DNA of 64,000 nucleotides, from assembly GCA_947649205.1 (NCBI GenBank), contig CANSQM010000010.1:1-64000 (forward strand), written 5' to 3'. The notes under the pieces are model-generated. The model was not told where the DNA came from. It saw nothing but the letters and a program-made list of their open reading frames with translations, and ran no database searches. The position numbers were made by a program, and so were the translations under genes. Position 1 is the first letter of the stretch; each line of letters opens with the position of its first letter. Shown piece after piece: positions 1 to 64,000 of the stretch. This stretch comes from an uncultured Enterorhabdus sp. (GTDB taxonomy: Bacteria > Actinomycetota > Coriobacteriia > Coriobacteriales > Eggerthellaceae).

Positions 1-681
1 CACGAGCCCATCGACGTGAAGGAGATGGGCATCGATATGCTGTCCGCCTCGTCCCACAAGATCTACGGGCCCAAGGGCGTAGGCCTGCTCTACATCCGCA
101 AGGGCGTGAAGGTGGAAAACTTCATCGACGGCGGCCAGCAGGAGCGCGGCCGTCGTGGTTCCACCGAGAACGTGCCCGGCATCGTGGGCTTCGCGAGGGC
201 GGCCGAGCTGGCTGCGGCTGACATGACGGCCGAGCACGACCGGCTGCTGGCCCTGCGCGATCACACCATCCGCCGCATTCTGGACGAGATTCCCTCGGCG
301 AAGTTGAATGGCAGCTGGGAGAGCCGCCTGGCCAACAACGTGAACTTCTCCTTCGAGTTCATCGAGGGCGAGGGCATGCTGTTGCAGCTGGCGGCTCGCG
401 GCATCTGCGTGTCGTCGGGGAGCGCCTGCACCTCCGGCTCGCTGGATCCGAGCCACGTGCTTCTGGCCATCGGCCTGCCCCACGAGATCGCCCACGGCAG
501 CCTGCGCATGACCATCGGCCGCGACACCACCTTGGAGGACGTGGACTTCGCCGTGGACTCCCTGAAGGCCACGCTTCAGAACCTGCGCATGATGAGCCCC
601 CTGTACGAGGACTTCCAGCACGGCAAGGTGGCCTCGGTCATCGCGCGCCTGAAGGAAGGCGGCTTCCCTTACGCGAGCTAG
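1..681 (+). CDS. nifS: Cysteine desulfurase, C-terminal part (5' end outside window)
   Basis: PLP enzyme that takes sulfur from cysteine and hands it as persulfide to the Fe-S scaffold. The reading frame is open from base 1, so the N-terminal part is missing. The visible part has the PLP-lysine motif SSHKIYGPKG near its start and the mobile catalytic-cysteine loop SSGSACTSGS about 60% along, followed by the conserved SHVLLAIGL and GSLRMTIG segments, so both active-site elements are intact. The next gene, 128 bp on and in the same direction, is a NifU-type scaffold, which fits a NifS/IscS-like role in general Fe-S assembly. The many Fe-S and molybdenum enzymes in this window are likely clients. 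NifS versus IscS naming is not resolved by sequence alone. Confidence 0.93.
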   Translation, partial: HEPIDVKEMGIDMLSASSHKIYGPKGVGLLYIRKGVKVENFIDGGQQERGRRGSTENVPGIVGFARAAELAAADMTAEHDRLLALRDHTIRRILDEIPSAKLNGSWESRLANNVNFSFEFIEGEGMLLQLAARGICVSSGSACTSGSLDPSHVLLAIGLPHEIAHGSLRMTIGRDTTLEDVDFAVDSLKATLQNLRMMSPLYEDFQHGKVASVIARLKEGGFPYAS

Positions 682-808
682 CCCGGGCGGCACGGAAGGC
701 GCGGCCCGTCCGGTGGTTCGCGGTCGCTCCGTCTGACGGCTCCCGACCCGCGCCCTGTACCCGAATCCCACTTCAACGACGACATTTTCAACGAAAAGAG
801 GAACAACT

Positions 809-1270
809 ATGGCAATGAACTACTCCGATAAGGTGATGGAGCACTTCACCAACCCCCAGAACGTGGGCGAGATCGAGAACGCGAGCGGCTGCGGCACCGT
901 GGGCAACGCGGTGTGCGGCGACATCATGCGCGTGTACCTGGACATCGACGAGGACAACGTCATCCAGGACGCGAAGTTCAAGACCTTCGGCTGCGGGGCC
1001 GCCATCGCCACCAGCTCCATGGCCACGGTGCTCGTGAAGGGCAAGACCGTGCAAGAGGCCCTGGAGGTGACCAACAAGGCCGTGATGGATGCGCTGGACG
1101 GCCTGCCGCCGGTGAAGGTACACTGCTCGCTTCTGGCCGAGGAGGCCATCCACGCGGCGCTGTGGGACTACGCCGAGAAGAACAACCTCGTCATCGAGGG
1201 CCTGGAGAAGCCGGTGACCGATATCGGCGAGCACGACCATCATCACGACCTGGTGGAGGACGAGGACTAA
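809..1270 (+). CDS. nifU: NifU/IscU-type Fe-S cluster assembly scaffold
   Basis: Scaffold on which [2Fe-2S]/[4Fe-4S] clusters are built using sulfur from the desulfurase encoded just upstream. The 153-aa protein is a single IscU-like domain: it opens with the typical YSDKVMEHFTNPQNVGEI and has the three ligand cysteines in the contexts GNAVCGD, FGCGAA and VHCSLLAEEA. It lacks the C-terminal Nfu domain of full NifU. The C-terminus ends in a His/Asp/Glu-rich tail (EHDHHHDLVEDED), which might bind metal. The ATG is preceded by an AAAAGAGGAA ribosome site. A strong hairpin terminator follows at 1291-1330, so nifS-nifU probably ends the operon. Confidence 0.93.
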   Translation: MAMNYSDKVMEHFTNPQNVGEIENASGCGTVGNAVCGDIMRVYLDIDEDNVIQDAKFKTFGCGAAIATSSMATVLVKGKTVQEALEVTNKAVMDALDGLPPVKVHCSLLAEEAIHAALWDYAEKNNLVIEGLEKPVTDIGEHDHHHDLVEDED

Positions 1271-1290
1271 GGGCCTGGGGACTCTGCGGA

Positions 1291-1330
1291 AGAGGGGCGG
1301 CCGCCTGCCGAGGGCGGTTGCCCCTCTTTG
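1291..1330. terminator. Bidirectional hairpin between nifU and sortase-like gene
   Basis: AGAGGGGC and GCCCCTCT pair around an inner CCGCC/GGCGG stem and are followed by TTTGCGTT on the plus strand. It lies between two convergent genes (nifU ends 1270, the sortase-like gene ends 1334) and can serve both. Confidence 0.7.
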
Positions 1331-1333
1331 CGT

Positions 1334-2302
1334 TCAGGCGGCCACGACGATGATGTTGGTGGCCCCGTCGCCGCTACAGGTTTGCAGGACGATGGACTCC
1401 CCATAGCCGGTGACGCGGGCGGCGATGGTCTTCCATGTGGCGGTGACTTCTGCGGTGAATACCGTGCGCACGGTATAGGTGCGGCTTCTTCCCGCGCTGT
1501 CGCACAGGATGACGGCGCTGCCAACGCCGAGGCCTTTTACTGGGGAGAACGATCCGGGGTTGTGGCCGACGAAGTAGCCCCAGGAGCCGTCGGTGGTGTC
1601 GTCCGAGCCGAGCCAGAGGCCGGCTCCGCTGTCGGGGGTGGTGCCCCCGCGCACGTCGCGGTAGGGGATGATCGCGCCCCCGATGTTCAGGCTGCGGGCA
1701 GCCATTCCCGGCTCGGGGGCTGCCGGCGCCGGGGGCTTCGGTTCCGAGGTGCCGTTGCCGCCGCCCGCGTCGTCCTCGCTCCGATCATCGGCGGTGCCGG
1801 AGTCGGCGGGGTCGCCCGCTGGGGGCTCGCTGGTGCTGCGGTCGGGGGCCGGTGCAGGAGAGGTGCCGGCCCCTTCATCGGCTGAGGGGGATGGCCCTGC
1901 GGCCGGGCTGGCGGGGGAGCCCGCTGAGGCGCCATCGGCCAGGTCGGTGGGGCCCGGCTCATCCCCGTCGGCCATGGACGGGCCGGGATGTTCGGATGCA
2001 GCGCTGGCATCCAGGGTTGCCGGTCGGGCGGCGCGGCGCACCTGGTGGGCGGTCCCAGAGCCGCGGGCAAGGCCCCGCTCGGCGAGGCTGCGGATGTGGT
2101 CGCGCACTGCTGCGGCCACGACGTCATTGTCGCTCCCGTTGGGGGAACGGCTTTCCGCGGCGGGGGTGCCCGCTGTGCTTTCCGGTGCGGCCACGGCCTC
2201 TTCAAGGGCCCAGGCGAGGGCGCCTGAGGCTGCGAGCCCCAGGACGAGGGCTGCGGCGATGGCCCATGCGGGGATGGCTCTCGGCTTCTTCGCGTTCTCC
2301 AT
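1334..2302 (-). CDS. Sortase-like membrane-anchored protein, catalytic arginine apparently absent
   Basis: 322 aa. An N-terminal membrane anchor (about residues 10-32) is followed by a long, low-complexity Pro/Ser/Ala/Glu spacer (about 35-200) and a C-terminal domain that looks like a sortase: GLWLGS, then GYFVGHNPG with the expected catalytic His (about H247), and LQTCSGDG with the expected catalytic Cys (C309). Sortases use a third residue, an Arg a few positions after the Cys; here that stretch reads ATNIIVVAA with no Arg. It may be a degenerate or altered transpeptidase. No substrate with an LPXTG-like tail is evident nearby. The start was set at the Met with a perfect GAAGGAG site 6 nt upstream, eleven codons inside the longest frame. 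Convergent with nifU. Confidence 0.72.
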   Translation of the reverse strand: MENAKKPRAIPAWAIAAALVLGLAASGALAWALEEAVAAPESTAGTPAAESRSPNGSDNDVVAAAVRDHIRSLAERGLARGSGTAHQVRRAARPATLDASAASEHPGPSMADGDEPGPTDLADGASAGSPASPAAGPSPSADEGAGTSPAPAPDRSTSEPPAGDPADSGTADDRSEDDAGGGNGTSEPKPPAPAAPEPGMAARSLNIGGAIIPYRDVRGGTTPDSGAGLWLGSDDTTDGSWGYFVGHNPGSFSPVKGLGVGSAVILCDSAGRSRTYTVRTVFTAEVTATWKTIAARVTGYGESIVLQTCSGDGATNIIVVAA

Positions 2303-2739
2303 GGCTTCTCCTTCGGTTGGGTGCTCGGGGTGCACGAATCCAAAGGACCCTTGCCCCCTGTTTCTGTCCTATAGCGAATATTTGTTCGCATTTTAGCGAG
2401 GTATTTGAAGAATGTAAATAGCAATTCCCATTAAATGATCACCGTTTTCTCTTCAAAATCATTTTGCTGTCATAGTAGTGTCCCCTCGATACCTCCCGCA
2501 TGGCTCCTCTGCGTCGCCCGGGCATTTCCCCCGAACCGCGCTCCCGTCGCTGGGGGACTTCGCGCAAACCGCCCCGTGTCGTTTCCACACCGCTCCCCAT
2601 TCGGCTACGGTTCGCGGCGCCGTTCCCGCACCGCTCTCCATTCAGCCGTGGTTCGCCGCGCCGTTTCGTGCCCCGGCCTTTTGCCTTGGAGTGGGGATAA
2701 ACTTGATGACAGTTCTCCTGAGGTGCTGTCGGGGGGTGT
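2303..2739. repeat. Intergenic region with two imperfect 41-bp tandem repeats
   Basis: No convincing gene. From about 2583 to 2663 a 41-bp unit occurs twice (each with CACCGCTC, CCATTC, GGTTCGC and GCGCCG at the same places), with a partial third to about 2680 and a more degenerate relative before it. The part next to the sortase-like gene (2340-2480) is AT-richer; on the minus strand a TAAAAT hexamer near 2390 and the short inverted repeat GCGAA..TTCGC (about 2376-2391) may be its promoter region. Confidence 0.55.
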
Positions 2740-2781
2740 ATGATGGACGGCACGGATAGAAGAGGCCCGAGGGGAGCGCCC

Positions 2782-5382
2782 ATGGAGGACGAAGGCAGGA
2801 AGTACTGGCTGTCAGTGGTGGCCTTCGTCGTCGTGTTCGTGGCCGTCATCATCACGTTCTCCATGTTCATGCAGCAGACGAGCAACCGCATCGTAGCCCA
2901 GACGAGCCAGTACGTCTCCGATGCCACCGATCAGACGGCCAAGCTCGTGTCCACATTCATGCAGAACACCCAGAAGGACATCGAGACCATCGCGGCCCTG
3001 GCCTCGGAATCCCCCGATGCCGCCCAGGTGGCTACGAGCGAGGAGTGGCTGCGCTCCGTCGGCGAGATCGCCCCCTTCGATTCCATCGACTTCGTGGATG
3101 CCGACGGCATCCAGCACTCGCCCGGCCTCGGTGCTGTGGACGTGAGCGATCGGGTCTACTACGAGCGGGCCATGGCTGGCGAGTCGGGCATTGAGTGCGT
3201 GTTCAACACCCGCCTCACCCATGAGAACCTCGTGTACTTCTATGCCCCGGTGCGCGAGGGGGCTGACGGCCCTATCATCGGGCTCCTGCTGGCTCATTAC
3301 GACGAGGAGCGCCTGACGGGGCTGCTTCAGAACAGCTTCTTCGGCTACGAGTCCCATGTGCTGCTGTGCTTGCCCACGGGCGAGGTGGTGGCCTCTAGCG
3401 GCGAGTTCGTGGGCATGAACCTGCTGGCCGAGGCCGAGGCCGCCTCCAGTGTGAGCGCCCGCCAGATCGAGCTGGCCTTCGAGGGCAGCCAGGGGGCCAC
3501 CTTCACCTACGAGGCCGGCCACGGCCTCGGTTCGGCCTGCGTCAAGGTCGTGCCCGGCTTGAACTGGATGATCGTCGAGACCTTCCCCTCGGCCGCCACC
3601 GAGCAGATGATCAACGCCGCCAACGAGGGCGGCTGGAATGCCCTGTTCGTCATCGTGCTGGTGTTCCTCGCGGTGCTCGTGGGCATCATCGCCTTCAACA
3701 ACCACCGTCATCGCACCCTGGCCCGCTCCATGCGGGACCGCATCGATGTGCAGACCGGGGTGGGCAAGCTCACCGAGCGTCTGGTGCTCATCGATTTCCC
3801 CGCGAACCATTTCCGCTACATGAGCGGACCGGTGACGTCGGACGACCCCCATGCGACCGAGGGCGACTACGACTACATGGTGCGGCGGCTCGAGCGGCTC
3901 GTGGTGGGCGAGGAGGCGAAGCGCGAAGTGGTCGAGCAGTTCAGTCGCGAGGCCGTCATAGCCGCCATGGTCGATGGGGTGGACAATCTCGGTTTCGAGT
4001 ATCAGATCAATCGCAGCGGCCGGTTGAAATGGGAGAACATCAACCTCATTTGCGTGGAGCGCGACGGAGAGGGACGGGCATCCCGCGTGGTGTACACCAC
4101 TCAGGACGTGACGGCGATGAAGGCCCGCGAGAAGCGCCTCCAGCAGGCCATGGAGGATTCCTATCGCGCCGCTGTGGCCGCCAACAGCGCCAAGAGCGAC
4201 TTCCTCTCCCGCATGAGCCACGACATCCGCACCCCCATGAACGCCATCATCGGCATGACCGAGCTGGCCCGCATGAGCGAGGGCGATTGGGAACGGGTGA
4301 GCGATTGCCTTGGGAAGATCACGCTGTCGAGCAATCATCTGCTCGGGCTCATCAACGAGGTGCTCGATCTGTCCATGATCGAGAACGGCCGGTTGGTGCT
4401 GAATGTGGCCCCCGTGGATCTGCGGGAGCTTGTGGCCGAGACCGAGACGGTGTTCGCTGCTCGCTGCCAAGAGGCGGGGGTGACGTTCTCCGTTGCCGTC
4501 GAATCCCTGGTTCACCCGGTGGTGGAGGCCGACGACCTGCGTTTGCAGCAGGTGTTCATGAACATGCTCGGCAACGCCGTGAAGTTCACTCCGGCCGGGG
4601 GACGGATATCCATGGTCCTCATCGAGCATCCGGCCCGCGTGGAGGGGACGAGCGACTACGAGTTCATCTTCTCCGATACCGGCTGCGGTATGGACCCCAC
4701 CTTCGTCGAGCACGTGTTCGAGCCTTTCACGCGGGAGCATGACTCCCGCACCGAGCGGGTGGAGGGCACGGGGCTCGGCCTCTCCATCGTCCAGAGCGTC
4801 GTGTCGCTCATGGGGGGTACCATCGAGGTGGAGAGCGCCTCTGGGGCGGGGAGCACCTTCACCGTGCATGTGAACCTGCGCCACGACGAGGGGGCCGCCG
4901 ATGTTCCTGCCGGCGCGGGCGATCCCAATGCCGCGCTCGACGGCTCCGAGCGCGGGGCGACCCCGCTGCCCGAGGCTCCTTCTGCCCCGGCGGGCGCCCT
5001 GCCCGCGGCCCGCGTGCTGCTCGTAGAGGATAACGAGCTGAACAGCGAGATCGCCGCCGCCCTGCTGGAATCCCTCGGGCTGACCGTGGAGTGCGCCTTC
5101 GACGGCCAGGAGGCCCTGGACAAGCTTGCTGCCCACGAGCCCGGTCACTTCGCCGTGGTGCTCATGGACATCCAGATGCCGGTGATGAACGGTCTGGAGG
5201 CCACCCGCCGCATCCGCGCGAGCGAGCGGGCCGACTTGCGAGCGCTGCCCATCGTGGTGCTGTCGGCCAACGCCTTCACCGAGGACGTGCAGGAATCGAA
5301 GCGGGCCGGTGCCGATGACCACCTCTCCAAGCCCATCAGTGTGAAGGACCTGGCCGCCACCCTGCGCGGAATCCTCGGGTAG
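2782..5382 (+). CDS. Membrane hybrid sensor histidine kinase with C-terminal receiver domain
   Basis: 866 aa from this start. Order of parts: transmembrane segment (about 10-30), large extracytoplasmic sensor region of Cache/PAS-like appearance (about 35-280), second transmembrane segment (about 284-305), a PAS-like cytoplasmic region (about 325-440), short coiled coil, HisKA with MSHDIRTPMNAI (phospho-acceptor about H480), HATPase_c with GNAVKFT, DTGCGM and GTGLGLSI, then a receiver domain with LLVEDNELN, LMDIQMP (phospho-Asp about D796) and LSKPIS. This is the BarA/ArcB-like hybrid architecture, without an Hpt domain or adjacent output regulator, so its partner is elsewhere. I chose the ATG with GAGGGGAG 5 nt upstream; an ATG-ATG at 2740 behind GGGGGG would add 14 residues. 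Confidence 0.9.
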   Translation: MEDEGRKYWLSVVAFVVVFVAVIITFSMFMQQTSNRIVAQTSQYVSDATDQTAKLVSTFMQNTQKDIETIAALASESPDAAQVATSEEWLRSVGEIAPFDSIDFVDADGIQHSPGLGAVDVSDRVYYERAMAGESGIECVFNTRLTHENLVYFYAPVREGADGPIIGLLLAHYDEERLTGLLQNSFFGYESHVLLCLPTGEVVASSGEFVGMNLLAEAEAASSVSARQIELAFEGSQGATFTYEAGHGLGSACVKVVPGLNWMIVETFPSAATEQMINAANEGGWNALFVIVLVFLAVLVGIIAFNNHRHRTLARSMRDRIDVQTGVGKLTERLVLIDFPANHFRYMSGPVTSDDPHATEGDYDYMVRRLERLVVGEEAKREVVEQFSREAVIAAMVDGVDNLGFEYQINRSGRLKWENINLICVERDGEGRASRVVYTTQDVTAMKAREKRLQQAMEDSYRAAVAANSAKSDFLSRMSHDIRTPMNAIIGMTELARMSEGDWERVSDCLGKITLSSNHLLGLINEVLDLSMIENGRLVLNVAPVDLRELVAETETVFAARCQEAGVTFSVAVESLVHPVVEADDLRLQQVFMNMLGNAVKFTPAGGRISMVLIEHPARVEGTSDYEFIFSDTGCGMDPTFVEHVFEPFTREHDSRTERVEGTGLGLSIVQSVVSLMGGTIEVESASGAGSTFTVHVNLRHDEGAADVPAGAGDPNAALDGSERGATPLPEAPSAPAGALPAARVLLVEDNELNSEIAAALLESLGLTVECAFDGQEALDKLAAHEPGHFAVVLMDIQMPVMNGLEATRRIRASERADLRALPIVVLSANAFTEDVQESKRAGADDHLSKPISVKDLAATLRGILG

Positions 5383-5397
5383 CGCGCTCCTTCCCAG

Positions 5398-5406
5398 TGT
5401 TAAGAT
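5398..5406 (+). promoter_or_regulatory. Extended -10 promoter element for metG
   Basis: TGTTAAGAT reads as TGn plus a TAAGAT hexamer, about 75 nt before the metG ATG. The leader between them contains a short GGCGGC/GCCGCC hairpin (about 5432-5450). No SAM riboswitch or T-box pattern was recognised. Confidence 0.4.
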
Positions 5407-5480
5407 AGCCAGCACGTATATTCGAGGGAAGCGGCGGCGTCATTGGCCGCCCGTCTTCCGGATAGGAGCATCGATTCCTC

Positions 5481-7058
5481 ATGGCTAAGGGAACCTTCGG
5501 CGTCACCACGCCCATCTACTACATCAACGCCGCGCCCCATCTGGGCACCGCCTACACTACGGTGGCGGCCGACACCATCACCCGCTACCAGCGCATGAAC
5601 GGCTACGACGTGTCGTTCGTCACCGGTACCGACGAGCATGGCCAGAAGATCGCCGAGACCGCCGAGAAGAACGCCATGACCCCCCAGGCCTGGTGCGATT
5701 CTTTGGCCCCGGCCTTTACCGACGCGTGGAAGACGCTGAATATCGACTACACGAACTTCGTGCGCACCACCGAGGATCGCCAGACCCGCGCGGTGCAGAA
5801 GTTTTGGGGCGCCCTCCACGATGCCGGCTGGCTGTACAAGAGCGCCTACGAGGGCTGGTACTGCGTCCATGAGGAGACCTACTACGCCGAGAGCGACCTG
5901 GAGAAGAACGACGAGGGCGAGTTCGTCTGCCCCGACTGCAAGCGCCCCGTGCGCTACGAGGCCTCCGGCGAGGAGAACTGGTTCTTCAAGCTGTCCGAGT
6001 TCCAGGACCGTCTGCTGGCCTTCTACGACGAGCACCCCGACTTCATTCGTCCCGTCACGCGTCGAAACGAGATCGTCTCCTTCGTGAAGGGTGGCCTGAA
6101 CGACCTGTCCATCTCCCGTTCCAGCTTCGACTGGGGCATTCCCGTGCCGTGGGATGAGGGTCACGTGTTCTACGTGTGGGCCGATGCGCTCATCGCCTAC
6201 CTCACCGGCATCGGCTACGGCGACGACGAGCGCGAGGCCGAGTTCGACGGCCGCTGGCCCATCCAGTACCACTTCGTGGGCAAGGACATCACCCGCTTCC
6301 ACTGCGTGATCTGGCCGGCCATGCTCATGGCCGCCGGCATGCCCATCACCCACACGGTGTTCGGCCACGGTTTCCTGCTCACCAAGGGCGAGAAGATGTC
6401 GAAGTCCAAGGGCAACGGGCTTATGCCCGCCGATCTGGTGAAGGTCTTCGGTGTGGATGCCTACCGCTACTACTTCATGAGCGATGTGCAGTTCGGCCAT
6501 GACGGCTCCATCTCCATGGAGCGCATGGTGCAGGTGTACAACGCCGATCTGGCCAACACCTGGGGCAACCTGGTTTCTCGCGTGACCAACATGACCACGA
6601 AGTACTTCGAGGGCCGCGTGCCCGAGGCACCGGCCGCCGCGGCCGAGAACCCCCTGCGCGAGATCGCCGATACGCTGTACGCGGACTATGACGCCTGCAT
6701 GGCCGAGGTGGACTTCACCGGGGCGGCCGCGGCTGTGCAGAAACTCGCGAGCCGCGTGAACCTCTACGTGGAGGAAAGTGCCCCGTGGGCCCTGGCCAAG
6801 GATCCTGCGCGTGCCGATGAGCTGGCCGGCGTGCTGTACAACTGCTTGGAGGCCATCCGCATCATCGCGCTGTACCTGGCGCCGTTCATGCCCAACACGT
6901 CGGCCGAGGTGTTCCGCCGCCTGGGTCTGGGCGACATCGCGGAGGTGACCGACATTAAGGACGCCACGGCCTGGGGCCAGCTTCCCGCCAGCGTGGCCGT
7001 GGAGGTGGGCGAGCCCCTGTTCCCGCGCCTGGACGTGGACAACCTGCCGGAGCTGTAA
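5481..7058 (+). CDS. metG: Methionyl-tRNA synthetase
   Basis: Class I aminoacyl-tRNA synthetase that charges tRNA-Met, cytoplasmic. 525 aa. The Rossmann-fold signature appears as PHLGTAY (residues 19-25, the HIGH motif) and KMSKSKGN (about 305-312). A single CPDC pair in the connective region (CVHEETYYAESDL...CPDCK) marks the form with a reduced zinc knuckle. It ends after the anticodon-binding helical domain and has no C-terminal tRNA-binding EMAP/Trbp111 extension, so it is the short bacterial type. It stands alone after the sensor kinase with its own extended -10 promoter at 5398-5406. Confidence 0.97.
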   Translation: MAKGTFGVTTPIYYINAAPHLGTAYTTVAADTITRYQRMNGYDVSFVTGTDEHGQKIAETAEKNAMTPQAWCDSLAPAFTDAWKTLNIDYTNFVRTTEDRQTRAVQKFWGALHDAGWLYKSAYEGWYCVHEETYYAESDLEKNDEGEFVCPDCKRPVRYEASGEENWFFKLSEFQDRLLAFYDEHPDFIRPVTRRNEIVSFVKGGLNDLSISRSSFDWGIPVPWDEGHVFYVWADALIAYLTGIGYGDDEREAEFDGRWPIQYHFVGKDITRFHCVIWPAMLMAAGMPITHTVFGHGFLLTKGEKMSKSKGNGLMPADLVKVFGVDAYRYYFMSDVQFGHDGSISMERMVQVYNADLANTWGNLVSRVTNMTTKYFEGRVPEAPAAAAENPLREIADTLYADYDACMAEVDFTGAAAAVQKLASRVNLYVEESAPWALAKDPARADELAGVLYNCLEAIRIIALYLAPFMPNTSAEVFRRLGLGDIAEVTDIKDATAWGQLPASVAVEVGEPLFPRLDVDNLPEL

Positions 7059-7083
7059 GAAAGTAATACGTTAGTTTGTATGC

Positions 7084-7089
7084 TATAAT
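7084..7089 (+). promoter_or_regulatory. Extended -10 (TGC-TATAAT) driving the small peptide gene
   Basis: TGCTATAAT at 7081-7089 is a perfect -10 hexamer with the TGn extension; transcription would begin near 7096 and give about 53 nt of leader before the peptide ATG at 7149. The leader holds GCGGGCGGCGC (7115-7125), an exact complement of GCGCCGCCCGC at 7308-7318 downstream of the peptide, so the 5' and 3' parts of this mRNA can pair over 11 bp. Confidence 0.65.
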
Positions 7090-7148
7090 GAGCGAGCACT
7101 AGCAAAGTCCGACTGCGGGCGGCGCTTCGAGAGATTGGAGTACCGCCT

Positions 7149-7280
7149 ATGTTTGAACAGGTTCTTTTTGCCGCAGCCGCGGCCGCCACCATAGCAGGCT
7201 TCCTTTTGGAAGTCTGGCGAGAAACGAAATCAATCGTGCAGGAGGATGACGAGGGGAGAAACAGAAAAGGCCAGCGCTAA
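7149..7280 (+). CDS. Small membrane peptide, candidate type I toxin
   Basis: A 43-residue ORF that starts MFEQVLFAAAAAATIAGF and ends in a charged tail (EDDEGRNRKGQR). One hydrophobic helix (about residues 5-21) followed by a polar tail is the layout of type I toxins of the TxpA / Fst / holin-like kind; there is no clear sequence identity to a named toxin. ATTGGAG lies 7 nt before the ATG, and a strong extended -10 promoter is at 7084-7089. The stop codon sits in the loop of a hairpin (7265-7290) that is also the terminator of a convergent small RNA promoted from 7355-7360. The arrangement, not the peptide sequence, is the main argument. It could instead be an ordinary small membrane protein. 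Confidence 0.55.
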   Translation: MFEQVLFAAAAAATIAGFLLEVWRETKSIVQEDDEGRNRKGQR

Positions 7281-7348
7281 CTGACCTTTTCCGAATCGAT
7301 AACACCCGCGCCGCCCGCCTAGGCTCACAACCACCGGGCTTTGCTGGT
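7255..7348 (-). ncRNA. Antisense small RNA opposite the 3' end of the peptide gene (sRNA-A)
   Basis: On the minus strand a perfect -10 (TATAAT, plus-strand 7355-7360), with a weak TAGCAA at -35 and 17-nt spacing, would start an RNA near 7348. It reads through a GCAAAGCCCG...CGGGCGGCGC hairpin and ends at an AAAAGG/CCTTTT-based terminator stem (7265-7290) followed by a pyrimidine tract, about 95 nt in all. It overlaps the end of the peptide mRNA. A paralogous RNA with the same promoter-core-terminator order lies at 62992-63083. Confidence 0.6.
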
Positions 7349-7354
7349 GCAACC

Positions 7355-7383
7355 ATTATAGCAGCTTGGGAAGCGGATTGCTA
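7355..7383 (-). promoter_or_regulatory. Promoter of sRNA-A
   Basis: Minus-strand TATAAT at 7355-7360, 17-nt spacer, TAGCAA at 7378-7383. It overlaps the leader of the downstream TatD-family gene (start 7393) on the other strand. Confidence 0.6.
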
Positions 7384-7392
7384 GGAAACTGC

Positions 7393-8388
7393 ATGGATAA
7401 CGACGAGCCGATATTCTACGACGGGAAGTTTCGCCAGAAGCGCAAGCACGGGGTGTGGCGCGAGGTGGAGGCGCCGGTGCTCGAGGGGCCGGTGGCCGAC
7501 ACCCACGCGCACCTGCAGATGCTGCGCGACCCGGCGCTGGAGCTGGCCCGCTGCGCGATGCACGGCGTGACCTTCGTGGAAACCATCGTGGATCCCGCCG
7601 ATGACGGCTTCGCCACCTTCGAGGCGCTGCCGGGCTGGCTTATGGAAGCCTCGGCCGACCTGCGGGCCATGATGGCCGCCGAAGGGACCGCCGAAGGAAC
7701 GGGCGGGGGAGAGCGCCGGGCGCTGCCCCCGCTTCCTGCCGTGCGCATTGCCGCCGGCGTGCATCCGCACAACGCCAAGGACCTCACGGACGATCTGGTC
7801 GCGGCCCTGGGTGAGCGCCTGCGGGATCGCCGGGTGAGCGCCGTGGGCGAGATCGGGCTCGACTACCACTACGACTTGTCGCCCCGCCCGGTGCAGCGCG
7901 AGGTGTTCCGGACCCAGATTCGCCTGGCGAAGGCTGCGGGGCTGCCCGTCGTCCTTCACATGCGCGAGGCCCACGACGACGGCTTCGCCATTCTGGCCGA
8001 GGAGGGCTTTCCCGAGGCCGGCACCTTGCTGCACTGTTTCAACTTGGATGGGGTCGAGGTGGCCCGCTGGGTGGAAGCGGGCTGCTTCATCGCCTTCGGC
8101 GGCCCGCTCACGTTCAAGCGCGCCGAGGAAGTGCGCGAGGCGGCCCGGATAGTGCCGGTGAACCGCCTGCTCACCGAGACCGATTCCCCCTACATGACCC
8201 CCGAGCCCCTGCGCGGTACCTTGTGCGGGCCGGCCCACGTGGTGTGGACTGCCGACGTGCTCTGCGCGGTGCTCGGCGCCGATACGCCCGAGGCCCGCGC
8301 GACCCTGCTTGCCCAACTGTACGCCAATGCCGAGGCGCTGCTCAACCGCGTCCCCACCCCCTGGCAGAAGGAGCCCTCCCATGCATAG
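7393..8388 (+). CDS. TatD-family metal-dependent hydrolase
   Basis: Amidohydrolase-fold protein of the TatD DNase family. Metal-binding and active-site segments are all present: DTHAHLQM (first HxH), GVHPHNAKD, GEIGLDYHYD, LHMREAHDDG, LLHCFN and TETDSPYMTPEP near the C-terminus. At 331 aa it is longer than the usual 260 because of an N-terminal extension of about 45 residues and a Glu/Gly-rich insertion after RAMMAAEG. TatD proteins of this type are 3'-5' exonucleases or D-aminoacyl-tRNA-related; the exact substrate is not evident. The ATG at 7393 (AGGAAACTGC in front) was preferred to a TTG 27 nt upstream. The next gene overlaps its end by 8 nt, so the two are co-translated. Confidence 0.88.
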   Translation: MDNDEPIFYDGKFRQKRKHGVWREVEAPVLEGPVADTHAHLQMLRDPALELARCAMHGVTFVETIVDPADDGFATFEALPGWLMEASADLRAMMAAEGTAEGTGGGERRALPPLPAVRIAAGVHPHNAKDLTDDLVAALGERLRDRRVSAVGEIGLDYHYDLSPRPVQREVFRTQIRLAKAAGLPVVLHMREAHDDGFAILAEEGFPEAGTLLHCFNLDGVEVARWVEAGCFIAFGGPLTFKRAEEVREAARIVPVNRLLTETDSPYMTPEPLRGTLCGPAHVVWTADVLCAVLGADTPEARATLLAQLYANAEALLNRVPTPWQKEPSHA

Positions 8389-9394
8389 AGTCATCCTGCA
8401 CGGATCGTGCCGTGCCGACGGTCGCAGCGCGGCGCTTGCCGACGAGCTGTTCAACGTCTGCATCGAGGAGTGCCCCGACGACGGCGTGTCCATCGTGTCG
8501 GTGTCCTCCACGGACGTGGGGCCCTGCATCGGCTGCGACGAGTGCCGCGCCCTCTCGGAGGAGCCTATCCACGTGTTCCAGGAGGGCGATCCGCTCCTGC
8601 CCCAGGAGGCGGTCGTGGAATCGGAGGCGCTGTTCCATCATTGCGTCATCGACGACGACATGGACGAGGTGCGCAAGCACCTGGATGCGGCCGACGAGCT
8701 CATCGTGGTGTGCCCGGTGTACTTCGCCGGCGCCCCGGCCCAGATGAAGGCCCTGCTCGACCGCTTGCAGCCCTACTACTTCACCGATCTGCGCACGCGG
8801 CCCAAGCGGCCGGCGGTGCTGCACGTGGTGGGCGCGGGAGGCGATCCCCACGGCTTCGAGCCGCTTATCGGCAGCCTGCGCTCGGCCCTGTCCGTGACGG
8901 GCTTCACCCTGGAGCTGGTGCTCGACTGGGTGGGCAAGATTCGCGCCGACGGCGAGATCACCGCCGAGGCCGAGGAGTACCCGCTGCCCCCGGTGGGCGG
9001 CTTCGGCGCCCTCGGGCTCGATGGGGAGGATTGCGACGAGGCGATGGCGGATGGCGGGGAATCCCCGGCATCTTTCGTAGGTTTTGCCGAGGAGGAATTC
9101 GCGGCGGCCTTTGAAGCGGAAGACGACGATGGCGGCCGGGATGACGACTGGGGTGGCGGTCGAGGCGAGCGGGTCGGCTCCAGTTCCGGTTCTGGATCCG
9201 GCCCTGATTGCCGCGGTCGCGCCAAGCTCTCGGTGAGCTCGCCGACGCCCGCGGTGAAGGACGAGGCCGCGAAGGGGTCGGGCGGCGCACGCGGTTCCCA
9301 CGGGTCGCGCAAGTCCTCGGGCAAGGGGGGCGGTCCCGCCTACGGCAAGAAGAACGCCAAGAAGAAGGGCAACGGCCGTGGCGGCCGCCGCTAG
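8381..9394 (+). CDS. NADPH-dependent FMN reductase / flavodoxin-like protein with long basic tail
   Basis: Residues 1-190 resemble the flavodoxin-like multimeric FMN reductase family (HRVILHGSCRADGRS phosphate loop region, a GPCIGCDECRAL Cys pair, VVCPVYFAGAPAQMKALLDRL). The middle is acidic (about 205-260, many Asp/Glu), and the last 90 residues are Gly/Ser/Lys/Arg-rich and end KKNAKKKGNGRGGRR, which looks disordered and suited to nucleic-acid or ribosome contact. The start at 8381 has AAGGAG 8 nt upstream and overlaps the TatD-family stop by 8 nt; its own stop lies inside the next gene rsmA. This tight packing suggests one operon around rRNA maturation or repair, but the role of the tail is inference. 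Confidence 0.7.
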   Translation: MHRVILHGSCRADGRSAALADELFNVCIEECPDDGVSIVSVSSTDVGPCIGCDECRALSEEPIHVFQEGDPLLPQEAVVESEALFHHCVIDDDMDEVRKHLDAADELIVVCPVYFAGAPAQMKALLDRLQPYYFTDLRTRPKRPAVLHVVGAGGDPHGFEPLIGSLRSALSVTGFTLELVLDWVGKIRADGEITAEAEEYPLPPVGGFGALGLDGEDCDEAMADGGESPASFVGFAEEEFAAAFEAEDDDGGRDDDWGGGRGERVGSSSGSGSGPDCRGRAKLSVSSPTPAVKDEAAKGSGGARGSHGSRKSSGKGGGPAYGKKNAKKKGNGRGGRR

Positions 9395-10424
9395 CGGACG
9401 GGGCCGGGATGACCTCGCCGGTGACGGTGGGCGCCTCTCGCCCCTTTCCACTCCGAGTGCCACGCGGCTCGTGCTGGAGGCCCACGGCATCGGCACCAAG
9501 TACACTCTGGGCCAGAACTTCCTCGTGAACGACGACGTGCTGAAGAGGATCATCGCCCTAGCCGAGGTAGGGAAGCGCGACCGCATCCTGGAGGTGGGCC
9601 CCGGCATCGGCACCCTCACCATCGCGCTTCTGAAGCACGCTGCAAGTGTGGTGGCCGTCGAGCGCGACCCCGACCTGCCCGCCGTGCTGGTCGATACCCT
9701 GTACCCCTGGCGCGAGCGGTTCGCCCTCATCGAGAAGGATGCCCTCGATGTGACCAGGGACGATATTGCCTCAGCTATGGAAGAGCTTGGCGAGCCCCTT
9801 CCCAACAAGCTCGTTGCCAACCTGCCCTATGCGGTGGCGGCCACGGTGGTGCTCGACTACTTCCAGAAGTTCCCCTTCCTGGAATCGGCCACCGTCATGG
9901 TGCAGAAGGAGGTGGCCGATCGCATGGCGGCGGGGCGCGGCACCAAGAACTACGGGGCCTACACCGTGAAGCTCGGCCTGTACGCTGAGGTCGCGGGTCG
10001 CTTCGCGGTGGGTCCGGGCAATTTCTTCCCGCCGCCGCGGGTGGATTCGGCCGTCATTCGCCTGAACCGACGGGTGCCGTCCATGGCCGATGGCACCCCT
10101 GCGGTACCGGCCGTCATCGCCGCAGCGGGGCTCATGGCCGACGCCGCCTTCGCGAACCGCCGCAAGACCCTGGCGAATTCCTGCAAGACCTACTTCGCGG
10201 GACGCGGGGGCATTGTCCTGTCGCCGAGCGGCGAGCCGGCGGAGGCGGCCGATCCCGTGACGTTGGACGGCCCCACGGTGGCGGCCCAGCTACCGGCCCT
10301 CTTCGAGGCCGCTGGCATCGACCCGCGGCGTCGCGGCGAGACCCTCGACCAAGGGGAGTTCCTCGCCTTGGGAGCGGCCCTGCTGGCTCTAACGGGCGCG
10401 AGTGACGGAGCGGCGACCGAATAA
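9378..10424 (+). CDS. rsmA: 16S rRNA (adenine1518-N6/adenine1519-N6)-dimethyltransferase
   Basis: KsgA/RsmA dimethylates two adjacent adenines in the 3' hairpin of 16S rRNA during late small-subunit assembly. Visible are the N-terminal KYTLGQNFLV that precedes motif X/I, the SAM-binding EVGPGIGTLT, the acidic VERDP, and the catalytic NLPYAVA (motif IV NLPY). The C-terminal helical domain is present with a short insertion (about 265-285). The GTG start at 9378 overlaps the previous gene by 17 nt; no later in-frame start lies ahead of the conserved domain except internal GTGs that would cut into it, so the exact N-terminus is uncertain. 348 aa is somewhat long for the family. Confidence 0.93.
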   Translation: MAAAASGRGRDDLAGDGGRLSPLSTPSATRLVLEAHGIGTKYTLGQNFLVNDDVLKRIIALAEVGKRDRILEVGPGIGTLTIALLKHAASVVAVERDPDLPAVLVDTLYPWRERFALIEKDALDVTRDDIASAMEELGEPLPNKLVANLPYAVAATVVLDYFQKFPFLESATVMVQKEVADRMAAGRGTKNYGAYTVKLGLYAEVAGRFAVGPGNFFPPPRVDSAVIRLNRRVPSMADGTPAVPAVIAAAGLMADAAFANRRKTLANSCKTYFAGRGGIVLSPSGEPAEAADPVTLDGPTVAAQLPALFEAAGIDPRRRGETLDQGEFLALGAALLALTGASDGAATE

Positions 10425-10473
10425 GGTACAATAGCGGGTCTCATTGACCCTATGGCAGAGAGGGGCGAGCCCG

Positions 10474-12021
10474 ATGGCCGCACAGCAGCGTGAGAAGCAT
10501 ACGGGGCGCGCGAAGCGCCTGGTGGTGGCCGCGGCGGCCCTGGTGGCCCTCGTGGCCGTGGGCATCGCCCTGGCCTCGACGGCCGCCAATACCGAGGATC
10601 CGGACTATTCCGGTCTGGCGGTAGAGGCGGAGCCCAGCCGGCCCCAGGCCCCCGAGCCGAAAGAGGAGGAGCCGGCCGAAGAGCCCGCCCCGGCTCCCCA
10701 GGATCCTGCCGAGGAGCCGGCGCGGCCCGTGGCCTCCCCCTCCCAGAACGGGGCGCTCCATGTGGAAGGATCCCAGCTCGTGGATGCCGCCGGCGATCCC
10801 GTGCAGCTGCGGGGCGTTTCCACCCATGGTCTGGCCTGGTACCCCCAGTACGTGAACCAGGATTTCTTCAATGAGCTGCGCCAGGACTGGGGCGCTAATG
10901 CCGTGCGTTTGGCCCTGTACTCCGACGAGGAGGGGGGCTATGCCACCGATGGCCGCCGCGTCGAGTTGAACGACCTGATCCTGGAGGGTGTCGAGTACGC
11001 CACGGCTGCCGATATGTACGCCATCGTGGACTGGCACATCCTGTCGGACGGCAATCCGCGTACCCACGCCTGGGCCGCCAAGGAGTTCTTCAAGCTCGTA
11101 TCGGGCCGCCTGGCCGACCACGACAACGTGATCTACGAGATCTGCAACGAGCCCAACGGGAAGACCACCTGGGCGGATGTGAAAGCCTATGCGACCGAAA
11201 TCATCCCCGTCATCCGCGCCAACGATCCCGATGCCGTCATCGTCGTCGGCACGCCCACCTGGTCCCAGGACATCCAGGATGCGGCCGCCGACCCGCTCTC
11301 CGAGAGCAACATCATGTACGCGCTGCACTTCTACGCCGCCACCCATCAGGGCGAGCTGCGCGACCGCCTCGAGACTGCCGTGGAGGGCGGCCTGCCGGTA
11401 TTCGTCACCGAGTTCGGCATCTGCGAGGCCTCGGGCGCTGGCGCGATCGACTACGAGTCGGCCGATGAGTGGCTCGCTCTCATGGACGAGCTCAACGTGA
11501 GCTACATCTGCTGGAACCTGTCGAACAAGGAGGAGACATCGGCCCTGTTCAAGTCCGACGTATCGAAGACCTCCGGCTTCTCCCTGGACGATCTGAGCGA
11601 GGAGGGGCTGTGGCTCGTGGACGCCCTGCGCGGCCCCGGCTTCGATCGCAAGGAGGTGCAGCTGGCCCGGGCCGACAAGAAGCCGAACACCACGGGCTCG
11701 GCCATGATGGCGTTCTCCAGCGACACCATCCAGTGGCAGCTGAACGTGACCGAGACCTGGGAGGAGGGCGACCGCACCTTCTTCAAGTACGAGATGGCCG
11801 GCAGCAACTACAGCGCCGCCACGAAGAAGTGGTCGGTCACCATTCCCTTCAACGCCGACGTGCAGCTTGAGGACAGCTGGAACTGCAAGGCGAGCGCCGC
11901 GGCCAACGAGCTGACCGTCTCCAACGACAGCCACAACGGGAAGGTGGGCGCCGGCGATTCGGTGTCCGATATCGGCTTCATCGTCAGCGGTCCCGCCAAG
12001 CTGGCCGTCGTGGATCTGTAG
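10474..12021 (+). CDS. Secreted glycoside hydrolase family 5 (endoglucanase-like) with CBM2-like C-terminus
   Basis: 515 aa. N-terminal export signal / membrane anchor (about residues 15-37), a Pro/Glu-rich linker (about 50-95), then a (beta/alpha)8 catalytic domain: LRGVSTHGLAWYPQY, AVDWH-like IVDWHIL, the acid/base glutamate in EICNEPNG (E226) and the nucleophile in VTEFG (E313), both in GH5 context, and WNLSNK at the end of the barrel. Residues about 400-515 (YEMAGSNYSAATKKW, WNCKAS, NELTVSNDSHNGKVGAGDSV, IGFIVSG) resemble a family 2 carbohydrate-binding module. Likely cleaves beta-1,4-glucan or a related glycan outside the cell, which is unusual for a mostly asaccharolytic group. Start chosen at ATG with GAGGGG upstream. 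Confidence 0.85.
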   Translation: MAAQQREKHTGRAKRLVVAAAALVALVAVGIALASTAANTEDPDYSGLAVEAEPSRPQAPEPKEEEPAEEPAPAPQDPAEEPARPVASPSQNGALHVEGSQLVDAAGDPVQLRGVSTHGLAWYPQYVNQDFFNELRQDWGANAVRLALYSDEEGGYATDGRRVELNDLILEGVEYATAADMYAIVDWHILSDGNPRTHAWAAKEFFKLVSGRLADHDNVIYEICNEPNGKTTWADVKAYATEIIPVIRANDPDAVIVVGTPTWSQDIQDAAADPLSESNIMYALHFYAATHQGELRDRLETAVEGGLPVFVTEFGICEASGAGAIDYESADEWLALMDELNVSYICWNLSNKEETSALFKSDVSKTSGFSLDDLSEEGLWLVDALRGPGFDRKEVQLARADKKPNTTGSAMMAFSSDTIQWQLNVTETWEEGDRTFFKYEMAGSNYSAATKKWSVTIPFNADVQLEDSWNCKASAAANELTVSNDSHNGKVGAGDSVSDIGFIVSGPAKLAVVDL

Positions 12022-12023
12022 CC

Positions 12024-13934
12024 ATGGCGCCGTCGTCCCTTGAGGCTGCCCGCTCGGTGCTGAGCCGGCAGTTCGGCTATGCCGATTTCCGCCCGGGCCA
12101 GGAGGCCGTGGTAGCCGCCGTGCTCGGCGGTCGCGATGCCCTGGCGGTCATGCCCACGGGCGCGGGGAAGTCCATCTGCTATCAGGTGCCGGCCGTGGTG
12201 CTCGATGGCCTGACCGTGGTGGTGAGCCCCCTCGTCTCGCTCATGGCCGACCAGGTGCGGGCTTTGAAGGAGGCCGGCATCCGTGGGGCCTACCTCAACT
12301 CCACCCTCACGCCGGCCCAGCAGGCCGAGGTGCTCGCCCGGGCGCGCTCGGGAGCCTACGACCTTATGTACGTGGCTCCCGAGCGCCTGGCCGACCCGCG
12401 CTTCACTGCCTTCGCCGCCGAGGCTTCCATTCCCTTCGTGGCTGTGGACGAGGCCCACTGCGTGTCCCAGTGGGGCCAGGACTTCCGCCCCTCCTACCTG
12501 GCCATCGGCGACTTCATCGCGGCCCTGCCTGCGCGCCCCGTCGTGGCGGCCCTCACGGCCACGGCCACCGAGCGGGTGCGGGCCGATATCGTGCGCCTGC
12601 TCGGCCTGCGCGACCCGGCCCTCACGGTGACCGGCTTCGACCGCCCCAACCTGCGCTTTGCCGTGGAGCGCTGCGAGCCGAAGCGCAAGGACGCGCGGCT
12701 CGACGCCTTCATCGACGAGCGCCGGGCAGAAAGCGGCATCGTCTACTGCTCTAAGCGCGCCTGCGTGGAAGAGGTGTGCGCCCACCTGCGGGAGCGGGGC
12801 ATTGCCGCCACCCGTTACCATGCGGGCCTCTCGCCCGAGGAGCGCCAGCGCAACCAGCGGGCCTTCGTGGCCGACGACGCACCGGTCATGGTGGCCACCA
12901 ACGCCTTCGGCATGGGCATCGACAAGTCCAACGTGAGCTACGTGGTGCACTACAACATGCCCGGATCGGTGGAGGCCTACTACCAGGAGGCGGGCCGCGC
13001 CGGCCGCGACGGGGCGCCGGCCGAGTGTTTGCTGCTCTGGTGCGACGGCGACATCGCCACGGGCCGCTTCTTCATCGAGCAGGAGTCGGCCAACGAGGCC
13101 CTGACCGCCGAGGAGTCCGAGGTGGTGCGGGCCGGACGCCGCCGCATGCTGGAGGCCATGGTGGGCTACTGCTACACCACCGACTGCCTGCGCCGCTACC
13201 TGCTCCGCTATTTCGGGGAAGACGGGGAAAGCGGGGAAGACGGGAAAGGCGGGGAAGGTGGGGAAGGACCCGCGTCCGACCCCCGTTGCTGCTCCAACTG
13301 CGCCGGCGAGATGGAGGCCGTGGACGTGACGGCCGAGGCCCGGGCCGTCATGCGCTGCGTCCACGAGCTGCGCGGCCGGTTCGGCAAGACCATGGTGGTG
13401 GACGTGCTGCGCGGGGCCGATACCGAGGCCATCCGCTCCCGGGGCCTGAACCGAGCGGCCTCCTACGGCAGCTGCGACGCCAAGCGCCCGCTGCTCATGG
13501 AAGTGGTGGAGCTGCTGGCGGCCGGCGACTACCTCACCATCACCGAGGGCACCTACCCGGTCGTGTGCGCTGGCGGCCGCTACCGCGAGGCGGCGCGGGA
13601 CGATTTCTCCCTCTGCATGAAGCGCACGGCCTCCAAGGCGAAGCGGGGCGCGGCAGTGCGCTCGGCCGGTGCCGCGGGCGTTGCCGCGCTGACCGCATCC
13701 GACGAGGCCCTGTTCGAGCGCCTGCGCGCCCTGCGCAAGCGCCTGGCCGACGAGGCGGAGGTGCCGCCCTACGTGGTGTTCCCCAACACCACGCTCACCG
13801 CCATGGCCCAGGCACGTCCCGCTACGGCCGCCGAGTTCCTGGCCGTTCCCGGCATCGGCGAGAAGAAGCTCGCAACCTACGGCGAGCCCTTCCTCGCCGA
13901 GATCGCCGCCTTCCAAGCTGAGGCGGGCGCCTAG
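12024..13934 (+). CDS. recQ: ATP-dependent DNA helicase RecQ
   Basis: 3'-5' superfamily 2 helicase used in recombination and replication-fork repair. 636 aa: Walker A PTGAGKS, DEAHCVSQWGQDFRPSY (the DEAH box and the aromatic-rich loop), helicase C motif V/VI ATNAFGMGIDKSNV and QEAGRAGRDG, the zinc-binding CYTTDCLRRYLLRYFG...CCSNC, winged helix, and an HRDC domain at the C-terminus (about 565-630). Between YFGED and the last zinc cysteines there is a low-complexity Gly/Glu/Asp/Lys insertion coded by imperfect repeats of GGGGAAG (13212-13268), odd for a structural zinc site. It starts 2 nt after the GH5 stop with no clear ribosome site, perhaps translationally coupled. Confidence 0.95.
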   Translation: MAPSSLEAARSVLSRQFGYADFRPGQEAVVAAVLGGRDALAVMPTGAGKSICYQVPAVVLDGLTVVVSPLVSLMADQVRALKEAGIRGAYLNSTLTPAQQAEVLARARSGAYDLMYVAPERLADPRFTAFAAEASIPFVAVDEAHCVSQWGQDFRPSYLAIGDFIAALPARPVVAALTATATERVRADIVRLLGLRDPALTVTGFDRPNLRFAVERCEPKRKDARLDAFIDERRAESGIVYCSKRACVEEVCAHLRERGIAATRYHAGLSPEERQRNQRAFVADDAPVMVATNAFGMGIDKSNVSYVVHYNMPGSVEAYYQEAGRAGRDGAPAECLLLWCDGDIATGRFFIEQESANEALTAEESEVVRAGRRRMLEAMVGYCYTTDCLRRYLLRYFGEDGESGEDGKGGEGGEGPASDPRCCSNCAGEMEAVDVTAEARAVMRCVHELRGRFGKTMVVDVLRGADTEAIRSRGLNRAASYGSCDAKRPLLMEVVELLAAGDYLTITEGTYPVVCAGGRYREAARDDFSLCMKRTASKAKRGAAVRSAGAAGVAALTASDEALFERLRALRKRLADEAEVPPYVVFPNTTLTAMAQARPATAAEFLAVPGIGEKKLATYGEPFLAEIAAFQAEAGA

Positions 13935-14092
13935 GGCCGTCCCCGCAACTGGAGCCTTCTCCGCTCGCCCATGGGGCGTCGGGGAACGCGCCCCTTCCGC
14001 GTTACATCCTTGTTTCTGGGCGAATTGCGGGGCGCGGCGGTCAGGTTTCGCGGTAGCATAGGCCCGTGCAAGTTCGAGCCGAAGGAGGCCCC

Positions 14093-15295
14093 GTGACGAA
14101 GATTTCAATGACCACGCCCCTGGTGGAGATGGACGGCGACGAGATGACCCGCATCATCTGGCAGATGATCAAGGACGAGCTGATCTGTCCCTTCGTGGAT
14201 CTCAAGACCGAGTACTACGACCTGGGCCTCGAGCACCGCAACGCCACCGACGATATGGTCACCATCGAGTCGGCCGAGGCTACCCAGCGGCTCGGCGTGG
14301 CTGTGAAGTGCGCCACCATCACCCCGAACGCCGCCCGCATGGACGAGTACGACCTGAAGCAGATGTGGAAGAGCCCCAACGGCACCATCCGCGCCATGCT
14401 GGACGGCACGGTGTTCCGCACCCCCATTATTGTGAAGGGCATCGAGCCTTGCGTGCGCAACTGGGTCAAGCCCATCACCATCGCCCGCCATGCCTACGGC
14501 GATGTGTACAAGAACGCCGAGATCCGCGTGCCCGGCCCCGGCAAGGTGGAGCTGGTGTACACCGGTGAGGACGGCACCGAGATCCGCGAGCTCGTGCACG
14601 AGTACGACGGGGCCGGCGTGGCCCAGGGCATGCACAACCTGGACGCCTCCATCGCCAGCTTCGCCACGAGCTGCTTCGAGTTCGCTCTGGATACCAAGCA
14701 GGACCTGTGGTTCGCCACGAAAGACACCATCTCCAAGAAGTACGACCATCGCTTCAAGGACATCTTCCAGGAGATCTACGACGACCAGTACGCCGAGCGC
14801 TTCGAGGCGGCGGGCATCGAGTACTTCTACACCCTCATCGACGACGCCGTGGCCCGCGTCATGAAGGCCGACGGCGGCTTCATCTGGGCCTGCAAGAACT
14901 ACGACGGCGACGTGATGAGCGACATGGTGTCCTCGGCCTTCGGGTCGCTGGCCATGATGACCTCGGTGCTCGTGAGCCCGGCCGGCGTCTACGAGTACGA
15001 GGCGGCCCACGGCACCGTGCAGCGCCACTACTACAAGCATCTGGAAGGCAAGGAGACTTCCACGAATTCCGTGGCTACCATCTTCGCCTGGTCCGGAGCC
15101 CTGCGCAAGCGCGGCGAATTGGACGAGCTGCCCGAGTTGGTGGCTTTCGCCGACCGCTTGGAAGCGGCTACGCTGGACACCATCGAGGCCGGCGAGATGA
15201 CCGGCGACTTGGCCCGCATCACCACGCTTGAGAACCCCGTGACCCTTTCCACGGGCGACTTCATCAAGGCCATCGCCAAGCGTTTGGCCGCCTAA
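14093..15295 (+). CDS. icd: NADP-dependent isocitrate dehydrogenase (class II)
   Basis: Oxidative decarboxylation of isocitrate to 2-oxoglutarate, giving NADPH. 400 aa of the eukaryotic-like homodimeric IDH type: [24 protein letters not shown], the substrate-binding [33 protein letters not shown]-like [14 protein letters not shown], and [14 protein letters not shown] with [15 protein letters not shown]. Cytoplasmic. Start is a GTG with AAGGAGG 4 nt upstream. Stands alone between recQ and the AT-rich island with its own terminator at 15329-15373; in a bacterium of this kind it probably supplies glutamate precursor. Confidence 0.96.
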
Positions 15296-15328
15296 GGGCC
15301 TGCCGCGCTGGCACGAATCGCCGTATGG

Positions 15329-15373
15329 CCCCTGGCTGCATGAAAGCAGCTGGGGGTCTGCATTTGGTTTTTT
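15329..15373 (+). terminator. Intrinsic terminator after icd
   Basis: CCCCTGGCTGC pairs with GCAGCTGGGGG (15346-15356) around ATGAAA, and a T-rich run ending in TTTTTT follows at 15368-15373. Confidence 0.75.
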
Positions 15374-15686
15374 GGGAGCGAGAAGAGGTCGATGTAGAGA
15401 CTGAGATGCATGGCGTGGTGCAGTACGACAATTTGATGTATTCGGTGGTTGGAGGTGGCGAGGGCTATCGCAACTGTCTGTTTGAGCGATCCGTATATCT
15501 AGGGTTTTCCGTCTGATCTGCCAAGAGAATGCCACGGTTTGCTCATCCATAAAAAATTATTATTCGAACTTGTATAATTAGACCAAAGCAATTTCCGGTA
15601 AAGCTAGTGCATTGTTTGGGGTAAATCTAAGTGGGAAAAGGGGATGGCGTTCCCGCCTCGTCCCGTAAAGTGAGGTGAATATACCC
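15374..15686 (+). promoter_or_regulatory. Intergenic entry to the AT-rich island, promoter candidate
   Basis: No gene supported; a 63-codon ORF here lacks a ribosome site and coding character. Base composition drops abruptly from about 15540. TATAAT at 15573-15578 is the best -10 for the two-component genes; no good -35 is visible. Confidence 0.4.
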
Positions 15687-16382
15687 ATGGCGCTGGTGTA
15701 TTTCGCTGATGATGACTTTGACGCTCGCTCTCTTGTGAGAGGATGCCTCTCGCTGGATGGGCACAATGTAAAGTGCTTTGAGACGGGCGAGGCGCTTCTG
15801 GGCGAATTCTTAAATAATCGATGCGATCTAGTTATCCTCGATGTCATGATGCCCAGAGTCGATGGTTTTGAAATCCTGAGGAGAATCAGAGGGTTTTCCT
15901 CGGTTCCTGTCATATTGCTGACAGCAAAAAACGGAGAGGGCGATTACTTTAGCGGCTTTGCCAAGGGCGCTGATGACTACATCGAAAAGCCTTTCAGGCC
16001 AATTCTCCTACGTGGAAAAGTACATGCGCTGCTTTCTCGGATTCAATTATCAGCAAGTGAGAAAACCGTTGCCAGCCGACTGAAAAACATGACTTGTGTT
16101 GACCTCAGATTTTCGGGTAACAATACCACATTTTACATCAACGACAGACACTTTAGGCTCACTCCTGTCGAAGGTAAGTACCTCCATTTTATGATGGAGC
16201 GGTTTAACACTCCTGTTGCGCGAGAAGATATTTTGAAAGGCGTATGGGGCTTGGAGAAGTCGAGCAGCAGGGTGGTTGATGAGACGAATCGCCGTATAAG
16301 AATAAAGCTCACAGAAGAAGGAGCTCATGTAGTTCTTGAAAGTATCTGGGGGTATGGGTACATCTTAAAGGAAAAGGAGTGA
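15687..16382 (+). CDS. OmpR-family response regulator (AT-rich island)
   Basis: 231 aa. Receiver domain with FADDDFDARS, VILDVMMPRVDG (phospho-Asp about D52), LLTAKN and EKPFRP, then a winged-helix DNA-binding domain with LTPVEGKYLHFMM and a C-terminal VLESIWGYGYILK wing. The ATG was chosen over a GTG 12 nt upstream because AGTGAGGTG is spaced 9 nt before it. Its stop overlaps the kinase reading frame, so the pair is one operon. Codon use (ATA, AGA, AAT frequent) and GC content are unlike the surrounding genes, indicating transfer from a lower-GC donor. The likely target is the secreted-protein gene downstream. Confidence 0.88.
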   Translation: MALVYFADDDFDARSLVRGCLSLDGHNVKCFETGEALLGEFLNNRCDLVILDVMMPRVDGFEILRRIRGFSSVPVILLTAKNGEGDYFSGFAKGADDYIEKPFRPILLRGKVHALLSRIQLSASEKTVASRLKNMTCVDLRFSGNNTTFYINDRHFRLTPVEGKYLHFMMERFNTPVAREDILKGVWGLEKSSSRVVDETNRRIRIKLTEEGAHVVLESIWGYGYILKEKE

Positions 16383-16390
16383 TTGTCGCC

Positions 16391-17548
16391 ATGTGCGTCT
16401 TGAATCGCCTTTCCTGGAGGCAGTGCTTAAGGATCGTAATTCGTTCGATCGGAGCAGGGGCAGCCCTTTTTCTTGTCTGCGCTCTCGCGCTTGAATTTAC
16501 GATAGGGGCAAATGCCGGTAGGGCGTTGCGCGAGTACTACGATGATTCTGCCGACTCTATCATACGACCCCCGATACCGGTATATGAGCTCGCGGTGTCC
16601 AAGGATCGTACTTATCCGGGGCCCTTTCTTTTCGACGTATTCATCAATTCGTCTTACTGTTCGACCCCAGAAGCTCAGTCATCGGAAGCCGTGGGAACGA
16701 GCGTTTTCCATTTCTTTAATTGGGAATATGATGGATATTGCCTTCCAATGGGAAGAAACGAGGTCGGTGACGAGATTCTCTGTTTTGTCGACATGACCTT
16801 CGCTCGTTTTGCAACTCTTTCTTCATGTGGTTTAGCTTGTCTTCTCCTAACTATAGTGATAGGCGTACTGCAATTAAGAAGCGAGCAGTATTCCATTCGC
16901 CGTGATCGAATCGATGAAAACCTGGAGGCGGCTTTTGCCAACGCATCCCATGAATTGAAGACACCGTTAATGGCTATCCGTGGATATGTGGATGCCTTGC
17001 AATGTCATGCTATTGACGAGGACTTTGCTCTGGCAAGGATTGCCGCGGCATCAGAGCGAATGTATGAGATGATTGATGGTATATTGAGGATTAGTCGTTT
17101 GGATTCGGGTCTGAAAAAACCTGTGCTTGCCATGTGGGATGTGAGGGAAATTATCTATGACGAGGCTCGCATGATCGAGGAAGATTGCAGAAAAGATGGC
17201 GTAGACCTTATCATGGATCTGCCTCGCCCGCTGTGGTTTCCCTGCGATCGAGCGATGATATCGACGATAGTTCTCAATATTCTGAGCAATGCTTGTCGTC
17301 ATGCGGAAAATTTCATTCACATTTCTGAGGGTAATTCAGTAAATGGCGAGATTGAATTATTTATCGACAATGACGGACATCCTCCTTCACAGAGTACGGT
17401 TGCCCACGCTTTTGACCGGTTTTATAAAGGAGACGGCGGAAACACAGGTATTGGGCTCGCCCTTTCGAAGGAATACGTTGAGTTAATGGGCGGAGAAATA
17501 GAGATTCAACCTTTGAGTCGAGGGACTCGAATCCGGATAAGGTTGTAG
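16391..17548 (+). CDS. Membrane sensor histidine kinase (AT-rich island)
   Basis: 385 aa. Transmembrane segment (about 16-38), extracytoplasmic sensor region of about 100 residues without a recognisable fold, second transmembrane segment (about 140-162), HisKA with ANASHELKTPLMAI (phospho-acceptor about H187), and HATPase_c with ILSNACRHA and GNTGIGLALSKEY. Cognate of the regulator immediately upstream. AAAGGAG lies 12 nt before this ATG; a GTG at 16379 overlapping the regulator stop is the alternative. Same AT-rich composition as its neighbours. The signal sensed is unknown. Confidence 0.87.
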   Translation: MCVLNRLSWRQCLRIVIRSIGAGAALFLVCALALEFTIGANAGRALREYYDDSADSIIRPPIPVYELAVSKDRTYPGPFLFDVFINSSYCSTPEAQSSEAVGTSVFHFFNWEYDGYCLPMGRNEVGDEILCFVDMTFARFATLSSCGLACLLLTIVIGVLQLRSEQYSIRRDRIDENLEAAFANASHELKTPLMAIRGYVDALQCHAIDEDFALARIAAASERMYEMIDGILRISRLDSGLKKPVLAMWDVREIIYDEARMIEEDCRKDGVDLIMDLPRPLWFPCDRAMISTIVLNILSNACRHAENFIHISEGNSVNGEIELFIDNDGHPPSQSTVAHAFDRFYKGDGGNTGIGLALSKEYVELMGGEIEIQPLSRGTRIRIRL

Positions 17549-17616
17549 TTGGTTCATGACGGTTAGTTGCGGGGAGCAACAATGCCAACAAAATGCCAAA
17601 GTTTATGGTTGAGGTA

Positions 17617-17647
17617 ATAAGTCTCCAAGTAAAGACAGTAGACTTAT
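17617..17647. promoter_or_regulatory. Inverted repeat in front of the secreted-protein gene
   Basis: ATAAGTCT (17617-17624) and AGACTTAT (17640-17647) form a perfect 8-bp inverted repeat with a 15-nt spacer, ending 47 nt before the downstream ATG. It could be the operator for the island's response regulator or a leader hairpin. Confidence 0.4.
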
Positions 17648-17694
17648 CCTTGCTTCGGAGCAACACCTGACAGATCCTTATCTAGGAGGTCGAC

Positions 17695-18411
17695 ATGACC
17701 AATTTAGATGGTAATGTAAGGCTGACTCATCCAAATCTTTCACGGCGTTCCTTCATCGCGACATCTGCCCTTGTGGTCTCAGGACTGCTTGTGAACCCCT
17801 CTTCAGCATTGGCCGATGCGAGTGCGGGTGAAGACTATTCCGAACTCTTCAAGTACATGACAGAGGCGGGAATTTTCGACTTCTCTGGTCTTTCTGAAGA
17901 GGAAATCAACCGAATGCTCCTTCTTCAGGCACAGTACGAATCGTCGCAGTTGCTTTTGACGCTCGATGTTGACGGGAGTGCGCAACAGAGCATTGCTAGG
18001 GCTCGACCCGGCTACAGCAATGTCTACTCAAGTCCTGTGAAGAAGAGCTCTGGATTTCGTGATGTTGGAAACCAGCCACGGGATGGATTTAGCTACAACA
18101 CTTCAGGCTCTTCGGTGACAGTTTTGACAAGCGGTGGCCCGAGTATCAGCTTGGCATTTGGATTCCCCGCACCTTGGGGGACGATCACCATCGGGGTTTC
18201 GTTTGCCACCTACAGAAGTGGGGCGGTCGGTGGATACAACGTGGGTATTCCGGGCGACGGCAAAAGGTATAAGGTGCAGGCGAATATTGTATATGAATCA
18301 ACACCTTATACCGTTTACTATACGGACTCCGCTGGGAAGAAAAGCGTATATAAAAGAACGCACACAACTCCAAGTATAGTCGGACGAGATTTTCGTGCGT
18401 ATCGCATCTAA
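17695..18411 (+). CDS. Tat-secreted protein of unknown function (AT-rich island)
   Basis: 238 aa, not recognised. N-terminus carries a twin-arginine signal (SRRSFIATSALVVSG, cleavage probably after SSALA). The mature part has an acidic helical stretch (about 45-95, with SGLSEEEINRMLLLQAQYE), then a Gly/Ser/Thr/Tyr-rich, beta-looking half with VTVLTSGGPSISLAFGF and a basic C-terminus ending in VGRDFRAYRI. No cysteine in the mature protein, no lipobox and no membrane anchor, so it is released or wall-associated. AGGAGG lies 6 nt before the ATG. Placed after a two-component system with the same AT-rich composition, it is probably the regulated output of that cassette; an antimicrobial or adhesin-like role is possible but unproven. 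Confidence 0.7.
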   Translation: MTNLDGNVRLTHPNLSRRSFIATSALVVSGLLVNPSSALADASAGEDYSELFKYMTEAGIFDFSGLSEEEINRMLLLQAQYESSQLLLTLDVDGSAQQSIARARPGYSNVYSSPVKKSSGFRDVGNQPRDGFSYNTSGSSVTVLTSGGPSISLAFGFPAPWGTITIGVSFATYRSGAVGGYNVGIPGDGKRYKVQANIVYESTPYTVYYTDSAGKKSVYKRTHTTPSIVGRDFRAYRI

Positions 18412-18482
18412 TGTCGGTTCGACTGCCTAGGGGCCTGCTGAACAGAATAAATGGCAAAATACGACGTTCCGTCGGATGATCG

Positions 18483-18520
18483 GACGGCCTTCCTACCGTA
18501 AGATAGGGAGGCCGTCTCTA
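18483..18520 (+). terminator. Hairpin at the right edge of the AT-rich island
   Basis: GACGGCCTTCCTA pairs with TAGGGAGGCCGTC (one mismatch) over 13 bp around an 8-nt loop, followed by a weak TCTAT. It closes the island before the GC-rich cyclophilin gene. Confidence 0.55.
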
Positions 18521-18583
18521 TGGAGGCGGCCTGCTGTTGTGTGACCTGCGGGCCTTGCGCCCGCCTGAGGGAAGGGGAATGGA

Positions 18584-19279
18584 ATGGGACGCATCGAGCT
18601 GTCCATCTACACGCCTCATTACGTGCCGACCGGCACCGAAATTGCCGTTATCGAGACTGCCAAGGGCACCGTGCGCGCGGAGCTGTTCGGGTGCGAGGTG
18701 CCCGTTACCGTGGGGAACTTCATCGAGCTGGCCGCCAAGGGCTTCTACGACAACCTGAAGTTCCACGCGAAGAAGCCCGGTTCCGTGGTGCTCGGCGGTT
18801 GCCCCACCACCCGTTCCATGGGTCCGGCCCAGGTGCTGGCCGCCGCCCAAGGGGTCATCCGCGGCATGCACCCCGGCACCGGGGACGCCCGCTACACCAT
18901 CATCGACGAGTGGGAGGGCAACCCGAGAAACGTGCACCGGTTCGGGAGCCTGTGCATGGCCCACAAGTCGGCGCCGAACTCCGGCAGCTGCCAGTTCTAC
19001 TTCTCGTTGGGCGAGCAGCCCGAGTTCGACGACCAGTACACTGTGTTCGGCCAGGTAGTGGAAGGGCTCGAGGTGATCGAGAGCTTGGCCATCGGCGATG
19101 CCATCAAGTCCGTTGCCATCGAGGGGGCCAACGAGGAGGCCCTGGCCGCGGCCATCGCCCAGGATACGCCGCGACCGCCCACGCCCCAGGAGGCCCTGGC
19201 CGCCATCGAGGCTGAGCGCGCCGAACGGGCTGCCGCCAAGGCCGCCGCTGCTGCCGAGGTTGCGGAAGCTGCGGAATAG
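18584..19279 (+). CDS. Cyclophilin-type peptidyl-prolyl cis-trans isomerase
   Basis: 231 aa, no signal peptide, so cytoplasmic. Catalyses proline isomerisation in folding. The cyclophilin domain (about 20-180) shows TAKGTVRAELFG, VGNFIELAAKGFYDNLKFH, SGSCQFYFSLGEQPEFDDQYTVFG and a partly changed core. The usual RVIPGFVIQGGDP segment is replaced by AKKPGSVVLGGCP, so the catalytic Arg position is altered and activity may differ. A C-terminal Ala/Glu/Pro-rich helix (about 185-231) extends beyond the domain. ATG preceded by GAAGGGGAATGGA. Convergent with the LuxR gene. Confidence 0.87.
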   Translation: MGRIELSIYTPHYVPTGTEIAVIETAKGTVRAELFGCEVPVTVGNFIELAAKGFYDNLKFHAKKPGSVVLGGCPTTRSMGPAQVLAAAQGVIRGMHPGTGDARYTIIDEWEGNPRNVHRFGSLCMAHKSAPNSGSCQFYFSLGEQPEFDDQYTVFGQVVEGLEVIESLAIGDAIKSVAIEGANEEALAAAIAQDTPRPPTPQEALAAIEAERAERAAAKAAAAAEVAEAAE

Positions 19280-19407
19280 GCCGCCCGTCGCGGACATAAC
19301 GGGACGCCCCGTAGGGCAAGGGCCGTGCCCTTGCCGTTCAACCGGCCGGAACATTCCGGATCGCGCGAGCGGCGAGGGCGCGGCCCTTGGGTTTGTTGGG
19401 ATGTTCC

Positions 19408-21093
19408 CTACCCCTCGTGGCTTTCCACGAGGTCGATGAGCTCTTGCTGCTTGTGCACGTCGAGCTTGCGGTAGATGTTCTCGATGTGGGTGCGGGCCGT
19501 GCCCTGGGCGATGTGCAGGTCGCGGGCGATGATGGCCAGGGTGCGCCCGTAGGCCAAAAGCACGATGACCTCGCTCTCGCGCGGGGTGAGCCCGAAGTCG
19601 CGGGCCACGGCGGCGCAGTGCTGTTCGATGCGGCCCGGAGCCGTTGTACCCTCTTCCGCCGTCGGTGCGGCCTCGCCGGCCGCCGCATCGGCCTGGGCAG
19701 CTTCCTCGGCCTTTTCCCCATGGCCCTCGCGGCGCGACAGTTGGGCCACGGTGCCCTCGGGCAGCACGAGGAATGCCACGATTACCAGGCAGAGGATGGC
19801 GGCCATGGCCACCACATTGGCCTGGAGGTTCCCGCCCACAAGCAGGCTGTTCACCACGTGGCTCGCCGCATTGCCGAGGGCCATGCCGCAGAACATGAAG
19901 GCCACGCCCAGACCGAAGATGTACAGGGCGTTCTCGTTGCGCCGCCGAGCGGCGTCCACGAACAGCACCCAGGTGAGGATGTCGAAGAACTCGTAGCCCA
20001 CGTTGATGATGAGCAGCGATATGGCCGCGTGGGTGTCGAACAGCAGGGCGATGGCCACGTAGCCCGCCACCATGATGGGCAGCGAGAGCCGGTAGATGAG
20101 CGTGGGGTTGAAGCGCTCCCGCACCTTCGCCACGATGGCGAAGAAGGCCACTCCCACCACCACGAGGGCGAAGATGGGGCTGCCGCCGAGGAAGGAGAGG
20201 GGGTCGTCGCCCTGGTTCATGGTGTCGAACATGCGGCAGAGCAGCGAGAAGGCCATGATGGAGAACATGAGCTTGCCCACGCCGAGGGGCATGCGGCTGC
20301 CCGCCCGCAACCCCAGGGATCTTCCGACGGCCGGGGCCGCGGGCGCCGGGGCGGCTGCCGGGGCCGGGCCGGCGGCCTCGTTGTTCTTCGAGGGCCGCCC
20401 CATGAGCTCGTGCCAGGGGTGCCCCGTGCGCCCGGCATGGAAGGCCAGCAGGGCGAAGGAGAGCAGGGGCACCACGATAAACCCCATGAAGCTCGTCTGG
20501 CTGGCGGACAGGGCCGCCATGATGGCCGTGACGATGGCCGCCACCGGCGAGGCGAAGGCGGCGAACTGCACCGAGTGGTGGGAGAAGCGGTCGCCCCAGA
20601 GCACCTGGAGGGGCCCCGCGCCGATGCCGCCGGCCACAAAGCCGCACACCATGAGGGCCTCGCTGTTGGTGCGCACGGCCAGGGGGATGAGCACGCCGCT
20701 GGCCAGAAGGGCCGCGGGCGTGATCTTGAAGAGCAGCCCGCGCACGGCCGCGATGGCCGCGCCGCCCCGGCGGCACACGAGGGCCACGGCCGCAGAGCAC
20801 AGGGCTCCGGCGGCCAGATACACCCAGTGGGTGGGAGAGGCGGCCGGAAAGGCAAGGGGCGCTCCCAGACAGAAGACGATCCAGGCGCGGCACAGACCGA
20901 AGCCCAGCACGATGATGAGGAAGTCCAGAATGGCCGAATCGCCCACAGCGCCCAGACTGCCGCGCCCCGTCCGCTCCTCGGGCTCTGGCATTGCCGATGC
21001 GGGAGACGCGCCGGCGTTTGCGGCCCCTGCGGTCTTGTCGGTTGCGGCTGCTGCGGTCTCGGTATGCTCACGCGCGTGCGTATATGCTGACAC
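19408..21093 (-). CDS. Membrane-embedded LuxR-family transcriptional regulator
   Basis: 561 aa from a GTG start with GGAGGGGAG upstream. The first 430 residues contain about 12 hydrophobic segments in MFS-like spacing; the C-terminus is a LuxR-type helix-turn-helix (LTPRESEVIVLLAYGRTLA, then TARTHIENIYRKLDVHKQ). Such multi-spanning LuxR proteins are numerous in Eggerthellaceae and usually lie beside the reductase operon they control. Here it is divergent from the Tat flavoprotein/cytochrome pair at 21436-23877, so it very likely senses the substrate or redox state for that pair. Between domains is an acidic/Ala linker. Confidence 0.88.
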   Translation of the reverse strand: MSAYTHAREHTETAAAATDKTAGAANAGASPASAMPEPEERTGRGSLGAVGDSAILDFLIIVLGFGLCRAWIVFCLGAPLAFPAASPTHWVYLAAGALCSAAVALVCRRGGAAIAAVRGLLFKITPAALLASGVLIPLAVRTNSEALMVCGFVAGGIGAGPLQVLWGDRFSHHSVQFAAFASPVAAIVTAIMAALSASQTSFMGFIVVPLLSFALLAFHAGRTGHPWHELMGRPSKNNEAAGPAPAAAPAPAAPAVGRSLGLRAGSRMPLGVGKLMFSIMAFSLLCRMFDTMNQGDDPLSFLGGSPIFALVVVGVAFFAIVAKVRERFNPTLIYRLSLPIMVAGYVAIALLFDTHAAISLLIINVGYEFFDILTWVLFVDAARRRNENALYIFGLGVAFMFCGMALGNAASHVVNSLLVGGNLQANVVAMAAILCLVIVAFLVLPEGTVAQLSRREGHGEKAEEAAQADAAAGEAAPTAEEGTTAPGRIEQHCAAVARDFGLTPRESEVIVLLAYGRTLAIIARDLHIAQGTARTHIENIYRKLDVHKQQELIDLVESHEG

Positions 21094-21435
21094 GGGCTCC
21101 CCTCCCAGGCTGTGTCGTCTGCGGCGGCGAATAGGTGCGGCCCATTCGCCCGTCTCTGTGCTTCCGATCATAGCCGAACAGGGGGGTTTACGCCTATCGG
21201 ATGCATAATCCTAGACGCTCTGAGCAGGGAAATCATCCCCGTCATCCGAAAAATTTTCCAAAAATCCGACGGATGCTCAGATGTGCGGCGCTCCCGTTAT
21301 CCGTAACCTGTTGCCTCGCAAACGCGGAGAAGCGCCGCAAGGGGAGGGGCCTGCCGACCACGGCGGGCAGCTTTCGGGAAGGTTCTCGGGAGTGCCCTTG
21401 GGCATCCGCATAACCAGAGGAGGAAGGATCTTTCC
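21094..21435. promoter_or_regulatory. Divergent promoter region of LuxR regulator and flavoprotein
   Basis: 342 bp, no gene. CATCCG (21243-21248) and CGGATG (21270-21275) form an inverted repeat around AAAATTTT- and ATCCG-containing AT-rich DNA; ATCCG also repeats directly at 20-bp spacing. This is the best operator candidate for the LuxR-type regulator. The flavoprotein start has AGAGGAGGAAGG upstream. Confidence 0.4.
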
Positions 21436-23106
21436 ATGAAGAAAGACGCGAATCTCGGCGTATCCCGCCGCTCGTTCCTGAAGGGCGCGGGCCTTGCCGC
21501 GGCCGCCATGGCGGGCACTGCGGCTCTGGCCGGCTGCTCCACCGAGGGCGGCGCCGACAGCCTCGCCAACACGGGCGACTGGATGCCGGCCAACTGGGAC
21601 TACGAGTGCGACCTGCTTGTCATCGGCTACGGCGGCGCCGGCATGTGGGCGTCCCTCATCGGCGCCGACGAGTGCGGCCAGCAGGTGCTCGTGCTGGAGA
21701 AGGCCCCCGAGCGCGGCGGCGGAAACAGCTCCATCAACAACGGCGAGTGGACCATCGTGGAGGAAGGCGACAAGCAGCGCTTCAAGGACTACATCCGCGC
21801 CTTCACCAAGGGCAAGACCCCCGATCCGATGATCGAGGCCTGGGTCGAGGAGTGCGCGCGCAACACCGAGTACGCCGACAAGTACGGCATGACCTACGAA
21901 GTGGTGGAGCAGGCGCTCGCCGGTGCCATCCCCGAGTACTTCTTCCTGGACGACAACGCCTACGAGGGCTCCTGCAAGCTGTCCTCCGTCGACGGCTTCG
22001 GCATGCTGTCCTTCCACGAGCTGGACGCCCAGCGCGAGGCCCTCGGCATCGAGGTGCTGTTCGACTGCCATGACGAGCGCCTCATCCAGAACCCCCAGAC
22101 CAAGGAGATCGTGGGCGCCTACACCATGATCGGCGACGAGGAGAAGACCGTGAAGGCGCGCAAGGGCGTCATCATGACCCTCGGCGGCTTCGAGTTCAAC
22201 GAGGAGCTGAAGAACGAGTACCTCAAGTGCTCTCCCTTCAAGTTCGAGGGCTGGCGTTTCAACACCGGCGACGGCATCAAGATGGTGGAGGACGTGGGAG
22301 CGAAGCTGTGGCACATGGATATGGCCATCTCCATGTACTCCATGTGGACCCGCGATCCCGAGTACGACTTCTCCATCCTGTACTTCATGCCCGGCTTCAG
22401 CTACTTCAACGTGAACCGCCTCGGCCGCCGCTTCGTGAACGAGAACAACATGGGCTCCCCGCACAACGGCTGGCACACCCTGCTCTCCTTCGACGACGGC
22501 ATCGCCGACTTCGATCGCATCCCGTCCTGGGGCATCTTCGACCAGACCTGCTTCGACGCCGGCAAGCTGTCCACGAGCCAGGGCGACTTCTTCGAGTGCG
22601 GCAACTTCGCGAGCGACCTGCCCGACTCCGTGCGCGACTGGGACGGCTGGAGCCAGGACAACAAGGCCGAGCTGGAGCGCGGCTGGATCCTGACCGGTGC
22701 CACCATCGAGGAGCTCGGCCAGAAGATCAAGGAGTTCGACCCGCTCATGGACATCGACGCCCTGAAGGCCACCTTCGAGGAGTACCAGGGCTTCGCCGCC
22801 GCCGGTAAGGACGCCCGTTTCGACCGCGCCGCCGAGACCCTCGTGACCCTGGACAACGGCCCCTACTATGCCGTGTCCATCTACCCCGGCTCCTGCTCCA
22901 CCCTGGGCGGCCCCATGAAGAACGAGAACGCCCAGGTGCTCGATCCGGCCCAGAACCCCATCCCGCGCCTGTACGCGGCCGGCTGCTTCGGCAACTTCCA
23001 GAGCCACACCTACGGCATCACCGGCGGCAACAACGCCGAGAACCAGGTGTGGGGCCGCATCGCCGCCCGCCACGCCTCCGGCCTGGAGAACTGGGACGCC
23101 GAGTAA
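21436..23106 (+). CDS. Tat-exported FAD-binding fumarate reductase-like flavoprotein
   Basis: 556 aa. Tat signal (SRRSFLKGAG) with a lipobox-like LAGC at its end, so probably a lipid-anchored extracytoplasmic flavoprotein. FAD-binding Rossmann motif DLLVIGYGGAGMWAS and the flavocytochrome c / 3-ketosteroid dehydrogenase-type core with the C-terminal GGCFGNFQSHTYGITGGNNAENQVWGR FAD contact split over the end. These proteins reduce a C=C bond of an exported organic acceptor (fumarate, urocanate, cinnamates and others); the substrate cannot be read from sequence. The next gene is a six-haem cytochrome that would pass electrons to it, and the divergent LuxR gene likely regulates it. Confidence 0.88.
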   Translation: MKKDANLGVSRRSFLKGAGLAAAAMAGTAALAGCSTEGGADSLANTGDWMPANWDYECDLLVIGYGGAGMWASLIGADECGQQVLVLEKAPERGGGNSSINNGEWTIVEEGDKQRFKDYIRAFTKGKTPDPMIEAWVEECARNTEYADKYGMTYEVVEQALAGAIPEYFFLDDNAYEGSCKLSSVDGFGMLSFHELDAQREALGIEVLFDCHDERLIQNPQTKEIVGAYTMIGDEEKTVKARKGVIMTLGGFEFNEELKNEYLKCSPFKFEGWRFNTGDGIKMVEDVGAKLWHMDMAISMYSMWTRDPEYDFSILYFMPGFSYFNVNRLGRRFVNENNMGSPHNGWHTLLSFDDGIADFDRIPSWGIFDQTCFDAGKLSTSQGDFFECGNFASDLPDSVRDWDGWSQDNKAELERGWILTGATIEELGQKIKEFDPLMDIDALKATFEEYQGFAAAGKDARFDRAAETLVTLDNGPYYAVSIYPGSCSTLGGPMKNENAQVLDPAQNPIPRLYAAGCFGNFQSHTYGITGGNNAENQVWGRIAARHASGLENWDAE

Positions 23107-23211
23107 TACCTGTTCGACCTGGGTGGCCGCCTTCGCGTGGAAAGACGCGGGGCGGTCGCCCTTTGAGCGCCGCGGTTTTCTGGCCGCGGGGCGAGATGAG
23201 AGGAGAAACCC

Positions 23212-23877
23212 ATGGAAAGTGAAGTGAAGCGGCCCCGCCGTCTCGCCCTTGCGGCCACCCTCGGCGCGGTGCTCGCCGTGGCGGCCCTCACCGGCTCGCT
23301 CATGGGCTGCGCCCCGAGCCAGCCCGCCCCGGCCGCCGATGGGGCGGCCACCGAGCAGGAGGCCGCCGGCGATGAGGCCATGGCCGGCCAGCCGGTGAAT
23401 TGGACCATGGAGTCCGATTGCGGCACCTGCCACACCTCCGAGGCCGAATCGGCCACCGACACGGCCTGCCCCCAGGGTGTGGCCCACGAGGCCGCCGGCG
23501 TCACCTGCGTGACGTGCCACACCGACGAGGCCGTGCTCTCCGAGGAGCACGCCGAGGTGACCTTCGACGACAAGCCGGCCACCAAGGCCACGGTCATCAC
23601 CGTGGACGAGGCCACCTGCATCGCCTGCCACGGCGAGCTGTCCGAGCTGGCCACCAAGACGGCCGACTCCGCGGCGCTCACCGACGACAAGGGCACCACG
23701 GTGAATCCCCACGAGCGCCCGGCGGGCGCCAAGCACGAGGAGAACCCGGCCACGTGCACCGACTGTCACAACAATCACTCGAAGGACCTGCCCAAGGACG
23801 CCATGAAGTACTGCGCCCAGTGCCACCACCGCGGCACCTTCGAGTGCGGCACGTGCCACGAGCTGCGCGAGCGCTAG
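23212..23877 (+). CDS. Six-haem c-type cytochrome lipoprotein
   Basis: 221 aa. Signal peptide with lipobox LMGC (about residue 33), an Ala/Glu spacer, then six CxxCH haem sites: CGTCH, CVTCH, CIACH, CTDCH, CAQCH and CGTCH, with extra His residues (HNNH, HHRG) as possible distal ligands. The layout resembles the small tetrahaem/multihaem electron-donor domain of flavocytochrome c fumarate reductases, here on a separate polypeptide. It follows the flavoprotein by 105 bp and probably carries electrons from the membrane to it. Maturation would need the ccm genes at 35837-41407. A strong terminator follows. Confidence 0.88.
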   Translation: MESEVKRPRRLALAATLGAVLAVAALTGSLMGCAPSQPAPAADGAATEQEAAGDEAMAGQPVNWTMESDCGTCHTSEAESATDTACPQGVAHEAAGVTCVTCHTDEAVLSEEHAEVTFDDKPATKATVITVDEATCIACHGELSELATKTADSAALTDDKGTTVNPHERPAGAKHEENPATCTDCHNNHSKDLPKDAMKYCAQCHHRGTFECGTCHELRER

Positions 23878-23952
23878 GCCGCCCGCAGCCCGCTGACGAA
23901 CCTATCCCGCGCCGGGGCGGCACCCTCCCGTTCGCCCCGGCACCTCTCCCAA

Positions 23953-23990
23953 GCCCGACCGCCCCCCAGCCCGCGGTCGGGCCTTTTTTG
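23953..23990 (+). terminator. Intrinsic terminator after the cytochrome gene
   Basis: GCCCGACCG pairs with CGGTCGGGC (23974-23982), followed by CTTTTTTG. Confidence 0.88.
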
Positions 23991-24048
23991 TTGAGTGGGG
24001 GGCGTGGTGTGGCACCGATAGGGCGCTCCGCCGTTTCGCCGTTTGCCG

Positions 24049-25038
24049 CTACCGCGCCAGCACAGCGGGCAGGACCGCGGGGTTCACGCAGGCCTCGGGG
24101 GCACGGCCGAGCACCACGTCGATGGCGTTCTGCGTGCAGCGCTGCCGCAGCTCCACGGCCGATTCCTCCGACCAGTAGGCCGCGTGGGCGGTGAGCACCG
24201 TGTGCGGGGCCCGGCATATGGGCGCGTCGGGACTGACGGGCTCGGTCTCGAACACATCCAGCCCTGCGCCCCACAGTCGCCCCGACTCGAGGGCCGTCGC
24301 CACGGCGTCGGTGTCGATGACGGCGCCGCGGGAGGTGTTCACCACGATGGCGCCCGGGCCCAGCAGGGCGATGTTGTCGGCGTTCAGCAGGTGGCGGGTC
24401 TCGGGGGTGAGCGCCGTGTGGAAACTGACCACATCGGCGGCGCGCAGGGCCTCGTCGAAGGCGAGGTAGGGAAAGCCCTCGGCCGTGACGGTGCCCGGTC
24501 GGCCGTGGCGGTCCCATACGACGACGGAGAAGCCGAGGGCGGCCGCCTTGACGGCCGTGGCCCGGCCGATGTTACCGTAGCCCACCACGGCGAAGGTGCG
24601 GCCCCGCACCTGGCCCAAGGGCCGGCGGCGCGCGAAGTCCCACACACCGGCGCGCATGTCGGCGTCGATCTCGTTGATGCGCCGCAGGCATGCCAGCGTA
24701 AGCGCGATGGCATGGTCGCTTACTACCTCGGTGCCGTAGGCCGGCACGTTGCACACGGCGATGCCGCTGGCCGTGGCCGCCGCCACGTCGATGTTGTCCA
24801 CCCCGGTGCCGGTTTTGCTGATGACCCGCGCAGCGGGCAGGGCGGCGATCACCTCGGCCGTGAAGCGGCCGTAGGAGGTGATGATTCCGTCGGCGCCGGC
24901 GGCATGGGCGATGATCTCGTCGGCGGTGCAGTGGCGACCGTGGCTGAAGCTCGTGAACCGAATGCCCGCTGCCTCCACCATGGTGCGCTCGAAATTGCAG
25001 TCGTCGAAATCGAAGTCCACCATCGCAATGGTTGCCAT
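24049..25038 (-). CDS. D-2-hydroxyacid dehydrogenase (SerA/PGDH-like)
   Basis: 329 aa NAD(P)-dependent dehydrogenase. NAD-binding VVGYGNIGRATAVKAAALGF, the VNTSRGAVIDTDAV segment with its substrate Arg nearby, and the catalytic His in LTAHAAYWSEES are all present. Lacks the C-terminal ACT domain of true phosphoglycerate dehydrogenase, so it acts on a small 2-oxoacid / hydroxyacid not identified here. Start is an ATG with GGAAGGGAGG upstream, 39 codons inside the longest frame. Divergent from the SDR gene. Confidence 0.88.
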   Translation of the reverse strand: MATIAMVDFDFDDCNFERTMVEAAGIRFTSFSHGRHCTADEIIAHAAGADGIITSYGRFTAEVIAALPAARVISKTGTGVDNIDVAAATASGIAVCNVPAYGTEVVSDHAIALTLACLRRINEIDADMRAGVWDFARRRPLGQVRGRTFAVVGYGNIGRATAVKAAALGFSVVVWDRHGRPGTVTAEGFPYLAFDEALRAADVVSFHTALTPETRHLLNADNIALLGPGAIVVNTSRGAVIDTDAVATALESGRLWGAGLDVFETEPVSPDAPICRAPHTVLTAHAAYWSEESAVELRQRCTQNAIDVVLGRAPEACVNPAVLPAVLAR

Positions 25039-25232
25039 GGGCCCTCCCTTCCGCAGGTTCGCTGTTCCGTTGAGAACGCCATTGTAGCCTCCGTGGGCCG
25101 TCCTGCTGGCGCACCGGGCGCGGCAACCCTTATACTGACAAGCCCTGTCGCCCAACGGCTCGGCGGTCTTCCCGTCCGAACATGCGGGGCAGGGTGCACC
25201 TATCGGTAGATCGAACAGATGGGAGTTCCATA

Positions 25233-25985
25233 ATGAAGAAACTTGAGGGGCGCGTCGCCATTGTGACGGGAGCCAGTTCGGGCGTGGGCCGCGGCCTGGC
25301 CAAGGTGCTCGCCGAGAACGGCGCGAAGATCTGCGCCTGCGCTCGCCGCGTCGAGAAGCTCGAGGAGCTGAAGGCGGAAGTGGAGGCCTTCGGTGGAGAA
25401 GTGCTGCCCGTGGCCTGCGACGTGACCGACGTCGACCAGATCAACAACGTGGTGGCCCAGTGCGTCGAGCGCTTCGGCGGCATCGACATCCTCATCAACT
25501 GCGCCCAGGGCGCCATGCAGTACCGCGAGATCAACGATGTGGACGAGACCTATGCCCTAGAGGCCTTCGAGAGCGGCCCGCTCGCTTCCATGATGTTCAT
25601 GAAGGCCTGCTTCCCTTATCTGAAGGAGAGCGGCCACGGTCGCATCATCAACACCGCCTCGGCGGCCGGCTACGACGGCAACGCCGGCTTCGGTGCCTAC
25701 GGCATGGCCAAGGAGGCCATCCGCGCCATCACCCGCACGGCGGCCAACGAGTGGGGCAAGTACGGCATCACGGTGAACGTGTTTCTGCCCATCATCGCCA
25801 CCGACTTCTTCCGCGAGACCCAGGCGGAGGCTCTGAAGAGCCTGGAGTCGAAGACGCCGCTCGGCTTCATCGGCACCACCGAGAAGGACTGCGCCCCGCT
25901 CATCGTGCTGCTCGTCAGCGACGAGGGCGGCTACTTCACCGGCCAGTCCTACATGGTGGACGGCGGTATTCACAAGCACTCGTAG
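25233..25985 (+). CDS. Short-chain dehydrogenase/reductase (SDR)
   Basis: 250 aa classical SDR. TGASSGVGRG nucleotide-binding loop, ACDVTD, a changed NNAG motif (INCAQG), Ser in NTASAAG and the YGMAK catalytic Tyr/Lys pair; ends with the typical YFTGQSYMVDGG. Reversible oxidation of an alcohol with NAD(P). In this bacterial family SDRs include hydroxysteroid dehydrogenases, but nothing in the sequence fixes the substrate. ATG with GGGAG upstream. Divergent from the hydroxyacid dehydrogenase, which might share a substrate pathway. Confidence 0.88.
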   Translation: MKKLEGRVAIVTGASSGVGRGLAKVLAENGAKICACARRVEKLEELKAEVEAFGGEVLPVACDVTDVDQINNVVAQCVERFGGIDILINCAQGAMQYREINDVDETYALEAFESGPLASMMFMKACFPYLKESGHGRIINTASAAGYDGNAGFGAYGMAKEAIRAITRTAANEWGKYGITVNVFLPIIATDFFRETQAEALKSLESKTPLGFIGTTEKDCAPLIVLLVSDEGGYFTGQSYMVDGGIHKHS

Positions 25986-26186
25986 AACGCGGGCGAAGGG
26001 GCGGCGCGGCAACGCGGTAGCGCTCGCAAGCCGCCACAATCGCAGAACCCCTCCAGGGCGCCCGGCCACAAGGTTGGGCACCTTTTTCATGGGAAAGGGG
26101 GCGGCGCAGGGCGGGAAGAACTCTTGGAGCCGTCTTCAAAAACAGGGCCCGTTAGGGGTTGCGGATATTCCCGCGACCGAAAAAAG

Positions 26187-26214
26187 TTGCGGGGCTTGAC
26201 AAACGTGGTATGAT
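26187..26214 (+). promoter_or_regulatory. Promoter of veg
   Basis: TTGCGG (26187-26192), 16-nt spacer, TATGAT (26209-26214) with a TGG extension directly before it. The start codon is about 45 nt on. A TTGACA at 26196 is too close to serve with this -10. The rest of the 274-bp gap from 25986 shows nothing I can name. Confidence 0.6.
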
Positions 26215-26259
26215 ATGGGGCTGTACTTGTACCGTCAGCACACGTGAGGAAGTTAGTCA

Positions 26260-26586
26260 ATGGATTTGGCCAAGCAGGCAAAGATCGTCGATGGCATTCA
26301 TGATACCTTGAATGATTTCGTCGGTCAACGACTGAAGGTGCGCGCCAACATGGGTCGCTCGAAGATCGTCGAGAGCGAGGGCGTGCTCACCCAGGTTCAC
26401 CCGCAGCTGTTCATCATGGAGGTCGATCGCAAGCGCGGCCGCACCGCCCGTCAGTCCTACCAGTACGTGGACGTGCTCACCGGCATGGTGGAGCTGTCCC
26501 AGAACGGCGAGCCCCTGTTCGCCCCCTTCGTGGACGAGTCCATGGAGCTGATCGATTACGTTATGGAGGAGCGTGTCGTCTCCTAA
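26260..26586 (+). CDS. veg: Veg family protein
   Basis: 108 aa. Matches the Veg (DUF1021) pattern: a short N-terminal helix, GQRLKVRANMGRSK, a VHPQLFIMEVDRK beta segment and QSYQYVDVLTGMVEL. In Bacillus subtilis Veg affects biofilm formation through SinR; the general function is unclear. Here it carries a C-terminal extension (about 75-108) that is acidic. Single gene with its own promoter, followed by the tRNA-Ala gene. Confidence 0.88.
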   Translation: MDLAKQAKIVDGIHDTLNDFVGQRLKVRANMGRSKIVESEGVLTQVHPQLFIMEVDRKRGRTARQSYQYVDVLTGMVELSQNGEPLFAPFVDESMELIDYVMEERVVS

Positions 26587-26593
26587 AGGAGAG

Positions 26594-26599
26594 TTGACA
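26594..26599 (+). promoter_or_regulatory. -35 element of tRNA-Ala
   Basis: A consensus TTGACA lies 53 nt before the tRNA; the matching -10 is poor (CAAACT/AAACTA region at 26617-26624). Confidence 0.4.
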
Positions 26600-26652
26600 A
26601 TCGCTTCCAAATGGGGCAAACTACTGCCTTGCGCGAAAGCGCTTAACTTCGT

Positions 26653-26728
26653 GGGGATGTAGCTCAGCTGGGAGAGCATCACGTTCGCAACGTGGGGGCC
26701 GAGGGTTCGAATCCCTTCATCTCCACCA
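26653..26728 (+). tRNA. tRNA-Ala (anticodon CGC)
   Basis: Full cloverleaf: acceptor GGGGATG/CATCTCC, D arm GCTC..GAGC, anticodon stem TCACG/CGTGG with loop TTCGCAA (anticodon CGC, reading GCG), T arm GAGGG TTCGAAT CCCTT, and an encoded ACCA end. 76 nt. Confidence 0.95.
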
Positions 26729-26738
26729 CAGAAGTCAC

Positions 26739-26768
26739 GCGACCCTGGGAAATTCCCGGGGTCGCTTT
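26739..26768 (+). terminator. Intrinsic terminator after tRNA-Ala
   Basis: GCGACCC..GGG pairs with CCC..GGGTCGC around AAATT, followed by TTTGC. It begins 10 nt after the tRNA CCA. Confidence 0.8.
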
Positions 26769-26795
26769 GCATTGGGGCGCGGAAAGGGAGCGGCG

Positions 26796-27383
26796 ATGGA
26801 TGCGACGGCGGAGAAAGATAAGCTGCGGAAGCACTTCCGAGCGCTGCGGACCGCGCTTTCCGAGGCTGAGCGCCGGGCCGTCGATGGGGCCATTGCGGCG
26901 TCCGTCCAGCGCCTCCCTCAGTTCGCCGCAGCTGACGGGGTGTTCACGTATTTGAGTTTCGGCGCCGAGGTGGATACGCGCCGGCTCATCGAGGCGGCTC
27001 TGGAAGCGGGAAAGACCGTGGCGCTGCCTCGGGTGGTGTCCGGCACGCGGTCCATGGACTGGTACGCGATCGATTCCCTCGACGGTCTTGAGCGCAGCCC
27101 CTTCGGCATGGAAGAGCCTCCCGCCGATCCGGCCCGCGCGGTGCGCCCCGCCGATTTCGCGCGCCCCGTGGCCCTGGTGCCCGGCCTCGCCTTCGACGGC
27201 GCGGGCTTTCGCCTCGGCTACGGCGGCGGCTTCTACGACAGCTTCCTGCCGGACTTCCCGGGAACGGCAGTGGGTCTGTGCCGCGTCGCCCAGCTCGTCG
27301 ACCGCCTTCCGCACGATGCCCACGACGTGCCTGTGGGCCGTATCGTCACCGAATTGGAAGCCGTCGACTGCTCCGAGCGGTAG
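26796..27383 (+). CDS. 5-formyltetrahydrofolate cyclo-ligase
   Basis: Converts 5-formyl-THF to 5,10-methenyl-THF with ATP, salvaging a stable folate into the C1 pool. 195 aa: KLRKHFRALRTALS start with the conserved K/R of the ATP site, FTYLSFGAEVDTR, PFGMEEPP, and the C-terminal ALVPGLAFDGAGFRLGYGGGFYDSFL signature. Start at ATG with GGGAG, inside a slightly longer TTG frame. Functionally linked to fhs, fchA and folD at the other end of the window. Confidence 0.93.
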   Translation: MDATAEKDKLRKHFRALRTALSEAERRAVDGAIAASVQRLPQFAAADGVFTYLSFGAEVDTRRLIEAALEAGKTVALPRVVSGTRSMDWYAIDSLDGLERSPFGMEEPPADPARAVRPADFARPVALVPGLAFDGAGFRLGYGGGFYDSFLPDFPGTAVGLCRVAQLVDRLPHDAHDVPVGRIVTELEAVDCSER

Positions 27384-27384
27384 G

Positions 27385-27422
27385 TTCGACAACCCATGGG
27401 GCGGCGCCGATGGGTTGTCGAA
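27385..27422. terminator. Perfect 13-bp inverted repeat between convergent genes
   Basis: TTCGACAACCCAT and ATGGGTTGTCGAA flank a 12-nt GC-rich loop. It lies between the cyclo-ligase and the MocR gene, which converge, and probably terminates both, although neither side has a T tract. Confidence 0.6.
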
Positions 27423-27427
27423 AGCCC

Positions 27428-28825
27428 CTAGCCGAACCAGGCCCCGGCCAGGGCGCGGATGCCGGGCTCGATGTCGTCCTCGGCGATGGAGGAGAACCCC
27501 ACGAGCACCGTTGAGCTCACGTGCCCCGCCGGATCGAGCCAGTACTTCCTTGTGGGGTAGACGGCCACGTCGGCCGCCCGGGCCTGGCGCACGAGTGTGT
27601 CCTGGCCGCGCCCGTCGCGCACGCGTACGAGCAGGTGCAGTCCCGTGCCGTTCTCCAGCATTTCCACGTCGTTGCCCATGGTCTCCCGTATCACGCGGGT
27701 GAGCGTCTCGTACTTGCGGCGGTTCTTCGCCTGCACGCGGCGCAAGTGCCGGTCCCACGAGCCGTCGGTCATGAAGCGGGCGAGCACCCGTTGGTTGAGC
27801 CACGGCACCGGCGAGTAGGAGTTCGCGAAGGCCTCGCGCCACCGGTCGCGCAGGGGCTCGGGCAGCACGAGATAGTTGATGCGCAAAGCCGGCGAGAGCG
27901 ATTTGGAGAAGGTGCCCATGTAGATGACCCGCCCGCGCCGATCCATGGAGGCCAGAGGCGCCAAGGAGCGCTCGCGGTAGCGGAAATCGCGGCAGTAGTC
28001 GTCTTCCAGGAGGTAGGCGCCGGTCCGCTCGGCCCAGCGCAGCACCGCCTCGCGGCTATCAATGGGCATGACGCGGCAGGTGGGGAACTGGCTGGAGGGC
28101 GTGAGGTAGGCCAGGCGCGCTCCCGAGGCCTCCAAATCGGCGCGGAATACTTCGGCTCCCGCACCGACCCGGCACGGTGCCAAGGTGAAGCGGGCCCGCT
28201 CGATGACGGTGCGCACGCCGTCGTAGCCGGGGTCTTCCATGGCCACCGCGTCGCGGGAACCGTCGAAGAGCGCGAGCAGGTTCTGCACGCTCGTCTGGGT
28301 GCCGCCCTGGATGATGATCTGGCTCGGGGTGCAGTCGATGCCCCGCTGGGTCGCAAGGCGCCAGGCGATGGCCGAGCGCAGGCTCTCCTCGCCGAACGGA
28401 TCGTTGTAGGCGTCGCAGCCGGTGCTTTCCACCGACAGCAGGATGTCGTCGGTGATGGCCCGCCACGCAGCGGCGGGGAAGGTGCCCGGCTCCAGGTTCC
28501 CATAGGTGAAGTCGTAGCGGACGCGGTCCTCGTCGGCCCCCAGCAGCCCCTCGCCCGGAGCCTGGGAGTGGTCGGCATCGGCCTGGAGGAAGGCGACGTT
28601 CTGCACGATGTAGCCCGAGCCGGGGCGGCTCTTCACGTAGCCCTCCTGGACGAGCAGCCCATAGGCGCTCTCCACGGTGTTGCGGGCGCAGCCGAGATCG
28701 GCGGCCAGGGAACGGATAGGGGGCAGGCGCGACCCTTCGGGGTGGTCGCCCTCTTCGATGCCACGGCGCAGCTGATCGAAGAGCTGCTGGTACAAAGGCG
28801 TAGGAAGGCGGTCGTCCAAGAGCAT
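27428..28825 (-). CDS. MocR/PdxR-type transcriptional regulator (GntR HTH + aminotransferase domain)
   Basis: 465 aa. N-terminal GntR winged helix (PLYQQLFDQLRRGIEEG, LPPIRSLAADLGCARNTVESAY) followed by a fold-type I aminotransferase-like domain with EDDYCRDFRY and a PLP-lysine in MGTFSKSLSPALR. Such regulators bind PLP or a PLP-amino acid adduct to control vitamin B6, GABA or amine metabolism. No clear target gene is adjacent: upstream lies a GTCCCC-box array and then napG on the other strand. Confidence 0.9.
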   Translation of the reverse strand: MLLDDRLPTPLYQQLFDQLRRGIEEGDHPEGSRLPPIRSLAADLGCARNTVESAYGLLVQEGYVKSRPGSGYIVQNVAFLQADADHSQAPGEGLLGADEDRVRYDFTYGNLEPGTFPAAAWRAITDDILLSVESTGCDAYNDPFGEESLRSAIAWRLATQRGIDCTPSQIIIQGGTQTSVQNLLALFDGSRDAVAMEDPGYDGVRTVIERARFTLAPCRVGAGAEVFRADLEASGARLAYLTPSSQFPTCRVMPIDSREAVLRWAERTGAYLLEDDYCRDFRYRERSLAPLASMDRRGRVIYMGTFSKSLSPALRINYLVLPEPLRDRWREAFANSYSPVPWLNQRVLARFMTDGSWDRHLRRVQAKNRRKYETLTRVIRETMGNDVEMLENGTGLHLLVRVRDGRGQDTLVRQARAADVAVYPTRKYWLDPAGHVSSTVLVGFSSIAEDDIEPGIRALAGAWFG

Positions 28826-28912
28826 GGGTCTCCCTTTCTGCGGGCGTCATCGTGGCCCTATGGTACCAGAATGAGGATGTTGCGTGGAAGCATCCCCATG
28901 GGAAGGGAAACC

Positions 28913-29004
28913 GTCCCCGATAATTTCCGAAAAATTGTCCCCATTGAAGGGGATTGTCCCCTGATATTTGCTGAACACCGTCCCTTTTTCGGAAGATTGT
29001 CCCC
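28913..29004. repeat. GTCCCC box array, copy A
   Basis: GTCCC(C) occurs at 28913, 28937, 28956, 28980 and 28999, that is with spacings 24, 19, 24 and 19, so a 43-bp unit with two boxes is repeated. The same spacing recurs at 34053-34124. The array lies in the gap before napG. Confidence 0.8.
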
Positions 29005-29111
29005 ATTGTATGCTGGCGCCGGAGGGGACGGAGCGCATCGCATCCGCTCCCGAAGACGCATCGCATCCGCTCCCGAAGAGACCGTTACCCTGTGCAGGAA
29101 GAGGTGGCCCT

Positions 29112-29732
29112 ATGAGGATCATCGCCACGGCTGCCGCCGCCCTTGTCGGAGCCGCCGGCGCCGTGCTGGCCGCGGTGCCCTCGCCGCTGCCCCTGCTGCG
29201 GCCGCCGGGAGCCGGTGAGGCCGCCTTCTTTGCCGCGCGCTGCGTGCGTTGCGGCCGCTGCCTGGAGGCCTGTCCCTATCAGGCGATCCACGCCGCGCCC
29301 CTGAACGCGGGCCGGGAGGCATCTACCCCCTTCGTGAACGCCCGGTCCCAGGCGTGCCGCCTATGCGCGGAATTCCCCTGCGCCGCGGCCTGCCCCACCG
29401 GCGCCCTTACGGTGCCCGAGGAGCGCGGCGGCGCCGCCATGGGCGTCGCGGTTATCAACGAGGATACCTGCCTGTCGTTTCAGGGGATGCGCTGCGAGGT
29501 GTGCTACCGCGCCTGCCCCCTCATCGACGAGGCCATAACCATCGACTACCGTCCCCGCGAGGGCGATGCCATCCACGCGGTGTTCGCGCCCCAGGTGATC
29601 GCTGAGGACTGCGCCGGCTGCGGTTTGTGCGAGCAGCGCTGTCCCGTGGGAGAGCCGGCCCCGGCCATCATCGTGGTGCCTACGGGCGCTGACGAGGTGA
29701 CCTACCAGGCCCTGCGCAACGGAGCGGCCTAG
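29112..29732 (+). CDS. napG: NapG-type ferredoxin, electron transfer to nitrate reductase
   Basis: 206 aa with four [4Fe-4S] motifs: CVRCGRCLEACP, CRLCAEFPCAAACP, CLSFQGMRCEVCYRACP and CAGCGLCEQRCP. The order and the CLSFQGMRCEVCYRACP cluster are typical of NapG. With NapH it passes electrons from menaquinol to the periplasmic nitrate reductase. The N-terminus (MRIIATAAAALVGAAGAVL) is a hydrophobic segment without a twin-arginine motif, whereas NapG is normally Tat-exported; either the start is misjudged or the protein is held in the membrane. First gene of napGABDH; ATG after GAGGTGG. Confidence 0.85.
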   Translation: MRIIATAAAALVGAAGAVLAAVPSPLPLLRPPGAGEAAFFAARCVRCGRCLEACPYQAIHAAPLNAGREASTPFVNARSQACRLCAEFPCAAACPTGALTVPEERGGAAMGVAVINEDTCLSFQGMRCEVCYRACPLIDEAITIDYRPREGDAIHAVFAPQVIAEDCAGCGLCEQRCPVGEPAPAIIVVPTGADEVTYQALRNGAA

Positions 29733-29810
29733 GCCGTGGTACCGGCGCCGTCGGGCGCCGCTGTTTCGGGAACCCGGGGCCGCGAGCCCCTGACCTTAGG
29801 GAGGAATGCT

Positions 29811-32354
29811 ATGGAACTCACTCGACGCTCGTTTGTGAAGTCCACGGCCGTGGCCCTCGCCTCGGCCGCGGCTGCGGGCACCCTGGCCGGCTGCTCGTCG
29901 CTGGCCGGCACCGGCGCCGATGCGGCCGCATCCGGCGAGGGCGTGAAGACCGTCGGCGTCTGCCGCTTCTGCGGCTGCGGCTGCGGGGTCATCGTGGAGG
30001 CCAAGGACGGCAAGGTGGTCTCGGTCACCGGCGACCCGGAGAACGGATCGAGCCGAGGCCTGAACTGCGTGAAGGGCTACTACCTGGCCGGTGCCCTCTA
30101 CGGCGAGGATCGCCTCACGGTGCCGCTCATTCGCGACGACAAGGCCACCAAGGGCACGCCGGATGGCCTGCGCGAGGCCACCTGGGACGAGGCCCTCGAC
30201 CTGGTGGCGGGTAAGCTCCGCGACACCTGGAAGGCCGACAAGAGCCGCCTGGCCTTCTGGGGAAGCGGCCAGCAGCCCATCGTGGAGGGCTACTGCACGG
30301 CGAAGTTCTGGAAGGCGGGCCTGCTTTCCAACAACATCGACCCCAACGCGCGTTTGTGCATGGCCAGCGCCGTGGTGGGCTTCATGAACGTGTTCCAGAC
30401 CGACGAGCCGGCCGGCTGCTATGCCGACATCGACGAGACCGACGTGTTCGTCACCTGGGGCGCGAACATGGCCGAGGCCCATCCCATGCTGTACTCGCGC
30501 CTGACCGCCCGCAAGCTGGCCGATAGCGCCGTGCGCCACTACGACGTGACCACCATGACCACCCGCACCTCGGCCTCGGCCGACAAGGTGATCACCTTCC
30601 GTCCCGGCAGCGACATCGCTATCGCGAACGCCATCGCCAACTACCTCATCGTGCACGACAAGTACGACCACGACTTCGTGGCCGACCACGTGCAGTTCAA
30701 GCAGGGCACCGAGAACATCGGCAACGCCACCGACGACGGCTACGACAAGTCCGACATCGGCCAGGCCGTGGACAACGTGGAGCCCATCACCTTCGAGGCC
30801 TTCGCCGCTCGCCTGGCCCCCTACACCCTGGAGTACGCCAGCGAGCTGTCCGGCGTGCCGGTCGAGGATATCCAGGAACTGGCCGAGGTGTTCGCCGACA
30901 AGAGCCGGCGCGTGCTGAGCCTGTGGACCATGGGCGTGAACCAGCACAACCGCGGCACTTGGATGAACCACTGCATCTACAACATCCACCTGCTGTGCGG
31001 CCGCTATGCCCTGCCCGGCGACGGCGCCTTCTCGCTGACGGGCCAGCCCACGGCCTGCGGCACGGCCCGCGAGGTGGGCACTTTCTCGCACCGCCTGCCC
31101 GCCGACCTGGTGGTGAAGAACCCGGATCACCGTCGCTATACCGAGGCCGTCTGGGACCTGCCCAACGGCTACCTGGATGCCATCGAAACCCCTGGCTACC
31201 ACACGGTGAAGATGTTCCGCGAGCTGTCGAAGGGCGGGATCGATTTCCTCTGGAGCGCCCACAACAACTGGGCCGTGTCCATGCCCAACCTCACCCGCTT
31301 CCTCGGCCGGGGCGATTTGAAGGGCATCAACGACGCCTTCATCTGCGTGGCCGAGGTGTACCCGACCCTTTCCACCCAGTACGCCGATGTGGTGCTGCCC
31401 GCGGCCATGTGGGTCGAGCGCGAGGGGGCCTTCGGCAACGGCGAGCGCCGCACGGCCGTGTTCGAGAAGGCGGTGGATGCACCGGGCGACGCGAAGTGGG
31501 ACCTGTGGATGCTCATGGAGATCGCCAAGCGGGTGCTGGCCGGCGAGCAGATCGGCGGCGAGGACGCCTTCGACCACCTGTTCGGCGCCTGGTACGACGC
31601 CGACGCGGCCGCCTTCAAGGGAAGCGACCGCGAGGTGTGCGCGAGCATCTGGGAGGAGTACCGTACCTTCTCCAACCCCGACCTGAACCCCGATGCCGCC
31701 GCCATCAACACCGAGGCGAAGCTGAAGATGGAGGCCAAGCAGCTGGCCCCCTACGAGGAGTACATCCACAACCACGGCCTCACCTGGCCCGTGCGCGAGG
31801 TGAACGGCCAGTGGCTGCCCACCCTGTGGCGCTTCTGCGACGGCAAGCAGGAGGACGGCTTCGACCAGTACGGCATCGAGGCCTACGGCGAGCATGACAA
31901 GGCCGGCGGCGTGAGCTTCTACAAGTCGGCCGACAAGAAGCCCTCGGTGGTGTTCCGTCCCTGGGAGCCGCCGGCGGAGGAGCCCTCCGACGAGTACCCG
32001 TTCTGGTTCTGCACGGGCCGTCTGCTGGAGCACTGGCACACCGGTTCCATGACCCGGCGCGTGCCCGAGCTCGACCGCGCCCTGCCCGAGGCCCTGCTGG
32101 ACATGAATCCCGCCGACTGCGAGCGGCTGGGCGTGACCGACGGCGACCGCGTGCGCGTGACCTCGCGCTTCGGCACCTGCGATATCACGGTGTCCACGGC
32201 CGGCCGCACCCGGCCCCCGGCGGGCATGGTGTTCGCGCCGTTCTTCGCCGAGGAGACGCTCGTGAATCTGGTGGTGCAGGACACTTACTGCCCGCTGTCC
32301 AAGGAGCCGGACTTCAAGAAGACCTGCGTTTCCATCGAGAAGATTGAGGGGTAG
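29811..32354 (+). CDS. napA: Periplasmic-type nitrate reductase catalytic subunit
   Basis: 847 aa molybdopterin enzyme reducing nitrate to nitrite outside the membrane. Tat signal TRRSFVKS with a lipobox-like LAGC (C28); [4Fe-4S] ligands C51, C54, C58 and C86 in CRFCGCGCG...NCVKG; molybdenum-ligand cysteine in NARLCMAS (C183), as expected for Nap-type enzymes. C-terminal MPT-binding FWFCTGRLLEHWHTGSMTRR is clear. ATG after AGGGAGG. Its partners napB, napD and napH follow directly and napG precedes it. Confidence 0.93.
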   Translation: MELTRRSFVKSTAVALASAAAAGTLAGCSSLAGTGADAAASGEGVKTVGVCRFCGCGCGVIVEAKDGKVVSVTGDPENGSSRGLNCVKGYYLAGALYGEDRLTVPLIRDDKATKGTPDGLREATWDEALDLVAGKLRDTWKADKSRLAFWGSGQQPIVEGYCTAKFWKAGLLSNNIDPNARLCMASAVVGFMNVFQTDEPAGCYADIDETDVFVTWGANMAEAHPMLYSRLTARKLADSAVRHYDVTTMTTRTSASADKVITFRPGSDIAIANAIANYLIVHDKYDHDFVADHVQFKQGTENIGNATDDGYDKSDIGQAVDNVEPITFEAFAARLAPYTLEYASELSGVPVEDIQELAEVFADKSRRVLSLWTMGVNQHNRGTWMNHCIYNIHLLCGRYALPGDGAFSLTGQPTACGTAREVGTFSHRLPADLVVKNPDHRRYTEAVWDLPNGYLDAIETPGYHTVKMFRELSKGGIDFLWSAHNNWAVSMPNLTRFLGRGDLKGINDAFICVAEVYPTLSTQYADVVLPAAMWVEREGAFGNGERRTAVFEKAVDAPGDAKWDLWMLMEIAKRVLAGEQIGGEDAFDHLFGAWYDADAAAFKGSDREVCASIWEEYRTFSNPDLNPDAAAINTEAKLKMEAKQLAPYEEYIHNHGLTWPVREVNGQWLPTLWRFCDGKQEDGFDQYGIEAYGEHDKAGGVSFYKSADKKPSVVFRPWEPPAEEPSDEYPFWFCTGRLLEHWHTGSMTRRVPELDRALPEALLDMNPADCERLGVTDGDRVRVTSRFGTCDITVSTAGRTRPPAGMVFAPFFAEETLVNLVVQDTYCPLSKEPDFKKTCVSIEKIEG

Positions 32355-32358
32355 ACCG

Positions 32359-32688
32359 ATGAAGAAGACCAATGTGATGGCCGCTGCGGTGCTGGCCTGC
32401 GCCCTGGGAGGCGCGGCCCTGGCGGGCTGCTCCGGCGCCGCTGAGACCGGGCCGGCCTACAACCCCGGCGAGCCGCCGCTCATGACCGCCAGCCACGAGG
32501 GCCGCTTCGAGCGCTTGGGGGCGAAGGGCTGCTACGGCTGCCATGGGGTGAACGGCGCCGGCGAGCCGATGTTGGCCGCGGCGAGCCCGCTGCCTGCCGA
32601 CCACTATGCCGGCGGCGATACGGCCAGCCGCGAGATCGACGGCCCGCGAACCGAGTGCCTGACCTGCCATCCCGTGGCCCAGGAGTAG
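32359..32688 (+). CDS. napB: NapB-like dihaem cytochrome c lipoprotein
   Basis: 109 aa. Signal peptide ending in lipobox LAGC, then two haem sites CYGCH and CLTCH with the NapB-like spacing and PPLMTASHEGR, whose His can be the distal ligand. Small subunit that delivers electrons to NapA. It is membrane-anchored by lipid here instead of soluble as in Gram-negatives, which suits a cell without an outer membrane. ATG 5 nt after the napA stop, GAGGGG overlapping the napA end. Confidence 0.85.
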   Translation: MKKTNVMAAAVLACALGGAALAGCSGAAETGPAYNPGEPPLMTASHEGRFERLGAKGCYGCHGVNGAGEPMLAAASPLPADHYAGGDTASREIDGPRTECLTCHPVAQE

Positions 32689-32691
32689 GCC

Positions 32692-32946
32692 ATGGAAAAT
32701 GAGAAGGTGGTCATCTCGTCGCTCGTAGTGGAGGCGCGGCTTGCCGAGGTGGAGGCCGTGGCCGCGACTTTGGCACAGATGGAGGGCGTGGAGGTGCACG
32801 AGGTGAACGGCTACAAGATCGTCGTCACCATCGAGGCTTCCTCCACCGGCGCCTCCCACGAGATCTCGAGCCGGTTCATCCAGATTCCCGGCGTGCTGAA
32901 CGTGAACTTGGTGTACGTGAACTTCGAAGACGAAACACTCGGGTAG
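32692..32946 (+). CDS. napD: NapD chaperone
   Basis: 84 aa cytoplasmic ferredoxin-fold protein that binds the NapA twin-arginine signal during maturation. Matches the NapD pattern VVISSLVVEARLAEVEAV..., an I/V-x-GVEVHEVN segment, GYKIVVTIEA, and IPGVLNVNLVYVNFED at the end. Starts 3 nt after the napB stop. Last gene before a hairpin element and napH. Confidence 0.9.
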   Translation: MENEKVVISSLVVEARLAEVEAVAATLAQMEGVEVHEVNGYKIVVTIEASSTGASHEISSRFIQIPGVLNVNLVYVNFEDETLG

Positions 32947-32970
32947 AAAGTCGCCCAAAAGCGGAGCTAC

Positions 32971-33067
32971 GGGGTACCTTGATTCGCTCAGACAGTCCTC
33001 GCTCGGCGAAACAGCCCACTGGGCTGTTTCGTTCGCTGCGGAACTCGCTCGGTCAAGGCACCCCGTA
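32971..33067. repeat. Covarying hairpin element, copy 1
   Basis: Outer arms TACGGGGTACCTTGA (32968-32982 region) and TCAAGGCACCCCGTA (33053-33067) pair over 15 bp with one mismatch; inside is an AAACAGCCCA/TGGGCTGTTT hairpin. Related in plan to copies at 40289 and 62809 though the arm sequence differs. Lies between napD and napH. Confidence 0.65.
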
Positions 33068-33105
33068 TCTCCTTTAATCATTACCTTGGTTGGGAGGAAT
33101 GACCT

Positions 33106-33978
33106 GTGACTCGTTCCATGGGGAAGATAACGCTCGTGCGGCGGATTGTGCAGGTGTTCATGCTTGTGCTGTTCTGCTTGCCGCCGCTTTTGGCCGGGTG
33201 GGGGCTCGCGGGGTTGTTCGCCGGGGGCGACGGGGAAGTGCAGACCCCGGCCGAAGGGGTGTTCTTCGGGAGTCTCTCGTCGTCTTCCGTGGGCGGCGTC
33301 ACGCTGTTCGACCCGCTGGCGGCCCTGGAGGTGACCGCCGCCTCGCGCGGGCTGCTGGCGGCTTCGGCGCTTTCAGGGGCGCTGCTTATTGCGGTGGTCT
33401 ACGGCCTCGTGCGCGGGCGCGCCTTCTGCGGGTGGGTCTGCCCGGTGAACCTTCTTGGGGAGGGGGCCGATGCCGTGCGTCGTCGCCTCGGCATCGCGGT
33501 GCCGGAACGCACGGTGCCCCGTCGCGCGAAGATCGCCGTGGCCGCCGGCGTCGTGGCGCTCTCGGCTCTGGTGGGCTTTCCCGTCTTCGAGCTCGTCTCG
33601 CCCATCGGCGCGGTGAACAAGGGGCTCGTCTTCGGTGGTCTGGCGGGGTCAGCCACGCTGGTGGCCGTCGTCATCGCCGAGCTGCTCGTGAGTCGGCGGG
33701 TGTGGTGCCGGGCGCTGTGCCCGCTGGGCGGCATCTTCCAAGGGCTCGGCCGCGCCGGTCAACTGAACGTGGCCATCGACCACGGAGCCTGCGTCCACTG
33801 CGGCGCCTGCGAGGCGGTCTGCCTTGCCGATCCGATCATTCTGGCCCCGGCCCTTTCCGGTGAAGATACTCTAGTGCGGGCCGGAGATTGCATGGCCTGC
33901 GGCGCCTGCGTGGATGCGTGCCCCACCGGCGCTCTCCGCTTTCGCCTCGGCCGCTCCCGCCGCCCCGCCGGGGAGTGA
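33106..33978 (+). CDS. napH: NapH-type membrane quinol dehydrogenase ferredoxin
   Basis: 290 aa. About four transmembrane segments with the NapH/NosR-like CGWVCPVNLLGE and CRALCPLGG cytoplasm-facing Cys motifs, then two [4Fe-4S] motifs CVHCGACEAVCLADP and CMACGACVDACP at the C-terminus. Oxidises menaquinol and passes electrons to NapG. No NapC is seen, so NapGH is the only quinol route here. GTG start with GGGAGG upstream. In the operon after napD, separated by the 97-bp hairpin element. Confidence 0.88.
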   Translation: MTRSMGKITLVRRIVQVFMLVLFCLPPLLAGWGLAGLFAGGDGEVQTPAEGVFFGSLSSSSVGGVTLFDPLAALEVTAASRGLLAASALSGALLIAVVYGLVRGRAFCGWVCPVNLLGEGADAVRRRLGIAVPERTVPRRAKIAVAAGVVALSALVGFPVFELVSPIGAVNKGLVFGGLAGSATLVAVVIAELLVSRRVWCRALCPLGGIFQGLGRAGQLNVAIDHGACVHCGACEAVCLADPIILAPALSGEDTLVRAGDCMACGACVDACPTGALRFRLGRSRRPAGE

Positions 33979-34052
33979 CCGTACGGCCTTGCCCCGGGGA
34001 TTTCGGGGTCTGGCGACCGGGACTGTTGCGCGCGCCGAAGGAGCGGCCAACC

Positions 34053-34124
34053 GTCCCCCTTACATTTATGGAAACCGTCCCCACCGGTCCCGATCGTCCC
34101 CTCGTATTTGGAACGCACTGTCCC
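34053..34124. repeat. GTCCCC box array, copy B
   Basis: GTCCC(C) at 34053, 34077, 34096 and 34120, spacings 24, 19 and 24, identical to copy A at 28913-29004 although the intervening bases differ. Lies in the gap between napH and nrfA, about 100 bp before the nrfA start. Confidence 0.8.
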
Positions 34125-34222
34125 TGTTCGGGGGAAGGCGGGACGAGGTAGGCTGGCATCAACGAGGGGTGCGTTCTCGCGAGAGTGGAAAACGCGCCGA
34201 TACACCGTACTAAGGAGGGATC

Positions 34223-35476
34223 ATGAAGAAATCGACGTTGCGCATCGCCGCCACGGCCGCTTGCACCGTGGCGCTCGTGGCGGGCCTTGCCGCCTGCGCC
34301 CCGGCCTCACCGCAAAACGCTGGGAAGGAGGGCGCCGCGCCGGCCGCCGCTCCGGTGGAGACCCCCGAGGCCGACGAGTTCGGCGTCGTGCTGGCCGACA
34401 GCTGGAAGGACATCTACCCCGGCCAGTACGCCACCTACAAGGCCAACGAGGCCAACAGCCCCGAGGGCAAGATGAACTATTTGGAGGAGTATCCGGAGCT
34501 CACTACCATGTACTCCGGCTACGGCTTCGCCAAGGGCTACGACGAGGCCGCTTCCCACAGCTACACGCTGCATTCCATCTCGGAGACGCCCCGCGTGAAC
34601 GACAAGACCCTGGCCAACTGCATCACCTGCAAGACGCCGCAATTCACGGCCATGGTGAACAGCGAGGGCGACGAGGCCTACGCCCGCCCCTTCGCCGAGG
34701 TGCTCGCGCAGATGAACGAGCCCATCAGCTGCTACAACTGCCATGAGAACGATCCCACCCAGGTGGTCGTCACCCAGCGGCACTTTGCCAACGCCATGGG
34801 CTCCGACGCCGAGCAGGTGCCCGTGGAGGCCCAGACCTGCGGCCAGTGCCACAACGAGTACTATTTCGATCCGGACACCAAGGCTACGATGAACCCCTAC
34901 ACCGGTCTGGCCGCCATGGACGCCGAGGCCATTCTCGCCTACTACGATGAGATGGGCTTCAAAGACTGGGAGCATCCCGAGACCGGCGCCCCCATGCTCA
35001 AGGCCCAGCATCCCGAGTTCGAGACCATCTACGGCGGTGAGCAGTCCTCCATGGCCAAGCAGGGCTACAGCTGCGCCGATTGCCACATGGCCCCCGTCTC
35101 CGACGAGAACGGCGAGTACAGCTCCCATGAGCTGGTGAGCCCCTTGGAGAATCCCGCGATCACGGAGCAGTGCGGCAGCTGCCACAAGGACATCGCGGGC
35201 GAGGTGCGCGGCTGGCAGAAGGAGGTTACCGACCGCGAGCACGCTATCGCCGCCGACATCAAGCGCTACACCGACGAGCTGGCCGCCCAGAAGGACAGCC
35301 TGGATGCCGACAAGCTGGCCCAAGCCCAGCAGATTCAGCGCCATGCGCAGTTCTACTGGGACTACGTGATGGTGGAGAATTCCGAGGGCGCCCATAACTA
35401 CAAGGCCGCCCACGCCAACCTCGACAAGGCCGAAGCCCAGCTGGAAGAGGGCTTCGCCCTGCTCGGCATCGCCTAG
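34223..35476 (+). CDS. nrfA: Ammonia-forming cytochrome c nitrite reductase
   Basis: 417 aa pentahaem enzyme reducing nitrite to ammonium with six electrons. The active-site haem has the NrfA-specific lysine ligand motif CITCK (C133-K137); four further haems are CYNCH, CGQCH, CADCH and CGSCH. Signal peptide with lipobox LAAC (C25) indicates lipid anchoring. Conserved QAKGYSCADCHMA-like KQGYSCADCHMAP is clear. No NrfH donor is adjacent; electrons must come from another quinol dehydrogenase. ATG after AAGGAGG. Together with nap it gives nitrate-to-ammonia respiration. Confidence 0.95.
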   Translation: MKKSTLRIAATAACTVALVAGLAACAPASPQNAGKEGAAPAAAPVETPEADEFGVVLADSWKDIYPGQYATYKANEANSPEGKMNYLEEYPELTTMYSGYGFAKGYDEAASHSYTLHSISETPRVNDKTLANCITCKTPQFTAMVNSEGDEAYARPFAEVLAQMNEPISCYNCHENDPTQVVVTQRHFANAMGSDAEQVPVEAQTCGQCHNEYYFDPDTKATMNPYTGLAAMDAEAILAYYDEMGFKDWEHPETGAPMLKAQHPEFETIYGGEQSSMAKQGYSCADCHMAPVSDENGEYSSHELVSPLENPAITEQCGSCHKDIAGEVRGWQKEVTDREHAIAADIKRYTDELAAQKDSLDADKLAQAQQIQRHAQFYWDYVMVENSEGAHNYKAAHANLDKAEAQLEEGFALLGIA

Positions 35477-35527
35477 GTCCGGTTCGTTCATCCCCTCGCG
35501 CGGGAACCCTCCCTCCCGCGCCTCGGC

Positions 35528-35567
35528 CCGGCGCGCATCCCCCAGCGGTGCGCGCCGGTGTTTTTTT
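35528..35567 (+). terminator. Intrinsic terminator after nrfA
   Basis: CCGGCGCGCA pairs with TGCGCGCCGG (35549-35558), followed by TGTTTTTTT. Confidence 0.9.
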
Positions 35568-35836
35568 GTGGGGCGGCGGCCGGGTGGCCCATCTCACGCT
35601 GGGCGCCTCCACCGTGGCGAGATCGGTGGTGCGTGCGGGGCTCGGGTGGCTCACGGTCGGTCGGCGGGACGGTGCCGTCGCGCCCAGCCCATTGCGAAAG
35701 TGTTGCGTTTGCGCTGATCTGCTGGTTTCGGCGGAGTTTTCGCCCGCGCCCGCGCGCGTTTCGGCGATACTGGCCGATGGTATTTTTCAGACCGTCGGGG
35801 AGGCCGGTCTGGCTCATCGACGGAAACAGGAGGATT
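35568..35836 (+). promoter_or_regulatory. Leader region of the ccm operon
   Basis: About 270 bp without a gene. CAGACCG (35788-35794) and CGGTCTG (35805-35811) form a 7-bp inverted repeat 26 nt before the ccmE ATG; GATACT at about 35766 is a possible -10. AGGAGG precedes ccmE. Confidence 0.35.
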
Positions 35837-36505
35837 ATGAACGCGAAGATGAAGAAGAGGATGATCGCCGTTTCCGGCGTCATCGTCATCGTGCTCATCC
35901 TGGTGCTCGCCTTTGTGGGCGGCAACACCGCGGCCGCCACGCTCAGCGTGGCCGAGGCCGTGGAGAACCCCCAGGCGGGCCAGAAGGTGCAGGTGTCGGG
36001 CAACGTGGTGCAGGACTCCTTCGCCACCACCGACAACGTGCTCACCTTCAAGATCTACGACCCGGCGGGCGACCCCGCCACCCAGCTGGAAGTGCGCTAC
36101 GACGGCGCCGCTTCCTCCACGTTCGGCAACGATGTGACCGCCATTTGCACCGGCAAGATCAACGATGCCGGGGTGCTGGAGTGCAGCAACCTGGTTACCA
36201 AGTGCCCCTCGAAGTACGAGAACGCCGACAACGCCCTTCAGGTGTCGCAGCTGCTCGGTTACGGCGACGAGGTGATCGGCAAGGTGGTGAAGGTGACCGG
36301 CACCGTGGCCGAGGGCACCCTGACCGCCGCCGGCCAGGGCGACCGCTTCGTGCTGGCGGAGTCCGACGACAAGAGCGTCGTGCTGCCCGTCACCTTCGAT
36401 GGGGCCCTGTCGGAAGAGGTGACCGATGGCGCCACCGTGGTGCTGACCGGTGCCGTGACCGACGACGGCAAGTTCGCCGCCACCGACGTTGCATTGGAGG
36501 GTTAG
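35837..36505 (+). CDS. ccmE: Cytochrome c biogenesis haem chaperone CcmE, CxxxY variant
   Basis: 222 aa. One N-terminal membrane anchor (about 9-28) and an OB-fold region with VQVSGNVVQDSF, TFKIYD, EVRYDG and VTAICTG. Classical CcmE binds haem covalently on the His of HxxxY; here the motif reads CPSKY (C123 to Y127), the cysteine form described in the archaeal/bacterial variant of System I. A second OB-like half (about 140-222) extends it beyond the usual 150-160 aa. Receives haem from CcmC/AB and passes it to CcmF. First gene of ccmEFABCD; ATG after AGGAGG. Confidence 0.88.
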   Translation: MNAKMKKRMIAVSGVIVIVLILVLAFVGGNTAAATLSVAEAVENPQAGQKVQVSGNVVQDSFATTDNVLTFKIYDPAGDPATQLEVRYDGAASSTFGNDVTAICTGKINDAGVLECSNLVTKCPSKYENADNALQVSQLLGYGDEVIGKVVKVTGTVAEGTLTAAGQGDRFVLAESDDKSVVLPVTFDGALSEEVTDGATVVLTGAVTDDGKFAATDVALEG

Positions 36506-36508
36506 GCC

Positions 36509-38818
36509 ATGGGTGTCTCGATGATCGGCCTGCTCGGCCTGTTGGTGGCCTTCGCGGGCTGCGTGATTTCGGTGCTGTGCCTGGGCGTGGCCCACGTCCT
36601 GTACAAGAAGCGCTCCTTCGAGCGCTCTGAGACCTTCGCCTGGGGCGGCCGCCTTGCCGCCGTGCTCGTGGCGGCGGCGCTCACGGTGTGCTGCGCCGTG
36701 CTCGTGTGGTGCTTCTTCGCCGGCGACAACTCCATCCAGTACGTGCTGGACAACCGCTCCAACTCCGTGTCCGACATCGCCTGGCTCTACAAGCTGGCGG
36801 GCCTGTGGGCGGGGCGCCAGGGGTCGCTCCTGTTCTGGGCGTGGCTCATCGCCGTGTTCAACTCCGTGCTCGTGTTCGCCACGCGCAAGGACACGCGCCC
36901 CCTCGATAACGGGGCGCTGTGCATCGCCCAGCTCGTGCTGACGGCGTTCGTCTCGGTGCTGCTGTTCTCCGAGGCCAACATGCCCTTCCTGACCACCGAT
37001 TCCCGCTACTTCGCCGAGAACGGGGTTCTGAACGCCGCTGCCTCCATGCGCTCCATGAACGCGCTGCTGGAGCACTGGGCCATGGCCATCCATCCGCCCA
37101 CGCTGTTCATCGGCTACGCGGGCCTGACGCTGCCCTTCGCCTACGCCGTGGCGGCCCTCGTCGTGAACGACGACTCGGCCCTGTGGGTGAATCGTTCCAC
37201 CGGCTACCTCATGTTCTCCTGGCTGCTGCTGGGCATCGGCATCGGCCTGGGTGCCGTGTGGGCCTATGTGGTGCTCGGCTGGGGCGGCTACTGGGGCTGG
37301 GACCCGGTGGAGAACGCGAGCTTGCTGCCCTGGCTCGTGGGCGTGGCCCTCATCCACTCCTTCACCGTGTACCGCCAGCGCGGCGCCTTCAAGCGCTGGA
37401 GCGTGTTCTGCGCCTGCCTCACCTTCTGCTTCGTGGTGCTGGGCACTTTCATCACCCGCTCGGGCCTCGTGCAGTCGGTGCACGCCTTCGAGGGCGACCC
37501 GGTGTCGCTCGTGATGTTTGGGGCGCTCATCGTGCTGTCGCTGCTGGCCGGCATCGTGGGTCTCATCGTGCGCCGCAAGAGCTTCGGCGCGGCCAATGCG
37601 GCCGACGACGACATCGAGTCCATGGCGTCGAAGGAAGCGGCCTACTACGTGAACAACCTCATCATGGTGGTGTTCGCGGTGCTGCTGGCCTACATGACCG
37701 TGTCCTCGGCCCTGCCGAGCTGGCTGCCCTTCGGCGGCCAGTCCCTGTCTGCGGGCACCTACAACGCCATCGCCCGGCCCTTGGGCATCGCCTATCTGGC
37801 CGTGCTGGCCATCTGCCCGCTTCTGGGCTGGCGCCGCACCGACAAGCAGGCCTTCTGGCGTGCGGCCCGCGTGCCGGGGCTGTGCGCGCTCGTGCTGTTC
37901 ATCGTGCTGATGGTGTACTTCGCCACCTACCTGCTGCCGAGCTACGACGCCATGATCGCCATGGGCGGCACCACGGCCGAGGGGCTGCTGGAGCAGGGGG
38001 CGCCGCTGTACTACAACGGCCTGACCGTCGTGGGCTTCGCCGTGGCGAGCCTGCTCATCTTCAACGCTCTGTTCATGGCCGTCCGTTCCCTCAAGCGCGT
38101 CTCGGCGGCCACGGTGCGTCGCCGCCTGGCCCTGTTCGGCGGCTCGGTGGCCCACGCGGCCATGGGCATCATTCTCGTGGGCCTCATCGGCTCGTCCATG
38201 TACGTGACCGAGGTGACCGACTACGTGCCCTACAACGAGGACGAGGACGCCACCGTGGAGCCCTTCGTCATCCAGGACTTCGAGTTGCAGTACACGGGCA
38301 ACAACATCGAGGAGCTGGGCAACGGCAACGTGAAGTACACGGTGTACTTCGATGCCTACCGCGACGGCACGTTCGTGGGCGCTGTGGCCCCGGCCGTGCA
38401 GGTGGTGGGCGCCACCCAGCAGCAGAAGCTGGAGGCGAGCGTCATCAGCTTCCCGCTGGAGGACCTCTTCGTGGTGTATCGCGGCGTGAACGAGAACGGC
38501 GACTTCTCCATGGACGTGCGGGTGAACCCGCTCATCTCGCTCGTGTGGGTGGGCTTCGGCCTGCTCATGGTGGGCTGCCTGATCCCGCTGTTCGCCAAGC
38601 GGGCCGCCAAGCGCGAGGGCGATGAGGGCGACGACGAGCCGGCCCGCGCCCTGGCGGCCGAGACCGAGACTGCTGCCGACGAGGCCGCTACGGCCGAGCG
38701 CCCTGGTATCGTGGAGGCGACCGTGGCCGAGGAGGTGGCCCTCGTGGAAGACGCCGAGGGCGACGGGGCCGCTGGAGCCGACGAGGCCGCCGCTGCCGAT
38801 GAGGGGGAAGGCAAGTGA
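36509..38818 (+). CDS. ccmF: Cytochrome c haem lyase CcmF
   Basis: 769 aa polytopic membrane protein that ligates haem to apocytochromes. The tryptophan-rich WWD signature is WGGYWGWDPVENASLLPW (about 265), flanked by conserved His residues in HWAMAIHPPTLFIGYAGL and VALIHS. About 14 membrane segments, an extracytoplasmic domain near 565-680, and a C-terminal Ala/Glu/Asp-rich tail (about 695-769) not seen in typical CcmF. Starts 3 nt after ccmE; its stop overlaps ccmA (GTGA). Confidence 0.92.
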   Translation: MGVSMIGLLGLLVAFAGCVISVLCLGVAHVLYKKRSFERSETFAWGGRLAAVLVAAALTVCCAVLVWCFFAGDNSIQYVLDNRSNSVSDIAWLYKLAGLWAGRQGSLLFWAWLIAVFNSVLVFATRKDTRPLDNGALCIAQLVLTAFVSVLLFSEANMPFLTTDSRYFAENGVLNAAASMRSMNALLEHWAMAIHPPTLFIGYAGLTLPFAYAVAALVVNDDSALWVNRSTGYLMFSWLLLGIGIGLGAVWAYVVLGWGGYWGWDPVENASLLPWLVGVALIHSFTVYRQRGAFKRWSVFCACLTFCFVVLGTFITRSGLVQSVHAFEGDPVSLVMFGALIVLSLLAGIVGLIVRRKSFGAANAADDDIESMASKEAAYYVNNLIMVVFAVLLAYMTVSSALPSWLPFGGQSLSAGTYNAIARPLGIAYLAVLAICPLLGWRRTDKQAFWRAARVPGLCALVLFIVLMVYFATYLLPSYDAMIAMGGTTAEGLLEQGAPLYYNGLTVVGFAVASLLIFNALFMAVRSLKRVSAATVRRRLALFGGSVAHAAMGIILVGLIGSSMYVTEVTDYVPYNEDEDATVEPFVIQDFELQYTGNNIEELGNGNVKYTVYFDAYRDGTFVGAVAPAVQVVGATQQQKLEASVISFPLEDLFVVYRGVNENGDFSMDVRVNPLISLVWVGFGLLMVGCLIPLFAKRAAKREGDEGDDEPARALAAETETAADEAATAERPGIVEATVAEEVALVEDAEGDGAAGADEAAAADEGEGK

Positions 38819-39528
38819 ACCCCGCCATTACGGTCGAGCATCTGACGAAGTCGTTCGGGGGCCGCAAGGCCGTCGACAACGTGTCCTTCGCGCTGCCGCA
38901 GGGGGCGTTCCTGTCGGTGTTCGGTCCGAACGGCGCCGGCAAGACCACGCTTCTGCGCATGCTGGCCACCTTGGCGCGCCCCACCGAGGGCACCGTCACC
39001 CTGGCCGGTATCAACTTGAAGGAGGAGCCCGAGCGGGCACGGGAGGCCATCGGGCTCATCTCCCACAACCCTATGCTGTACCCCGACCTCACGGCCGAGG
39101 AGAACCTGCTTCTGTACGCGAAGCTCTACGGGGTGCGCGACCCGCAGAGGCGCGTGATCGAGCTGCTGGACGCCGTGGGGCTCAAGCACCGCCGCCTCGA
39201 TCGGGTGCGCACCTTCTCCCGGGGTATGACCCAGCGCGTATCCATCGCCCGGGCTTTGGTGAACGACCCGTCGGTGGTGCTGCTGGACGAGCCCTATTCG
39301 GGCCTGGATCCCCACGCCATGCGCATCTTCGACGAGCTCATCGCATCGGTGCGGGCCGACCGCACCTTCGTCATGGTGAGCCACGACTTGGACAAGGGCC
39401 TCGCCCTGGCGAGCCACGTGTTGGTGCTGGCCCGCGGCCGTGTGGTGCACTTTGGCGAGAAGGACCAGATGAGCCCCGACGAGTTCGCCGATCTGTACCG
39501 CACCACCGTGGGAATGGGGGTGAGCTAG
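38815..39528 (+). CDS. ccmA: Haem exporter ATP-binding subunit CcmA
   Basis: 237 aa ABC ATPase. Walker A GPNGAGKTT, signature FSRGMTQRVSIARAL, Walker B VVLLDEPYSGLD, switch His in VSHDL. With CcmB it releases holo-CcmE in the System I pathway. GTG start overlapping the ccmF stop by 4 nt; ccmB begins immediately after the stop, so translation is coupled. FSRGMTQR in place of LSGGQ-type is usual for CcmA. Confidence 0.9.
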   Translation: MNPAITVEHLTKSFGGRKAVDNVSFALPQGAFLSVFGPNGAGKTTLLRMLATLARPTEGTVTLAGINLKEEPERAREAIGLISHNPMLYPDLTAEENLLLYAKLYGVRDPQRRVIELLDAVGLKHRRLDRVRTFSRGMTQRVSIARALVNDPSVVLLDEPYSGLDPHAMRIFDELIASVRADRTFVMVSHDLDKGLALASHVLVLARGRVVHFGEKDQMSPDEFADLYRTTVGMGVS

Positions 39529-40263
39529 ATGACTGATCGCGAAGGGATGCGCAGCGCCCTCTGCAAAGCTCCCAGCACGTGGACGCAGTACAAGACCCTG
39601 CTCGCCAAGGACCTGAAGGCGGAGTTCCGCACCAAGGACATGGTGGTGTCCATGGGCATCTACGCCTTCCTGGTCATCGTGGTGTTCGGCGTGGCCCTGT
39701 CCTTCGCCCGTCCTGGGGCGGAGTTTCTGGAAGTGTCCGGCGGCCTTCTGTGGGCGCTCGTGGTGTTCACGTCGCTGCTGGGCCTGAATCGCTCGTTTGC
39801 CAAGGAGACGGAGAACGGCTGCTTGGAGGGCCTGCTGCTGGCACCGCTCGACCGGGGCGTGATCTTTCTAGCCAAGGCGACGTCGAACCTTGTGTTTCTG
39901 GCCTTGGTGGAAGTGATCGCCGTGCCGCTGTATTGGATGTTCTTCTCCAGCTTCGCAGCGCCGGCCGAGACGGGCTGGCTGCTCGTCGTGCCGCTCGTGC
40001 TCGGCAGCATCGGCATCGCCGGCATCGGCACCATGCTGTCCACCATCACCGCCGCCACCCGCGGCAAGGACGTGATGCTGGCCCTGCTGTTCGTGCCCGT
40101 GATCTTCCCGCTGCTGTACGCCTGCGTGTCGGCCACCACCTGCGCGCTCGTGGGCGGCGATGTGTTCGCCGACGGATTTCTCACCTCGCTGGCGCTCGGC
40201 GCTGGCTACGATGTGGTGATGATCCTCGCATCGTGGGTTCTCTACGATTTCGTCGTCAACTGA
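39529..40263 (+). CDS. ccmB: Haem exporter permease subunit CcmB
   Basis: 244 aa with six hydrophobic segments; N-terminal TLLAKDLKAEFRTKDMV amphipathic stretch and LNRSFAKETENGCLEGLLLAPLDRG are typical of CcmB. Membrane partner of CcmA. Directly abuts ccmA. After it comes a 175-bp gap that contains copy 2 of the covarying hairpin element before ccmC. Confidence 0.9.
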   Translation: MTDREGMRSALCKAPSTWTQYKTLLAKDLKAEFRTKDMVVSMGIYAFLVIVVFGVALSFARPGAEFLEVSGGLLWALVVFTSLLGLNRSFAKETENGCLEGLLLAPLDRGVIFLAKATSNLVFLALVEVIAVPLYWMFFSSFAAPAETGWLLVVPLVLGSIGIAGIGTMLSTITAATRGKDVMLALLFVPVIFPLLYACVSATTCALVGGDVFADGFLTSLALGAGYDVVMILASWVLYDFVVN

Positions 40264-40288
40264 AGGAGACGACCTGATGCTGCGGTTC

Positions 40289-40378
40289 CGACAGGCACCT
40301 GCCCTTCGCGTTCAGAGCTTGCCTTCGCGGCACGAAGGCCGCTCAGCCGCTCTTCAAGCGAATTGCAGGCACCTGTCG
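40289..40378. repeat. Covarying hairpin element, copy 2
   Basis: CGACAGGCACCTGC (40289-40302) and GCAGGCACCTGTCG (40365-40378) pair over 14 bp with a 2-bp mismatch in the middle; inside is TTCGCGGCACGAAGGCCGC-like sequence shared with copy 3. The flanks CTGCGG.TCC before and CCTCGCTGACTT after are also shared with copy 3 (62809-62898). Lies between ccmB and ccmC. Confidence 0.75.
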
Positions 40379-40438
40379 CAACCTCGCTGACTTATGCTCA
40401 ACCGGTACTATGGGAAATAATTTTGGAGAGGAGAACGA

Positions 40439-41206
40439 GTGTCAAGTAAAACGTTGAAGCTGCCCGAGGCGGGGCAGTGGCCCGATAAGCTGGTGGCACC
40501 GGCGCTCATTGCGGGTGCGGTGCTGTCCACCATCGGGTTCCTCATGGCGTTCTTCTACGTGGCCCCCGTGGGCGGTGCCACGGTGAACGGCGCCGAGCTC
40601 ATCGGGGACGTGATGGTGTCCCAGAAGATGCTCCTGTCCCAGAAGATCTTCTACTTCCACATGCCCGTGGCCATCACCTCGTTCATCGCCCTGGGCTTCG
40701 GCTGCTACTATGCCGTGCGCTTCCTCATGACGAAGAACCAGCGCTTCGATACCTGCTCGCGCCTGTGCCTGGAGATCGCGCTGCTGTTCGTGGTGCTCAC
40801 CATGATCACCGGCGAGATGTGGACCCGCTTCGAGTGGGGCGTGTGGTGGAGCTGGGAGCCGCGCCTGACGACCTACCTCATCCTCATGCTCATCGTGATC
40901 GCCTACTTCGTGCTGCGCAGCTCGGTGGACGAGCCGGAGCGCCGCGCCACCTTCGCCGCCGTGGTGGCCATCATCGCCACCATCGACGTGCCCATCTGCT
41001 TCATGATCACGCGGCTGATTCCATCGTCTATCCACCCGGTGGTGCTGCGCGAGGGCGGCATGAGTCCCGAGATGGGTATGTGCGTGGGCCTGTGCGCCCT
41101 TGGCATGATGCTCATCGGCTTTGTGCTGTACCGCGCCCGCTTCGGCCAGGTGCGCCTCACCCAGCGCGTTGACGCGCTCAAGGAAACCCTCGACGACGAA
41201 CGCTAG
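40439..41206 (+). CDS. ccmC: Haem transporter CcmC
   Basis: 255 aa, six membrane segments. WWD signature WGVWWSWEPRLTTYL (about 135-150), His residues in FYFHMPVAIT and PSSIHPVV as haem-edge ligands. Loads haem on CcmE. GTG start after GGAGAGGAG. ccmD follows by 9 nt. Confidence 0.92.
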   Translation: MSSKTLKLPEAGQWPDKLVAPALIAGAVLSTIGFLMAFFYVAPVGGATVNGAELIGDVMVSQKMLLSQKIFYFHMPVAITSFIALGFGCYYAVRFLMTKNQRFDTCSRLCLEIALLFVVLTMITGEMWTRFEWGVWWSWEPRLTTYLILMLIVIAYFVLRSSVDEPERRATFAAVVAIIATIDVPICFMITRLIPSSIHPVVLREGGMSPEMGMCVGLCALGMMLIGFVLYRARFGQVRLTQRVDALKETLDDER

Positions 41207-41215
41207 GAGATAGCC

Positions 41216-41407
41216 ATGAACCCCATTCTCGCTGACATCTACTCCACCATCCTGCCCTCGGCCCCCTACATCATCGCGGCCTATGCCCTGCTGTGGATCG
41301 CCCTGCTCGTGTACGTGCTCATGATCTACCGCGGCACCAAGAAGGCCACCGCCCAGCTCATGCTGCTGGAGGAGGCCGTGGCCGACCAGCAGAAGAAGGC
41401 GGAGTAG
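41216..41407 (+). CDS. ccmD: CcmD-like small membrane protein
   Basis: 63 aa: one transmembrane helix (YIIAAYALLWIALLVYVLMIY, cut at about residues 18-38) followed by a basic/amphipathic helix. Size, topology and position directly after ccmC match CcmD, which stabilises the CcmABC-CcmE complex. Sequence similarity in this family is always low, so identity rests on context. Last ccm gene; no ccmG or ccmH follows. Confidence 0.75.
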   Translation: MNPILADIYSTILPSAPYIIAAYALLWIALLVYVLMIYRGTKKATAQLMLLEEAVADQQKKAE

Positions 41408-41451
41408 CCATTTACCTGAGATAGCCCGTTTGGGCGATACGGAAACGGCAG

Positions 41452-41505
41452 GGGCCGCGTAGTATGGAGGTGGAAAAGTCCGCCGCCTGCGACGCGGCCC
41501 TTTTG
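41452..41505 (+). terminator. Terminator after ccmD
   Basis: GGGCCGCGT (41452-41460) and ACGCGGCCC (41492-41500) pair perfectly around a 31-nt loop that holds a second small stem, followed by TTTTG. Confidence 0.65.
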
Positions 41506-41521
41506 AGATGAGGAGCCTGTC

Positions 41522-41938
41522 GTGAACATCATCGTGCGCTATATCATTCTCGGGTTCGCGTGGCTCTGCGTGGGCGCGGCCTGCGTCGGCATCTTCGTGC
41601 CGGTGCTGCCCACCACGCCGCTCTTGCTTCTGGCCACCTTCCTGTTCGGGAAGCTCTCGCCTCGCTGCCACGCCATCATCACTTCCAGCAAGGTGTACCG
41701 CTCCTATGTAGTGCCCTTCAAGGAGGCCGGCGGCATGCCCGTGAAGGCGAAGATGCGCATGCTGCTCATCTCGTTCACGGTGCTGGCCATCTCGGCGGCC
41801 CTCGTGCAGAAGCCCTTCGTGTGGGCCATCCTGGCCGCTGTGGCCCTGTTCCTCGTGTACCTCATGGTGGTGCGCATTCCCACGGTGGGGGAGGACGCCG
41901 TCGCGCGCGAGGCTGCCGACGTGGAGGCTGAGGCCTAA
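41522..41938 (+). CDS. DUF454 (YbaN-like) inner membrane protein
   Basis: 138 aa with three hydrophobic segments. LGFAWLCVGAACVGIFVPVLPTTP then LLLLATFLFGK is the DUF454/YbaN hallmark, followed by a short soluble loop. Function unknown; often near haem or redox genes. GTG start after GATGAGGAG. Monocistronic by position, with the inverted repeat GGCCCCTT/AAGGGGCC (41971-42006 region) behind it. Confidence 0.85.
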   Translation: MNIIVRYIILGFAWLCVGAACVGIFVPVLPTTPLLLLATFLFGKLSPRCHAIITSSKVYRSYVVPFKEAGGMPVKAKMRMLLISFTVLAISAALVQKPFVWAILAAVALFLVYLMVVRIPTVGEDAVAREAADVEAEA

Positions 41939-42074
41939 GACCGGCTTCCGTCCCCGTCGCCCCAATACTTGGGGCCCCTTCCGACCAATGTTGGGCAGAA
42001 GGGGCCGCACTCCCTTTCTATACTGGGCTCATTCGGCGCTTCGGCGCCGCAATCAGGAGAGAAAGAGGAGGACT

Positions 42075-44537
42075 ATGGAAGAGAACGAGCGTTTCGCTCC
42101 CACCGAGTTCGTGTCCGAGGGGAAAGTCACCCGTCGCACCTTCGTGAAGGGCGCCGGCTGGCTGACCATCACCTCGGCCCTGGGGGCTGCGGCCGTGGGC
42201 TGTGCCCCGGCTGAGAAGCCGGCCGAGGAGGAGTCGTTGGCCGAGACCGGCCCGGTGACCGATCCGGAAGAGGGCTTCACCTACAAGAGCGCCTGCTGCT
42301 CGGTGAACTGCACGTCCCGCTGCCATCTGCGGGCCCGCGTGAAGGACGATAAGATCTACACCGTCACCCCGGGTCAGATGCCCGGCCGCGACGACTACGC
42401 CAACTGCTGCCTGCGCTCCATCGGCCTGGGCACGCGCACCCATGACGAGAACGTGCGCGTCATGCACCCCATGAAGCGCACCGGCGAGCGCGGCAGCGGT
42501 GAGTTCGAGCAGATTTCCTGGGAGCAGGCCATCGAGGAGATCGCCGAGCGCATGGAGGCCACCAAGGCCACCTATGGGGCCAAGTCCTGCGGCTTCTACT
42601 CGTTCACCGGCAACCTGTCGAAGCTCTCGTGGGAGGCGCCTACCCGCTTCGCCGGCACCTACGGCGGCACCACCTTCGATATCGAGGGCATCATGGGCGA
42701 CCATGGCGCCACCATGGGCATGACGCTGTGCTTCGGCCAGGGTCGCGGCGCCCATGACACCCGCGACTACCTGAACTCCAACCTGGTGGTGCTGTGGGGC
42801 CGCAACGTGGCCGACACCCACACTTCCGAGTTCCGCTACCTCGTGAAGGCCCGCGAGAACGGCGCCAAGATCGTCGTGGTGGACCCGCGCCTGTGCGCCA
42901 CCGCCGCCATTGCCGACGAGTGGATTCCCCTGAAGCCCCAGACCGACCCGGCTTTGGCCCTCGGCATGATGAACGTCATCATCGGCAAGGATCTGCACGC
43001 CAAGGACTGGCTCCTCGCCAATTCCGTGGCTCCCTTCCTCGTGCGCGAGTCCGACGGCGCGCTCCTGCGCGACGGCGAGGGCGATGAGGCCCCGTGGCTC
43101 GTGTGGGACGAGGCCGCCGGTAAGGCAGTGCCCAACACCACCGAGGGCGTGAAGGCGGCCCTGTCCGGCACCTTCGACGTGAACGGCGAGCAGTGCCGCA
43201 CCGCCTTCGACCACCTGTGCGACGAGGTGTCGAAGTACACGCTGGAGTACACCGCCGAGATCACCGGCCTGGCTCCCGAGGTCATCGAGAACTTCGCCCT
43301 GGAGTACATCAACGCCAAGCCCGCGGGCATCCGCATGGGCCAGGGCATGCAGCGCGTGTACAACTCCCATTCGCCCTTCCGCACCGTGGCCACCCTGGCC
43401 GCCGTGGCCGGCTACATCGGCGTGGAAGGCGGCGGCGCGTCCCACGCCGGCGGCACCGCGTCCATCCGCTCCACGCCCGGCATCACCATCCCGGCCTTCA
43501 ACTACGACGACTGGGCGAACACCGGTGAGAACGAGGGCACCATGGCGAAGAGCTCCACCCTCTACGAGCAGATTCTCACGGGCAAGCCCTATCCGCTCGA
43601 CTTCATGTGGTTCGCCAACTCGAACTTCATCAACATGAGCCCCGATGCCAATAAGATCGTGGGCGAGGTGTTGCCGAAGATCTCCACCATCGTGACCGTG
43701 GATCCCTACTGGACCTGGACGGCGAAGTACTCCGACTACGTGCTGCCCGCCTGCAACTACTGGGAGAAGTGGGACTTCCTCGATCGCTCGCCCTGGGTGT
43801 TCTTCCAGAGCCCCGCGGTGACGCCGGCCGGCGAGAGCAAGTCCGACGTGGAGATCATGTCGCTGCTGGCCGCCAAGGTGGGTCTGGGCGACCTGTGGAG
43901 CAAGACCGACGAGGAATGGGTGCGCAGCTTCGTGAACGAGGAGCATCCGGCCTGGGAGGGCTTTAACTTCGACACGGCCGTGGCCGACGGCATCTGGGGC
44001 CGCCCCGACGGCATCTACGACTCCCAGATCGTCTTCGCCGACGGCGTGTTCGCCACGCCCTCCACGAAGTTCACCTTCTACAACGACGACCTGGTGGAGT
44101 TTCAGGAGGAAGTGCCCTGCTACAAGCCGATGCTCGAGGATCCGACCGGGCCGCTCGGCGAGAAGTACCCGCTTGTGTTCCTGCAGTACCACGACCGCAT
44201 GAACGTGCACACCCAGCACATCGGCATCCCGGCGCTCGCGGGCATTCAAGACGAGCCGCTGCTGGAGATGAACCCGGTGGATGCCACGGCCCGCGACATC
44301 GCCGACGGCGACGTGGTGAGCATCGTGAACGACCGCGGCGCCTGCAAGATGAAGGTCTTCCTCACCGAGGGCATCGTACCGGGCGTGGTGGCCACCCAGA
44401 GCGGCTGGACCCCGGACTACACCATCGAGGGCAACTACCAGACCCTCACCCACTTGACGTTGAACCCCACGGAAGAGCACATTTCCCAGACCTGCACGGC
44501 TTTCTACGACGTGCTGGTGGAAGTAGAGAAGGCGTAG
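42075..44537 (+). CDS. Tat-exported molybdopterin oxidoreductase (DMSO reductase family, DmsA-like)
   Basis: 820 aa. Tat signal TRRTFVKGAG, lipobox-like AVGC, then the [4Fe-4S] set CSVNCTSRC...NCC, MPT-binding core and the C-terminal molydopterin-binding domain (PLVFLQYHDRMNVHTQHIG, TQSGWTPDY). It pairs with the DmsB-like gene 7 nt on. Substrate unknown. In E. coli DmsA the molybdenum ligand is a Ser in a GDYSS context; the matching stretch here reads GDHGATMG, with no Ser or Cys at that point by eye. ATG after GAGGAGGACT; a TATACT at 42019 may be the -10. Confidence 0.88.
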   Translation: MEENERFAPTEFVSEGKVTRRTFVKGAGWLTITSALGAAAVGCAPAEKPAEEESLAETGPVTDPEEGFTYKSACCSVNCTSRCHLRARVKDDKIYTVTPGQMPGRDDYANCCLRSIGLGTRTHDENVRVMHPMKRTGERGSGEFEQISWEQAIEEIAERMEATKATYGAKSCGFYSFTGNLSKLSWEAPTRFAGTYGGTTFDIEGIMGDHGATMGMTLCFGQGRGAHDTRDYLNSNLVVLWGRNVADTHTSEFRYLVKARENGAKIVVVDPRLCATAAIADEWIPLKPQTDPALALGMMNVIIGKDLHAKDWLLANSVAPFLVRESDGALLRDGEGDEAPWLVWDEAAGKAVPNTTEGVKAALSGTFDVNGEQCRTAFDHLCDEVSKYTLEYTAEITGLAPEVIENFALEYINAKPAGIRMGQGMQRVYNSHSPFRTVATLAAVAGYIGVEGGGASHAGGTASIRSTPGITIPAFNYDDWANTGENEGTMAKSSTLYEQILTGKPYPLDFMWFANSNFINMSPDANKIVGEVLPKISTIVTVDPYWTWTAKYSDYVLPACNYWEKWDFLDRSPWVFFQSPAVTPAGESKSDVEIMSLLAAKVGLGDLWSKTDEEWVRSFVNEEHPAWEGFNFDTAVADGIWGRPDGIYDSQIVFADGVFATPSTKFTFYNDDLVEFQEEVPCYKPMLEDPTGPLGEKYPLVFLQYHDRMNVHTQHIGIPALAGIQDEPLLEMNPVDATARDIADGDVVSIVNDRGACKMKVFLTEGIVPGVVATQSGWTPDYTIEGNYQTLTHLTLNPTEEHISQTCTAFYDVLVEVEKA

Positions 44538-44544
44538 GTGCGAC

Positions 44545-45105
44545 ATGGCTAAGCAATACGGAATGGTGATCGACACGACGCGCTGCATGGGCTGCCAGAC
44601 CTGTGCTGTGGCCTGCAAGGTGTCCAACGACGTGCCCGGCGAGCTGTACTGGGCCCATGTGGAAGGGCTTGACGGCGAGCTGTACCGCCCCGTGGGCACG
44701 TTCCCGGCCGTGAAGATGAACTTCCGCCCCACCCTGTGCAACCACTGCGCCGAAGCCGCCTGCGTGGCGAACTGCCCCACGGGCGCCATGGCCAAGCGCT
44801 CGGACAATGGCGCCGTTGTGGTGGACACCGAGGTCTGTATCGGCTGCGGCACCTGCGTGACCGCCTGTCCCTACGGCGTGCCGCAGATCGACGAGGAGGC
44901 GGCTGTGTCCTCGAAGTGCACGATGTGCTTCGACCGCCAGGACCACGACCATCGCCCCTGGTGCGTCCAGGCCTGTCCGGCCGAGGCCCGCATCGTCGGC
45001 GACCTGAACGATCCGGAAAGCGCGGTGTCCCAGTACATCGCCGAGAAGGGTGCCAAGCCCTACTTGGAGGAGCACGGCACCCAGCCGTCGGTGTACTACG
45101 TGTAA
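44545..45105 (+). CDS. DmsB-like [4Fe-4S] electron transfer subunit
   Basis: 186 aa, four ferredoxin motifs: CMGCQTCAVACK, CNHCAEAACVANCP, CIGCGTCVTACP and CTMCFDRQDHDHRPWCVQACP. Electron-transfer partner of the molybdoenzyme just upstream; probably folded and exported with it by the Tat system. There is no DmsC-type anchor next to it, so its quinol dehydrogenase is not evident; the membrane protein at 46094 (minus strand) is one candidate. Confidence 0.92.
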   Translation: MAKQYGMVIDTTRCMGCQTCAVACKVSNDVPGELYWAHVEGLDGELYRPVGTFPAVKMNFRPTLCNHCAEAACVANCPTGAMAKRSDNGAVVVDTEVCIGCGTCVTACPYGVPQIDEEAAVSSKCTMCFDRQDHDHRPWCVQACPAEARIVGDLNDPESAVSQYIAEKGAKPYLEEHGTQPSVYYV

Positions 45106-45200
45106 CGAGAACGGGGCGGCCGCCGGAAGAGGCGGCGGGCGCCTCGGGTGCTGCCGGGCCTGCGGACCGCGGGGTGCCACAGCCAAGAGCCCTCCCTGAC

Positions 45201-45239
45201 GGGTCGCGTCCCCGGTCGTTGTCGGCCGGGGTCGCGCCC
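45201..45239 (+). terminator. GC-rich hairpin after the DmsB-like gene
   Basis: GGGTCGCG.CCCCGG pairs with CCGGGG.CGCGCCC around GTCGTTGTCGG, with small bulges and no long T tract. Likely ends the dmsAB-like unit before the Crp/Fnr gene. Confidence 0.4.
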
Positions 45240-45298
45240 GTTTGGAGGCACTCGTGATAGGATGGGGGCTGCAAAGGCCACCGAGGGGAGGGGAGCCC

Positions 45299-46003
45299 AT
45301 GAGTTGGACGGGAAAGAACGAGGTGCTGCAGGAGCCGTTGGGCCGCGACGAGCTGGAGGCCATGCTCGACGGCATCGACGCCACCTACACGGTGAAGCGC
45401 GTGCCGGCAGGGGCCATGATCTTCTGGCTCGACGAGCCGAACGGCAACCACTACTACCTGGCCGAGGGCTCCGTGGAATGCTTCCGCGTGGATGCTGCCG
45501 GGCGCACCAAGGTGATCGACCGCTACGGGCCCGGGTGCTTTTTCGGCTACCACATCCTGCGGGACGACAACCTGCCCATGTCCACGGCCCGCAGCTGCGA
45601 CGACAGCCGCATCATCTCCATTCCCAAGGAATCGTTCTTCCGGCTGCTCCACGCCTACCCCGAGTTCACCGACCGGGTGGTGCGCTACTTGTTCGGGCTT
45701 CTGTCCATGCAGACCCGGGAAGTGGTGAGCCAGTCGTTCTACGGGGCCGGCCAGCGGGTGCCCATGCTGCTGGCCGAGCTTGCCCGGGAGCGCTGTGACG
45801 GGGGAGGGACCGCGCCGGCCCGGCCGACGGTGCTGCCCTACAGCAACAACGACCTGGCCGATATGCTGGGGCTCTCGCGCAACTCGGTGACCACGGCCCT
45901 GTCGCGCCTGCAATCCCAGGGCATCATCGAGAAGCAGCGCAACTGCATCCATGTCCTCGACCCCGCCAAATTGGAAGACATCGCCCAAATGGAAGGGGAG
46001 TAG
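45299..46003 (+). CDS. Crp/Fnr-family transcriptional regulator
   Basis: 234 aa. N-terminal cyclic-nucleotide-binding-like beta barrel (about 20-130) with VPAGAMIFWLDEPNG and YGPGCFFGYH, dimerisation helix, and a C-terminal Crp winged helix SNNDLADMLGLSRNSVTTALSRLQ. It lacks the N-terminal cysteine cluster of Fnr, so it does not sense oxygen by Fe-S; the ligand is unknown. Placed between the DmsAB-like pair and a convergent membrane protein, it probably controls one of them. ATG after GAGGGGAGGGG. Confidence 0.88.
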   Translation: MSWTGKNEVLQEPLGRDELEAMLDGIDATYTVKRVPAGAMIFWLDEPNGNHYYLAEGSVECFRVDAAGRTKVIDRYGPGCFFGYHILRDDNLPMSTARSCDDSRIISIPKESFFRLLHAYPEFTDRVVRYLFGLLSMQTREVVSQSFYGAGQRVPMLLAELARERCDGGGTAPARPTVLPYSNNDLADMLGLSRNSVTTALSRLQSQGIIEKQRNCIHVLDPAKLEDIAQMEGE

Positions 46004-46093
46004 AAAGGGCCCGCGACGGCGATCATCGCGGGCCCTCGGCGTTTCGGGCAGGTTATGGGAGGGGCTGTTGCGACGCTCCCGTCCTCTGCGCGG

Positions 46094-47215
46094 CTACTTG
46101 CGCTGGGGGATTTCGGTTTCTTCCACGGCGACGTAGACGAAGCCCGGCTTGCCCTCGGCGGGCAGCTCGTTGTAGGCCACCATCTCGGCGATCTCGGCCG
46201 GAGTGGCGGAAGCGGGCTCGGTTTCCACGAGGTAGGCGGTGGAGGCGCGGCGCTTCATGGCGGCCACGAAGTCCTTGGTGCCCACGAACACTTCCTGCAT
46301 CCACGGGTTCACGCCCAGCTTCTTCGCGCGGTACATGATGTAGGCGAAGGCGGCGATGTTGGCGCCCAGGGCCAGAAGCGACACCACGAGGTTCACGTTC
46401 GGGTCGTTCACGGAATCGGCGGCGAAGATGGAGTCGTTGGCGAACATGGGCACCATCTGGCAGAACATGCACCACATGGACAGCGTGAAGGCGCGGTTCT
46501 GGATCCAGCCGCCCTTGTTCCAGATGAGACCGGCAATGGTGGGGGCCAAAAGCAGGGCCACGCCGCAGTACCAGGAGTGGGTGGGCAGGTTGTTGTAGGT
46601 GTAGCAGAAGTTCCACAGGTCGTAGGCGATGATGAACACCCAGGTCATATCCGGCCACAGCATGTCCTGGCGCTTCTTGGAGATGTAGATGCCGAACCAG
46701 CCGGTCATGCACGCGATGTTGATGATGCCGGCGATGCCGTTGAACACGTTGTGCCAGCCGCCGTACAGGGTGACGCCCTCGGAGGATACCCAGGTGGTGC
46801 CGAAGGCGCGGATGGCGCTCTCGAAGTCGCTCACCACGGCGATGAGGATGTTGATGGCCACGATGACGAAGGGGAAGGCCTTGAACCAGTGGGCCCGGCC
46901 GATCTTGCCCCAGGAGTACTTGATCATCATGAAGCCGATGCAGCCAGCGGTAGCGGCGTACACCTTGGCGTAGTGGAACCAGCTGTTCATATCGGTGTGG
47001 GTGGGGTTGGTGAGCGCCCACTCGGCTCCGGCGGCCGCACCGATCTCCACGGCCAGGCAGTAGACGGTCATGGCGCCGCACACGCCGAAGAACATGAATA
47101 TGCCGCCTGCCTTGGTGCGACGGGCGAGCTCGTTCAGCAGGATGAGCAGGACGAGGACGAGAACGAGACCGAGCCATTGGTAGGCGGCGTTGGGGCCGTA
47201 CACATCGAAGAGCAT
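46094..47215 (-). CDS. Polytopic membrane protein, probably DUF5692 family
   Basis: 373 aa with about nine to ten hydrophobic segments, rich in Trp, Tyr and Cys (SWYCGVALLLAP, LWNFCYTYNNLPTHSW) and with a soluble C-terminal tail. It resembles the DUF5692 membrane proteins common in Eggerthellaceae; function not known. It is divergent from the FMN-binding lipoprotein / flavoprotein operon at 47561 and shares its AT-rich promoter region, and convergent with the Crp/Fnr gene. A role as membrane quinol dehydrogenase or permease for the adjoining reductases is plausible but not shown. Confidence 0.7.
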   Translation of the reverse strand: MLFDVYGPNAAYQWLGLVLVLVLLILLNELARRTKAGGIFMFFGVCGAMTVYCLAVEIGAAAGAEWALTNPTHTDMNSWFHYAKVYAATAGCIGFMMIKYSWGKIGRAHWFKAFPFVIVAINILIAVVSDFESAIRAFGTTWVSSEGVTLYGGWHNVFNGIAGIINIACMTGWFGIYISKKRQDMLWPDMTWVFIIAYDLWNFCYTYNNLPTHSWYCGVALLLAPTIAGLIWNKGGWIQNRAFTLSMWCMFCQMVPMFANDSIFAADSVNDPNVNLVVSLLALGANIAAFAYIMYRAKKLGVNPWMQEVFVGTKDFVAAMKRRASTAYLVETEPASATPAEIAEMVAYNELPAEGKPGFVYVAVEETEIPQRK

Positions 47216-47380
47216 GGGTATCCCTCCTTATTAGATACCGGGTAGGGAAGCTCGTCGCGGCCGGGGCGGATCGGCGGGCGCGGGTGCGCCTTCCGGTCCG
47301 CGTCTCCGACTCGGCCGCGACGGCTGCGCAAGGGATGCTTGCGGTCGTTGCCCTGTACCTTACTCGCCTTCGTATCTTCA

Positions 47381-47438
47381 GTCAATATCCATAAATTATC
47401 AAATTGGTAGTAGTTGACGGAACGTCAAATTTCGTCAA
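47381..47438. promoter_or_regulatory. Candidate operator array in the divergent region
   Basis: TTGACG (47414-47419) and CGTCAA (47423-47428) form a perfect inverted repeat with 3-nt spacer; a further CGTCAA follows at 47433-47438, 10 bp on. GTCAATAT occurs at 47381 and again at 47434. The set lies between the membrane protein (start 47215) and the FMN-binding gene (start 47561) and looks like a multi-site operator. Confidence 0.5.
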
Positions 47439-47487
47439 TATATCCTTGCTATACGGGTAAAACGCTGATATGCTCCGCAGCAATAAG

Positions 47488-47521
47488 TTCATGAATGTAA
47501 ATAAAAGAAAACTTTCATGAA
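47488..47521. promoter_or_regulatory. Paired TTCATGAA palindromes upstream of the FMN-binding gene
   Basis: The 8-bp palindrome TTCATGAA occurs at 47488-47495 and 47514-47521, 26 bp apart, in AT-rich DNA 40-70 bp before the start codon. Together with the array at 47381 they fill most of the 345-bp gap; no gene is seen there. Confidence 0.45.
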
Positions 47522-47560
47522 GAAATATCAGTCCAACAACGGCGAATGATTGGAGGGACT

Positions 47561-48133
47561 ATGAACGGCGTGAGGACAACGGCAGCGCTCTGCGGTGCCA
47601 CGGCGCTCGTGCTGGGACTTTCCGGATGCGGGGCCAGCTTCGAGGGCTCTGGTTCCAAGGATGCGGCCACGGCCGAGCAGCTGGCCCTGCGCACCGAGGA
47701 CCCTTGGGCGGCCGAAGCGACTGCGACGGGGCCGGCCCGGGCCGAGGGCGATCTGCATGATGGGGTGTACACGGGCCGCGGCCGCGGTATGGAGGGCTGG
47801 ATCTCCGTGACGCTGCTCGTGGACGACGGACGCCTGACGTGTTTGGAGACCGCCCAGGACGGCGAGAGCCAGAGCCGCGGCGGCTACGAGGCCATCCGCG
47901 ACGGGCGCTACGCCGCCATGATCGAGGCGGCCCAGGGCGCCGATATCGATGCCATCGCCGGGGCTACCATCACCACGGCCGGCGTGAAGCAGGCCGTGGA
48001 AGACGCCCTCGCCCAGGCCGAGGCGGGCGCCGCATCTGCCGAGGGTGCCGCCGCGGCCGACGCCGCCACGGCTGCCGATGCTGTTGCGTCCGGTGCCGCG
48101 ACGACCGAGAAGGAGGCTGGTAGCCGTGAGTAA
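47561..48133 (+). CDS. FMN-binding domain lipoprotein
   Basis: 190 aa. Signal peptide with lipobox LSGC, then an FMN_bind domain (about 65-145) with DGVYTGRGRGMEGWISVTLLV and the ApbE target motif DAIAGATITT, whose Thr should carry covalent FMN. A C-terminal Ala/Glu-rich tail follows. Such proteins move electrons to exported flavoprotein reductases. The flavoprotein gene overlaps its end, and apbE is 4 kb on. ATG after ATTGGAGGG. Confidence 0.9.
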   Translation: MNGVRTTAALCGATALVLGLSGCGASFEGSGSKDAATAEQLALRTEDPWAAEATATGPARAEGDLHDGVYTGRGRGMEGWISVTLLVDDGRLTCLETAQDGESQSRGGYEAIRDGRYAAMIEAAQGADIDAIAGATITTAGVKQAVEDALAQAEAGAASAEGAAAADAATAADAVASGAATTEKEAGSRE

Positions 48134-49970
48134 GCTCAATCAGGGCGCGGGCCTGTCGCGCCGCGACTTTCTGACCGGGTCGGCCCTGGCCGCGGCCGGG
48201 GCCGCTGCCGCAGGACTGCTCGCTCCCGAGGCGGCCCTCGCCGCGAGCGCCGAGCGCCGGGGCGACTGGACGCGGGAGGGCGACCCCGTGGCCGCCTCCG
48301 ACCCGAGCCATGCCACCAACGCGAGCGCCGCCGACGGCACCTTCCGGGAGCACGACGCCGCGAGCTTCCCCGCCAACGACGCCACGCCCATTCCGCCCCG
48401 GGCCGTGCCCGCAGCGTGGGACTACGAGTGCGACATCTGCGTGGTGGGCGCCGGAGGCGGTGGCCTGAACGCCGCGGCTCGCGCCTGCGAGCTGGGGGCC
48501 GAGGTCATCTGCGTGGAGGCCATGGGGCTTCCCGGCGGCAACGCCCAGGAGGCGGGCATGTGCGGCATCCTCGGCGGCTACTCCGGCCAGGAGGAGAAGA
48601 AGTTCGCCTTCCCGAGCTACCCCTTCTCGCCCCAGGCCCTGACCGACTGGGCCATGGACGAGTACCACTACGCGGCCGACCCCAAGCTCATCTACAAGAT
48701 CGCCGAGGAAGGGGGCAGGAGCCTCGACTGGATGGCCGACTGCGGCGTGCACTGGCGCCTCGGCGAGGTGCCCGTGTACGTGGCCCCCAAGCGCTCGACG
48801 CTGGACCACCACGTGCTGAAGATGAAGGATGCCACCGATGCCATGTTCAACTACGGCTACAAGCACGGGGTGGAGTTCCTCTTCCAGAGCCCGGCGGTGG
48901 CGCTTGTGCAGGACGGGGACGGGCGCATCGTGGGCGTCGTGGTGAACGAGGACTACGGCGCGGAGAAGTTCATCCACGCGAAGCGCGCCGTCGTCCTCAC
49001 GGCCGGCGGCTTCTGCAACAACAAGGCGCTGCTCGACAAGTACATCCCCACGGCGGCCATGGGCTGCGCCTCCAGCTATCTGACGGCCGGCGAGACCGGC
49101 GAGTGCTTCCGCATGGGGCTCGGAGTGGGGGCCGATGTGTCCGGCTTCAACAGCTCAGCCTCCTTCGACGGCGGTGTGGACTGGCAGGCCGAGGGCGGCA
49201 CCTGGGCGCGGTTCCTCTACGACGGCATGACCCAGCTGTCGCGCCAGCCGTGGCTGACCATCGACCGCTGCGGCAACCGCCTGCGCTATATGGACTCCCG
49301 CGTGGCCGAGGACGGCGCCAACGCCATCTACGCCCTGGGCGACTTGGCCACCATCCAGATGACCCCGCCGGGCCACCGCTCCTACATCGTCTTCGACGCG
49401 AACTACGAGGATCACTTGGCGGGCTTCGCCCAGGAGCACTGCCGCAAGCTGCTGACCCCGGACCTGGAGCAGATCGAGAAGGTGCCCGAGCACTACCGCG
49501 ACTGGCACCACGGCGTGGCCGATGCCATCGAGGCCGACGTGCTGAAGCGCCGCGACACCTTAGAAGAGCTGGAGGCCGACCTGGGCCTGGCCGAAGGGGT
49601 GCTCACCGAGGCCGTGGAGCGGTGGAATGCGGCCTGCGAGCGGGGCGAGGACGACTTCATGTACCCCATGCCGTCCGAGTGGCTGCACGCCATCACCACG
49701 CCGCCCTTCTACGGCTGCCGCATCGGCGGCAACCTCTACGGCACCAAGGCCGGCCTGCTCATCAACGACCAGATGCAGGTGGTGGGCACGAGCGGCCGCG
49801 TCATTCCGGGGCTCTACGCCGGCTGGCACACCGCGGGCGGCGCCTGCGGCGAGAACAGCTACATCGGCGATCCCATTCTGGGATCGCTCATGGGCGATGT
49901 GGGCTTGGCGTTCTGCGGCGGCTACCTCTGCGGTACCTCGGCGGTGGAAAACGAGATGGGCGAGGCCTAG
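48126..49970 (+). CDS. Tat-exported FAD-binding flavoprotein reductase
   Basis: 614 aa. Tat signal LSRRDFLTGSALAAAG with cleavage near EAALA; FAD-binding DICVVGAGGGGLNAAAR; C-terminal GGACGENSYIGDPILGS FAD contact. Flavocytochrome c / 3-ketosteroid dehydrogenase superfamily, reducing an unknown organic acceptor outside the cell with electrons from the FMN-lipoprotein upstream. Unlike the 21436 protein it has no lipobox and has a long spacer (about 45-95) after the signal. GTG start after GAAGGAGG, overlapping the upstream gene by 8 nt. Confidence 0.88.
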   Translation: MSKLNQGAGLSRRDFLTGSALAAAGAAAAGLLAPEAALAASAERRGDWTREGDPVAASDPSHATNASAADGTFREHDAASFPANDATPIPPRAVPAAWDYECDICVVGAGGGGLNAAARACELGAEVICVEAMGLPGGNAQEAGMCGILGGYSGQEEKKFAFPSYPFSPQALTDWAMDEYHYAADPKLIYKIAEEGGRSLDWMADCGVHWRLGEVPVYVAPKRSTLDHHVLKMKDATDAMFNYGYKHGVEFLFQSPAVALVQDGDGRIVGVVVNEDYGAEKFIHAKRAVVLTAGGFCNNKALLDKYIPTAAMGCASSYLTAGETGECFRMGLGVGADVSGFNSSASFDGGVDWQAEGGTWARFLYDGMTQLSRQPWLTIDRCGNRLRYMDSRVAEDGANAIYALGDLATIQMTPPGHRSYIVFDANYEDHLAGFAQEHCRKLLTPDLEQIEKVPEHYRDWHHGVADAIEADVLKRRDTLEELEADLGLAEGVLTEAVERWNAACERGEDDFMYPMPSEWLHAITTPPFYGCRIGGNLYGTKAGLLINDQMQVVGTSGRVIPGLYAGWHTAGGACGENSYIGDPILGSLMGDVGLAFCGGYLCGTSAVENEMGEA

Positions 49971-50033
49971 GGCCGCGCTCGGAACGCGCGGGGCGCAGGA
50001 CGTTCCGCGGGATTGCTTCGGAAGGAGCTGACT

Positions 50034-50804
50034 ATGAACGATATGAAAGCAATGGCGCGGCCGTTTCTCACGCTGTACGCCATGGCGCTCGTGATGGCTA
50101 TTCTGGCCCGCATCGGGCTTGCCGTGGCCGGGGGCACCGGCGTGCTCGCCTTCGACTACATCTCGGCGTCCGGCGTGCCCATTCTGGATGTGATCTGCTC
50201 CATCCTCACGGGCTCGGCCTTCGTGGCCTTCCTGTTCGCGGCGGGGCTCGCGCTCGTGGTGTCCACGGCCGGTCCGGTGCTCTACGGGGCGCTTGCGGCC
50301 CGCGGCGAGGGGCGGCCGCGCCCGGCAACGGCGTTTCTATGGGGCTGGGCCACGGCGCTGGTGGCCATTGTGTGCCTGGTCGTGGTGGTGCTCGGCATCC
50401 TGTCGGCGGTGCAGGTGGGCTCCATGAGCTCGAAGTTGCCGGGGCTGCCCGTCATTGTGCTGGGCGTTATCGCCTTCGCCGCTTTCCTGGGCACGCTGCT
50501 CGGCGCGGCATCGATGGTGGTGTGTGCCTGTGTGGCCCGCGCCCGTGCGGGGCACAGCTTGGGGACGAGCCTTGTGGCGGCCGCAGCTGGCTGCGGCGCG
50601 GTGGTAATGCTGCTCACCGTGGGCACCTTCTCGGCCCTGAACGTGGCGACGGTGAGCCTGCCGGTCCTCGGCGGCTGGGCGGCGGCCGACCTGGTCGTGA
50701 ATGTGGCCCTGCTGTTCGGCTCCGCGGCCCTTATCCGCAAGCTGGAAGGCACTCCGGCGCCGAAGGCGAGCGTACCGGTGCAGCCAAAGGCGGCGCTGTC
50801 GTAG
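50034..50804 (+). CDS. Integral membrane protein of unknown function
   Basis: 256 aa with about six to seven hydrophobic segments (first about 8-30) and a short basic Pro/Ala C-terminus. No family recognised. It follows the flavoprotein by 63 bp in the same direction with GGAAGGAG before the ATG, so it is likely part of the same operon and could be a transporter or membrane anchor for that system. Converges with the MarR gene 16 nt away. Confidence 0.75.
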   Translation: MNDMKAMARPFLTLYAMALVMAILARIGLAVAGGTGVLAFDYISASGVPILDVICSILTGSAFVAFLFAAGLALVVSTAGPVLYGALAARGEGRPRPATAFLWGWATALVAIVCLVVVVLGILSAVQVGSMSSKLPGLPVIVLGVIAFAAFLGTLLGAASMVVCACVARARAGHSLGTSLVAAAAGCGAVVMLLTVGTFSALNVATVSLPVLGGWAAADLVVNVALLFGSAALIRKLEGTPAPKASVPVQPKAALS

Positions 50805-50820
50805 CGGGTGGCGAAATACC

Positions 50821-51750
50821 CTAGATTTCCTGGAGCAGGTCGTAGGCGGCCTGCTCCTTTGCTTGGCGGCGGGCGTCCAGCTCGGCCACCACGACGTGGC
50901 CGACGCGCTCGATGGCCTCGCGCTGGCCGGGGGTAAGGTGGGCCCACAGCTTCGTGGCGGCCAGCTCATTTACCGTGGCGCTGATGAGGAACCCCTGGTA
51001 GACGCCCTCGTCGGTGAGGGCTACGTAGACCGCCTTCTTATCGGCGGGCGACTTCAGGCGCCGCGCCCAGCCGCGCCCGACGAGGCGCTCGGTGGCCCGG
51101 GCGGCGTTCACCGGGGACAGGTGCAGGGCCGCCGCCAACTCGCCGACGCGCTCGGGGCGGTCGGTCTCGCTCAGGCGCTGCACGATGCGGCACTCGTTGA
51201 ACGAGGCACCCGTGGCCTCGCGCAGGGTGCGCTCGGTCTCGGCCCGCAAAAGCTCGATGGACACGAGGGAGCGGGTGGCGGGGAAGCGGTTGGCCATCTC
51301 CGAATTCAGCGGCGGCTCGATCTGGGCCGCCGCTGCCACGGCCGCCTCCAAAATGGTGCGGTAGGTGGGGTTGGCCGTGGGGAAGTGCTCGTAGAGGCTC
51401 TCGACGAGGGCCTCGTTCACGGCGGCGACATGGGCCGCGCCGGCATCGGTGACGCGCAGAAAGCGGGTGCGCCCGTCGGCCCGACCGCTCTCCCGGGTTG
51501 CGAGCCCCCGGGCTTCCAGCGCATCCACGGCCTGGGTGATGCCGTTGGGTTTCATGCCGAGGAGTTTCCCCAGGGCGCCCTGGTTCACGGCCTCGCCGGC
51601 TTGCAGCAGCTTGGTGAGCACCCGGTACTGGGTGATGTTCAGATCGCTGGCAGCGGCCAAGCCCCGGGCCAGGGCCTCGTGGGCCATCTCGAAGGCCACG
51701 AAATAGGTGGAGTCCAGGTTGAACTTGTCTTTTTCGGAAGTGGCGCCCAC
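50821..51750 (-). CDS. Regulator with two tandem MarR-type winged-helix domains
   Basis: 309 aa, twice the normal MarR length. First unit (about 10-125): NITQYRVLTKLLQ, NQGALGKLLGMKPNGITQAVDALEARGL and TRFLRVTDAG. Second unit (about 155-305): FNECRIVQRLSE, RVGELAAALHLSPVNAARATERLVGRGW and KKAVYVALTDEG. Each has the recognition helix and wing of a MarR monomer, so one chain may form the dimer-like DNA-binding unit. GTG start with AAGGAG 7 nt upstream. A minus-strand TATAAT at 51792-51797 with a palindrome beside it suggests self-control; targets may be the flavoprotein operon or apbE. Confidence 0.85.
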   Translation of the reverse strand: MGATSEKDKFNLDSTYFVAFEMAHEALARGLAAASDLNITQYRVLTKLLQAGEAVNQGALGKLLGMKPNGITQAVDALEARGLATRESGRADGRTRFLRVTDAGAAHVAAVNEALVESLYEHFPTANPTYRTILEAAVAAAAQIEPPLNSEMANRFPATRSLVSIELLRAETERTLREATGASFNECRIVQRLSETDRPERVGELAAALHLSPVNAARATERLVGRGWARRLKSPADKKAVYVALTDEGVYQGFLISATVNELAATKLWAHLTPGQREAIERVGHVVVAELDARRQAKEQAAYDLLQEI

Positions 51751-51780
51751 GGCCCGGCTCCTTGCCTCGGGAATAGTTCA

Positions 51781-51797
51781 TTACTGTAACAATTATA
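51781..51797 (-). promoter_or_regulatory. Promoter and operator of the double-MarR gene
   Basis: Minus-strand -10 TATAAT at 51792-51797; the 9-bp palindrome TTACTGTAA at 51781-51789 directly downstream overlaps the expected start site and is a good place for repressor binding. Confidence 0.55.
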
Positions 51798-51828
51798 GCG
51801 CTCCGGGCGGGCGGCGGAAACGGCTCGG

Positions 51829-51985
51829 GCGAAAGACCACAGAGGTGCGAGCGGCCCGCTGCGCAGGGTGGGAAGACCCCAGGGGCGCGTGCGGGCTGGC
51901 GGTGCGAAAGGCTACAGGGGTTCTAGCGGTCCGGGACTGAGGGCGCGAAAGACCCGGGGGGCTTTAGCGGGCCGGGGTGATGCGC
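51829..51985. repeat. Four degenerate tandem repeats reaching into the apbE 3' end
   Basis: Units begin with GCGAAAG(A/G)C(C/T) or a close variant at 51829, 51869, 51904 and 51945 (periods 40, 35, 41) and contain CAGGGG and AGCGG at matching places. The last unit contains the apbE stop and last codons, so the array may have grown from the gene's 3' end. Confidence 0.5.
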
Positions 51986-52947
51986 CCCTCCCGGTCCACG
52001 AAGAAGGCTTGCTGGATTTCCGGGTGCCGCTGCACGAGGGCACGACCGCGCTCGCTCCCCAAGGCGAGCAGGGTGGTGGAGAACCCCTCGGCGTCGATGG
52101 ACTGCTCGCAGATGACGGTCACGCCGGCCACGTCCGTCGCGGCGGGCATGCCGGTGCGCGGGTCCAGGATATGGTGGTAGAAGGTGCCGTCGGGGGCGGT
52201 GAAGCAGCGCTCGTAGATGCCGCTCGTGACCGCCGAGCCCGCGGCCAGGGGCACGGCGCCGAGCAGGGTGGCCGGGTCGGCCGGGTTGCGCACCCCGATG
52301 CCCCAGGGCTCGCCCGAGGGCTTCGTTCCGCGCACGGCCACGTTGCCCCCCAGGTTCACGATGATGCCGTCGAGGTTATGGGCGGCCAGGGCCTCGATGA
52401 GCCGGTCGGCGATCCAGCCCTTGGCAATGCCGCCCGCATCCACGGCGGCTGCCGGGTCGGCCAGCTGGGCGTGGCAGGTGCCGCCCTCCTTCCACAGCTT
52501 CAGCTGGCGCCAGTCCACATGGCCCACGGCCTCGGCCAGGGCGTCGGGGTCGGGCACCGTGCCCTCGTGGAAGTTCCACAGGCCCACGGCCGGCCCTACG
52601 GTGATGTCGAAGACGCCCTCGCTGGCCGCGCAGTAGGCGACGGCGCGCGAGAGCAGGTCGTAGGTGAGGGGGTCTATGGCCACCGCCGCCCCGTCGGCGC
52701 CGTTCACGCGGGCGATATCGGAGTGGGGAAGCGTGCGGCTGAACAGGCGCTCGTAGGTGCGGCAGAGGGTGCGGGCCTCGTCGAAGGCGGCCGCGCAGGC
52801 CCCGTCTTCGCCGTAGGCCTCGATATCCACCACGGTGTTGAAGGCGAGGAAGCGCACGGCGGCCGGCTTGCCGGCTTCGGCGGCGCGGTACCGGACGAAG
52901 GCCTCGTCGGGAATGGGGTCGGTATGTTGCCCGTTTTCGTTTTCCAT
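51964..52947 (-). CDS. apbE: FAD:protein FMN transferase
   Basis: 327 aa. Transfers FMN from FAD to a Thr in D-x2-[SA]-G-A-T-x-[ST] motifs, as found in the lipoprotein at 47561. Family features: FNTVVDIEAYG, the long FSRTLPHSDIARVN segment, DITVGPAVGLWNFHEG, VDAGGIAKGWIADRL, LINLGGN-like VNLGGNVAVRG and HHILDPRTGMPA with VICEQSIDAEGFSTTLLALG. No signal peptide or lipobox at this start, so it would act in the cytoplasm unless the N-terminus is longer. A minus-strand TATACT lies only about 7 nt before the ATG, so the mRNA may be leaderless. Confidence 0.92.
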   Translation of the reverse strand: MENENGQHTDPIPDEAFVRYRAAEAGKPAAVRFLAFNTVVDIEAYGEDGACAAAFDEARTLCRTYERLFSRTLPHSDIARVNGADGAAVAIDPLTYDLLSRAVAYCAASEGVFDITVGPAVGLWNFHEGTVPDPDALAEAVGHVDWRQLKLWKEGGTCHAQLADPAAAVDAGGIAKGWIADRLIEALAAHNLDGIIVNLGGNVAVRGTKPSGEPWGIGVRNPADPATLLGAVPLAAGSAVTSGIYERCFTAPDGTFYHHILDPRTGMPAATDVAGVTVICEQSIDAEGFSTTLLALGSERGRALVQRHPEIQQAFFVDREGRITPAR

Positions 52948-52984
52948 GGCCCCAGTATAAATGAAGGCCGGCGCTTGGGGCGGT

Positions 52985-53129
52985 GTGGCTTGGAAATGGA
53001 GGTTGTGCGACAAGATCGGCCCCTCGGGTGAGGGGTGCGCGATACCGCCCGGGCATTTCCCCTGGTGCATCATGGCCAGGAAGGGGCCGGCAGTCCCGAA
53101 GCGTCGCACAACCTCGATTTTCAAGCCAC
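52985..53129. repeat. Long palindromic element between apbE and galU
   Basis: Left arm 52987-53011 and right arm 53103-53127 pair in 23 of 25 positions (GGCTTG.AAAT.GAGGTTGTG and its complement). Inside, CGGCCCCT/AGGGGCCG and CCTGG/CCAGG can pair further, so the whole 143 bp can fold as one long stem. No transposase. It fills the gap between divergent apbE and galU. Confidence 0.75.
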
Positions 53130-53225
53130 GGGGGGTCGTGCGGGAGCAGGCGGTGGTATCATGGGCCGACGATATGCGAAGACACGGGGCCCGCCCGGTG
53201 CGGCCCCCTCAGAGAAAGGCGCCCG

Positions 53226-54038
53226 ATGAAGGCTCTCATTCCCGCGGCGGGGCTCGGCACCCGCTTCCTGCCGGCTACGAAGGCCCAGCCCAAGGAGATG
53301 CTGCTGGTGGTGGACCGCCCGGCCATCCAGTACGTGGTAGAGGAGGGCCTGGCCTCGGGGGCCGACGGGGTCGTCATCATCAACAGCCGCGAGAAGCGCG
53401 CCATCGAGGAGCACTTCTCCCCGAACCCCGAACTGGTGGCCCTGCTGCGCGAGCGCGGCAAGGACGCCTACGCCGATGCCGTGGAGGCCGTGGGCAACTA
53501 CCCGGTGAGCTACGTGTACCAGGAAGAGGCCCTGGGGCTCGGCCACGCGGTGCGCTGCGCCGCCGAGGCCTGCGCCGGCGAGCCCTTCTACGTGCTGTTG
53601 GGCGACGTGCTCGTGCCCGACAACAAGATGCTGCCGGCCATGAAGGCGGTATCGGACGCCCACGGCGGGGCCAGCGTCATCGCCGTCATGCCCGTGCCCG
53701 ACGACCAGGTGAGCCGCTTCGGCGTCATCGCCGGTGCGGCCGTGGCCGACGACGTGTGGAAGGTGGACTCGCTCGTGGAAAAGCCGGCGCTCGAGGACGC
53801 GCCGAGCAACCTGGCCGTGTTCGGCCGCTACCTGCTCTCGCCCCGGGTCATGGAGCTGCTCGCCGACGGAAAGCCGGGCGTGGGCGGCGAGATCCAGCTG
53901 ACCGACGCCCTGGATGCGGTGCTCGCCGAAGAGGAGATGTACGCCCTCGTGGTGGATCCGGCCGACGGCTTCGACACCGGCACCGTGGAGAGCTGGCTCG
54001 AGACCAACAACATTCTGTTCCAGCGGAAAAACGGCTAG
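53226..54038 (+). CDS. galU: UTP-glucose-1-phosphate uridylyltransferase
   Basis: 270 aa nucleotidyltransferase making UDP-glucose for envelope glycans. ALIPAAGLGTRFLPATKAQPKEMLLVVDRP carries, in pieces, the GxGTR nucleotide loop and catalytic KE; LGLGHAVRCA, LLGDVLVP metal-binding Asp and VEKPALEDAPSNLA follow. Cytoplasmic. ATG after AGAAAGG. Slightly shorter than the usual 290. Its own hairpin terminator at 54071-54111. Confidence 0.93.
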   Translation: MKALIPAAGLGTRFLPATKAQPKEMLLVVDRPAIQYVVEEGLASGADGVVIINSREKRAIEEHFSPNPELVALLRERGKDAYADAVEAVGNYPVSYVYQEEALGLGHAVRCAAEACAGEPFYVLLGDVLVPDNKMLPAMKAVSDAHGGASVIAVMPVPDDQVSRFGVIAGAAVADDVWKVDSLVEKPALEDAPSNLAVFGRYLLSPRVMELLADGKPGVGGEIQLTDALDAVLAEEEMYALVVDPADGFDTGTVESWLETNNILFQRKNG

Positions 54039-54070
54039 GGATCGCCGGCGCGGCCCGCGACGCCTGCGCC

Positions 54071-54111
54071 CCGCGACCCCCGAGGGCGCCGCGCGTTTCC
54101 GGGGGTCGCGG
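54071..54111 (+). terminator. Hairpin after galU
   Basis: CCGCGACCCCCG and CGGGGGTCGCGG pair perfectly over 12 bp around a 17-nt loop; no T tract follows. Confidence 0.6.
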
Positions 54112-54354
54112 GTGAAGCTCGCGACAGCGGTGCGCTGCCGGTCTGCCGAAGCCGTGCGCAGGCTTTCCGGAAGCATCGCGCCGTCGGCCCTTGGGAGAGG
54201 CGCCTGCGTCCCGCTTCCGCGACCGTCGCGACGGCGTTGACGGGTTGTTACCGCTGATGGGAATTCTTCTCAATTCTGAAGAATTGCTTAAAGATGACCC
54301 GTTGAATCCACAAGTTCCCCACCTTCGCGTCATAGGGAATTCAAGGGCGGTTGT
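54112..54354. promoter_or_regulatory. Gap upstream of the sRNA candidate, with an inverted repeat
   Basis: No gene. AATTCTTC (54262-54269) and GAAGAATT (54278-54285) are a perfect 8-bp inverted repeat in AT-rich DNA, nested in ACGGGT/ACCCGT (about 54239-54302). This is about 70 bp before the -10 at 54355 and could be a control site for it. Confidence 0.35.
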
Positions 54355-54360
54355 TATACT
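54355..54360 (+). promoter_or_regulatory. Extended -10 of the sRNA candidate
   Basis: TGTTATACT at 54352-54360 reads as TGn plus TATACT; the -35 region (ATAGGG) is weak. Predicted start near 54367. Confidence 0.55.
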
Positions 54361-54366
54361 GAGCCC

Positions 54367-54496
54367 AGCAAGTGAGACAACCCCCTCCGATCACTTGCCT
54401 GCTTTGTCTCTGAAAAGCAGAAAGCGGCTCCTGAGAGAGTCGCATCCCCCCTCCTTCTGGCCCGGCTGGCCCCCTCCAGCCGGGCCGCTTCTTTTC
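54367..54496 (+). ncRNA. Candidate small RNA with three anti-Shine-Dalgarno motifs
   Basis: About 130 nt between an extended -10 promoter and a textbook terminator, with no ORF. Stem 1 GCAAGTGA/TCACTTGC (54368-54375, 54391-54398) has CCCCCTCC in its loop; stem 2 CTGCTTT/AAAGCAG follows; a linker holds CCCCCCTCC (54446-54454); the terminator stem GGCCCGGCTGG/CCAGCCGGGCC (54459-54486) has CCCCCTCC in its loop (54470-54477) and ends in CTTCTTTT. Repeated C-rich single-stranded motifs that can pair with GGAGG are a known design of trans-acting sRNAs that block translation starts. Confidence 0.65.
54459..54495 (+). terminator. Terminator of the sRNA candidate
   Basis: 11-bp perfect GC-rich stem followed by GCTTCTTTT. 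Confidence 0.85.
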
Positions 54497-54623
54497 TCGC
54501 CCTCGCTCTCGGAGCCCGCGCAGAGCCCGTACACGGGCCTTTCGCCCGAAAGTCAATGAAAAGCGGCGAGGTCGGCATTACACTGAGCGCTTAGGCTGGC
54601 AGACGGAAAGGCATTTTCCCTTC

Positions 54624-55937
54624 ATGATTTGGCATTGCGGTCGCTTCGACTTCGATACATCGACGCCCATCGTCATGGGCATTCTGAACATCACGCCCGA
54701 CTCGTTCTCCGACGGAGGCCTCTATCTCGATGCCGACGCGGCGGTGGAGCACGCCCTGGCCATGGTGGACGCTGGCGCGGCCATCATCGACGTGGGCGGC
54801 GAGTCCACCCGCCCCGGATCCGACCCGGTGGATCCGGCCGAGGAGTGGGAGCGCATCGGGGCCGTGATCGCGGCCTTGGCCGAGCGCGAGCTGTGCGTGT
54901 CGGTGGACACGCGCCACGCCGAGGTGGCCTCCCGGGCCCTGGCCGCGGGCGCCTCCATCGTCAACGACGTGTCCGGCTTCCGCGACCCGGCCATGGTGCA
55001 GGTCGTGGCGAAGAGCGGCTGCGGCTGCGTGGTGATGCACATGGCCGGCGAGCCGAAGACCATGCAGGACAACCCCGTCTACGACGACGTGGTGGCCGAG
55101 GTGCGCGACTACCTGCGCGACGCGGCCGCCGCCCTCGAGGAAGCGGGCGTCGACCATTCCCGCATCTGCATCGATCCGGGCCCCGGCTTCGGGAAGACCC
55201 CCAAGCAGACCATCGAGCTCATGCGCAACCTCCACGAGCTCGTGCACCTGGGCTATCCGGTCATGGTGGCCGCCTCCCGCAAGAGCTACGTGGGCTACGC
55301 CTACGGCGTGGAAGAGCCCCACGAGCGCGACGTGGCCTCGGCCGCCGAGGCGCTGCTCGCCTGCGAGCTGGGGGCGAGCGTGGTGCGCACCCACAACGTG
55401 CCCCTCACCGTGGCGGCCCTGGGCGACCTGCGCCCGGCCGTGGTGCTGGGCCTGGGCTCCAACGTGGCCCTGGTGGCCGAGCCCGGCGAGGAGACCGAGG
55501 CCAAGATCGCCCAGATCAATCTCGCCGTGGGACAGCTCTGCGCCCTGCCGGACACTCAGATCATCGACATGGCCCCCTTCTACGAGAGCGAGCCGGCCTA
55601 CTACACCGACCAGGACGCCTTTGTGAACACCGTGGTGCTGCTGCGCACCGGGCTGCCCCCCAAGGAGCTGCTCGGCTACCTCCACGGCATCGAGAACTCC
55701 CTCGGCCGCGTGCGCACCGTGGAGAACGGCCCGCGCACCCTGGACCTGGATATCGTGGACTACCAGATGTACGTGGCCTCCGACGACGAGCTCACCCTGC
55801 CGCATCCCCGCGCTGTCGAGCGCGACTTCGTGGTGCGCCCCTTGCTCGATATCCTGCCCGGCTACGAGTTGGCCGACGGCACGGTCGCCGATGCGGTTCC
55901 GGCGGCCGAGCGCGTGGGGAAGGCGAGGCGGTTGTAG
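54624..55937 (+). CDS. folP: Fused dihydropteroate synthase - HPPK (FolP-FolK)
   Basis: 437 aa doing two consecutive-pathway steps of folate synthesis. Residues 1-265 are dihydropteroate synthase: MGILNITPDSFSDGG, DVGGESTRPGS, NDVSGF, CIDPGPGFGKT and RKSYVG-type. Residues 270-430 are 6-hydroxymethyl-dihydropterin pyrophosphokinase: VVLGLGSNVA, the FYESEPAYYTDQDAFVNTV region and NGPRTLDLDI, LPHPR and FVVRPLLDI. The usual bacterial fusion order is FolB-FolK or FolK-FolP; FolP-FolK is less common. birA starts at the next base. The start has only a weak AAAGG upstream. Confidence 0.93.
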   Translation: MIWHCGRFDFDTSTPIVMGILNITPDSFSDGGLYLDADAAVEHALAMVDAGAAIIDVGGESTRPGSDPVDPAEEWERIGAVIAALAERELCVSVDTRHAEVASRALAAGASIVNDVSGFRDPAMVQVVAKSGCGCVVMHMAGEPKTMQDNPVYDDVVAEVRDYLRDAAAALEEAGVDHSRICIDPGPGFGKTPKQTIELMRNLHELVHLGYPVMVAASRKSYVGYAYGVEEPHERDVASAAEALLACELGASVVRTHNVPLTVAALGDLRPAVVLGLGSNVALVAEPGEETEAKIAQINLAVGQLCALPDTQIIDMAPFYESEPAYYTDQDAFVNTVVLLRTGLPPKELLGYLHGIENSLGRVRTVENGPRTLDLDIVDYQMYVASDDELTLPHPRAVERDFVVRPLLDILPGYELADGTVADAVPAAERVGKARRL

Positions 55938-56783
55938 ATGAAGCTCACGGTGATCGACGAGGTGACCTCGACCAACGAGGTGGTGAAGGAGGCCCTGCGC
56001 GAGGGCAAGGCCGAGGGGCTCGTGGTGCGGGCCCGGCGCCAGTCCGGCGGCTACGGCCGCCAGGGCCGCGGCTGGGACAGCCCCGAGGGCGGCCTGTACA
56101 TGTCGCTGCTGCTGCGCCCCGACGTGGCCGGCAGCGGCCTGGCCACCTTAAGCCTGGTAGCGGGCCTGTCCGTGCAGCGGGCCCTCGCTTCCATGGCCGA
56201 TCCGTCCCTCGAGGACGGCATCCAGCTGAAGTGGCCCAACGACGTAGTGTACATGCCCGCCGACTGCGAGCGGGCCGACGAGTACCGCAAGCTCTGCGGC
56301 ATCTCGCTGGAGGCCTGCGGGGGAGGGGTGTGCGTGGGCATCGGCATCAACGTGTTCCCGCCCGATGTGGAGCGTCCCATCGAGGGCCGCAACATCCCCG
56401 AGTACCTGGCCGATCTCATGATGGATCCCGCTTCCGCCCCCGGCCATCCCGTCACCGTCCGCGCGGCCATCGAGGCGCTCGACGAGCCGGAGCAGGCGGC
56501 GCGCCGCGAGGAGCTCATCACCGACGTGCAGCGCGAGGTGCTCGCCCGGGTGCTCGTGAACTACGGCCGCTGGCGCGAACTGGGCTTCCAGCCCTCCCTG
56601 GCCACCTACGAGGCGGTGTCGTTCTTGGATGGGCGCCCCCTGCGCATCGAGACCATCGGCGGGGCGACCACGGTGGAGGGCGTCGGCGCCGGCGTGGACG
56701 AGCGCGGTCGGCTGCTCGTGCGCACCGCTGACGGCATAGTGCCCGTCGCCTCGGGGGAGGCCCACGTTATCCCGCTGCCCTAG
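55938..56783 (+). CDS. birA: Biotin-[acetyl-CoA-carboxylase] ligase, no HTH domain
   Basis: 281 aa. Joins biotin to carboxylase carrier proteins through biotinyl-AMP. The biotin-binding ARRQSGGYGRQGRGWDSP (GRGRxG loop as GRQGRGW), KWPNDVVY and GIGINVF are present, with the C-terminal SH3-like domain. It begins at the catalytic domain and lacks the N-terminal winged helix, so it cannot repress bio genes itself. Starts immediately after the folP-folK stop. bioY lies two genes on with its own palindrome. Confidence 0.92.
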   Translation: MKLTVIDEVTSTNEVVKEALREGKAEGLVVRARRQSGGYGRQGRGWDSPEGGLYMSLLLRPDVAGSGLATLSLVAGLSVQRALASMADPSLEDGIQLKWPNDVVYMPADCERADEYRKLCGISLEACGGGVCVGIGINVFPPDVERPIEGRNIPEYLADLMMDPASAPGHPVTVRAAIEALDEPEQAARREELITDVQREVLARVLVNYGRWRELGFQPSLATYEAVSFLDGRPLRIETIGGATTVEGVGAGVDERGRLLVRTADGIVPVASGEAHVIPLP

Positions 56784-56828
56784 GGGCTACAATGGCGCTC
56801 GGCGTTTTTGAGGAAAGGCACGAGCCCC

Positions 56829-58424
56829 ATGGATGAACCGAAGCAGAGCGAACCGACCGAACCTATGACACCTTCCGACCGCACTCCGGGAGCCGACGGC
56901 CCCGGCGCGGGCGTTGCCGCGGCCGAGGACGGCTCCGGCCGCTCTTCGGGCGACGCGGCCCTGGACGACCGGGGAGAGGCGCTGCACGGCCGCTCGGCCG
57001 GCGACGAGAAGGTGCTCCGCATGGGCACCGCCTCCATCCCGCGGCTCATCACCGAGTTCGCCATCCCCTCGGTGGCCGGCATGCTCATCAACGGCTCCTA
57101 CGCCATCATCGACTCGGTGTTCCTCGGCCACGCGGTGGGGGAGATCGGCCTGTCGGCCATGACCGTGGCCAACCCCATCATGATCGTGTTCATGGCCCTG
57201 GCCATGCTCATCGGCAACGGCGGCAACGCCCTGGCGGCCCTGCGCCTGGGGGAGGGCCGGCGCGAGGACGCGGAACGGGCCCTGGGCAACGTGGTGTCCC
57301 TGAGTCTCGTGGCCGCCGTGGTGGTGCTGTTCATCGGTTGGAACCCCCTGCTCGTGAACGGGGTGCTCGACCTGGCATCGGCCACCGAGGAAGTGCGCCC
57401 CTACGCCCTCACCTTCATCCAGATCCTCTGCTCGGGCTTCCTGTTCCAGTGCATCGGCATGGGCGTGAACAACTTCATCCGCACCTGCGGCGCCCCGAAC
57501 CGGGCCCTCGGCACCATGGTGGTGGGCCTCGTGAGCTCGGTGGCCTTCAACTTCCTGTTCGTCATCATGCTCGGCTGGGGCGTGGCCGGCAGCGGCCTGG
57601 CCACGGTGCTCGGCTGGGCCTGCTCCTGCGCCACGGTGCTGTGGTACTTCTGCGGCCGGACCGATGTGCCCATGCGCCTGTCGGTGCGCTCCATGGTGCC
57701 GAGCGGGTCCCTCATCGGCACCATTTTGGGCTACGGGCTCCCGAGCTTCTGCGTGCAGGCCGGCATGGCCGTGGTGAACTTCGTCATCAACTTCCAGCTC
57801 GTGAAGTACGGCGCCCTCACCCCCATCGGTGCCGACGATGCCCTGGCGGCCATTGGGGTGGTGCAGCGTATCGGTCAGTTCACCGTCATGCCCCTCATCG
57901 GCATCGCCATCGCCCTGCAGCCGCTGCTCGGCTTCAACTACGGTGCCCGCAAGGTAGCCCGGGTGCGCAAGACGCTGTGGTACGGCATCGGGGCCGCCAC
58001 CTCCATCGCCGTGGTCATGTTCGCCGGGGTGGAGCTGTTCGCCGCCCCCATCGCCCACGGCTTCGGCATCAAGCACGACGGGCTCGTGGACTTCACCGCC
58101 TTTGCCATCCGGGTGCAGTTCATCGTGCTGCCCTTCGTGGGCTTCCAAATCGTGAGCGCCAACTACTTCCAGGCCACGGGCCAGCCGGCCAAGTCGGTGT
58201 TCCTCACCCTGACGCGGCAGATCCTGTTCCTCGTGCCGCTGCTTTACCTGTTGCCCGAGGTGCTGCCCTCGGTGGCTTCGGGGCTCACGGGCCTCGATGC
58301 CCTGTACTTCGCCGCCCCCATCTCCGACCTGCTGGCCACCATCGTCACGGCCGTCTTCATCGGATGGGAGATGGCGCGCCTGCGCCGTCTGGCCCGGCTG
58401 TGCGCCCGGGGCGAGGAGGCCTGA
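56829..58424 (+). CDS. MATE-family efflux transporter
   Basis: 531 aa, about 12 membrane segments after a hydrophilic acidic N-terminal extension of about 70 residues. IPRLITEFAIPSVAGMLINGSYAIID, LAMLIGNGGNALAALRLGEGRREDA and the repeated LQPLLGFNYGARK in the second half are typical of MATE / multidrug and toxin exporters coupled to Na+ or H+. Cytoplasmic membrane. Substrate unknown. ATG after GAGGAAAGG. Confidence 0.9.
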   Translation: MDEPKQSEPTEPMTPSDRTPGADGPGAGVAAAEDGSGRSSGDAALDDRGEALHGRSAGDEKVLRMGTASIPRLITEFAIPSVAGMLINGSYAIIDSVFLGHAVGEIGLSAMTVANPIMIVFMALAMLIGNGGNALAALRLGEGRREDAERALGNVVSLSLVAAVVVLFIGWNPLLVNGVLDLASATEEVRPYALTFIQILCSGFLFQCIGMGVNNFIRTCGAPNRALGTMVVGLVSSVAFNFLFVIMLGWGVAGSGLATVLGWACSCATVLWYFCGRTDVPMRLSVRSMVPSGSLIGTILGYGLPSFCVQAGMAVVNFVINFQLVKYGALTPIGADDALAAIGVVQRIGQFTVMPLIGIAIALQPLLGFNYGARKVARVRKTLWYGIGAATSIAVVMFAGVELFAAPIAHGFGIKHDGLVDFTAFAIRVQFIVLPFVGFQIVSANYFQATGQPAKSVFLTLTRQILFLVPLLYLLPEVLPSVASGLTGLDALYFAAPISDLLATIVTAVFIGWEMARLRRLARLCARGEEA

Positions 58425-58450
58425 GGCCGAGGCATTTTCATATTTTGTGC

Positions 58451-58472
58451 ATTTGCTCAAAACTGAGCAAAT
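58451..58472. promoter_or_regulatory. Perfect palindromic operator candidate upstream of bioY
   Basis: ATTTGCTCA (58451-58459), AAAC spacer, TGAGCAAAT (58464-58472): a perfect 9-bp inverted repeat in an AT-rich pocket, 89 bp before the bioY ATG. It does not match the BirA, BioR or BioQ site patterns I know. Confidence 0.6.
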
Positions 58473-58560
58473 CGCTTTCCATTGGCCGCTCAAGCGCGAC
58501 TCTGGCGCCGGAAGCGCGCGGCGTCCCGTAGTATCTCCCTCGTCGAAAGGAGATATGACC

Positions 58561-59202
58561 ATGGAAACTGTACGCACGAAAACCAGCGCTTCCGCGCGCA
58601 CCCGTTCCGTGGCCTTTGTGGGCCTGACCATCGCCATTATGGCGGTATCGGCATGGGTGACCGTGCCGCTGGGGCCGGTGCCCTTCACGTTGCAGATGTT
58701 CGCCGTCACCTTCGCCATCGTGGTGCTGCGCCCCAAGGAGGCCATTGCCGCCATCGCGGGCTATCTGCTGCTCGGCGCCGTGGGCGTGCCGGTGTTCTCC
58801 GGCATGCGCGGGGGCATCGGGGTGCTGGCGGGCCCCACGGGCGGCTTTCTGTGGGGCTACCTCCTCGGTGTGAGCGCCGCGGTGCTGTTCCTGCACCTGG
58901 TGCGCACGGCCCGGGGCTCGGGCGCGGGGAGTGCTTCGCGCCCCACGGCCGCCGAGCGGGCCGCCCTCACCCCGGCCCAGCGGGCCGTGGCGTTCCTGCG
59001 CACCTTCGGGGCCGATCTGGCGGCCGGCCTCATCTTCACGGCCGTGGCCTACGTCTGCGGCTGCGCCCAGTATATGGCCGTGGGCCAGGTGGACCTCATG
59101 ACGGCCTTCCTCACGGCCGTGGCCCCCTTCATGGTGGTGGACTTCTGCAAGATCGTGGCCGCCGTCATCTGCGCCGACGCCGTGAAGGCCGTGGTGAAGT
59201 AG
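58561..59202 (+). CDS. bioY: Biotin transporter S component BioY
   Basis: 213 aa with six hydrophobic segments; TVPLGPVPFTLQMFAVTFAIVVL and GYLLLGAVGVPVFSGMRGGIGVLAGPTGGFLWGY (in pieces) are BioY signatures. Imports biotin, alone or with ECF A/T subunits. A soluble insertion (about 115-140, GSGAGSASRPTAAERAA) lies between segments 4 and 5. Start at the second ATG; AAAGGAG is 8 nt before it and only 2 nt before the first. Confidence 0.93.
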   Translation: METVRTKTSASARTRSVAFVGLTIAIMAVSAWVTVPLGPVPFTLQMFAVTFAIVVLRPKEAIAAIAGYLLLGAVGVPVFSGMRGGIGVLAGPTGGFLWGYLLGVSAAVLFLHLVRTARGSGAGSASRPTAAERAALTPAQRAVAFLRTFGADLAAGLIFTAVAYVCGCAQYMAVGQVDLMTAFLTAVAPFMVVDFCKIVAAVICADAVKAVVK

Positions 59203-59260
59203 GGCGGTTCGGGCGAATCGGCACATCCGCCGCTCCCGACCGAGAGGCGCGACCATAAGA

Positions 59261-59286
59261 AAGAGGCTCCCCGACGGGAGCCTCTT
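59261..59286. terminator. Bidirectional terminator between bioY and the response regulator
   Basis: AAGAGGCTCCC and GGGAGCCTCTT pair perfectly over 11 bp around CGAC; the minus strand continues TTTCTTAT, favouring the response-regulator direction. Confidence 0.85.
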
Positions 59287-59311
59287 GACGTTCAAGATGG
59301 GTGTGCAGCGG

Positions 59312-60007
59312 TTACGCCTTGAAGCGGTAGCCGTAGCCGCGGACGGTCTCCACGAGGCCGGGATCGTAGCCGGCGGCGTGGATCTTGTCGCGCAGGCGCT
59401 TGATGTGGGTGTCCACGGTCTTGGTCTCGGTGAGGTACTCCCAGCCCCAGGCATCGCGGAGCAGGTCCTCGCGGGAGACCACCTTGCCGGCGCTCTTCAT
59501 GAGGCTCGCGAGCAACTCGAACTCGCGCGGGGTGAGGTCGATCTCGCCGTGGTCGCCGGCGGCGGTATGGGCATCTTCGTCGAGCGTGATGCCCGAGGCG
59601 GTGATGGAATTGGAGGCACCCGGGAACTCGCCGCCCTGGCCGCGACGGAGCAGGGCGCGCACGCGGGCGATGAGCTCGCGGACACCGAAGGGCTTGGCCA
59701 GATAGTCGTCGCCGCCGATTTCCAGGCCGACGACCTTGTCGAGCTCGGTATCGCGGGCCGACAGGAACAGCACGGGAGCCGTGGTCTTGGAACGAAGGCG
59801 GCGGCACAGCTCGTAGCCGTCCATTCCCGGCAACATGATGTCGAGGACGAACAGATCGTAGTTGTTCGCGCTCGCGAGGGCGAAGGCCTCCTCGCCGTTG
59901 TCGACGATGTCGGCGTCGTAGCCTTCCTTCCGCAACGCGTAGCTGACGAATTCAGTGATCGATGGCTCGTCGTCAACGACAAGGATTCGGCTCGGTGTCT
60001 CAATCAT
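59312..60007 (-). CDS. OmpR-family response regulator
   Basis: 231 aa. Receiver domain RILVVDDEPSITEFV, LFVLDIMLPGMDGYE, LSARD and AKPFGV; winged helix with DLTPREFELLASLM and TVDTHIKRLRDKI, VRGYGYRF. Resembles the MtrA/RegX-type central regulators. No histidine kinase is beside it in this window. Divergent from coaX with a shared palindromic promoter region. Starts ATG after AAAGGCAAGAT. Confidence 0.93.
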   Translation of the reverse strand: MIETPSRILVVDDEPSITEFVSYALRKEGYDADIVDNGEEAFALASANNYDLFVLDIMLPGMDGYELCRRLRSKTTAPVLFLSARDTELDKVVGLEIGGDDYLAKPFGVRELIARVRALLRRGQGGEFPGASNSITASGITLDEDAHTAAGDHGEIDLTPREFELLASLMKSAGKVVSREDLLRDAWGWEYLTETKTVDTHIKRLRDKIHAAGYDPGLVETVRGYGYRFKA

Positions 60008-60065
60008 AATCTTGCCTTTCTCTCGTCATGTCGACGATTGCCCCACGGGGGCAGATCGTTTAATC

Positions 60066-60080
60066 CTTGATATAATCAAG
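60066..60080. promoter_or_regulatory. Palindrome containing the -10 between regulator and coaX
   Basis: CTTGAT-ATA-ATCAAG is a perfect 15-bp palindrome that holds TATAAT (60071-60076) for coaX; GTGTT/AACAC (about 60086-60102) forms a second inverted repeat just downstream. Likely shared control site of the divergent genes. Confidence 0.5.
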
Positions 60081-60144
60081 CACCGTGTTCACTATAAACA
60101 CTGTGTCATATTTTACTGGAAAACTGAGGAAGATTGTCATAATT

Positions 60145-60912
60145 ATGTTACTTGCTATTGACATAGGGAATACCCATACCGTTATCGGGGCCTACGACGG
60201 CGAGCGGCTCGCTGCCATGTGGCGCGTGGCCACCGATCGGTTGGTGACCGCCGACCAGCTGCGGGTGACCCTTTCCTCGCTTTTCGCCCTGGACGATCTC
60301 GCCCTAGCCGAGGTGCGGGCCTCGGCCGTGGCCTCGGTGGTGCCCCAGCTCAGCCGCGCGTGGATACAGGCCATCGCCGATGCCACGGGCACCGCGCCGC
60401 TCGTGTGCTCGGCCGAGACGGCGGCCGGGCTCTTCGAGGCGGACTACCCGCATCCCCACGAGATCGGGGCCGACCGCGTGGCCGATGCCGTGGCCGCCCG
60501 CAGTCTCTACGGGGCTCCGGTCGTGGTGGTCGATTTCGGCACCGCCACCAACATCGAGGTGATCGACGGCGAGGGGCGTTTCCGTGGCGGCATTATCGCG
60601 CCGGGCGTGCAGACCTCGGCCAACGCCCTGTTCACCCACGGGGCCCAGCTGCCCGACATCGCGCTGGTGGTGCCCCCGGCCCCCATCGGCACCTCCACGG
60701 TGGAGGCCATCCAAGCCGGCATCATGCTGGGGGAGGCCGATCGGGTGGACGGCCTCGTGCGCCGCATCTTCGCCCAGCTGGGCTACGAGGCCCCGGTCAT
60801 CGCCACGGGCGGCCTGGCCCCGGTGGTGGCGCCCCATTCTGCCACCATCTCCACGGTGAACCCGGAACTGACCCTCCACGGCCTGCGCCTCATCGCCGAG
60901 CGGGCCCAATAG
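60145..60912 (+). CDS. coaX: Type III pantothenate kinase
   Basis: 255 aa first-step enzyme of coenzyme A synthesis. MLLAIDIGNTHTVIGAYDG phosphate-1 loop, ADRVADAVAARSLYG and VVVDFGTATNIEVID phosphate-2 motif, ATGGLAPVV near the end. Type III enzymes are not feedback-inhibited by CoA. Start at the ATG that begins the conserved fold, GAGGAAG 13 nt upstream. Confidence 0.95.
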   Translation: MLLAIDIGNTHTVIGAYDGERLAAMWRVATDRLVTADQLRVTLSSLFALDDLALAEVRASAVASVVPQLSRAWIQAIADATGTAPLVCSAETAAGLFEADYPHPHEIGADRVADAVAARSLYGAPVVVVDFGTATNIEVIDGEGRFRGGIIAPGVQTSANALFTHGAQLPDIALVVPPAPIGTSTVEAIQAGIMLGEADRVDGLVRRIFAQLGYEAPVIATGGLAPVVAPHSATISTVNPELTLHGLRLIAERAQ

Positions 60913-61006
60913 GGAAGAAGCCTCGGGGCCGTATCGGGGGGAAGTTGCGCCCTTGGGGGAACGGTGAGGGTCGCGGGGCGGTTCCATGGCTAGAATGGGG
61001 GCTGCG

Positions 61007-61025
61007 GCCCGCACGGGTGCGGGCG
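61007..61025 (+). other. Short perfect hairpin before fhs
   Basis: GCCCGCA and TGCGGGC pair around CGGG. No T tract follows; it may be the coaX end or part of the fhs leader. I looked for a ZTP or THF riboswitch pattern here and did not find one. Confidence 0.3.
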
Positions 61026-61087
61026 CATTCGTCAGAGGAGGCTGCCAGGACGTTCCCGGCGCCGTGACATGAGAAAGAGGGCCCGAC

Positions 61088-62776
61088 GTGTTGACCGACA
61101 TTGAAATTGCCCAGGCGACCGAACCGAAACCCATTGGCGAGATCGCCGCCATTGCCGGCGTCGACGAGAAGTACCTTGAGCTGTACGGCAACTACAAGGC
61201 CAAGGTGGATTTCAACCTGCTGCGCGAGGAGGAGCACGCTTCCGGCAAGCTCATCCTGGTGACCGCCATCAATCCCACGCCGGCCGGCGAGGGCAAGACC
61301 ACCACCACCGTGGGTCTGGCCGACGCCCTGGCCCAGCGCGGGAAGAACGTGGTCGTGGCCCTGCGCGAGCCGTCGCTCGGCCCCGTGTTCGGCATCAAGG
61401 GCGGCGCTGCCGGCGGCGGCTATGCCCAGGTGGTGCCCATGGAGGACATCAACCTGCACTTCACCGGCGACTTCCATGCCATCGGCGCGGCGAACAACCT
61501 GCTCGCGGCTTTGCTGGACGCCCATATCCAGAACGGTAACGAGCTGAACATCGATGTCCGCAAGATCACCTGGAAGCGCGTGGTGGACATGAACGACCGC
61601 CAGCTGCGCCACATCGTGGACGGCCTGGGCGGCAAGGCCCACGGCGTGCCCCGCGAGGACGGCTTCGACATCACCGTGGCCAGCGAGGTCATGGCCATCT
61701 TCTGTTTGGCCACCTCCATTACCGACCTGAAGGAGCGTTTGGGCCGCATCGTGGTGGGCTACACCTACGACGATAAGCCGGTCACGGCCCACGACCTGAA
61801 GGCCGAGGGCGCCATGGCCGCGCTTTTGAAGGACGCCCTGAAGCCGAATCTCGTGCAGACCTTGGAAGGCACCCCGGCCTTCGTGCACGGCGGCCCCTTC
61901 GCCAACATCGCCCACGGCTGCAACTCCATCATGGCCACCCGCATGGCCATGGCCCTCGGCGACTACTGCGTGACCGAGGCCGGCTTCGGCGCCGATCTGG
62001 GCGCGGAGAAGTTCCTCGACATCAAGTGCCGCCTGGCGGGGCTTAAGCCCGATGCCGTGGTGGTTGTGGCTACCGTGCGCGCGCTCAAGAACCACGGCGG
62101 CGTGGCCAAGGCCGACCTGAACGAGGAGAACCTGGAGGCGCTGGAGGCGGGTCTGCCGAACTTGCTGCAGCACGTGGAGAACATCACCAACGTGTACAAC
62201 CTGCCCTGCGTGGTGGCCATCAACGCCTTCCCGACCGACACCAAGGCCGAGCTGGACCTGGTGGAGGCCAAGTGCCGCGAGCTGGGCGTGAACGTGGCCC
62301 TGTCGGAGGTGTGGGCGCGCGGCGGCGAGGGCGGCCTGGCCCTGGCTGACGAGGTGGTGGCCCTCTGCGAGAACGGCGACGCGGCCGGCCGCTCGGCCGA
62401 GACCTTCGCGTTCTCCTATGAGGACGACCTGTCCATCGCCGAGAAGATCGAGGCCATTGCCCGTCGCGTCTACCGGGCCGACGGCGTGGTGTTCGAGCCC
62501 GCGGCGCAGAAGGAGATCGCGCAGCTGGAGGCGCTCGGCTTCGGCGATATGCCCGTGTGCATGGCCAAGACTCAGTACTCGTTCAGCGACGATGCCACCA
62601 AGCTCGGTGCCCCCCGCGGCTTCACCGTCACGGTGCGCCAGGTGAAGGTATCCGCCGGTGCCGGCTTCATCGTGGCGCTCACCGGCTCCATTATGACCAT
62701 GCCCGGCCTGGGCAAGGCCCCGGCCGCCCACAAGATCGACGTGCTAGAAGACGGTACCATTGTGGGGTTGTTCTAA
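61088..62776 (+). CDS. fhs: Formate-tetrahydrofolate ligase
   Basis: 562 aa. ATP-dependent formation of 10-formyl-THF from formate. P-loop [53 protein letters not shown] and the C-terminal [24 protein letters not shown]. First of the C1 genes fhs-(sRNA)-fchA-folD. GTG-TTG start after AAAGAGGG. Its stop codon lies in the loop of a perfect hairpin (62762-62789). Confidence 0.95.
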
Positions 62777-62789
62777 AGAACAACCCCAC
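62762..62789 (+). terminator. Hairpin enclosing the fhs stop codon
   Basis: GTGGGGTTGTTC and GAACAACCCCAC pair perfectly over 12 bp with TAAA as the loop, so the stop codon TAA is in the tetraloop. No T tract. Confidence 0.6.
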
Positions 62790-62808
62790 GCAGCTGCCGC
62801 TGCGGCTC

Positions 62809-62898
62809 CGACCGGCACCTGGCCTTGCACCTCACCGCTCTCCCTCGCGGCGCGAAGGCCGCTCGGCCGCGGTTCGGCCCAATGCCAGGCACCGGTCG
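62809..62898. repeat. Covarying hairpin element, copy 3
   Basis: CGACCGGCACCTGG (62809-62822) and CCAGGCACCGGTCG (62885-62898), 14 bp with the same CA/TG central mismatch as copy 2; inner TCGCGGCGCGAAGGCCGCTCGGC-like sequence is shared in part with copy 2, as are the flanks. Confidence 0.75.
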
Positions 62899-62948
62899 AA
62901 CCCTCGCTGACTTCCTTGGGCGAACCAGCGATTTTTGATATCTCGATT

Positions 62949-62987
62949 AAAAGGCCCGCAGCTTCAAGCTGGGGGCCTTGTTTGTTG
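62949..62987 (+). terminator. Intrinsic terminator downstream of fhs
   Basis: AAGGCCC.CAGCTT pairs with GCTG.GGGCCTT, followed by GTTTGTT. Confidence 0.8.
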
Positions 62988-62991
62988 CTAG

Positions 62992-63083
62992 AATAAAAAA
63001 AGAAAGCCCGGCGGCAACCGGGCTTAATCATTAACACCGCGCCGCCCGTACCAGGTCTAGCCACCTACGGGCTTTGCCAGTGC
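62992..63083 (-). ncRNA. Paralogous small RNA (sRNA-B), no toxin gene attached
   Basis: Minus strand: TTGCGC (-35, 63113-63118), 17-nt spacer, TATACT (-10, 63090-63095); start near 63083. The RNA has GCCCGTA/TACGGGC as main stem, the shared core GCAAAGCCCG...CGGGCGGCGCGG and a strong terminator AAGCCCGG/CCGGGCTT followed by seven T after a TC. Core and order match sRNA-A at 7255-7348. No small hydrophobic ORF is found on the opposite strand. Confidence 0.65.
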
Positions 63084-63089
63084 CCTTGT

Positions 63090-63118
63090 AGTATAACTGC
63101 TTCGGCGCCCTGGCGCAA
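63090..63118 (-). promoter_or_regulatory. Promoter of sRNA-B
   Basis: TTGCGC, 17 nt, TATACT on the minus strand. It ends 33 nt before the fchA start on the plus strand. Confidence 0.7.
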
Positions 63119-63150
63119 GGAGGCGCGACCGCTCAAAGGGAGGAGCGAAT

Positions 63151-63765
63151 ATGGTAGATACCGAGTTCATCGACGCGCTGGCATCGAAGGCGCCCACGCC
63201 GGGCGGCGGCGGGGCGAGCGCCTACGCCGGGGCCCTGGCGAGCGCTTTGGCCTCCATGGTGGGCAACCTCACCGTGGGGAAGAAGAAGTACGCGGCGGTA
63301 GAGGAGCGCGTTCAGACTGAGCTGGCGGAACTTGAGGATACGCGCATCCGCCTGCTGGAGCTCATCGACGAGGACGCCGAGGCCTTCGCGCCCCTGGCGG
63401 CGGCCTACGGGCTGCCGCGGGGTACCGAGGAGGAGGCCGCTGCCCAGCGCGCGGCGCTCCAGGCGGCTCTCGTGGGTGCCTGTGAGGCGCCCCTGGCCAT
63501 TATGGGCCAGTGCGTGCAGGTCATCGAATCCTGCGTGTTTTTGGCCCGTCACGGCTCGGTGCTGGCCGTGTCCGACGCCGGGGCCGGGGCGGTGCTGGCC
63601 AAGGCGGCCCTTCTGGCGGCCAGCCTGAACGTGCGCATCAACATCGGCTCCATGGACGACGAGGCCCGGGCCGCCGCCTACCGCGACCAGATGGAGGATC
63701 TCATCGCCGCTGGCAGCGCCCTGGCCGACGATGTGTACGCCGATGTGGTGGAGAGGTTGGGATAA
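63151..63765 (+). CDS. fchA: Methenyl-THF cyclohydrolase / formiminotransferase-cyclodeaminase-like protein
   Basis: 204 aa helical protein of the FTCD_C / FchA family. KAPTPGGGGASAYAGALASAL, MVGNLTVGKKKYA and the C-terminal SLNVRINIGSMDDE are diagnostic. Interconverts 10-formyl- and 5,10-methenyl-THF (or deaminates formimino-THF). Stop overlaps the folD ATG by 1 nt, so the two are coupled. ATG after AAAGGGAGGAG. Confidence 0.93.
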   Translation: MVDTEFIDALASKAPTPGGGGASAYAGALASALASMVGNLTVGKKKYAAVEERVQTELAELEDTRIRLLELIDEDAEAFAPLAAAYGLPRGTEEEAAAQRAALQAALVGACEAPLAIMGQCVQVIESCVFLARHGSVLAVSDAGAGAVLAKAALLAASLNVRINIGSMDDEARAAAYRDQMEDLIAAGSALADDVYADVVERLG

Positions 63766-64000
63766 TGGCGAAGCTGCTTACCGGTAAGGAAGTGTCGGCG
63801 GCCCTGGCCGACGATCTGGTGCCGCGCATCGAGCGCCTCGCCGCGGCCGGCATGACCCCGACCCTGGCCATCGTGCGGGTGGGGGAGCGTCCCGACGACC
63901 TGTCCTACGAGCGCACCGCGCGCAAGCGGGCCGAGGCTCTCGGTATCGCCGTGCGCCGCTTCGAGCTGGCCGCTGAGGCGTCCCAGGCCGAGCTCGAGGC
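63765..64000 (+). CDS. folD: Methylene-THF dehydrogenase / cyclohydrolase, N-terminal part (cut by window end)
   Basis: First 78 codons. AKLLTGKEVSAALADDL, TPTLAIVRVGERPDDLSYERTARKRAEALGI match the FolD N-terminal domain, with YERTARK holding the catalytic Tyr and Lys region. Bifunctional NADP enzyme linking methylene- and 10-formyl-THF. Partial only because the window stops. Confidence 0.9.
   Translation, partial: MAKLLTGKEVSAALADDLVPRIERLAAAGMTPTLAIVRVGERPDDLSYERTARKRAEALGIAVRRFELAAEASQAELE

Follow-up and report, generated by a model that had tools for sequence, protein, structure and literature searches.

A conserved leader-tail pairing in a putative type I toxin-antitoxin-like module of Coriobacteriales

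The par/Fst system (RNA I/RNA II of pAD1) and its Fst/Ldr superfamily combine a convergently transcribed toxin mRNA with a small antisense RNA, a small peptide whose single helix often ends in a tryptophan and whose C-terminus is charged, and a leader stem-loop that hides the Shine-Dalgarno sequence (PMC7472228). In AapA/IsoA of Helicobacter and in hok/sok, leader hairpins hiding the Shine-Dalgarno sequence are accompanied by long-distance pairing between the 5′ and 3′ parts of the mRNA (PMC6733600). For the experimentally studied AapA, this 5′-3′ interaction is the OFF state (PMC6733600). In Bacillus, the convergent RNAs of TxpA/RatA and BsrG/SR4 overlap at their 3′ ends, and SR4 reinforces from a distance the stem in which the ribosome site of BsrG is hidden (PMC4147584). 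In 2025, type I systems were described as known only from Proteobacteria, Firmicutes and Tenericutes, to which the authors added Cyanobacteria and no Actinomycetota (PMC12390103). Among open-licence papers we found no description of a system like the one reported here in this group of bacteria, or of any type I system in Actinomycetota.

Here we analysed a module of about 300 bp within a 64,000 nt stretch of DNA (from here: the window) from an Adlercreutzia genome, whose nearest named records are A. muris DSM 29508 and A. caecimuris B7. The module lies between metG (5481-7058) and a tatD-like gene starting at 7393, and its G+C content is 53% compared to 66% for the window. A preliminary description had likened it to fst/txpA/hok-type loci. 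The likeness holds for the pairing between leader and tail, but not for three other traits. The repeats are inverted instead of direct (DRa/DRb in par/Fst), the terminator serves the antisense RNA only instead of both directions, and the tail takes the anti-Shine-Dalgarno arm of the leader, unlike the tails of AapA/hok mRNAs, which carry the anti-Shine-Dalgarno themselves and form an inert pairing.

With par/Fst the module shares the predicted convergent arrangement of toxin mRNA and small antisense RNA, the type of peptide and, as predicted by folding, the leader stem-loop; the antisense RNA, however, copies the leader and for that reason could not pair with it. From AapA/IsoA and hok/sok it differs moreover in that the antisense RNA would cover the 3′ end of the mRNA, and an AapA/hok-type hiding of the Shine-Dalgarno sequence by the tail was not seen when the 86 loci were folded. 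The resemblance to TxpA/RatA and BsrG/SR4 is one of anatomy. Neither peptide family appeared among the database matches of the relatives, and the conserved two-helix link between tail and leader, which distinguishes the module from TxpA/BsrG, would explain an action at a distance such as that of SR4. Since at least one defining feature of each of these three groups tested negative, we place the module in none of them.

Architecture of the locus and its relatives

For comparison we used the loci of 86 relatives in Coriobacteriales, all of them complete or nearly so. They share one order of parts: a −10 box, the 5′ arms of two leader-tail helices (H1a and H2a), the Shine-Dalgarno sequence, the ORF, a hairpin that encloses the stop codon or lies close to it, the 3′ arm H2b, a loop, the 3′ arm H1b and an inverted −10 box. 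The preliminary description had let its proposal depend on conservation of the peptide and RNA as a pair in Coriobacteriia, and this is what the 86 relatives show; they likewise support the anatomy of two putative RNAs that had been claimed.

An extended −10 promoter for the peptide and an opposing TATAAT had been reported, and both are present as the sequence TGCTATAAT, at 7081-7089 on the forward strand for the peptide mRNA and at 7363-7355 on the reverse strand for the antisense RNA. The putative transcripts would start at about 7096 and 7348, respectively. The pattern TGnTATAAT occurs three times on both strands of the 64 kb, and two of these instances are the convergent pair flanking the peptide. 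The third perfect instance, at 60068-60076 on the forward strand, is situated about 70 nt 5′ of an ORF starting with MLLAIDIGNTHTVIGAYDG, which by eye is pantothenate-kinase-like. In nearly all of the 86 relatives the sense −10 box precedes the start codon by 53-64 nt, and in most of them the antisense box is located 45-69 nt 3′ of H2b. The TG extension is found at the antisense box of 61 loci versus 40 for the sense box, and the −35 match of the antisense promoter is above random and better than that of the sense promoter. By these sequence matches, the antisense promoter looks stronger than the sense promoter.

The ORF at 7149-7280 (forward strand), preceded by a good Shine-Dalgarno sequence, encodes the 43-aa peptide MFEQVLFAAAAAATIAGFLLEVWRETKSIVQEDDEGRNRKGQR with one predicted membrane helix and a charged C-terminus. 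A hairpin at 7262-7293 encloses the end of this ORF. As had been proposed, the TAA stop codon is within its loop, yet the structure resembles an intrinsic terminator only on the antisense strand, where hairpin and U-rich tail together span 7253-7293 (reverse strand). Its predicted energy is −19.9 kcal/mol on this strand but −10.9 kcal/mol on the sense strand, which has a C×A mismatch and no U-tract. Of the 78 loci that were scored, 54 have a U-tract next to the hairpin on the antisense strand, and a single locus has one on the sense strand. A bidirectional terminator, which we had expected from par, was rejected on these counts. Hence, the sense RNA should continue into the tail, while the antisense RNA should stop at the hairpin. 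A sense terminator 3′ of the tail, sought in the 86 loci, was scored in 7 versus 4 in shuffled sequence, and none was established; the mRNA of the window may run on into the next gene.

The putative antisense RNA would thus comprise about 95 nt (7254-7348, reverse strand) and be complementary throughout to the mRNA tail and the end of the ORF. Because the ends of the module are inverted repeats, the 5′ half of this RNA is nearly identical in sequence to the leader and at the same time fully complementary to the tail. Its promoter box, terminator and spacing are all conserved among the relatives. The genome from which the window was taken contains two paralogs of the module, and within this genome the duplex of an antisense RNA with its own tail was predicted at about −169 to −192, versus −77 to −100 with the other tails.

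Pairing of the mRNA leader with its tail

An exact complementarity between 7115-7125 and 7308-7318 had been pointed out and was confirmed, the two segments being reverse complements at 11 of 11 positions. They constitute helix 2, with H2a (GCGGGCGGCGC, 7115-7125) as the 5′ arm and H2b (7308-7318) in the tail, both on the forward strand. The complementarity extends beyond this first claim: a further 16 bp are formed by H1a (GCACTAGCAAAGTCCG, 7096-7111), at the putative extreme 5′ end of the mRNA, with H1b (7335-7350), again on the forward strand, and this helix 1 shows compensatory changes among the relatives. H2b and H1b are separated by the tail loop CCTAGGCTCACAACCA (7319-7334, forward strand). 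This loop lacks TTAA in the window. Among the relatives the loop measures about 17 nt and contains TTAA in 30 of 86 loci compared to 4.4 expected by shuffling, and many relatives have there the YUNR-type motif GUUAAC.

For the window, the duplex energy of leader and tail is −54, a value matched by 19 of 1000 random segment pairs from this GC-rich sequence, so that the single locus is merely suggestive. The comparative evidence across the relatives makes the predicted pairing secure. In a swap test on all 86 loci, which is an unselected test of the pairing, the mean duplex energy was −54.5 kcal/mol with the locus's own tail and −46.4 kcal/mol with swapped tails (best of 2000 permutations: −48.2). 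In addition, the 23 pairs of both helices were compared in 53 distinct ungapped cases. Here, 98.0% of the cells were paired, double changes occurred at 10 pairs, and 92 cells were doubly changed versus a shuffled mean of 28.4; pairing was lost when the partners were slid by 1-3 columns. Pairing was itself among the criteria by which these helix blocks were selected, and they represent 53 of 70 distinct loci; the shuffle and swap controls correct for relatedness only incompletely.

The same cells contain 126 G·U but 11 A·C combinations, which together with the double compensatory changes places the pairing in the mRNA strand. The alternative of an antisense-strand pairing was considered and rejected: the same regions taken on that strand gave a mean duplex energy of −47.4 compared to −54.5, in line with the ratio of A·C to G·U cells.

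A possible opening of the ribosome site by the tail

The leader was predicted to fold into a hairpin at 7117-7148 (forward strand), in which H2a, as the outer arm, is paired with the Shine-Dalgarno region (GGAG, 7137-7140) and with the nucleotides preceding the AUG. Over the 86 loci the local hairpin has a mean energy of −18.4 kcal/mol and a mean z of −3.5, with z below −1 in 84 of them; its own covariation is modest. As H2a takes part in both, the leader hairpin and helix 2 are mutually exclusive. The predicted energy for opening the region from the Shine-Dalgarno sequence to the AUG is 8.0 kcal/mol with the tail, 13.0 kcal/mol without it and 12.2 kcal/mol with a shuffled tail. In 81 of the 86 loci the cost of opening falls by more than 1 kcal/mol when the tail is included, and in no locus does it rise by that much.

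On this basis we propose a type I toxin-antitoxin-like module in which the mRNA makes its ribosome site accessible through its own tail, unless that tail is blocked by the antisense RNA, a reading to which we assign a probability of roughly 55%. Both helices, the leader hairpin, the antisense terminator, the spacing of the promoter boxes and purifying selection were obtained by sequence comparison and folding; we infer the production of both RNAs, the identity of the ON state, cleavage by RNase III and, from the kind of system, the toxicity of the peptide. ON and OFF states were assigned from the folding energies calculated for RNAs some 250 nt long. On sequence grounds, the leader-tail pairing and the conservation of the module are well supported.

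In the proposed course of events, the mRNA would be transcribed from about 7096, through the hairpin at the end of the ORF and into the tail (7308-7350). In the nascent mRNA the Shine-Dalgarno sequence would be masked by the leader hairpin, which is the OFF state. Transcription of the tail would then let H1b pair with H1a, which is free to serve as a toehold, and let H2b expel the strand opposite H2a from the leader hairpin, so that the ribosome site becomes accessible (ON). As a near-copy of the leader, the convergent antisense RNA would pair with the tail over its full length and more strongly than the leader does. With the tail occupied, the leader hairpin would remain closed and the long duplex could be cut. 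A drop in the supply of antisense RNA would let the membrane peptide be produced and the cell be slowed or killed.

Alternatively, the module may be of type I but, as in hok and AapA, with a 5′-3′ pairing that stores the mRNA in an inert form, to be activated when trimming of the 3′ end removes the tail, the antisense RNA acting mainly through a duplex that is degraded. In the AapA and hok systems studied, such pairing is indeed the OFF state (PMC6733600), the position of H1a at the very 5′ end would in addition shield the mRNA, and the Shine-Dalgarno region is predicted to stay mostly paired even when the tail is present (0.25 unpaired). We nevertheless consider this possibility unlikely, because the partner of the tail is the anti-Shine-Dalgarno arm instead of the Shine-Dalgarno sequence. 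According to the folding predictions, an mRNA that has lost its tail keeps the leader hairpin and has a ribosome site that is harder to open, so that trimming would be expected to close it.

Returning to the opening by the tail, its most specific form, which we put forward tentatively and with less confidence than the general one, would be a natural cis-acting toehold switch: the 3′ tail would activate its own toxin mRNA by strand displacement, and the antisense RNA would serve as an anti-trigger that copies the leader and never touches the ribosome site. In this form, a single RNA frame would control several unrelated peptides in an order of Actinomycetota.

Peptides, distribution and implications

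The peptides of the window's class are small and hydrophobic (<60 aa), with 28-56 aa, a single helix and the loose pattern ..vLEILyALAAlATIAgFvLEvWREyK...DDEGR; their best 17-residue hydropathy has a mean of 2.01 and a minimum of 1.22. Among the relatives the median dN/dS is 0.37, and 99% of 129 pairs, which are not independent of each other, are below 1. By this measure the peptide is under purifying selection. That it is not a known toxin, as claimed initially, agrees with our searches: no convincing match to a known family was found in Pfam, NCBIfam, PHROGs, PADLOC, PDB or Rfam. The Pfam matches of 43 members included no model of Fst or another known type I toxin, and NCBIfam gave a single weak match, of one member to DqlB (E 0.023).

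Of 138 genomes of the family, 38 contained relatives detected with a profile of the peptide; at the level of the order it was 61 of 397 genomes, and the weakest matches among these may be due to chance. No peptide relative was detected outside Coriobacteriales among 396 genomes sampled across the phylum. A tblastn search of plasmid and phage records with a typed consensus peptide gave no match, and no relative was found in viral contigs searched with peptide patterns. Eighteen matches of viral contigs to a leader DNA pattern were dismissed as chance hits with no tail beside them.

Within Coriobacteriales the family is scattered, with up to five copies per genome, and copies in one genome are strongly diverged from each other. 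Three Adlercreutzia genomes carry the module at a single site. In six others the gap between metG and tatD is at most about 120 nt and lacks the module, which points to gain or loss as one unit. By eye, a hisE-like or leuB-like gene is located beside several copies in different genera (L007, L009, L012, L014, L139, G001:C1:1583832, G003:C9:76251, G058:C283 and G060:C21), while the copy of the window is beside metG.

Incomplete copies were also observed. L008 (G005:C1:2248935, positions 1300-1800) is an orphan 3′ half, in which tail, terminator hairpin and antisense promoter are intact but the leader is missing along with most of the peptide. L112 (G009:C1:148522) has a leader and a peptide with an altered C-terminus, and no tail or antisense promoter was found; under the proposed switch it would therefore stay off. 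Apparently decayed are furthermore G003:C9:76251 (compared to its near relative G001:C1:1583832), L139, L209 and L218, which have a recognisable leader and a peptide frame that is frameshifted or lost.

The RNA frame is not restricted to one peptide. A covariance model of the leader (R1) recovered it around at least three further peptide classes (MLKEVLILVLTALPNWMALALMGLDRYERWK..., MLKEILNFVLYGLPAWVAAVASLLPLLL... and MDSFNLIAGLCSILSFLMAAYDW...). The leader-tail duplexes of the modules found with R1 have energies of −46 to −60 kcal/mol, and small membrane peptides that look unrelated are framed in this way in L124, L208, L210, L212, L213, L216, L217, L219, L220, L223 and L224. The weakest matches of the model (E above about 1e-4) include false positives in coding sequence, for instance L225-L227, as well as L221 and L222 near 8e-5. 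Since one frame holds several peptide classes, the RNA control is the more conserved part, and a search with the RNA model finds modules that are missed by peptide searches.

Purifying selection and the one site shared by three Adlercreutzia genomes would also fit a small regulatory membrane peptide that is no toxin and has a normal role in the cell envelope or in the stress response under tight antisense control. We regard this as improbable: the scattered multi-copy distribution and the empty sites fit a toxin-antitoxin system better, and the tight double control of expression, a decayed copy that keeps the antisense half and the exchange of the peptide within one RNA frame speak against it as well. 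A small MITE-like mobile repeat, with the peptide and promoters being incidental, would account for inverted repeat ends, multiple copies and presence or absence at the metG-tatD site, but is highly improbable given the divergence of copies within one genome, the dN/dS of the ORF and repeats that consistently differ by G·U-compatible changes, for which DNA ends recognised by a transposase would have no need.

Taken together, the results suggest a previously unrecognised toxin-antitoxin-like gene family in Coriobacteriales. If this is true, the range of type I systems would be extended to Actinomycetota through an order of common gut bacteria, and a new RNA logic would be added, in which the tail of an mRNA opens its ribosome site and the antisense RNA acts as a copy of the leader. 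Searches with RNA models are also relevant to how common such systems are.
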